Shown here piece by piece: positions 1-40,172 of a stretch of 40,172 nucleotides of DNA; position 1 is the stretch's first letter, and each line of letters begins with the position of its first letter. The position numbers and the translations under genes were made by a program. The DNA is taken from contig BEXV01000959.1 of the NCBI GenBank assembly GCA_003118195.1, positions 79,505 to 119,676 of the forward strand, written 5' to 3'. The notes under the pieces were generated by a model. It was not told the origin of the DNA. It worked only from the letters and a program-made list of their open reading frames with translations, and made no database searches. The DNA comes from Hemicentrotus pulcherrimus (Eukaryota; Echinodermata; Echinoidea; Camarodonta; Strongylocentrotidae).

Positions 1-14
1 GGGGGGGGGGGGGG
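1..14. repeat. Poly-G run at left end
   Basis: Fourteen G in a row open the window. With the 12-G run at the other end and G/C runs beside the internal gap, this looks like a place where an assembly stopped rather than a biological boundary. Confidence 0.9.
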
Positions 15-1351
15 TCGAACTTGGCTTATAATAGATGCATCCCAAGTAGTGCCAGATGTAGAGATAGACTTCAAAACCATTGATGTATTATGTTTTTTAA
101 TCTCAATTTAGTTCCTCAGATTCTTGTAGCAAATAGTCTGTCTAAGTTTTCAATATTTTAGATCACATACTATAGCATGCAAGTGTGTAATGCCGTTCAC
201 ATATTAAACATAATTATGCAATATGCAAATAGCCTAGTAAATATGATTGTCATCCTTAGTCAAACTCATCCTTCCAATTGACCCCCATTTAACCTCAAAT
301 TATTTTCTTATTTCCCTGGAAAAAGTGTAGAAATGGACATGAGTCTTTAATATACAGTAGGTTTGCGGGTGTACCATGAGAGAGAGAGGGAGGATTGAGG
401 AGTCCTGAAAAGGACTCTCTGTAATCTTTTTTGAAGTTTGAATATGAATCTTTATTGCCTTTCAGGTAATTGAACTAATCATAAACTGATCAATAATGTA
501 CGATTTTCTGAGTTTAAATATTTGAACGGTCTAATACATTGCAGTTAAAGATAATATGCATTACCTACAATGCATGACAAGTCTCAACACAATTTTAGGG
601 TGTACTTCTAAACATTTTATTCAAACGATTAAAAGTGCTCACTGTGGATTCTTTGAAAGGAATACACCATTTTATTGCTTCTTTTCACTTAAAATATTCT
701 TATTTAGAAATGCAGTAACATAGTACAACCGAAATAGATCAGAAAAGTCAACGATGTTTGCCTTATCTGCTCATGTAGCATGCTATTCATAGAATTTTAT
801 ATGAATGCGACTATTACAAGGTGACAGTCTCTAAAGCATATAATTGAATTCACATTTCTATATCACTAGCCTATGCATATCTTTTTGTCCTTGGCTCATA
901 TACATACTCCATTGAGAAATGTCAACATTTTTCTCAACCAAAGCCATTTCTTCAGATGTAGATTACCTTGTGCATGGTCTGCGATGTAAGCAATTACCAA
1001 CCAAAATGAAAAGATTCCAGGCAACTCACGTCTGGTCCTTATGTCACTATTCCTATTATACTTTAAAGCTCTTGTAATAGGAATAGCCTATCAGTAAAGA
1101 ATTGATTTGTGACTAACGAGACAAATTAAAATGATGCAGTCAAGGATAGCCTAATAATAGAAGCAAATTATAGCAAAAAAATATATACTAGAAAAGAGGA
1201 AGCGACAGAAAAAGAAGAAAAGATTATGAGATAACGCAAGATAAGACGGACCGGAAGAAAAGCATTATGCTGCATATTTCCTTTTATGGAGAAGCAAAAA
1301 TTTAGGCAGCAATTGCTGAATTTGAGTGACAATAGTTAGCCATTGCTGCTC

Positions 1352-1893
1352 CTTAAAGGAACTATGTCCCTTTTGCAGCCAAACTCAAATGCTGTAGAAC
1401 TTTGCAGGAATTATGAATATGACATGTATATCCTATCTGTGAAATTTAAACGTTAGCAGTGTCCTCATATTCAAATTATGCAAGGAAACCCGTTTACTTG
1501 CTAGACTTCACTGTCAGACACTATTGAGTGACAGACTGGATTTTTTCTTGTTTGGTAATAACATACATGAAAAGAGTTGTAAAGGGTACATGAGCATTTG
1601 TCTACATCAATAACCCACTTCTTGTGATGGACAAGATTAAACTGATTGAATCTTTGCGCAGCATAAAACGTATGACCATTCAGTACAATTGTCAGAAAAT
1701 CAAGACTATTACTTTTGGTCTCTATAGCCCAAAAGTCGATTTGACAACTAATAGTCATTATTTTCCCACTTGAAGACATTTTCAAGCCCCACTTTTTTTT
1801 AGGGAAGTTCTAAATTAGTATTATCTTTCAAATGCAGTTGGAATTTACTTTTTTCATTTTTTTGGCCTGCAAATGGGACATAGTACCTTTAAT
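1352..1893. repeat. Inverted-repeat-bounded element (MITE-like)
   Basis: The left arm near 1352-1382 reads TTAAAGGAACTATGTCCC followed by a TTTGCAG-like block. The right arm near 1863-1893 is its reverse complement with few mismatches (TTAAAGGTACTATGTCCC on the minus strand). About 480 bp lies between. A 94-codon open frame on the minus strand (1501-1785) falls inside but has no recognisable domain. The layout suggests a short non-autonomous DNA transposon. Target-site duplications were not resolved. Confidence 0.45.
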
Positions 1894-2230
1894 ACCACAT
1901 GTACTCTGACACGCAGTAGCAAAATAATATTTCAGTACTCATGAGAAATTTGATTCACAGTTGATTGCAATGTGTTGATTCTATTGTTCTGATTATTTTT
2001 AGAAGTGAACTGTCTTACGCTTAACGGCGTTGGATTATTATTCTTATTTGTTCATCGTCTCTCTATACAATGCTCTTATTTGTATTTGTATCACTTCATT
2101 ATCAATCTTCAATAAAGGAACATAGTATAATCATAAAAGAATTGCACAGTCACAGACATGATAATAAGAGTAGTCCGGGTCATGGCTCATAAAGAACAGC
2201 TTTGATTGTTAGGCTTCATTGAAGAAGTTT

Positions 2231-2379
2231 TAATTGTTGTTAAGAAATTTTGGTTGCACCCGGTAGATCCTGTCCGGTTTCAGAACTTTTGTCTGACTTG
2301 TTTTCGACAACAAGATCAAACACATGATCATAATCTACTGGGTGCAAGCCAATAAGTTCTTTACAACAATAACAACAAT
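2231..2379. repeat. Short imperfect inverted repeat
   Basis: The left arm contains ATTGTTGTTAAGAA then TTGGTTGCACCCGGTAGAT. The right arm contains ATCTACTGGGTGCAAGCCAA then TTCTTTACAACAATAACAAC. The arms pair over about 40 bases around a loop of about 55 bases. Probably a small foldback repeat. Confidence 0.45.
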
Positions 2380-3201
2380 GAGGTGCTATTCGATGTAACG
2401 TCACATGGCAATCACATATTAGATAAAATGATCATCAGTACAGGGTCTAATAATTCAAAGAAAAATGAATCATCTCATGTAATAGGAATCTTAGAAACAT
2501 TTAAACCGGAAAATAATTGCATGCAGGCAGGAAGTCATGTTCAGAGTTAAAAACCTCCCATTGAATCAAGAAAACCACACTCTCACTACTTTTAAACCCT
2601 CTCTATAATGATTTTTCCACTTGAGATTTCACTTGTCATTGGCAATAAATATGCGCCCTTTAGGGGCGCGATTGGGATTATCGATTACAAGGCCATACTA
2701 TCCGATCCTTCATACATACGTGTGCTATCTAGCACGTTTGTCGTGTTCTCTTTTATGCCCCGTTTATGCCCTATTTAGACTCTAGGAAATTTATACAAAT
2801 CTCATGTGAAAAAAACGTTATATTAAAAATCACCATGTAGTGAAAAGGGCGTATGACAGAATAGATAAGAACATGGTATGGAGAAACATAGTATAAAGAA
2901 ACTAGTTATGAAGAGGTTGATTGACACGATAACTGGCCAATCATCAGTGCATGCTAATAATAAGCTCCGCCCAGTTATACGTTTTCAGACTAAAGCGGAA
3001 CCCTGATTCTCTATCAAGGTTTTGTTGCTGATACATACATTTCGCTTTTCAATATGCCATTACACGATGTTTCTACATACAATGTTCAGACAAGAAAAAA
3101 ACGTGATTATTTATATACCTATGCGATTCACGATTCAAGATAAAGATTCGATGAATTCTGGTAGGGTGAACACAGGGTTAGTATCACTCCAAGTCTCATT
3201 A

Positions 3202-3496
3202 GGCCTGTCCTCCTCAGGTCGAGATTGCCAAATAGCCTGCAATTTCTGATTTGGGAAATAATCCTGAAGTTACAAACCGCGTCCTCATCAGCTCGAGATT
3301 TGACCTTGAAACTTGAAACTCAAGCGCAAGAATATTTTTCAAACTAGCCCAAGTTATCTTGGGATGATTATCTCGACCAAATATCCCGCTAATTGCAACT
3401 TCAGGCTGATGAAGACGCAAATGAACTGGATAATTTGCGATCGAGAAAGTTCAAATAGCTGAATATTTGGTAATCTCGAGCTGATGAAAACAGGCC
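3202..3496. repeat. Foldback MITE-like element, copy 1
   Basis: The element opens with GGCCTGTCCTCCTCAGGTCG and closes with the reverse complement of a closely related end (CTCGAGCTGATGAAAACAGGCC). TA flanks both ends here, which would fit a TA target duplication, but other copies do not confirm this. Internal blocks (CAAACTAGCCCAAG, a palindromic CTTGGG centre, GCAACTTCAGGCTGATGAAG) recur in copies at 13928, 31542 and 33589. There is no transposase frame, so it is non-autonomous. Confidence 0.75.
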
Positions 3497-3840
3497 TATA
3501 TATTCACCCAAAACAAGCGTGTCCTTCAATCAAGATGTGCTCGCTGCTCCCCACAGGATTTAAGAGGAAATCATTTGACGGGAGACGAGGGCAGTGTGTA
3601 AAAGACACATTATCCGATTATATCTTGGGAAAAACGAAATAAGAATGATCGACCTTGAATACTCGCATGCAGTATAAAAATCAGATTGAGAGGAGGGAAT
3701 TGTATTACTTACCTGTTGAAATTGAAATGGGAATAGCGTAAGTGATCCTGTGTATGATGCTTTAACTATTTGAGATCCATTATAAAAGTATAGATGAATG
3801 TTGCCTGTTAGGCCTGTATAAACTTATTGATTTGAAATAA

Positions 3841-3903
3841 TGAAAATAATAAAAACGTTACTTATAAAGCGCTTACCACCAAAGTTGCTAAGCGCTATTA
3901 CCC
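3841..3903. repeat. Fragment of an (AAT)n / AGCGCTT-type dispersed repeat
   Basis: The stretch TTATAAAGCGCTTACC, followed by a second AAGCGCT and TTACCC, resembles a repeat I have seen often in invertebrate genomes, an (AAT)n run leading into TATAAAGCGCTT. A related phrase, CTTTATAAAGTGCTTATA, occurs inside the tandem units at 16111-16565. Confidence 0.35.
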
Positions 3904-3975
3904 ACAAAATAGATTGATATACAATTACATCTTAAACAAAACTAAAAATGCAAATAAACCTACTAATCACAATAC

Positions 3976-4084
3976 ATATCATCCCTATTTTCACGAAGTG
4001 ACGGTAGTAAATGAAAATCCCATACAATTTGCGGGCATATTTTCCTCACTACCGTCACTTCGTGAAAACAGGAACGATATGGAA
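3976..4084. repeat. Small inverted repeat with a perfect ~20-bp stem
   Basis: The left arm has TTTTCACGAAGTGACGGTAG at about 3988-4007. The right arm has its exact reverse complement at about 4049-4068. Flanking bases extend the pairing imperfectly to about 45 bp per arm (ATATCATCCCT against AGGAACGATAT). The loop is about 40 bases and AT-rich. It could be a tiny MITE or a hairpin-forming transcript segment. Confidence 0.6.
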
Positions 4085-5940
4085 TACACATCAAAGTGAA
4101 CAGAGTCAGTTAATCATCGTACACAATTTTGAATAAATGTGTCTGAAGACTAGTTTTGAATAAGTTAACAGTGAATAGGTTAGCAGTGATATGGCTCTAC
4201 AAATTATTGATTCTCCTACTTCTAAAAAAATATCATATCTGAGCTCACAAAATCTTGTAATTTGATTGTAGCATCCAATGTAATTTAAATCAAGGCACCC
4301 CCCCCCCAATTGTATTGATGAGCCTCTGTAAAATCCATAGAAAAAGTTTTTATATCAATACATTCTATTGTCATTACAAGTTAACTTTCAATATATAATA
4401 CAGGCTATGAATTTAACTCAACACATAGTTTCTTGGAAAAATACTAGAAAAGGTGACAGAAAATTGTTATTTCACAGTCAACACACGTTGCATTGACTTG
4501 TGTTTTCTTTGTATGTTTAGCGTAGCGGGAAATGCAACACCGTGGAAATGATGAAAGGATAATTATGCATTGCAAGGCTAGAAGGCATAACCTGACTTGC
4601 GTACAAGGAAAGACAGACTGTCATCAGAAAAAAAAATACATATACGGCCTCATTGAAGTGGGATAATATTACTGACAAAAGTCAACTCTCAATTCATGCT
4701 AGAAGGTTCTCATTTGTAATGCCAAACTGAGATAAATAATCAATATGTTATTTTAGAATGCATTCTGTTTCACTGTATTGTGGATGGTTGGGGACTAGAG
4801 TGTACTTTGCAGCATGGCTTCACATGTTGCCAGTTCTCTATTTGTGTGAAAGTTCTATAGCTTAAAAGCACCATGCATAGATCGAGGAAGGATCTATTTT
4901 AAGGCAGAGCTATTTAATTCATTGATATGAAATCCACATATTAGATAATAAATGAAACCAGAAAAGGCAACTAGAATAAGAATATTAGTAAATGCCATCC
5001 AAAACCCAAGGCTACATTATAAGCATTTGTCAGTCATCTTAAGAATAAAAAATATGCCTTGCTCAAACCAAATTTTATAAGAAATAGTTTACAAATTATT
5101 ACAGCTGAAAATGATATTTCTAGCTAGGTAGTCAATGTCAAGTTTAGGTTCATTTTCCCCTCAAAAGGAGCTATTTAGGGTCTTGTGTTTAATAGCCACG
5201 ATATCATGATGAGCTGAGCTCCATTGCCATATAAACCATACTGCTTAGTCATTTAGTTTTCCCTATATATTCTTGTTTTGAACTTTTATATCTTAGAAGT
5301 GCGCACACTCTTAAAAAAATATCATCTCAAATGTCGCATATGTATATTTCAAATACAAAAGTAAATTGGTAATTTCATTTGATCCCGAGTTAGCCAGCAT
5401 AACAAAATTAATGATTAGAAGCTTTAACAAATAATGTCAGTACCTGAAAAAATCCCTCAAAGGCAAAACTATTTTTAGAATTTGAAAAAGCATGCCAGTT
5501 TCATTTTTTATTTTAATGCTTCAATAGAATGAGTTTCATCTTTAATACTGATGAATTTTGTCCCATATTTAGATAGAAGTTGAGCCTAAATGAGCTATCC
5601 TATTTTAAGAAGATCAAGCATCATACATCAGATAGAAGCGGCGGAAGGCAAACTCCATTAGTGTTTAGGGGGTACAATCATAAGAGGTGCTTTGTTTACC
5701 TTATGCAGAGATGTCTTAAAATTTGTCATCACAAAAACAAGTAAAGGGCACCAATATTCTGTATTTACATCAAATAAAGATAAAGCAAAGAAGTAATTCG
5801 ATGATATGTTCCTGCAAAGTGCTTAATTGATGTTGTATGACATGTCCTACCATAGCACTCAACACTAACAAGCTCCCGGCCTTCAAATCCTAAATCCAGA
5901 CCCCCAAGATTTTAAAATTGTAGAAGGGGCACCTAATACT

Positions 5941-6213
5941 GGGGGATGTTTCACAAAGATCATAAGTTAAAAGTATCTCTAAGTTGGATTTAACAATTAT
6001 GGAAAGCAATATCATCTTTGAAAATATTTTGTAAAATATTCATTCAAATCATACATATTTTCTATTATGAAGGAGATTTCATGTTCTGGATGTGGAATTC
6101 ATGAAAAGACTGCTTTTGAATATATTTTATATAAAGGCTACAAATGTCTCTCCATAAATTTTTAGTCCAACTTAAAGTTAAGTTCTACTTGAGATCTTTG
6201 TGAAACACCCCCG
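5941..6213. repeat. Inverted-repeat element with GGGGGTGTTTCACAAAG ends
   Basis: The left end GGGGGATGTTTCACAAAGAT is matched by the right end ATCTTTGTGAAACACCCCCG. A second inner block (CTAAGTTGGATTTAAC against AGTCCAACTTAAAG) also pairs. About 200 bp of AT-rich sequence lies between. The same outer end (GGGGGGTGTTTCACAAA) occurs at 20380, so it is a repeat family. Probably a MITE. Confidence 0.6.
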
Positions 6214-6259
6214 ATCTTACTCTTGTTTTACCGTTTGTGCATTGTCTGAAGACATTGTC

Positions 6260-6322
6260 TGTTTGAGGCAAAAAGGGCATTAGCACCTAGAACAGAGTTA
6301 GTGCCCTTCTGGCTCCAAACAA
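6260..6322. repeat. 60-bp palindromic hairpin repeat, copy 1
   Basis: TGTTTGAGGCAAAAAGGGCA pairs imperfectly with TGCCCTTCTGGCTCCAAACA across a short loop (TAGCACCTAGAACAGAGTTAG-like). Similar palindromes with the AGCCAGAAGGGC core lie at 20973, 24830 and 33955. Confidence 0.6.
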
Positions 6323-7445
6323 ACGATATGTGTTCCATTTCATATTTCAACGAATGAAATCAATTTAACAATTTGCTTATTATGCAAAATTTGCTCTGAC
6401 TAATTTCACATAAATTTGCATGTTTGCTTTCATCATCGTTTCATTTGATTTTTTTATTAACATCCTCTAATGACACATTTGATTTCAAACAGTTTAATTT
6501 TCTTAACATTCATTTGTCACGTTCCTGCATTTTAATACTTTATTCATATTGTCACAAATTCAGAATATGTCACTGCATGCCTGGTTTCATTTCATCATCA
6601 TAATACTGTCTATGCATGTCTTTCTAATTTTTATGCATGTTTACCTAAGATGATGAACTGATAAATTCAAGCGATGCTTATCTTATAATGATGAATTCAT
6701 ATAAGTACAACTTAATGGAAGAAAATCTTTAAACAATTGTTATATAATATTTATCCATGATAGTTGGTTTGTCTGTGTAGATTGAGGTAGTAGATGTATC
6801 TTGTCATGTTTGTACTTTTGAATTAGTTGCATTTATGTAGAAGTGATTTTGAAACACCATTCCTCTGGCTACCGATTAGAATTCCCTAAATTCCGTATTG
6901 CAGTGATAGAAAGTTGTTTAAACTTCAGTGTATGTTATTAGGCTAGTAGTATTTATAAAATAGGATTAGACTTCATTGGGTATTAAAGTATGCATGTTAC
7001 TTTTTGCATTTTATGAAATATCGATATGCTCTTCTTTTTTACTGGGGAAAGTAGCTTTATATCCAACAACTTTCATCAAAGAAACTTGAAGGCTTGATCA
7101 CTTCTTACAAATTAGAAATTTTGGACAACCATATTGCGACCCCAGAGTGTACACACGAGTATCAAGATGGCCTAGCTTTTTAAAACTTTGTTTTAAAAAT
7201 AATTAATTAGTAAGCTCAAAATGCCCATATCAGTGTTTATGTAAATCATTTTTTGGGCTATATGAAAATGAATTAAAGCTATTTTTTAACCCCACCCCCC
7301 CTCAAAAAATAAATATATACAAATAAAAAATTGTGGAACACTATTGGCAGTCTCTAAAATTCTCTAAATATCTTATCTTAGGCTAAATAAATGAAAGATA
7401 AAGTCAAATACCCTCCCCCCCCCCCAAGAAAAAAAATATTAAAAA

Positions 7446-7466
7446 ATAATAATAATAATAATAATT
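7446..7466. repeat. (AAT)n microsatellite
   Basis: About seven AAT units, after a poly-C and A-rich stretch, 185 bp upstream of the first recognised exon. Simple-sequence DNA with no further signal seen. Confidence 0.85.
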
Positions 7467-7651
7467 ATACGTTAGTGGCAATTTAAACCCTTGACTTTTA
7501 AATTGTCATTCTCATAGGCTTAATACTTTAATACTGCAGCCATCTAGTTCTTGTAGCCAAAGGGTTATTACTTTATTTGTTGATATTGTCAGCTATCGAC
7601 TGGATGAATATTTTAACCCCCTCTCTACCATTCTCTCCAACCTTCTAACAG

Positions 7652-7769
7652 AACAACTTGATCGGATTGAAGAGGGCATGGATCAGATTAATACAGACAT
7701 GAGAGAAGCAGAGAAGAATCTCACCGGTTTGGAGAAATGTTGTGGCATTTGTGTCTGTCCGTGGAAGAA
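7652..7769 (+). CDS. SNAP25: SNAP-25 exon: end of SNARE helix 1 and palmitoylated cysteine cluster
   Basis: SNAP-25 is a plasma-membrane t-SNARE that gives two helices to the four-helix syntaxin/synaptobrevin bundle driving vesicle fusion. This 118-bp exon starts two bases into codon 55 (acceptor CTTCTAACAG) and ends two bases into codon 94 (donor AA|GTAAGT). It encodes [13 protein letters not shown]... through [10 protein letters not shown]. Core-layer residues +1 to +8 of helix 1 are all present (L57, I60, M64, I67, M71, A74, L78, L81 in vertebrate numbering). The cysteine cluster that is palmitoylated in the family follows: C84, C85, C88 and C90, with W in place of C92. As I recall, vertebrates duplicate this exon (5a/5b) at the same 118-bp length; only one copy was seen here. 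The helix-1 zero-layer glutamine would lie just upstream, outside the recognised exons. Confidence 0.96.
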
Positions 7770-8304
7770 GTAAGTTCTTGTTATATAAGCCAGAATATTT
7801 TGTGACATGAAACAGTCACAAACAGTTAATATCAGTCATATGTATGACAAGTTATTTTTGTGGATTTTGTTATACTTTGTATTGTGATAAGTGTTATCTA
7901 AAGGCATGGTATTCCACTGACTACTTTAGATTTATGTGTCTGCCATCTGCTTCTCATGATGTGTCGACAGCCATGTCCCATAATGCATCCCAAATGATGA
8001 GGTGTGCCTGATGATTCTTGGGTACAGGAACCGAAAATCGCTTTATGTATGCCTTCACCGAAAAATGACACAATTGAACGGTGGTAGCGATCACAGTATT
8101 GCATGAAAATTTTCAAATCTCAAGCACTTTAGAAATTTGTTAAAGTTTCATGACAGTTTCTGGTTTTACAGTAAACCTCATTCATTCATGACACATTTAA
8201 CATCCTCAACCAAAAAATGCTTCAGCGAAATAAAATTATATAAATGTCTTATTACACAGACATCAGTAAGTATGTGTAGGATACCTGCAGACGGAGCACA
8301 CAGA

Positions 8305-8465
8305 TAAACCTGTCTATTAAAGATCACCCCAAGGCAACATACTCAGTGGCCTTTGTAGGCAGGTGGCTAGCTCTCTAGACAGGTTCAACAACAAACGTTT
8401 CTTTCTTGAGGGAGACGAAAAAGGTGGCCTTTATAGAGAGGTGCCACTGGGACATGTTTGACTGT
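8305..8465. repeat. Dispersed repeat with 'GGCCTTTATAGACAGGTGG'-like units
   Basis: The phrases ACCTGTCTATTAAAGATCAC, GTGGCCTTTGTAGGCAGGTGG, CTCTAGACAGGTTC and GTGGCCTTTATAGAGAGGTG are variants of one ~20-base unit in both orientations, ending in ACATGTTTGACTGTA. Such internally repeated blocks are familiar from transposon remnants in marine invertebrates. The family name is not known to me. Confidence 0.45.
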
Positions 8466-9506
8466 ATTTGTTTTTCCCCCAATTGCTATTAACACCTAAC
8501 ATAGTTTTTCTTTGCGAAAGCACTTCATTAATTTCTTCCTAGGCGGTTTTCTGCATCACGTCCGAATGTGCCTTTTGACTAGCTCAGTCAATCCTACCTC
8601 CACTTTTCCCAGTTTTCTTATCGGGTTCCTTTAAATCATTACATCAACTCTACTGTATATAAATCACTTGAGTATGTTCTTTCACATTTTGACAAATGAA
8701 ATGAAGCGAAATGAACTTTCACATTGCAATAGAGTGATAAATAAAGAAGACCCAGTCAAGCTCATCAAATGAAAGACCCCCATACCTAAACATCTCAATC
8801 TCGTTTTGGAAAACATGCTCCTCTCCTCCCCTTAATCCGCATCAGTCACATTCTGAGTTTAGGATGGATGCATGAGGCATTGACATGATCTTAACCTCAA
8901 ATGCACTTTAGCAGACAAGGCCGAGCCCCTACACAAACTCTCTTATTGAATGAGGGGCTCAGTCTGTCATATTGCATCACCAAGGCTGAAGATTTGTGCA
9001 CTATTTTATTGTCCTCCCTTCTCCAACGGTCGCGTCTACGTTGTGACGCCCGCCCATCTCGTACTGCTGCGCATCATTGTGCCATGTGATAAAGCTACAG
9101 TGACATATTGTGCTCTTAGCCTAAATTGGCTTGATATTGGCGTTATGATCAAGGGAAACAGATAGAGCGATACCTACGATCTTTTTCTACACATACCCCC
9201 CCCCCACCCCCTTTTTCTGTCAGACAAAGAACCACGTAGAGGCATTTTAACCACTCTTATTTGCATTTTGATTGAATTTTGTTTACGAATATGGGCGGTA
9301 TTGCCAATCTGTGCTCTAAGCATTAAAAATGAAGGATGTTTCTTTTAGATTTCTTTTTCTTCAGTGGGTTGAGTGGTATGAGCCGGCTTGATTACTTTTT
9401 ATCAATTTATATCCAAAGATAACTATATTAGTTTATTCAGCATGTTCAAATAATCATAATTATATTTGGAGCTCTGCGGGTACATGATTCAATTTATGCT
9501 TTCCAT

Positions 9507-9572
9507 GTGTATCTCTCTCCCTCTCTCTCTCTCTTTCTCTCTCACGCTCTTTCCTTCCCTCCCTTTCCTCTC
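9507..9572. repeat. CT-rich microsatellite
   Basis: A run of (TC)n interrupted by CCC and TTT, all pyrimidine apart from a few bases. The open frame across it is low-complexity and not a gene. Confidence 0.85.
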
Positions 9573-10443
9573 AGTATTTCTATAACTGTCCCTTGCTGCT
9601 TATTAAATCAAAGCACTGAATGTATCATTTTATATGAAGAAACAACATTTTCACTGCATATAAGTAGAGCCTTTGTAGCTTGTCAGTATTCCAAACCTTT
9701 TAAAGGAAATTTATTTCTTTACAGTGTTACAGTATGTTATTCTGTGATAATCTTCCAATTATTATTGTACACATGGAGCACTGAAAATCTATATTCGCTA
9801 ACAAGGAAGACTTAATTGGTAAAAAATTCAATTTGTTTAAAAAACAAAACACCTATCGTTGAATAGCTTTTGGTGTTTTTGAAGATTTGGCATCACCATA
9901 AGAAGGATCTATCATATTTTAAACTTTTGATTGCCTTCTTCATATACAAAGTTATCAATTCTCCTAATATAAAGGGTTCCCAGATGGTCATAAAGGTGGA
10001 CAAAATAATTTATTGCGTACATTCTTTTATTTTGTTACTTGTATAATTCATTTGTTCTATTATATATTGTAATACCGTATGGTTTATATAAGTCATTTTG
10101 ATTTGTGGATATTTGAGTGGAAAAAATAACTAAAATCAAATCAAAATCAAATCAAATAGCAAATCTGTGCACTCGACCATTAAAACAATGATTTTTCATA
10201 GTCTGATGCTTAGGTTTGTATTTTTTGTCCTCCAATATAGCTGCTTGTGGGGACCCTCGATCTGCACCCAGTTTTACTCTCATAATTTTGTTGCTGGTTG
10301 TTCAGTACTTCAACTGAGTTCAGATTTGTGCACTCTGTGTCTGACACCTTATTCAAAACTAAAGGCAATCACATTTTACAAGAGATGCTTTCAATCTCGT
10401 GAAATTGCGTTTACTCTTCACACGTATTCCCCCCTGTGTTTTG

Positions 10444-10559
10444 TTGAGAGAATAATATGCTTGAAGTAGCCCTCACAACTTCCTGCTTCTCTCTCCACCC
10501 CTTGAGAGAATAATATGCTTGAAGTAGCCCTCACAACTTCCTGCTTCTCTCTCCACCCC
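10444..10559. repeat. 58-bp perfect tandem duplication
   Basis: TTGAGAGAATAATATGCTTG and the following bases through CTCTCTCCACCCC occur twice back to back (10444-10501 and 10502-10559) with almost no differences. The near identity suggests a recent duplication or slippage, or an assembly artefact next to the (CT)n run that follows. Confidence 0.9.
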
Positions 10560-10600
10560 CTCTCTCTCTCTCTCTCTCTCCCTCTCTCTCTCTCTCTCTC
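10560..10600. repeat. (CT)n microsatellite
   Basis: About 20 CT dinucleotides with one interruption, directly after the 58-bp tandem duplication. Confidence 0.95.
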
Positions 10601-11639
10601 ACCCTCACCCCTAATATTGCTTCATCACAGTGTATAATTTCTGCCTCCGATCGTAATAGCTGTGAACTGCCCCACATTTGTCACAGATTTTGATGGAGTG
10701 CACTCACTTTCTCATCTTAAAAAATGTTATTGGAATTCCCAGGACGCAGATCAAGTTTCCAAATGGATACATTTAATTCCCTTCCCTCCTTCAATCAAAC
10801 TTGCCCTCAGACAGCACTTAAATGGAGATATATTTAACCATCCTTCTTCTAGCTTTTTTTTACTCATTTAGTTTCTTTTATCAGAAAATATATACTTCTC
10901 TTGTTAACGTAATGAATGAAATTGCTTTCTTGTGTCAAAAGCTATTAGGAACCTTTATGTCAGGCTTATGAGTATTATACATCTATTTGTATATACTAGT
11001 ATGTACTCTGTGTCATAGAGTGATTTATTTGATATTGAAAATATGGTTATATATTTTCTGTGGATGAAAGTAAAAGAAAATTTAATGTTCTAACAAGTTG
11101 AATTAGTGCAGAATAAACACTTTTATCGGTGCGGACAAAGAAATTGTGCATGTTTTCATCTTTGTGAATTATGTAAGAATGCTTAGACAATCGATTCCTA
11201 GACATTGACCAATAAATCAATCCATTGTGAATTTGTCAGTTAGCATACTTTACCTAACATGGATCTCAGAGTCTCGATACGGTTATTAGGACATTGCCCT
11301 TTATTCGGGCTAAAAAAAATTTGTTATTAAAAGTCATTTTGATACCCACGGATGCATGTGTGGGAAAGCCTAGGTATATACAATGCAATCAATTATTTAA
11401 ACGCCTTCACTGTTGTCAATGTGTGGAAGGGTGCATCCGCTGGACGATTAAAATATTCTCTTTTTCATAGATTGCTGATAGGCATAGCCGTATGTGAATT
11501 AATTTTGGAATTGACCAGAACGTACGTGTAGATAGTTTAACTAAACATCTGAATCATGCTGGACAGTCTGATGGCCTGGAGGATCATAAGAAGAGCAAGC
11601 AGCACGTGGTGATATGCGTGCGTGAGTTCAGATTATGAC

Positions 11640-11782
11640 AGAAGATGAAATCAGTTTGGAAGGGAAAGATGAAAACATAGACAACTTGGCAGATAGGATA
11701 AGAGGAAGATGGAGACAGGTTAGAAAGGGAGAGGAAGAGAGTGAGAAGAGAGAGAGGGAGAGAGAGAGAGAAAGAGAGAGAT
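11640..11782. repeat. Polypurine tract with (GA)n core
   Basis: Almost entirely A/G on the plus strand, with a (GA)n core at about 11742-11780. Both strands are open here because of the composition. The resulting RERERE-rich frame is an artefact of low complexity. Confidence 0.85.
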
Positions 11783-12116
11783 TGATAGGGTTGTATAGGG
11801 TTGAACTCTATCGTCAATTGGTTGAAAAGGGAAAAAAGATTAGAAGAGAAAATATACATTATAAACTATATGTTTGAAGTGATATTTCTGCTCTTTATTG
11901 ATTATAAGAATTATGCCACGATTAAAAAGTAAGTCTAGAGTATCAGAGAAAACAACCAATTTCACAACTACTAAAGATGCCTTGTGTAGTAAAGTGTGTT
12001 TTTAAAATGAACTTGTATGGTATCAGACATGCAAATCGGGTTTTACTAGCGGGAACATTACACAGAGAGGCTTGAGGCTCTTGGAAAGTTGCTTGCTGGG
12101 GAGTTTGTACAGAAGC

Positions 12117-12540
12117 TTTCAGTCACGAATAGAATTGACTATCGGAGAGAGAGAAGAGAGAGCAAGAGAGCTGGAGTGGATAGTAATTGAAAAAGAGAGA
12201 GGGAGAAAGATTGGTGGTATACGGGATGGCAGACAGAGTGAGGGAAGGAGAGGGAGGGAGGGAGGAAGGGAGGGAAGGAAGAAGAGAAGACCAAAGAAGA
12301 TAGTAAAGGAAGAGATATTGAAAGAAGAATGAAGAAAAAGAGACAGCGAAATAAAAAAGTCTATCAAGAAGAAAAAGAAGAAGTGAAGAAGACAGCGAAG
12401 AAAGAGAGACTGAAATAGAGAAAGAGGAGAGGAGTAAAAAAAGGGGGAGGAAGGTGACAGAACACATTGAAACGAGAGAGAAAGAGAGAAAGAAGAATTT
12501 GAGAAAAGAAGATGGAGAGAAGAAGAGAGAGTGATTTACC
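12117..12540. repeat. ~400-bp polypurine (AG-rich) tract
   Basis: Roughly 420 bp of nearly pure A/G on the plus strand, including GGGAGGGAGGGAGGAAGGGAG-like segments around 12250. Open frames on both strands (KEER-rich or SSLPSLP-rich) follow from composition and are not genes. Such tracts can form triplex (H-DNA) in vitro. Confidence 0.85.
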
Positions 12541-13927
12541 AGGATGGTTCAGAGAACCGGCAAGAGAGACTTCTGATGTGTTTACGTAAAAATGGCTCGA
12601 GGGATCTCCTGAAAGACACCACTGATTATAAATAGACAGGGTTAAACAAGTATATGTTTTTCTTTTATGCGGTTGCTGCGCTGGAAATTAACACTATTTT
12701 GAGCTTTCGTGTGTGTTTGTGCTTGTGTGTAAAGAGCTCATTGTCAAAGATGCAACGTTGAAGCGTTAACTGTATACAGGCAGACAGTACGGTATGTTCT
12801 TTTTTATGTACTCTGATCATCTACTTCATACAAGAAATCTGCAGAGGGCAAATTGTGCTTTTCTGTCTGTATCTTAATCTAATCAACTATTTGTTTGGAA
12901 AGCATTATCAATTATGAGTACAAACCTGCATTTTAATTGACCATTAACACAATTCTGCTCAAACCTGAGGCGAGGAATTGTGTCATCATCGTTTTCTCCT
13001 GATTTCATGAGTAATTTGAATTTTCTTTAAAGGGTGTGTCTTTTTATAAGAGTTCCTATTCTTAGCCAGTCATACATTACATGTCATAATTGCAATTTCT
13101 GATCTCAACAAACTTGATACATGCTCAAAGGTGAAGACTATCAATTTATAATATTAAACTCATTCATTTTTTATTTGTTCGCAATAATAAGAATGTTATA
13201 ATGGTCACTAAATCCAGCCAGGGTATTAATAAATGTCAAGTACCGGATATAAGCAGATAAAGGGTTAGAATAGGAGACCTTTTGTGACTCTCTCTCTTTA
13301 TATATATATATATATATTTTGATTTTAGTTTTTATTCCTGCAACTTTTGTCAAATCGTTAAAAAGTTCAGATTAGAGAGTAGAAAAAAAGAAAGTTATTT
13401 ACAGCCAACAGATAATAAAAACGTGCAGTATTTTTCTCTTCAATTTTTAAACTTGCAATTTATTACGTTATCACAACCTTTAAAGATTAAAAAACAAACC
13501 AATGCTGTCAGGCTCGTCAGGGAATGGGATATCCTAAAACAGTTCTAGGGGCCTTTATGAGCCCTGCCTGTATCAAAGCATAACTCCATTCCCCTACTAT
13601 CTGTAAGCAATATGAGTGAATATTAAATTAAAATGCCCAAAGGCAAGTGGCATTTTTAAGGACACATGGTTAAAGACTGGTCTGTGCTGATGCTGTATGT
13701 ACATATTCTCATTCTCTGGAGCACTTGCGGTCACTGCTCTGTTGATGTGTGAGTAGATGATAGGGAGGTTCACACGACAGACCGTCTACTTTAAAGTTAG
13801 GCCGTACGTGGTTTGACACCTTCGAAATTATCTAGTAGTAAAGGGACCTTGAAGTGGCACTTGTGGTTTTGAAATCTTAAGTTACAACCCATAACAGATC
13901 TGAACGTTTAATAGCGTGATAATTATA

Positions 13928-14262
13928 GGCCTGTCCTCATCAGCTTGAGATTGCCATATAGCTCGCTATTTCTGATCCTGGATATAAGCCCATTATTTCA
14001 TTATTTGGCAGGTGAAGTCGCAAATAGTGGGCTACATGCATTTGCTCGGGAAATCAGCCCAAGATATCTTGGGCTAGTTTGCAATATATCCCGCTATTTG
14101 TCTGGTGCGTCTTCACCAGCCGAAAGACTCGCACTCTGCGCGAAAGCAAATTAGCAAAATATTGAGTTTCGAACTGATGATGACGCAATTTAAACTTCAA
14201 GCTTATTTCCCATATCAGAAATAGTGGGCTATTTGGCAATCTCGAGCTGATGAAGACATACC
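13928..14262. repeat. Foldback MITE-like element, copy 2
   Basis: Opens GGCCTGTCCTCATCAGCTTG and ends CTCGAGCTGATGAAGACATACC, imperfect inverted ends of the same type as at 3202. It holds the perfect palindrome AGCCCAAGATATCTTGGGCT near its middle. The inner GTCTTCACCAGCCGAAAGAC also resembles the terminal motif. No transposase frame is present. Confidence 0.75.
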
Positions 14263-14625
14263 TTATGAGCATCAAGGAGTGTACACTCAAAGCTTTGTGC
14301 TGTGCGAAAGTGATTTATATCAAAGTTACGCAAGTCTGTAGTCAATATTACCGCTTGAATGGCTCGTAGTTCAAAACTTTGAATACCTGTTGTTTCGGTC
14401 CCGTGTGTGCCCTCATTGTAGTCAGTGGATCAATGTTTATAACTTCTACATTTTGCAAATGTAAGTTTAAACCGCCATGTTCCTGTGTGAACATGGCTGT
14501 TGTTAGAGAAGCAGGGGACAGTGACACCTTATTAACTATGTAAATTCAAGCTGTGCACTTGTTGGGCAATTTGCATGCATTTTGTCCAGTTGTTGGTGTT
14601 GCATAAGAACTATAATGGTAGANGT

Positions 14626-14660
<35 letters not shown>
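14626..14660. repeat. 35-base poly-G run
   Basis: 35 consecutive G, with an ambiguous base (N) three positions upstream at 14623. The exact length is doubtful because sequencing and assembly often fail in such runs. Confidence 0.9.
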
Positions 14661-14661
<1 letters not shown>

Positions 14662-16110
14662 GGGAGATGAGCAACATTGAATTTACACATTGTTATGAAA
14701 TGAAACAAGTATACAGTGAATACAATACATATTTCTGCACCTATTAAAGTGTGGATGATAAACTAATATGTTAATTTTGCAATTTCATTCAAGTTATTAT
14801 TATCTACTGAAGGCAATAACAAAAGTAGTACCAGTAGTCTGCGTGGAGGGAAATTTAATATTACATGTGATTTTGAACAAATACAGAACCTTGAAACAGC
14901 TGAAGTTGTACATCAACCCAAACAAAATATTCAGATACCGGTAACTTGCCAGCCACATGCATGCACCCAGGGTTGTACATACAGGTTCTTAAATTAACTC
15001 GGTAACAGCCTCAGATTCTGAAACAAAATCCTGGATTTAGCTCATGCTGCAATGATAATTATAAACCTTTAGGTCTGTCAGGAATCCCATGACTTTTACA
15101 AGCTGATTGCCTGTTCGATTATCAAGATATTTATGATCGGAAATCAAAATTTAGTTTTTTGTTTTCCCAACAATTTTTATAATACTACAGTCAATTGGGG
15201 AAATGAGTATGGTAAAACCGGTCACTCGCTACTTTTATGAGGCACTTCATGATCATTTTAAAGCGCACTTTTGTAGTGGCTTCAATATTACACCATATCA
15301 CAGACACTGATAACACGTAGGGCCATGCATCTCAGATTTAACATTGTTAAACAATGCCTTTAACATCTGAGGATGAGCATGTCGAGGTGATTTTTATCTC
15401 GTATTCTACCTGACAATAGCACATCTTCAGGGGAGAAGAAAGCGATTCACCTGATCAAGTTTAAACATTGACACATCAGGTTTCCTGGAATTAGTTGAAA
15501 AGCAACTATTGACGCTTCTTCAGAGCATGTAGAGTCAAGGCACATGCCCCCGGAGGACTAGCGGAACAAAGCCGAGCGCGCTTCCCGGCGTAACAGTATC
15601 TGCAGAGATATTTACCAAGAAACGATGTAAAAAGAGATGATTCCGTTTCTAACGGATGTCAGCAGGATTCTATCAAAGTGCTTTGGTCAGGTATTAAGTT
15701 TCTGTTTTATCGTGGCAACAGAAACAAAGTAGAAATCCAATAGTTATGAGAGGTTACTTTGTGCAAAATATTTGACATATCTTCATGACAATCACTAAAG
15801 GTTATGATCAGAAATAAAAACATGAAACAGTCGGCTAAAATTTCTACAATTTTGTTCTCAATTTGATAATAGAATTACGAAAATTTTACATTGTTTATTT
15901 GAATCATTTGTCTAATGATCAGTATGAAATAGGTTGTTTTACGGATAAAATTCATACGACCTGGTAATAGATTCAATTTTTTCCGAAATTTCATTTATTA
16001 ATACAATACACCATGCATCAACTGAACTGCATGATAATGTTATTGACCCTCCTGATGTGTTTATTAAATTATTTTTCTTCTTCTTATCACTGTTAATTGT
16101 TCATCTGCAG

Positions 16111-16144
16111 ATTGGGTAGCTTTGAGAACAGTGATGATCATTAA
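16111..16144 (+). pseudogene. Decoy copy 1 of the linker-exon start
   Basis: Follows an acceptor (TTCATCTGCAG). Joined in frame to the exon ending at 7769, it would add LGSFENSDDH after lysine and then stop (TAA 16142-16144). Most diverged of the three copies (AGC in place of AAC, weaker pyrimidine tract). Whether it is ever spliced cannot be told from sequence. Confidence 0.8.
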
Positions 16145-16258
16145 TAAAGATGATGATGATAGTGATAATAATTATAATCAACTTTATAAAGTGCTTATAT
16201 GACTACGAGAAGACATCGCCTTTAATGCAATATTTTTCTTCTTTTTCTTCTTCTGCAG

Positions 16259-16292
16259 ATTGGGTAACTTTGAGAACAGTGATGATCACTAA
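16259..16292 (+). pseudogene. Decoy copy 2 of the linker-exon start
   Basis: Follows a strong acceptor (TTCTTCTTTTTCTTCTTCTGCAG region, ending 16258). It encodes LGNFENSDDH, then two stops (first 16290-16292). The acceptor is at least as pyrimidine-rich as that of the real exon. Confidence 0.85.
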
Positions 16293-16411
16293 TAATGATG
16301 ATGATGATAGTGATAATAATTATAATCAACTTTATAAAGTGCTTATATGACTATAAGAAAGGCATCTTCCTTAATTAATTCAATATTTTTCTTCTTTTTC
16401 TTCTTCTGCAG

Positions 16412-16445
16412 ATTGGGTAACTTTGAGAACAGTGATGATCACTAA
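16412..16445 (+). pseudogene. Decoy copy 3 of the linker-exon start
   Basis: Follows the same kind of strong acceptor (ending 16411). It encodes LGNFENSDDH, then stop (16443-16445). It lies 154 bp before the functional exon, close enough that the two 3' splice sites should compete. Confidence 0.85.
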
Positions 16446-16565
16446 TGATGATGATGATGATAGTGATAATAATTATAATCAACTTTATAAAGTGTGTATA
16501 CATGTATGACTACGAGAAGACATCGCCTTTAATGCAATATTTTTTTCTTTTTTGTTTCTCTGCAG

Positions 16566-16703
16566 ATTGGGTAACTTTGAGAAGGGTGATGACTACAAGA
16601 AAACATGGAAGGGGAATGATGACGGCAAGGTCAATTCCCATCAGCCAATGAGAATGGAGGATGATCGTGATGGTTGCGGTGGTAACGCGTCCATGATTAC
16701 AAG
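16566..16703 (+). CDS. SNAP25: SNAP-25 exon: inter-helix linker
   Basis: This 138-bp exon encodes the flexible linker joining the two SNARE helices, which lies along the plasma membrane. Acceptor TTTCTCTGCAG; the first base completes lysine 94; the donor is AG|GTCAGT, splitting an arginine codon. The product runs LGNFEKGDDYKKTWKGNDDG, KVNSHQPMRM, then a DDRDGCGGNASMIT segment. The QPxR motif matches the QPARV membrane-targeting motif of vertebrate SNAP-25. The linker is about four residues longer than in vertebrates. A lone cysteine in the DGCGG segment is unusual. The choice of this acceptor over the three upstream copies is forced by the open frame: only this copy reads through to the next exon. 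Confidence 0.95.
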
Positions 16704-17090
16704 GTCAGTCAGTCGGTCAAAATCAGTTCTGGAAAAAGTGGAAAATAATTTGTGAATTATTCTCATTCTTTCATATTAGTTTTGGAAGAACATCTTAAAT
16801 TACAATTTCACATGAAAATGATTGCTCTCATTATAATGGTTATCATAATATTGATACTAGTTTCTTAAAAAGTACTTTACCAATAACTGACAAAACCGGT
16901 TACAGTATTAGTATGACTAGAAACAGTCTAAAACAAATCTTTGATGCCACCTGTGTGCGTAGTCCCATATACACGTGTCTGTGTCCTGTGCATTTTATGT
17001 GATTTTAAGCAATATGCAATCCATGATCATTTATGTTTGTTTGATGATTACCTGATTGCTAACGAAGCATGCTTATGCTTGTAAGTAATC

Positions 17091-17241
17091 AACCAGGGGA
17101 CTGAGGGCATTCAGCCCTCTCTCCGGGGACTCGATAATGAGAATTAATGCCTTACCAAAGGGCACAAGCGCAATGACTTGGGTTTTGAACCCGGGACCTT
17201 TCAGTTACGAGACCACTGCTCTACCACTGAGCCATCGCGCC
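17091..17241 (-). mobile_element. tRNA-Thr-like SINE
   Basis: On the minus strand it begins GGCGCGATGGCTCAGTGGTA (A box), continues with TGGTCTCGTAACTGAAAGGT (CTCGTAA loop, CGT anticodon as in tRNA-Thr) and a B box GGTCCCGGGTTCAAAACC, then a non-tRNA body ending in GAGGGCTGAATGCCCTCAGT. The anticodon and acceptor stems no longer pair properly, so it is a retrotransposed derivative and not a working tRNA. Sea urchin genomes are known to carry tRNA-derived SINEs; membership in a named family was not established. Confidence 0.75.
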
Positions 17242-18748
17242 TTCTCTAATAATAACGTTCCGGTGAAGACAAGAACTGAACTCTTTGACGAAAATCCAAC
17301 TCCAACACAATGCAACCAAACATTCATCACCTATTGATTATTTGTGAAAGAAAACATGTAATTTTTTTTGTAAGAAGCTAAATAAATAAATTAGGCATTC
17401 CACGAAAAGTCAGCACTCGTACATGTCTAGGTTTGACATCAACACACTTTCATATCCTTGCAAGTGAATTTCAAAGTAGGGGATTTCATTAGATTTTCCC
17501 CTCCTCCGTCCTTTTTTACCCCTCCTCCGTCCTTTTTTCCCCAGAGAATCCTGAATAATTCCATTGGCCAAACAAATTCTTTTTTTAGTACAAAAGATTT
17601 TCCCTTTCCTGTAATGGTTTATATTTAGCCGCAATAGATGCTTTTTTAAACTTCTTAACAATTCCCCTGACGTTCTTCCCTTATTCATGAGCAAATCAAT
17701 TCAGAAAGAATTTGTGTTTTTTCTTTTCATGTTGTGGCTTGCAATGCTCGTTTTAATACATAAAGAAACCAGTGGTTTATTTGGAATATTCATGATGTTC
17801 TGTTGACTTTGCATAACTCTGTGTTGTTTTTAGGAAGGGGGAGAGATGTAACTCCTCCATATAACAACATGAGTTAAAAGGCTTTGAGCCCCTTTGTTGA
17901 AAGCATTTGGTGGTTATTGTTTAGGAAAAGGAGTTAAGGGTGTCGGTCTTTGTACTTTTTCTTACTTTGGTTTCAATATATAAAGATAATGGATTTATTT
18001 CCTTCTTTTAGATCAACTCTAGCAAAAATAAATATTTCGAAACGCTAGGTAACTTTATTGTTTTCAAATTTAATCATTAGGCAAAAAGAAAATGCAATTC
18101 ACTTCCATTGTAGAATTAGCAGAAAATTACTCTTAGTCTTTTGTCTTTACTCCCTTGTTTTATAGCACCTTTGCACATTATATTATGCAGATAAATGTAT
18201 GGTGTGACCGAACCACAAACAATGTTAGGAAATTCTATTTTTTTTAAAAATAATTAAAAATAATTATTTATGTTCCCAACCTTGCAGTGAAATATCCAAC
18301 CAATTTATAAGTTTCATTTGTGTGTCTCCTATCGATATCCTCTTCTGAACACCAAGCTTAAAAATAGTAGATATTTTGAACATTTTTATAAATTTGATAT
18401 TCTTTCAAGAAAGAAGTAACATATATTCAAATAAAGCTATTAATCTCATGTCACGGCACAGAGGACTGTACTAGATGATTTACTAGTATGGGCAGGTGTT
18501 AGCACGAGGTATATAATGTCTTAGTTGCGATGCGAAGAAATGATCTGTAGTCCTGGAAATCAGGAAATACCAAAGGTTAGGTACCCTTCAACTTTACGGA
18601 TACATTTCAAGGGCTTCTTTCTAAGGATGGAATGTAATTCAGGCTCATCGAGTAGCAGACCGGATGAACATTTTACAGCTATCTGCATATTATACTGACC
18701 GTCCTTGCCTATACATATAAATGGAGAGACAGCGGGACACACTTATGC

Positions 18749-18772
18749 CCCTCCCCCCCCCCACACACACAC
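18749..18772. repeat. Poly-C followed by (CA)n
   Basis: CCCCTCCCCCCCCCC followed by ACACACACACAC. Simple sequence. Confidence 0.85.
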
Positions 18773-18962
18773 GGATGTGCAGACTATTCACACTTGCGTA
18801 CCAGGCAAATATGGATCATAAACTCAAATGTAGTTCAGACTTGTGGAGTAGTTGAGAGATGAATATTTTACAGCAGTAGACTTAAAACATATCAGGATGG
18901 CTGTCCATGTTTTGACACACAAATAAAAAGACTTTAGAATGCACTGAAAAACTCCCTCCCTA

Positions 18963-19173
18963 CCCCCCCCCCCCNNNNNNNNNNNNNNNNNNNNNNNNNN
19001 NNNNNNNNNNNNNNNNNNNNNNNNNNNNNNNNNNNNNNNNNNNNNNNNNNNNNNNNNNNNNNNNNNNNNNNNNNNNNNNNNNNNNNNNNNNNNNNNNNNN
19101 NNNNNNNNNNNNNNNNNNNNNNNNNNNNNNNNNNNNNNNNNNNNNNNNNNNNNNNNNNNNNNNNNNNNNNNNN
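18963..19173. other. Poly-C run and assembly gap
   Basis: A 12-C run (18963-18974) leads into 199 N (18975-19173), followed by an (AGA)n run. The gap is intronic; any open frame drawn across it is meaningless. The length of the missing sequence is unknown. Confidence 0.98.
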
Positions 19174-20218
19174 AGAAGAAGAAGAAGAAAATATAAGACC
19201 ACTATTCACACATTGGTATATACTGGCAAACAATCATCACTACATACTAACATCCCACAATCTTTTCTTATTATTTATTTGTTTCATTGATTTGCTCATC
19301 TGGAGTAGAAAGTAAAATTAGGTATTTAAATCCAGTAGATCTAACAAGATATATTTCTTGGACTTGGCAATATACGAGGATCTAAACTTTCATAGTGTTG
19401 GCATTTGATATTCAAACAACATCACATTGTTTAACATACTCTTGTTGCCAGTTAGGTGCTAAGAAAGACCAAAATTTAGGGTACAAATTAAGACTATGTT
19501 GTGACACATGATAAATCACTTGTGATGTTGTGATATAATTACAATTTTGGAAAATTGAAAGTGATTTGAGAGTTATGTGATCCGGACAGGTGTTATATAT
19601 CGAACCTTAAGGCAGTCCGTCTCGATGAATGGAAATACCAAAGGTTGCCAACTTGATTGCAATCCGCACCGACTTCCTGATAAAGGTTGTTAGAAGCGTT
19701 GAAGGACCCTACTCAACTTTACAATTTCCACACCAATTATCTTATCAATTTTTAAGTGTTTTTTTTAAAGCATTCTGCGCATCAAAAAGGTTCATATGAT
19801 ATGTTATAACCAACATAAGACTTATCAATATCAGTAAAAGTAGGGCCTTAATTGCTCACCATTTTATTTTATGCTGCAATTTGGGGGCATATAGAAGCTT
19901 GTTTAAATGCATGCTCAGAAGTGTTAAAGGGGGTATAACATGACAAAAACAGGTTAACGCCATCTACGACTTCTTTTAGAGAACTGCACGTAAACGAATG
20001 GACTTGATTAACGGTCAGCGGGCGCTAACATTCCTGAAACAGATTACAATTTTAATACCGGTATACCATTTTTTATTAAAGAAATGATAGTAATATTTAT
20101 TTTAACATGCTATGTATTTCAAGTGCTTTTAATGTAAATTGAATGGTTACCATTTTCAATAGTCTCAATAAACCATTCAGTTGACTTATCCCTGTGTCTG
20201 TCTCACTCTCATCTACAG

Positions 20219-20363
20219 AATAACAAACGATGCCCGTGAGGACGAGATGGACGAGAACCTCACACAGGTTAGCGGCATTGTGGGTAATCTACGTCACATG
20301 GCCATCGACATGCAGAGTGAGATCGGAGCGCAGAACTCGCAGGTCGGACGCATCACCAGCAAG
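20219..20363 (+). CDS. SNAP25: SNAP-25 exon: SNARE helix 2, layers -7 to +2 with the zero-layer glutamine
   Basis: 145 bp; acceptor TCATCTACAG, donor AAG|GTAAGA, ending in phase 0. It encodes [48 protein letters not shown], immediately recognisable as the second SNARE helix of SNAP-25. Core residues are conserved: L150, V153, V157, L160, A164, M167, I171, the ionic zero-layer Q174, V178 and I181 (vertebrate numbering). Aspartate 179, one of the acidic residues implicated in synaptotagmin binding in vertebrates, is glycine here. Because the exon ends exactly after residue 184, the rest of the helix must come from one of the downstream terminal exons (23626, 28635 or 35279), all in matching phase 0. 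Confidence 0.97.
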
Positions 20364-20379
20364 GTAAGATACAAGCTCT

Positions 20380-20492
20380 GGGGGGGTGTTTCACAAAACT
20401 TGTCATCAGTGACACATGGCAGTTTTTGTTATAATCTACTGAAATCCTTGCTTCTGATTGGTTATCAACAAATTTGTCACTGATTTTGTAAC
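20380..20492. repeat. Short repeat with GGGGGTGTTTCACAAA end
   Basis: The left end GGGGGGTGTTTCACAAAACT matches the end of the 5941-6213 element. The inner blocks TGTCATCAGTGACA and TTGTCACTGATTTTGTAAC form an imperfect inverted repeat. It lies 16 bases from the 5' splice site of the helix-2 exon, so it is in the nascent transcript near a regulated splicing decision. Confidence 0.5.
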
Positions 20493-20972
20493 TTTTCATT
20501 AAACGATTCAATGATCCACCGCTCCCATACATCCCATGCCGCATCTTTCATCCATAATACATTAAGCTGCAGCTTTAAAAAAAATGTTGTTTTTGGTTGG
20601 ATCTTTGCACGCAAGCGCACTCGAAAGGCACGGTATAGTTCTGCAAAGATTTTGTACTGTGGAAAAAGTCTTGAAAGCTAATGGAACAAGCCAAGCTATG
20701 TCCACTTTAATTTATAAGTTTAGCTGTCTTTGATTACAACGAGCATTAAGCCTACATAGCCTGATTTTCATTTGCCTTGATTAATGTGCAGGCACTGCCC
20801 CCCCCCCCAAAAAAAAAACAGTTTCATTTGAGAAAATGCCTTATATTGATTCATATTTAGTTATTTTATTGTCTCAAATCTGATTAAACACATTGATATA
20901 AAGAGGAACACCATGCAATATTGGTTTGGTTTCCTTGGCTTTGGTTGCCTCGGCATAATAAATGAAATATTA

Positions 20973-21054
20973 CATCTTGTTATCTGTTTAGAGCCAAAAG
21001 GGCATTTAATCTGTTCTGGGGTATTAATGCTCTTTTGGCTCTCAGCACAAGATG
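20973..21054. repeat. Palindromic hairpin repeat, copy 2 (longest stem)
   Basis: CATCTTGT...GAGCCAAAAGGGCATTTAAT pairs with ATTAATGCTCTTTTGGCTCT...ACAAGATG across a short CTGTTCTGGGGT-like loop. Arms are about 35 bases with few mismatches. The core matches copies at 6260, 24830 and 33955. Confidence 0.7.
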
Positions 21055-23625
21055 AATACCGTACATTATTGTTTATATCATGCCATTGTGACAATTGTTT
21101 CATGATTAAACTTTGTTTCACAATGTTACATATTGATAGGCACTTTTTGTTGTCAGTTTTACCATCTTTTATGGGATGATATTGTTAACTCATGAAATCA
21201 TGCACCTCCACTCATCTTTAGATGGCATCGCATGGTAAAATTCATCTTCTTGAAAGCCATATTATACGAAGTACTTTATTGTATTTTGGCATCGCTTGGA
21301 ACAGTTGTGTACAATTGAACATTTGTATGCAATCAAACATTTGTGTGCAATTTGAAAATTTGTAAGCCATTTTTGTTTTCACATTTGTTTTAGGCAGATC
21401 TAGGCAACAATGATTTTTCTTATACAGGTGTAGATTGTATTTGTTGAAACACGACAAAAACAATGAGTCCATTTCATTTAAAAGTAGTTGTTATTTCATT
21501 AGATTTAAAACATGTGGAATGTTAATGGAGGAAATTTTGTTATATATCCAAAGATATGTGGAATACAGCTATACCAACTATGTTTTAATAGCTAGTGAAA
21601 TAATTATAAAAAGGCCTATCATTTCAAACAATTGGGTAATACTAGCTACCCACGTGAAACATCTACTTGCTACTAAAGGGTGTCAGGTGAAAATTGGGGA
21701 AAACTTTAAAACTATAAATTAATGGATTTGCTACTTTTTGACACCATGATGTGATTTCCATATGTATTAGGAATGGTTGAGTATCTTAGATCACTTTAAA
21801 TGAAAGTATTCTGATGTTCAAACAGTCTTTAAAACATTGTCCGCTCTGAACTGGATTATCTTGTGTTCACATCCCCCAAGATATTGTTAAGGTCCAATGA
21901 TATATCATGTGTAATAATGACAAAACTCTAGATAGACTCAATGCCAGTTTGGTGTTCTCTTGGATGTTACATGCATTATGTATTGCCTGGCATTGCACCA
22001 GACACACAAGCACATTTATAGTTATCATAATCTTCACCACCCTGTAGCTATTAAGATCATTGCTTTTTGTTCGTTATGAGGTATGCATTTAAGTGCTATA
22101 TTACAAGTTGAAGCATCTGGTTTTTCTCCACAGACCTATGTTGAAGTTCTATATTCTCTAATACTGAGTTTGACACTTTTCAAATTTAAATTGATTTGTA
22201 ATGCTTTCTGCATGCCTTCTTTTTAAAGTTACCAGTCATGAAAAAGGAGACCATATTAACTCAAAAGTATCTTTGAAGTATAAAATTCATATTGATCTCT
22301 AAAGTAAACCTCAAGCATGATACGTTTATAAGTGACCAACTAATAAACATGTTACTCATCAGAATAACTCTAGCATGTACAATGATTGAATTTACTAAGA
22401 TTTTAATATTGATTGATTTAGTAATTCCTTTTGTTTTCAACATGATTATGATGTTTTTTGAGATTGATTTACCTTACTTTTTCCTTTTTCATATGCCGAT
22501 TGGGTGGAGTTGGTTACCATAGTCTGATCATATGTGTTAAGAAACTCATTGGTTTTCTCTATACAAAGTCAATTTGTTGATGCTGTAAGCCAAAATCTGA
22601 TGGAGAACAAGACAATTTGTTGATCTCTTTCAGATTGACTTGAACATATGAAAAATGCAGCAATCATTACCATTTAAAAGACCTTTGGGATTTCTTATGT
22701 CATTTTGTTGTCTAATGATACCTTACCATGTCATGCATGACATCTGGAATTTAGAGGGAAGAAGATATTGATGTAACACGCCATTATTAGAACTATCCAC
22801 CCACACAGCTAGTAAAGAAAATAATTTGACAATTTTGGTGCGTGCATGATGGATTTTGTGTTATCCCACACAGCGACCCAGATGCATTGATCACGTATAA
22901 TACTCCTGCAGATATCATCTTTGTTTTCCCCTATGGATTATTCAAGAAGTTTTTTTAATATTGGTTGCTGTTTCAAAGAAAGAGGATGAGAAGGAGTTAT
23001 TCAGGGTTTTGAATATTTACACCCACTCCCCCATGCCTGTTATATCACGCTTTTCAAAATGACATCATATCTATTTCCGTTGCATTACATCATAGATGAA
23101 ACCAGGGGGAAATTGTGCATGCCGTTTGATAATATTCCATAAATGCTGTTGTAAATTATTTTGTTTTTCTATAACTGTTCAAGGGATGAGCATTGTTCAT
23201 CAAACACATGTAAATTACGGAAATCAACTTCACCCCACTCCTCTACGGGTGCATGTGTTACATAACGGCACCTACTTTGTATTATTATGTAGGTCTAACC
23301 ACCACCCTTTACATTTTTCAATAATTAATTTCCTAATCATGTTTAAACCCTTTTTTGCATCATGGAGTCATAGCTTTGAATGATTAATGCTTTATCAAAT
23401 TACACTTTGTCATTCATTGATTTTCTTTCCTTCATAATTTTAACTCATTCATTCTTTTTCCTTCCATTTTGTTTTTTGGTACCTCTATTTCTCCCACACC
23501 CTACGCTGCACACACTCACGCCACACATGGTTTGCTTCTTGGTGTCATCCATTATTCTTTCGTCCTTCTTTATAAACCCATCCTCATTGGTTTTTTCCAT
23601 CGTGTTTTTGTTGTCAAACTATCAG

Positions 23626-23688
23626 GGTGACTCTAACGTGGAACGCTTGGCTGTAGCTAACAGCCGTGCTAGCAAGCTTCTCAAATAA
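23626..23688 (+). CDS. SNAP25: SNAP-25 alternative terminal exon A (invertebrate-type C-terminus)
   Basis: After the acceptor AACTATCAG, a phase-0 frame of 20 codons plus TAA begins GDSNVERLAV and ends ANSRASKLLK. Joined to K184 it completes SNARE helix 2 with layers +3 to +8 as G185, N188, L192, A195, A199 and L202. It ends two residues earlier than exons B and C; from memory, the -LLK ending resembles insect and other invertebrate SNAP-25. D186 and S187 of the vertebrate protein are kept, but D193 is alanine. The stop codon overlaps an AATAAA hexamer (23684-23689), and another AATAAA follows at 23878. A separate poly(A) site and use as an alternative last exon are inferred from this. Confidence 0.93.
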   Translation, partial: GDSNVERLAVANSRASKLLK

Positions 23689-23689
23689 A
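23684..23689 (+). promoter_or_regulatory. AATAAA overlapping the stop codon of exon A
   Basis: The stop TAA (23686-23688) lies within AATAAA. If used, cleavage would fall 10-30 bases later and give a nearly absent 3' UTR. It may be coincidence from AAA TAA A. Confidence 0.3.
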
Positions 23690-23877
23690 GCCCTACGTGG
23701 AGTACTATGTGTGGGAAACGGCGTGCACACAACCACCCTCATGATGAATCTGAGATGAATAGAAGATTTACCATCACTTTTAGCAATTCTCACCATATGA
23801 TTTAATATTGCTTATTCAGCAACGCCATTCTTGCAATGAATGAGAGAAAACTGATTTGAGTGATTATTTTTCTTCAG

Positions 23878-23883
23878 AATAAA
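23878..23883 (+). promoter_or_regulatory. Candidate poly(A) signal for exon A transcripts
   Basis: AATAAA 190 bases after the exon A stop, in AT-rich sequence with T-rich stretches just after. A second AATAAA lies at 24179-24184. Which one is used, if any, cannot be decided from sequence. Confidence 0.45.
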
Positions 23884-24829
23884 AATATTCAAAATTTGCT
23901 ATTTTAAGTTTCACAACAGCAAACTATTTTTTGGGTGTAACAATGTTTTCTTTGCACATAACTTTTCTAATATGTACTGACAATAAGATTCCAAATGTTA
24001 TAAGACTGAAGGAATACATACTAAATGCGTGGTTATTTAGAAGACCTTTGCATAGAACGTGAATTCCTGTGTTAGTATTTTCCATATAATGCTTTTGACA
24101 CAAGTGTGTAGATTGTAGACCAGAAAGGTATCTTCAAATTCAATCAAATTTTAACACAACTCAGACAAAATATCATTTAATAAAGATATAAATGATCTAT
24201 ATGAAATAGCTGTATCATCAATTCTGCAAATGAAGAAGAAAAAAAAATCTATGTATGCAACCACCCACTCTGATGTAAATTTAAACAGCATGTACTAGCT
24301 CATTAAAAGTCAACTTATACAGTGAAGCAAGATATATTTTCAATGTATTTACGTAAGAAAGATACCAAGAACTTGAAAGGTTTCTAAATGTCAGAAGGGG
24401 ATCATTCTAATCACCGATTGGGTATTAATTTGACATGAGATATTGATGGATTGTTCGTAAAGTTTGAAGGTCATTTACCTCACTTGTTGTACTCTTTCTA
24501 AAGTCATAAATCAGCCAACCGTGGTTTACTAATACTGGTTTCAAAGTGCATGGGTGGCTTTCTAAAAGCCCTCTTGAATAGAAATATGTTTTTAAAGTAT
24601 ACCGGTACTACAATTTTCAACATTATATTCAAAATGACAGAATCAATTACCCAGCAATGAGCCTTCATTATTTCTATCTTTGAACATTATTATTTCTCAA
24701 TTATATACTGTACTTCTTTGTTTGCCCTTCCACGTACTAACACTATATGACCCTGTCTGTTGGATCATGGCTTACTATTACTTCGATATCTTAACATTCC
24801 TACACTTCTGCATGCTAGAAAGAATTTAT

Positions 24830-24903
24830 TGTCTGTTTGGTGCCAGAAGGTTGCTATCTTACATACTTTAACACAGAGTTAATGCCCTCTGCCTCTGAAC
24901 AGG
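24830..24903. repeat. Palindromic hairpin repeat, copy 3 (diverged)
   Basis: TGTCTGTTTGGTGCCAGAAGG pairs imperfectly with the minus-strand copy near the right end (GCCTGTTCAGAGGCAGAGGG). The GAGTTAATGCCCT phrase is shared with the other copies. Confidence 0.5.
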
Positions 24904-27060
24904 CATTCTCATATATAACAGTGTGACCCCCACCTACTCATATAACCTCATATTTACTTGTGGTTAATGTATTATTTAGGACCTTATATCGTTTTAGTCC
25001 ATATGTTCTTATCATTATTTGTCTTTAAGTTTTCTTTCAACCAGCAAATGTAGTATAAATCTGTCCCTCTTATAAACTCTATGCAATTTATACTTCTCAA
25101 TGTTAAATGGATGTCTAGACAAAAGTGGCGGTGAAATTGAAATTGCTTCTTATTTCTGGCCTTTTATGGTCAGCTGAATCGTTGCGAACTTAAAGTGTGG
25201 TTTTGAGAGAAAGTGCTTCTGTTTCTGGTAAAGTGTTGTCAAACTTGTGGTCCACTAATTAACAACAGTGAAAATGTTTGTGGAGTATTTTTTGTTCTAA
25301 CATTTGACAGTGGAAAAGTGTTACTCCTGCCACTTCTTGGCCCAAATAACTTAAAGACTCAGATCAAACCCAAGGGAAATACAACTGAAATCATCACTAT
25401 TGGATTAAAAGACACATTGATGGTAAACTTGGAATAAGAGTTGGTGATTTTTCATCAAGTATAAAAAGTATAGGCCAATTTACAACATATAAATTTCCAA
25501 TGATTATAATGAAATACCTATTTCAAAGAGCTGTTTTATAGCTCTATTCTTGTCATATAACCTGGACTCAAATATTTGTGGAAATGCATACCAGTAATCT
25601 AAATTTCTCCTTACCATTTTTTTTTTTTTTAATGAAGTGAACAAATTTTATAAACCATAGATGGAATTTTCCTTTCTGTATGGTATCTTTGAATGAAAGA
25701 TCCTTGCCAAATTGAATCAATACCTTAACGTATATACCCAAATTTGTTTTTATGATCCATCAATCCTTTTTCATACAAACAAGTACTTGTAAAGACAAAG
25801 CTCATCATAATTACATTGCTTGCAACAAAATATGAAATGTTCCAAACAAACTATCCCTTTCTTTCTTTAATTGTTTTATAATCCATTAATTTCATTGTAA
25901 TACAATGACATTTATATTAATGTTATTTGCGTGGTCCTTAGTTTCTATACCAATATATCAATGTTATTTTTTCCCTTTTCTAGCTATCAGCCTACAGTAC
26001 CAGATTTATTTAGACCTATTTCTAAACCTTTTTTACTACTCAGTGACATTTCCATACAAAGAACCATGATTTCCTGCCTCCCCTACATAATATATGAGCT
26101 TAATCCCGTCTTCCCCTGTTGGCATTTTATCCAACACCCACACGCATCAGTCCATTCATGTACAGATTTCTATTTATCAACATAGATGCAGTATCTATCC
26201 CCTCTTTTTTATTATTCATACCAATTTTGAACAACCTAATTCGGCCTGCGTTCATCCTTTCTCTCCTCATATCCAAATTCTCACCTTCTGAATATTGCCC
26301 CTAGCGATGTGACATACCCAATCACCTCATTGCTTCATCTTTCTTCCCATGTTCTTGCCGAGGTCTATTATAACTCACTTCACCCTTGTTTTTCACCTTC
26401 GGATCGCCCCATTCATAGTATTTGTCTCATCCTTTGTCTATTATTAGAATTTATTTTATAGTGAGGCATAATGTTGATCAACTTCAATAATATTGGCCTG
26501 AATTTTGTTCCAATGATTTGACCCAATGGCACAGGACAAAATTAAATCCACCCACACAAAAAATGAGGAAATTATATATGAAAAGAAGGTCATATGAAAT
26601 GGGCGATTTGTAAATCCATGCTCTGAATATTGATAAGTTCTTTTGGGCCGAAGAAAAAGCGGTATTTTGGGAGAACAAGTAATCTTGTTGACAGAAGATT
26701 GGATCTATCTTCAAAACCATGAGATGGAGGTGTAAACAAAGAACAAATTGGAAAGTTTACATTCTAAAAGATCATTTAAAATTCTGAGCTTGATTTAATA
26801 GGCTTAATAGTATCTTCATTTAAGGTTAACAAATGGTAAACATGAAAGTCATGCATGCAGTAGACAATTAGTATAATTTTATATTACACCTTTACTTGCA
26901 CAAAGAAATAACCCTAAAAGAAATTGGGATGCTTTTTGTTGTTGAATAGAACATACTGACTTTACTTTGAAGGTTTGAAAGTGTATTGATTAGAGGTGCT
27001 CATCTGTTTTTTCCATTGGGATGTTTTTAGGAGGTACCATAAAGTGACTGATTATTGGTT

Positions 27061-27600
27061 AACGTAGGGTGCAAGCACCGTTAGCATACAGAAGTATGTA
27101 ACTCTGTATTGCACGAAACCAGTTCGAGTACACTGCCATGTATAGGAAACAAAGTATTATAAATCGGTTCCTTGTACACCCTCCCAGAATGTGCGAGTAT
27201 GTTCCGTCATGCTAGCCACGCTTGACATGTATCGTGGTCGGACACCTGTCAGATGGTCACTCGGTCCCATGCGTCCACGGGGCCAGATTATCGGTAAACA
27301 CCGCCCCTCCCTCCCTCTCCCTTCCTCATCCACTCTTCATCTATCCTAGCTCACCACATTGCAAGCACATGCCTGGTATATGTTTTCGTCCATGCCAAAG
27401 CAGCATTCGTACTCAAGCACCGATGGTATCATCCGCCAGAAAGGCGTTGCATGGCTCCTATCACTATGGATAGAGCTCATTGTCAGCTAGCTGCCCGGGC
27501 GCTAGAAGGCAGTTCATGCCATAGACATTACATGGCTCTTACCTCGCGGCCGGGTAGCCACTGTAACGCCGTTCTGGCTCTCAGTCTCAGTACATAGTCA
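27061..27600. other. GC-richer, CpG-containing patch of unknown role
   Basis: Base composition changes from the AT-rich surroundings to roughly half GC with many CpG (ATCGTGGTCGGACACC, GCGTCCACGGGGCC, CTCGCGGCCGGGTAGCC). No SNAP-25-like exon and no long conserved-looking frame was found. It could be a cis-regulatory region, an alternative exon or a repeat. Function unknown. Confidence 0.4.
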
Positions 27601-28583
27601 ATGAATGATGTATTCTATAGCATGCATGATGATATGCATCTCCTAGTATTATCATACAGACTTACATCAAGGAATGCATGTACATGTTCATTAATCCCAC
27701 AAGTCATTTACTAATGCTTGGATGATGAGATGTAAAGCATTTGTCATCCTGTTTTTCTCAAGAGTTTGTCCCTTCGCTCTCTCTTCGTCTAAAGTAACTC
27801 AGCATTATCACCTGATATTACCCTTGAGTATATATACATGTAAGCTCTTTGAATTTACCTCTTGAACATCAAAGAGGATTGTCTTGCACCAGTATCATGA
27901 ATGTAGTCATAAAATCGCAATCTCACAGGCACTAAGCATGCATGGACTTCTTGTTCTCACTAAGTTCTCATCTTGCATGTTGTCTTTCTTTTATTTTGAT
28001 ATTTATGAGTTTGTTTTTATTGCTTGCTTGTTCTTAATTGTGGCTTTACATGCATGCTAAAGTCATATTTCTGTTGAAAATGATCATGATACTAACCACC
28101 AGGTCGAGGAAATGTAATCTGCAATTCCTACAATAAGCTTTTGTTCTTGTAAGCATTCCAGTTCAGAAATCAATGCTGCAAGCGTGATGCTGTATATTAA
28201 TGGCATTCCAACTAACCTCTTTCTTCTTTCAAAGAGACCAGTGTGCAGTGTTTGTATTGAAATTGTTACCTACATGTATCCATGATGAAGTGGTCATGTC
28301 TGTTTGCTGAATGGATACTCGTGTAACATGCAATATTTACTCATTTGTTAACCCCCACATGTTGTTGCTGAATTTACTCGTCATGTTTTACCGATCGAGA
28401 TGTGTCGTCCCACCAAATAATGTCATGTTCTGTCTTTTTCCCCCTTCTCTCTCCCTCTTCCTTATACCTCACCCCCCTCACATATAACCCCACCTTCACC
28501 TTCATCCCTCCATCACACTAATCATGATGGCTGCTCACTTCCCCCCTCCCCCCTCACCTCCATGCCTTCATCTCCTGGACCTG

Positions 28584-28603
28584 TGACCTGTGACCTTTGA
28601 CCC
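28584..28603 (-). promoter_or_regulatory. Three nuclear-receptor-type half-sites, including a DR1
   Basis: On the minus strand the sequence reads GGGTCAAAGGTCACAGGTCA: three AGGTCA-type half-sites spaced by one base. GGGTCAAAGGTCA is a canonical DR1 element of the kind bound by HNF4, RXR or COUP-TF family receptors. It lies only 31 bases before exon B, so it might be part of the splice-site environment and not a DNA regulatory site. Chance occurrence is possible. Confidence 0.35.
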
Positions 28604-28634
28604 GTCATGTGACTTCCCCCCCGTCTGTCTGCAG

Positions 28635-28703
28635 GCACGCCTAAATGACGACCGTATTGATATTGCGAACAAGCGTGCCACGACAATTCTTCAGAAGAAT
28701 TGA
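28635..28703 (+). CDS. SNAP25: SNAP-25 alternative terminal exon B (vertebrate-like C-terminus)
   Basis: After the acceptor GTCTGTCTGCAG, 22 codons plus TGA: begins ARLNDDRIDIANKRAT and ends TILQKN. In phase 0 it continues directly from K184. Layer residues are A185, N188, I192, A195, A199 and I202. It is the closest of the three to the vertebrate C-terminus (11 of 22 residues identical, including the RID and AN.RAT stretches) and has the same length. D193 is kept, but D186 is arginine and the PKC-site serine S187 is leucine. The last three residues are QKN. There is no frameshift or other defect. Its position between A and C, with its own stop and downstream AATAAA motifs, supports an alternative last exon. 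Confidence 0.93.
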   Translation, partial: ARLNDDRIDIANKRATTILQKN

Positions 28704-29179
28704 AGCGTTCCCGCAATGCACGTGATCGATTATTCCATTCCCATTACATCCATGTACTTGTATTATATCATTCATGTACAGTTGTACAGTGGTGTACCTG
28801 TATGTGACTCTTAACTTACATGATCAGTCATTTCATGGGAATTATACCTTGTAGATATTCAGTTAACTTACAAGACAAAACGGATACATTCTACAAGTAG
28901 ATTTATCACGTTGATATAATAAGAGACGTGCCGTAAATCACAAATTTATTAGGTTTTTTCCCCTGAAATGTTAGGTTGACAAGGCATGACTCAGCACCTG
29001 TATTCATTCTTTTTAAACTTTTCTTGTTATAATGTGCAATATTCAAAACATTTGTTGGGTTGTGTGTCATACAGATGACAATCAACTTGTATTCCAATGA
29101 GACAATTAATGTTTTGTTCACATGAACAATCCATCAAAATAATGTTAGTTTATTTATCAGCAAGATGATATTGATTCAG

Positions 29180-29185
29180 AATAAA
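29180..29185 (+). promoter_or_regulatory. Candidate poly(A) signal for exon B transcripts
   Basis: First AATAAA after exon B, 477 bases past the stop. Others lie at 30746-30751 and 30813-30818. The use of any of them is not shown by sequence. Confidence 0.4.
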
Positions 29186-29635
29186 GATACATCATTGCTC
29201 CAACCATGACAAATATGTATTTAGAGGAACGAGGACAAATACATTTCTCAAGCAGGGTATTGTACTACTAGGGTTTGATTTGATTCATTTATGTGTTAGA
29301 ATTTTGTAATCTGCTTTTGGTAAAAGAAAAAGTTGAAGGAGAAAAGCTAGCTATGCCACTATTTTTGTTTGCCCAGCATAAGTTTTTCTTGAATCTCATT
29401 TCCAGTGTTGTTTGTGCAGCAAATAAGCAGTATGTGTGAACAAAAATGTTATTTTCAGCTGAAAATAGCATTGTAGAATAGGCAAATTCTTTCAGATGCC
29501 GCTATCATATTTGTGAATTTTTTGAACTGTAGGGTTCTGAGCTTTAGAATAATGTGCTTGTGTAGTTCGCTCAGAAACATAATATGTATTATGTACACAA
29601 AGAGCAAAACTGCATCAATTATTTTGCCTAGAATT

Positions 29636-29790
29636 ATATATATATGATATATTCCTGAGTCATCTGTTTGTATATATATATATAAATGTGTCTCTTATAA
29701 TAACCATTTATGCATATAATATATACTGTGTGTTAGCTTTATATTTGTAGTGCTGAGAGAGATATATTATATATATTCATGTGCAATTTT
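29636..29790. repeat. AT-dinucleotide-rich region
   Basis: Several short (TA)n runs (29636-29645, about 29672-29684, around 29765) in very AT-rich DNA. Simple sequence. Confidence 0.7.
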
Positions 29791-30745
29791 CTGTTGGTAG
29801 AGGTTTTCGAAAGTGCTAGGACTTGTGTCGCAAACTGTTTGAAAGAGTTTGAGAACTTTTTTTCTTCTTCAAGTGTGTGTCTCAAAGAACTTCTTAGAAC
29901 TTAAATTATGATTGTGAATTTTCTTTCACAATTTATTCATAAAGATTGATATGAGAGTTAAATTTCATTTTTGTAAGGATTGGATTGGCTGATATGAATG
30001 GCTAGACTTTTACTAATGAATAGTTTAACAGTGGTGTAATGCTCTTATCAATCGTTTTAATTTATTCAATAACAGGTTGTGAAAATGGTCCTCGTTTTTT
30101 CCATAAGAGATTGGTATTCTAAACTGATAACTTTCATTTTAAGTAGTTTTTAATTTTAAAAATACGATCAGTCTATACTAGAATTTACTGATTTTTACAA
30201 GAGGACTTTTTTATTTCAGGACTATAGATGTCACTCTTTCTCATGTTAGAATGAATTGGATGTATAACATTCTGAATGTTAGCCAAATTTCTTGCACTTC
30301 GTACATGTAAACATCGGTAGGACTAGAGTTAAGGACTGTACATATGAATCTACTACCCCTTTTTAGTATGTTTCAGAGCGGAAGAATTTTGTCATCATGT
30401 TTAATGCGGTGCAACGACATCAATTTGTACATAAACCGAACGAACTAAATTTCTTTCATGAAAGCCACAAATTGTAAGAGTTTATGTGTACTTGCATAAT
30501 TCTTTTATTTGATCTGCGATTTTTAATTATTTTTTCTGCATGATGTTTTTTCTAAATGTATTTATAACGATATACCTAATTAGAAGTACTAAGTGTTGTT
30601 TAAGGTCAAATGATGTAATGTACTTTCACTGTATTTCTTCCCTGTTAAACTGATACTGTTTAGCATTTTGTTTTGTACTGTGCTAAATCTGGAAGGTAAC
30701 AAAATGAAATGCAAAGGATTCAAAACAACGTGAAAGCAAAATCGA

Positions 30746-30818
30746 AATAAAAGGGTATGAAACCAAACATGTGCTGTTTTAAGTTCACTTCTGTATCAAC
30801 TGTAAAGTGTAGAATAAA
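30746..30818 (+). promoter_or_regulatory. Pair of candidate poly(A) signals
   Basis: AATAAA at 30746-30751 and again at 30813-30818, about 2.1 kb past the exon B stop. They could mark the end of a long 3' UTR. Confidence 0.35.
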
Positions 30819-31541
30819 GGGTGTAGAGTGATTTACAAATCTGATATGCTTGATCTTCATATAACCTCATTTGCACATAATATCAATCCAACTTTATGAT
30901 TGTGAGACCTGTCAGCTCAAAACCATGAATAAGTTTCTAAATTGTTTGTTTTGTTTCCCTTCTTTTTTTGTGTGTAATATATTCTTCTGTGTTTTACTCC
31001 AGTAAAACCAACATAGATATCTTGGTAGATGTAGAGAAATTAATAACATCTAATTAAGTGAATCAATCATTTTCACCCTTTTGGTGCAAAGTCTTATTAC
31101 ATTTCAAGATTCTAGCAGGCCATGAAAATATGCAACTATGTTTATCATCAACAATATGCTGATTCTTAAAGTTTTAGATTCAATTTACAGGTGTGTTGTT
31201 GATATGTTTATTTTGTGCAAATGGGGTTGTTTTGATACTACTAAAAAATTTAGTTTCTATTACCAGTAGTGCTGAACTGGTTCGAGAATGTAATGTTTAG
31301 AGGAAGATGACAAATTTAAAGATTGCCCAATGTGTTTTTTAAAATCCAGGCTTAACTTGATGAAAGTTGGAGTGCTTATTCAGCTGTATGAGAAAACATC
31401 TTTCAAACAAGAAGCATGATCACAGCTAGTTTCTAGAAGAACACAAATCATTTCAAAGGAATACCCTGATGTATATCCAAAAGAAATCATGTTTGGATTA
31501 CATAATACATGTATCGGTATGTTGTTGAAATATACGCACAA

Positions 31542-32070
31542 GGCCCGTCTTCACTATCTCGAGATTGCCAACTATCCAGCTATTTTTAACTATCCCGATC
31601 GCAAACTATCCAGCTATTTGCGTCTTCATTAGACCGAAGTGGCAAATTAGCTGGATAGTTGGTCGGGATAATATCCCAAGATATCTCGGTCTAGTTTGCA
31701 AAATATCCTTCTATTTCCCAACTAGCGGGATAGTTCGCGACCGTCTTCATTAGACCGAAGTACGGAGTGAATTATCCCGATCCCATCATGCACAACGATT
31801 TCCGGTTCGCACATGCGATCTATACCGCTCAGTGCGCTAGTACAACCACTGACCTCGAGTAAACACGGAAAACCGCAAACTAGACCGAGATATCTTGGGA
31901 TATTATCCCGACCAACTATCCAGCTAATTTGCTACTTCGGTCTAATGAAGACGCAAATAGCTGGATAGCTTTCGATCGGGATAGTTCAAAATAGCTGGAT
32001 ATTTGGCAATCTCGAGATATAGTTCAAAATAGCTGGATATTTGGCAATCTCGAGATAGTGCAGACACGCC
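31542..32070. repeat. Large foldback MITE-like element, copy 3
   Basis: About 530 bp, forming a long inverted repeat. The left arm (GGCCCGTCTTCACTATCTCG..., AACTATCCAGCTATTTGCGTC, TTAGACCGAAG, TTAGCTGGATAGTTGGTCGG, ATCCCAAGATATCTCGGTC) is mirrored by the right arm (GACCGAGATATCTTGGGATA, CCGACCAACTATCCAGCTAA, CTTCGGTCTAATGAAGACGC). The unpaired centre is about 170 bp and includes GATTTCCGGTTCGCACATGC. The right end carries a ~42-bp tandem duplication of the terminal block (GTTCAAAATAGCTGGATATT). It shares internal blocks with copies 1, 2 and 4. No transposase. Confidence 0.8.
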
Positions 32071-33588
32071 TACATTTCTAAAGGTAATGGACAAGAGTTG
32101 AGTTTGTTTGAGTAGTTGTGATCACGTTATCACTTCTTCCTAGAGTAAGCAATGATAAAACAAGAGTGGATTTAACTGGTACGAGAATTAGATCTTCATG
32201 AAAATCAATGTGACACAAGTAGAACTTCCCCTTTTCCCGGGAGAAATGTTTATGTCCTCTTCACCGCTGACAAAAGGAAAAGCACACCTTCTTCTTGGAC
32301 TCCTCGGCATACATAATGGATAAGTGGATACAACTTTACAGAATTATCAATGTTTGATGTTATAGAATAGATTGCTACAATTTTATCTCACTTTATTACG
32401 TCAATGAATGTCTATCTTATTCTTTTCTATCTGTAGTATGCTTTTATGATATTTATTCTATACTTTCCTAAAGTTTTAGGCTTTTAACCTTTTTTTCTGT
32501 CAGTTGTATGTGTTAAAGTACATTTTCTAAGTATTTGAGTGAGTATTCTAAGCAGATCAAAGGTTTAATTAGAAACTGTGCTCAATGATGCCCACATTCC
32601 CCTAGTCCTTGGTTCAATGAATTTTATCATGGGTTGTGGACAAAATAAATCATACATGAAAACAAATATATGCCATGAATCTGTCACTCAATGACATAAT
32701 GTAATTCGGGGATGACTATTTCCGCTCCATTTCTATTTGTAAAATTGACAGCATATTTCAGTATTGTCATGGAAGGCATTTCTGTACTTTTTGCATAATG
32801 TGTGGAAAGTCAATATATCATAGGTTTGATGTACATGCAGCAATGCAGTATAGTATGGTAATTTCTTTTTTTTAATGGAAAAAATAAGTTTGAGATGGTA
32901 CTCTTGTGTAGCTGCCATTTTGACATTTGTCGTTCTTACGGCTAAGAGAGAGGGGGACGAAATTAGGAAAAGTACCAAGGGGAGTTTTTAATTTTTGACT
33001 TTCATTCATTCAAGCATTCACTCATACTCGCTTCATTTCTCCCAGCATGTAAATTTATTCTCTCTTTGAGCATTATATGTTAATTTATTTGCATACCGGT
33101 ATATGTTAATTTATCTGTATGTTCTCAATGTAATTCCACAAGACTCTCAGTAGCATATATATTTTGATGGGTTGTATGTATATTGTAGATCATTGTAGGA
33201 TTGTGTTTTGATGTTGGTTGTTTGTCTGGGTTTTTCAATGTTTTTTTCCTGTGAATTTTCATGCTACACTGCACTATACGAGTGCTGGCAAACCTGACCT
33301 GCAGCAGACCCGACCCGACCCGACAGCCAAATAATGAAAGCATGTGCACGTGTATAAGAGCATGCCTGCAATCTGATTTTGTACACCTATTTTACACCAA
33401 AGCTAGCCATTCTGATGAGTTTATTTCTGTATCAACGATCTCATTGAATGTGTTTCACAATGACTTTGTGGCGGCTCAGCATGTCCTTGTGGGAAAGTAT
33501 CCGAACATCATGAAGCCAGTGAAGCATCAAACCACACCATCAGTCGTGAAGCCTTGGCCAGGCTATGTTTGTCAAGACTAGATTCAAC

Positions 33589-33939
33589 GGCCTGTCTTCA
33601 TTAGCTCGAGATTGCCAAATAGCCTGCTATTTCTGACTTGGGAAATAATCCCGAAGTTACAAAACGCGTCTTCATCAGCTCGAGACTTGACCTCGAAACT
33701 TGAGACTCGAGCTCAGCGTTTGCGCATAGTGGGAGTCTTCGGGCTGGTAATGACGCACCGGACAAACAACGGGATACTTTGCAAACTAGTCCAAGATATC
33801 TTGGGATGATCATCTTGTCCAAATATCCCGCTAATCGCAACTTCGGGCTGATGAAGACGCAAATTAACTAGATAATTTGCGATCAAGGGTAGTTCAAATT
33901 GTGGGATGTTTGGCAATCTCGAGCTGATGAGGACAGACC
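33589..33939. repeat. Foldback MITE-like element, copy 4
   Basis: Opens GGCCTGTCTTCATTAGCTCG and ends CTCGAGCTGATGAGGACAGACC, inverted ends of the same family. The middle holds CCAAGATATCTTGG, and the blocks AATATCCCGCTAATCGCAAC and TTCGGGCTGATGAAGACGCA closely match copy 1. Open frames on both strands across it are by-products of the palindrome. Confidence 0.8.
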
Positions 33940-33954
33940 TAATGTTCCTTGATC

Positions 33955-34018
33955 TCTGTTGAGAGCCAGAAGGGTGTTAGCTTTCTGAGTATACCGCCCT
34001 CCTTGCTCTAAAACAGAT
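33955..34018. repeat. Palindromic hairpin repeat, copy 4
   Basis: TCTGTTGAGAGCCAGAAGGG pairs imperfectly with CCCTCCTTGCTCTAAAACAGA. Only 15 bases after MITE copy 4. Same core as the copies at 6260, 20973 and 24830. Confidence 0.5.
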
Positions 34019-35278
34019 GATGTCTTCCTCATCCTTATCTGTTTCATCATGTATGTTCTGTAGAATGATATTAGTCTGTACAATGAACCCAGTTTTCTGT
34101 CTACAAACTCACTCTTCGATCCCTCTTCTATCCCTCTTCTATGTACCAGAAAGTCTAGGTTGAATATTCCTCATCTAACCAAGATTACTTGAATATTAAA
34201 ATTGAATTGACACTCACTAGATAGGCTCCATATCATTTAGCATGCCTGAATGCCAAGTAAAATAATACTTTCCACACCCAGTTCACCATTCTGTTAAATT
34301 CTCTAATGAATCTAATTGATTTATTATACTAACATCGATAAAAAGATAAAATTTGCAGTTGCTCTTTGCCATTCTTGGAAGGAAGTAACATTTTTAAGAT
34401 GCTGTTTGATTTCATTGTTTACGTAGAATCATCAATATCCTAGGACACTACTTTATACATGTAGTACGACAGCACATTATCCATAATTCAAGTTAATATG
34501 TTGATATGTGTCGTAACACTGAAGTGAGCTGCAGCAGTACAATTCTAAGATTGTCTGGGACTAAACAAAATCTCCAGGAATCGCAAAGACCATCTCTGTT
34601 GACCACTTTACTATGCACATTTTCATGGTGCATTCATTTCCAAAAATCCTCTCTTGTGAATAGAATAGTTTTCGGATTCTCATATTTGCCATATTTTTCT
34701 CTAGAAAAGTTCACGTTTCATTACATTTTTTTAGTACTTACATGTTCCCATTTATTTTTAGATTTGACTTTGATAGATCAAAGTTGATTTCTTTCTGAAT
34801 GAATTTTTGTGCTTGTTTATTTGATTGTGTGTTTTTCTGTTTCTAGCTGTGTGTTATTGTTGTGTTTTTAAACTTTGTTGTTCATGTACAGGTTTTTTAG
34901 TATGAGAAAGAGAATCGTTGTATATAATTTGTTATGTCATAATGGATTTGGAAGATTTATGTATGAATTCTGTAGGACACAACTGCAATATTCATAAGAC
35001 ATTGAACAGCAGCAATTTTTTTTGTGTGCTTTATATGCCATTTGCCTTTTTTCATGACTGTTTTTTTTTTGTCTACCGGGTAATCTTCATCATAATTATT
35101 TTCCCATCAGAGAGTTGTCACTTTTACAGTATTGTGACGCTGAATCCATTCCAAATTTCCATTCTGATTTCCAACTGATTTGTTAAACTATGTATAGCTG
35201 TCACAATGCAAATGATTAAATCTCTTTCTCTTCCTCTCCCCTTCTCTTCTGTCTCGTTCATCTCTCTTGTCCATCCAG

Positions 35279-35347
35279 GCTGAATCCAACGAATATAGAA
35301 TAACCAGCGCTGACAAGAGAGCGAAGAACATCCTAAGGAACAAGTAA
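35279..35347 (+). CDS. SNAP25: SNAP-25 alternative terminal exon C
   Basis: After a long polypyrimidine tract and the acceptor CCATCCAG, 22 codons plus TAA: begins AESNEYRITSADKRAK and ends NILRNK. Phase 0, continuing from K184. Layer residues are A185, N188, I192, A195, A199 and I202. Compared with vertebrate SNAP-25, S187 is kept, D186 is glutamate and D193 is threonine, and a tyrosine sits at 190. The end is the most basic of the three (KRAK..LRNK). It is as similar to exon B (10 of 22) as either is to the vertebrate end. AATAAA motifs follow at 35513 and 35539. Oddly, the last codons and stop form a good 5' splice site (CAA|GTAAGA at 35344), so splicing past the stop is conceivable. Confidence 0.92.
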   Translation, partial: AESNEYRITSADKRAKNILRNK

Positions 35348-35512
35348 GAGGTCACCTGACAAATCACATGACTGGACATGGGAGGCATGACAGTGTCACC
35401 TGACTTGCCAAGGCCTGTCTTGGATGGCAACCATCTTGCATGGGCTTGGATGGGAGCAGATGAAAGCAGCAGCAATATATCTTTCGCAAATAGAAAATTA
35501 GATGAATGAATG

Positions 35513-35544
35513 AATAAAAACTTCTAGATGCAAACAGTAATAAA
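35513..35544 (+). promoter_or_regulatory. Candidate poly(A) signals for exon C transcripts
   Basis: AATAAA at 35513-35518 and again at 35539-35544, 166-192 bases after the stop, followed by a T-run (GTTTTTTTTC). The spacing suits a short 3' UTR. A further AATAAA at 39882-39887 could serve a long one. Confidence 0.55.
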
Positions 35545-36514
35545 GTTTTTTTTCGGAAGTGGAAATTGTTTTAAACAAAAATCAAGATTTTAGGGGATTG
35601 TATATTCACTGGCATGATGAATTGTTGTTTGTTTTTTCAAGATACTTGCCAGTGTCAGACAGATGTAGATATGTTTTTTGTTTGCGTGTAGTTTATGACC
35701 AGTTGCACAAAGTTCAGCTTCTGTATCTCTCTCTCTCTCTCCACAACCCTTCATTTTCTTCATCACCCTTTTAGATGAGCCGTTATAGCTGTATTTGATA
35801 TAAACACTGGTGATCTCTAGCATTAATGTATGAGAATTTGTATTCTGTGTACAATAAGCAACAGAAATGGCTACCGTTGTTTGACATAAAATATATATCA
35901 GGCAATATATGAGCTCTTTTTCTCTTCTCTTGTTGTCATATTAGTGGGTTTTATGATGTGGCATTATTCTTGTTTGATGCAGTTTATTGATTGAACCAGA
36001 TAGGTAGATATGTAAATTCATTTTGTTCAACTTCAATTATATTACTTAGATTGATGAATTTTGTATATATTAATGTGATATATATTATTATTTTTTTTTG
36101 TATGTGCTATTTTGCCCATCGAGATTGGATTATTATTAATCTGATCGGAGATGGTCTAGGATCTGTACTTTAAAATGTAGGACTTTTACTGCACTTAGGA
36201 CGAACCTCAATGCACTTAAACAGAGTATTGTTAAGATGAGATGTGACAAGATTTGCATCGAGATTTCCATCATTCATTTCGTGATCAGATTGTTTTCACA
36301 ATGTCAATTTCAGTTTAGATGCCAGCTGAATTTAGTACATAACATAGCTACTTTACAAATATACCTGACTGCCCTTTCATGTAATTATCATAATGTATGA
36401 TATTGTTACCCAGGCCTAATAACTAGGCTACCCTGATAAGATGCTCAAGCATTCAAGCAATTTTTTCCCACGTGCTACCCATAACCCGGGTGAAGAGAGG
36501 CAGATATAGATGCA

Positions 36515-36585
36515 TATCAGTGCTGTAGAAGGGATTTGAACCCTAATCCTTCATGATAAAGTAGTTCTGTGATAGCACTCAGTTT
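36515..36585 (-). mobile_element. Possible tRNA-derived SINE fragment
   Basis: The minus strand holds AGGGTTCAAATCCCTTCTAC, a good B box with paired T-stem, preceded by GAGTGCTATCACAGAACTAC, a weak A-box-like stretch. The other tRNA stems are not convincing. Probably a decayed tRNA-derived retroelement. Confidence 0.35.
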
Positions 36586-37224
36586 CTTCATTTTTTTATT
36601 TTATTTTTCACTTGTGCCAGACCTCAAGTCTATGGAGAAGAGAAAATGAGAAGTGTGTGAAACTTTGTACTTTATTTTCAACTTTCAAGATAAGTTTTAT
36701 AGAAGAGACACCAATCAAAGTTGTTACGATATGATTTTATGTTTTCTTATAAAAAGAATTTGTTTGAAGCGATTGGTTTCATATCCGAGTTCTTCAATCA
36801 GATCAATTTTTTTTGCAGAGAATGCCGAACTATTTTGTGGTGCTCGTACACTTATTTTGTAACATGATTGTCCATCAAACAACTGCTTATTTCTCTTCTT
36901 CTATTTTTAAATGGTGCCCACAAAGATGGTTGTAGCGGAATTGTAGGGAAATCTGAAAACTCCTGATTACCATGAATTGCCAGGCCTTTGTTATTTAGAT
37001 TTATTATTCTAAGGGTGGGTATTAGTCTGTTTTTTTCTAACCCTGACAAAAAGAACTGTTTAGGTTAAAAGTGAATATTCCAGTAAAGAATTGAATTTGG
37101 ATTGATTTTATTTATCTTTGTATAATAGTTTATTATTCATAAAGTGTTGACGCCCGTAGTGAACAAACAAAGTACTCAACCACCAATGTGTCTAATTATA
37201 GATGGATGCAAAGCTGCCAATTAA

Positions 37225-37440
37225 TTGTTTCTTACAGAAATTTTTGCCGTAGTCTTTTTGCTCTCCTATTTCTATTCTTTTTGTCTTCATGCCTTTCATT
37301 TCTGCTTTTTCTTCATCTCCTCTTTCTCCATCTTGTCATCTTCTAATTCAATTTTTTTCCTCTGCCTTTTCTCTCCTTTCATATTTTCTCCTCCTCTCCT
37401 TTTCCTTCCTTCCTTCTTCCTCGTCTTCTATTTGTTTTTG
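37225..37440. repeat. Polypyrimidine tract
   Basis: About 200 bp dominated by C and T on the plus strand (CTCCTCCTCTCCTTTTCCTT and similar). The open frame over it is rich in F, S and L because of composition. No gene. Confidence 0.8.
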
Positions 37441-37974
37441 TCATTAATCAAATTCATTTGAATCTCTGTGGAGAGATGGTGACAAGCAAATCAAATCAAA
37501 TTTCATCCCAACAATGAATGCAGTAACAATAGAATCCACATACCAGTAAGTACTTGAATAGTAAGTGATATTCACCCACTACCCACAGACACCAATTGAT
37601 TCCTGTATGTTGTCAAGGAGGGTGGGTGAGAGAATTCATTAGTTATGGCCCAGTCGCACCAGCAAATCGGCTCTATTTTTAGGCTTCTTGGGGGTAATGT
37701 AACCTTTTATATGGTCTGTAAGCAGTCTGGTGTTGGTCTCCTTGGTGTTATCAACAGATTAAAGATTCACAATAGGTTTCACAGATGAATGCATCCAGCA
37801 TAAATAGCATACATAATAGTCGATGGAGGATTACATATTCTGATGAGCTCTGAACACCAACAATAAGTGACCTTGTAGAAAAAATATTGGTATGAAAAGG
37901 ACTGTAACAATACAATTTGTCTGTGATATTTACTCAGACAGACCCTCTTTGTCAGGAAAGTGAAAAACAGTATT

Positions 37975-38036
37975 AGGAGTCGGGTTTGAACTCAGTTTTC
38001 TTGTTGAACACCTCATCATGCAGCTGGCAGGAGTCC
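37975..38036 (-). mobile_element. Possible tRNA-derived SINE fragment
   Basis: The minus strand shows GAGTTCAAACCCGACTCCTA, resembling a B box and T-arm, preceded by a CTGCATGATGAGGTGTTCAA stretch. Weak; could be chance. Confidence 0.25.
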
Positions 38037-39183
38037 AATAGCATTAGCATGCTCATAATGTCAACCAAAAAGTATGTGCTTGTTTGATACAAAATAACTC
38101 AAGTTAGGTAGTTACCATCATTTTGCACTTCTTCATTAATCAATATAGAAAGAAGTCAAGTTTTGAAAATGGCATGCATGTTTAACTCCCTCCTGTCAGC
38201 CTCCTAACAATGTTTATTTAAAACTCTTGGTCTGGCATTGAATGAGGAAATGGATGCATTTGGACAACCTTACTTGAGAAATTTAGAATTTGTGTTTTGA
38301 AGAAGTGTCATTGCATTATCCTTTTAAAGAGAAATAAAAAAAAAACTGATGTATGGATAGAGTCTGGTATGGAAGAACTTGGGGAAATAATTGGTATCGA
38401 AAAAACAAAACATGAGCAATGATAAGCACCATTTCCCTTATGCACATATGATGTTAGTAGACACCTCAACATTTCTGAAGAGGAGGAAAAGTCATTATTC
38501 AATTAATGGAATGAAGTTTTATATTGTGAAGAAGTTAATTTTCAGTTTCAGAACCTCCATTTTTAGTTCATAAAAATGTCTTTGAGCCATCCAGAGTTGT
38601 TTACTGTTACTTAGTTTCAGGACCAGTAACCTACAGTGTTAGAAAAAATGCTGACATTTTGTCAAATTTGTTGTTAATTGTACATTTTGACATTTCAGAA
38701 CTCAAGATCACTGTAAATCTCAAAGATGATTTTCTGCCTTAAATAGCAAAATATGTATTTGAGACAGATGCAAATACATGTATATACATAGTAAAGTAAA
38801 CGATTGGTAATTTGATTGATAGTAATTTAGATTCACAATCTAATTTTTGCATGTATACAATGTATAATGTAGCATACAATGCATTTGAATTGTTCTTATT
38901 TTGGGAGCAACCGACTTCTGTTTCATAAACCAGTAGTCCACATAAATGTTTGAACATGCAAACTTATCATTCCATTTTCTTCTTGAAATTGCCATTTGAA
39001 ATGAAGTAGGATCCTTTTCTCTTGTCTCGTTTTCAAACCTTCTGAAGGAGTGCCCAGTTTGTCCCCTCCTTGATTTGTTCAAATAATTTTCATTCTGGAA
39101 CAAGATAATCCTACTCTGAATCCAGCATCTGCAGTGTATGTTGGAATTTAATTTGATGTTGAAAGTGAACAAAGAAAAGTTAG

Positions 39184-39317
39184 TTAAGCCTCGGTCACAA
39201 ATGCCATTACGAACTGCTATGAATGCCGTACAAACAATTTTCAGCCGATGGAAATTCGGGAAGACGATGGAAAAACAGGGAGATTCGTACGAACCTTTGT
39301 GACCTTAGCAAAACTTA
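39184..39317. repeat. Short inverted-repeat element with GGTCACAAA ends
   Basis: The left end TTAAGCCTCGGTCACAAATG is matched by CCTTTGTGACCTTAGCAAAA at the right, with TACGAAC/GTACGAAC blocks inside. About 130 bp with imperfect terminal inverted repeats. Probably a small MITE. Confidence 0.5.
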
Positions 39318-39767
39318 AGAAGTCTTGGGCTTTACTGATTGGTATTTTCTCTCCTCAAATTTTGTCAACTATCATATGTAAATTTTCTTTTTTTTCTACG
39401 TTGTAGCTAATTTTTCATATTTATAATGTTACCCTATTCATCTCATTTCTTTTTCCATGTGTCATTTTTATTTTCTAGTCAAGTTATTGAAAGAAACTTG
39501 TACATTGTTTGATTATTACAGCTATTTCCCCCTTCTTTGCATTGATTAGAATTTGCAGTGATATCATCACATTCTTAATGATAAATTGAAAGAATCCATT
39601 CTTTGTAGTGACTTTCTGTGTTATTTCAAAGGTATACATATTTCACATGGATAAGTATTTGATTTTTATCTAATTTAAAGGTGTTTGTAGAAAGATCAAA
39701 TCTTTGTTGTTGTTTATCTAAAGTTATGCATCGTTGATATCACTTGTATAGAAGTATATACATAAGA

Positions 39768-39787
39768 TACAAATATATATATATATT
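39768..39787. repeat. (AT)n microsatellite
   Basis: About nine TA units in AT-rich flank. Simple sequence. Confidence 0.8.
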
Positions 39788-40160
39788 TCATTTAAATTGT
39801 GCATATTGTGAATATATATTATACTATGAAAATGTGATCAATAATTCTGCATTCCCTGTGTTATGGAATTAATTTCTTGAAAATAAACCTAATTAAGCTA
39901 ATCAGCTTGTACTTAAAACTTCTTGAGAGCATTCATACTTTGAAGGGTGTTGTATTATTACTTTCCTTTAGATAATTATTGTGGCGACATAGCATATGTG
40001 ATGTGGGGGTGATGACCATCCACTAACCCCAACCCCTCCCTCTCTTTCCACCCTCAAAAAATGAGGGTCAGCAAGTTCACATTTTTCAACATATGTGAAA
40101 GTTGAGGACCTTTCTACCCTCGTCAGCAAATTTTGAAAAATGAGGACCCTTTTTATTATT

Positions 40161-40172
40161 GGGGGGGGGGGG
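40161..40172. repeat. Poly-G run at right end
   Basis: Twelve G close the window, mirroring the 14 G at the start. Likely an assembly break. Confidence 0.9.

Follow-up and report, generated by a model that had tools for sequence, protein, structure and literature searches.

Three predicted alternative last exons in a sea urchin SNAP-25 gene vary the C-terminal end of the second SNARE helix

Introduction

In vertebrates, SNAP-25a and SNAP-25b are produced from two mutually exclusive exons, 5a and 5b, which form a tandem duplicated pair inside a SNARE helix. According to excerpts of one study, Torpedo and Drosophila lack this exon 5 pair, which is present in bony fish and higher vertebrates, and mice deficient in SNAP-25b show impaired short-term plasticity (PMC2581893). 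A second precedent is tropomyosin, in which three tandem duplicated 3' exons lead to homologous C-termini. Sections of a study of TPM1, lev-11 and Tm1 describe these tandem 3' exons as apparently lacking a common ancestor (PMC9741552).

Here we describe the 3' part of a sea urchin SNAP-25 gene, carried on the plus strand of a 40 kb stretch of DNA (the whole of the sequence analysed, hereafter the window). Like SNAP-25a/b, the urchin gene has a tandem duplicated exon inside a SNARE helix, and in the same protein family. However, the vertebrate duplication affects an internal exon in helix 1, whereas the urchin duplication affects the last exon, encoding layers +3 to +8 of helix 2; the urchin gene has three copies of this tail and, unlike the vertebrate gene with its exons 5a and 5b, a single exon 5 within the window. 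The three tandem 3' exons and their homologous C-termini recall tropomyosin, although tropomyosin is a coiled coil of filaments and SNAP-25 a membrane-fusion engine. Further parallels are SNAP-25 gene models of molluscs (for example Pomacea and Mercenaria) and of a rotifer (Brachionus), which like the urchin gene switch exactly at residue 185 with identical sequence upstream, but have two tails instead of three. We propose, with a probability of about 86%, that a single echinoid SNAP-25 gene has three alternative last exons, derived from an old tandem duplication, and places one tail on each mRNA.

Results

The SNAP-25 gene and its upstream exons

Human SNAP-25 aligned by tblastn with 7651-7770 (end of helix 1), roughly 16543-16704 (linker) and 20208-20366 (helix 2). 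Exon bounds were refined from these spans by splice sites, with an AG before and a GT after each exon (Table 1). The end-of-helix-1 exon is 77.5% identical to human SNAP-25b over 40 residues and the common helix 2 exon 68% identical to the human protein over 53 residues, while the linker exon scored 210 of 247 possible against the Diadema peptide. The end of helix 1, the CCGICVCP cysteine cluster, the linker and helix 2 occur in the order expected of a two-helix SNAP-25, the layer-0 glutamine of helix 2 is present (QN at 174-175), and the SNAP-25-like proteins of two sea urchins, Diadema setosum and Lytechinus pictus, share 89% identity with the encoded protein. The N-terminal half of helix 1 and the protein start were searched for in the window and not found; the missing half of the helix presumably lies upstream. 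No second copies of the exon 5, 6 or 7 peptides were found in the window, and the window has no Rfam match at gathering score and no tRNA.

In a tandem array of units of about 150 nt at 16050-16607, the linker-exon acceptor is repeated: upstream TGCAG copies end at 16110, 16258 and 16411, and each of the three is followed by ten codons (LGSFENSDDH or LGNFENSDDH) and an in-frame TAA, ahead of the real exon at 16566. These are decoy acceptors, from which truncated products could arise.

Table 1. Exons and candidate polyadenylation signals of the SNAP-25 gene in the window
Feature	Position	Strand	Details
End-of-helix-1 exon (C-terminal half of helix 1 and cysteine cluster; equivalent to vertebrate exon 5)	7652..7769	+	AG before, GTAAGT after
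Linker exon (LGNFEKGDDYKKTW...MITR)	16566..16703	+	AG before, GTCAGT after; tblastn match
Common helix 2 exon, to K184, layers to +2	20219..20363	+	AG before, GTAAGA after
Terminal exon T1, GDSNVERLAVANSRASKLLK then stop	23626..23688	+	Profile 32.5 bits, directly after AG
Possible poly(A) signal AATAAA, 190 nt past T1 stop	23878..23883	+	Motif only
Terminal exon T2, ARLNDDRIDIANKRATTILQKN then stop	28635..28703	+	Profile 42.6 bits, directly after AG
Possible poly(A) signal AATAAA, 477 nt past T2 stop	29180..29185	+	Motif only
Terminal exon T3, AESNEYRITSADKRAKNILRNK then stop	35279..35347	+	Profile 42.7 bits, directly after AG
Possible poly(A) signal AATAAA, 166 nt past T3 stop	35513..35518	+	Motif only

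Three terminal exons

We scanned both strands of the 40 kb with a profile of 19 positions (residues 185-203) built from 82 distinct tails of 118 homologues, these being 120 homologue rows minus two echinoid rows, with other echinoderms retained. T1, T2 and T3 were the only sites above 4 bits, so that no fourth terminal exon was found on either strand of the window, and their stops fall one residue (T1) or three residues (T2 and T3) beyond the end of the profile. Across 30 dinucleotide shuffles the best score was 6.6 bits, and no match above 4 bits was preceded by AG. The joined upstream exons form an open frame that continues in phase 0 into all three terminal exons. This joined frame bears out the sequence-only reading, in which a helix 2 exon (20219-20363) ends in phase 0 at residue 184, the equivalent of human K184, and is followed by three phase-0 acceptors at 23626, 28635 and 35279, each opening a frame with its own stop.

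The same reading had counted 7-10 identities per pair of tails, and we obtained 7/20, 7/20 and 10/22. It was also correct that N188, R191, A195, R198 and A199 are kept in all three tails, as are the layer hydrophobics at 192 and 202; L203 is likewise invariant. It had described the tails as C-terminal half-helices and named layers +4 to +8. They do comprise the late layers at the C-terminal end of helix 2, but they start at layer +3 (residue 185) and make up about the last third of the helix, on layer numbers counted from the human SNAP-25 numbering.

The three exons are homologous, share the same phase and lie in tandem over 12 kb, as a tandem duplication would leave them. Residues common to a pair of tails are encoded by different codons in 5/7, 5/7 and 9/10 cases (the last being T2-T3, in which the stop codon differs too), and the terminal exons are thus not recent copies. 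Similar proteins with drifted silent positions are the pattern seen for old copies under selection. From the exon layout, we infer that T1, T2 and T3 are used in a mutually exclusive manner.

Downstream of the stops, the first GTRAG donor-like sites are 665 nt away for T1 and 1270 nt away for T2, and none was seen within 1.5 kb after T3. They bear on the idea that T1 and T2 are cassette exons with stops, whose inclusion ahead of T3 would mainly lower the amount of message by decay. Their stops are far upstream of the next exon, and such control could result; however, the GTRAG sites are distant and each exon codes for a conserved full-length tail, and we consider this explanation very unlikely. 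As for polyadenylation, AATAAA occurs 2 times against 4.6 expected between T1 and T2, 4 against 6.1 between T2 and T3, and 4 against 4.5 from T3 to the window end. Since this is below chance density, the motifs after the stops (Table 1) prove nothing.

Relatives of each tail

For each of the three tails, type-specific matches were found in other echinoderms. T1 is closest to isoform X5 of the starfish Patiria miniata (15/20), and the next best among the 120 homologue rows listed is an arthropod-like row (13/20). T2 matches Lytechinus pictus X2 (21/22), Apostichopus X3 (16/21), Asterias X4 and Acanthaster X4 (15/21 each) and Saccoglossus (14/22). T3 matches Acanthaster X7 (19/22), Diadema setosum X1 (18/22), Amphiura X2 (16/22), Antedon X1 (15/22), Apostichopus X4 (14/21) and Glandiceps X2 (14/22). 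These type-matched relatives share 6-11 identities with the two other window tails. T2-like and T3-like tails thus extend to hemichordates, and the T1 assignment rests on one named relative, Patiria.

Type specificity fades with distance. Among the 120 rows listed, molluscs have up to 12/20 identities to T1, near the 13/20 of the arthropod-like row, and up to 13/22 to T2, near the 14/22 of Saccoglossus; Ptychodera X12 has 10 identities to T2 and 8 and 7 to the other window tails, and the amphioxus tail fits all three nearly equally (10, 11 and 12 identities). A FastTree tree of 27 hand-picked tails, with local supports, clusters by tail type and not by species. Window T1 joins Patiria (0.957) and a T3 clade unites echinoderms with Glandiceps (0.758), while the T2 clade has a support of 0.830 without the starfish forms and 0.467 with them. 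Support is weak because the tails are only 20-22 residues long. Two further placements in this tree, of the cnidarian Exaiptasia with the T3 clade (0.930) and of Branchiostoma with T1 (0.721), make the deep branching untrustworthy; the tree is supportive for echinoderms and no guide deeper.

These matches also bear on whether no more than one or two terminal exons are in use and the rest are decaying relics of the duplication. In favour of relics, T1 has the lowest profile score and the weakest acceptor pyrimidine tract (0.65, against 0.80 and 0.80 for the others), and when its end of helix 2 served as the sole query of a protein search, the Patiria protein was the one match (E 9.2e-9), a single match that reflects a method needing shared exact words. 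Yet T1 is nearer to the starfish tail (15/20) than to its neighbours in the window (7/20). With all three frames intact up to their own stops and each tail having a type-specific echinoderm match, decay of some of the exons is unlikely. Conservation of only one exon in relatives, with frameshifts in the others, had been named in advance as the adverse outcome; we found the opposite, as all three have echinoderm matches.

The tail switch in other invertebrates

We assembled 19 species sets by hand from named homologue rows, excluding Apostichopus P0080, which is apparently another gene. The relatives' isoforms are database gene models, which we take to be mostly automatic predictions. Two different tails occur in 12/19 sets: the deuterostomes Acanthaster, Apostichopus and Ptychodera, the molluscs Pomacea, Saccostrea, Physella, Dreissena, Mercenaria, Babylonia, Crassostrea virginica and Elysia crispata, and the rotifer Brachionus. 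One tail only was present, among the rows listed, in Littorina, Haliotis, Glandiceps, Saccoglossus, Tubulanus, Liolophura and Biomphalaria (7/19). The protein database was clustered at 90% identity, and further tail isoforms are therefore possibly hidden; no species with all three tail types was seen among the relatives' rows listed. A protein search with an amphioxus query gave mostly vertebrate rows among the best 120 of 440.

One pair was compared in each two-tail set, and every pair is identical over 134-194 residues up to 184 and diverges exactly at 185. For example, the Brachionus calyciflorus pair (P0099 and P0113) shares 189 identical residues, followed by tails identical at 8/20 positions, and the longest contig behind both rows is 17,202 bases. 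The longest contig is of equal size in both rows for 10/12 pairs, the exceptions being Saccostrea and C. virginica. A further Babylonia row (P0043) differs upstream of the tail switch, and may come from another gene or assembly.

Separate tandem SNAP-25 paralogues, contributing the downstream tails from transcripts of their own, are a very unlikely source of this diversity. A second SNAP-25-like gene apparently does exist in Apostichopus (P0080), and the two tails of Elysia crispata are filed under two neighbouring locus tags. Against this, the stretch from T1 to the window end contains no second exon 5, 6 or 7 peptides; because these peptides occur once and no helix 2 lies between T1 and T3, the upstream exons are single-copy and the tails are not pieces of separate complete genes within the window. 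The identity of the relatives' two-tail proteins upstream of the switch also argues against paralogues.

The mollusc B tail, with S-L at 187-188 in Pomacea and Mercenaria and an ILRNQ end, stands apart from all window tails in the 27-tail tree; as it does not group with them, it may have arisen by independent duplication. Deep homology between T3 and mollusc B was suggested by a shared ILR(N/K)(K/Q) ending and by the S-L of Glandiceps, and is doubtful, as the mollusc B tails stand apart in the tree and the profile log-odds are mixed. The log-odds favour B for Glandiceps (+14.8 bits), Anneissia (+9.9), Branchiostoma (+6.9), Antedon (+3.7) and P0080 (+2.5), and favour A for window T3 (-12.6 bits), Apostichopus X4 (-13.2), Acanthaster X7 (-10.9), Amphiura (-7.1), Exaiptasia (-6.5) and Diadema (-5.8). 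At layer +4, the B tails of Pomacea and Mercenaria and the T3-like tail of Glandiceps have L in place of N188, a change inside the bundle and not on its surface.

Discussion

Our analysis suggests that each mature mRNA would join the exon at 20219-20363 to one of T1, T2 and T3, and that one gene would thereby yield three proteins, common up to K184 and different at 185-204/206 (layers +3 to +8). The inward layer residues are kept in kind (A/G at 185, N188, L/I at 192, A195, A199 and L/I at 202), and all three tails should therefore zipper into the SNARE bundle. The differences between the tails are mostly on the outward face. At position 187, a mammalian kinase C site, T1 and T3 carry S and T2 carries L; positions 186/193 are D/A in T1, R/D in T2 and E/T in T3. 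T1 ends at 204, two residues short of the vertebrate length, and the endings from 204 on are K (T1), QKN (T2) and RNK (T3).

In mammals, several interactions have been mapped to this end of the protein. In extracts of one report, displacement of a complexin fragment by synaptotagmin-1 depended, in one assay, on the acidic pair D186/D193, which had earlier been linked to calcium-dependent synaptotagmin binding (PMC9623538). According to portions of other studies, the accessory helix of complexin forms cross-links within the last 12 residues of SNAP-25 (PMC7116205), removal of the last three residues disables inhibition by G-beta-gamma (PMC11962901), and a C-terminal peptide, 189-206, competes for G-beta-gamma (PMC12302718). 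In the urchin, the alternative tails may adjust how exocytosis is triggered by calcium, clamped or inhibited by G proteins in different cells; neurons and eggs had been suggested as examples. R186-L187, in place of D186-S187, is present in the T2 tails of urchin, sea cucumber and hemichordate and absent from the T2-like tails of starfish, and the D186 of window T1 is replaced by T in Patiria. Since these differences are only partly conserved, we go no further than to infer that the tails tune late zippering.

Duplication of the last exon had been proposed to diversify the fusion-driving end of the SNARE, and this is supported by the type-specific echinoderm matches and by the switch at the same boundary in relatives. 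Two parts of that proposal did not hold. The diversity is not peculiar to one gene, as a starfish, a sea cucumber, a hemichordate, molluscs and a rotifer also have two tails, and this distribution indicates that the tail choice is old. Nor does the tail vary instead of helix 1, because isoforms of Acanthaster, Glandiceps and Ptychodera also vary in a helix 1 stretch, which reads SQDVGIKTLVML or SQDLGIKTIVML versus SKEAGIRTLVML or SKEAGINTLVML. This stretch looks like a second alternative exon pair, lying directly 5' of the exon 5 equivalent; a search of the window found neither version (SQDMGIKT... or SKEAGIRT...). In addition, the N-termini before SLESTRRML vary and are mostly longer in many echinoderm and hemichordate rows (e.g. 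MPSPVSSTANYPSQV and MPEPSATGPK), suggesting several first exons or promoters.

More tentatively, and at rather less than even odds, the choice of tails may be ancestral to echinoderms and hemichordates, possibly even to bilaterians, and may have been lost in the vertebrate line. The tail types would then keep distinct surfaces, and cells would use splicing to set the response of the final zippering step to synaptotagmin, complexin, kinase C and G-beta-gamma.

The literature that we searched on exons, isoforms, urchins and interfaces, mostly by title, yielded no paper on alternative SNAP-25 tails. Public gene models already contain tail isoforms, and we found no description of them as a system in that literature. 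What is new is the presence of tandem duplicated exons at a mechanically important site of a central protein.

In conclusion, few fusion proteins have been studied as intensively as SNAP-25, whose C-terminal layers matter for the last stage of fusion and for much of how exocytosis is regulated. Natural variants of the C-terminal segment would be ready-made probes of the function of its outer face, and sea urchin eggs are classic material for exocytosis. Overall, the three tails would show that exon duplication has been a source of diversity at both ends of SNAP-25, in helix 1 for vertebrates and in helix 2 for several invertebrate groups.
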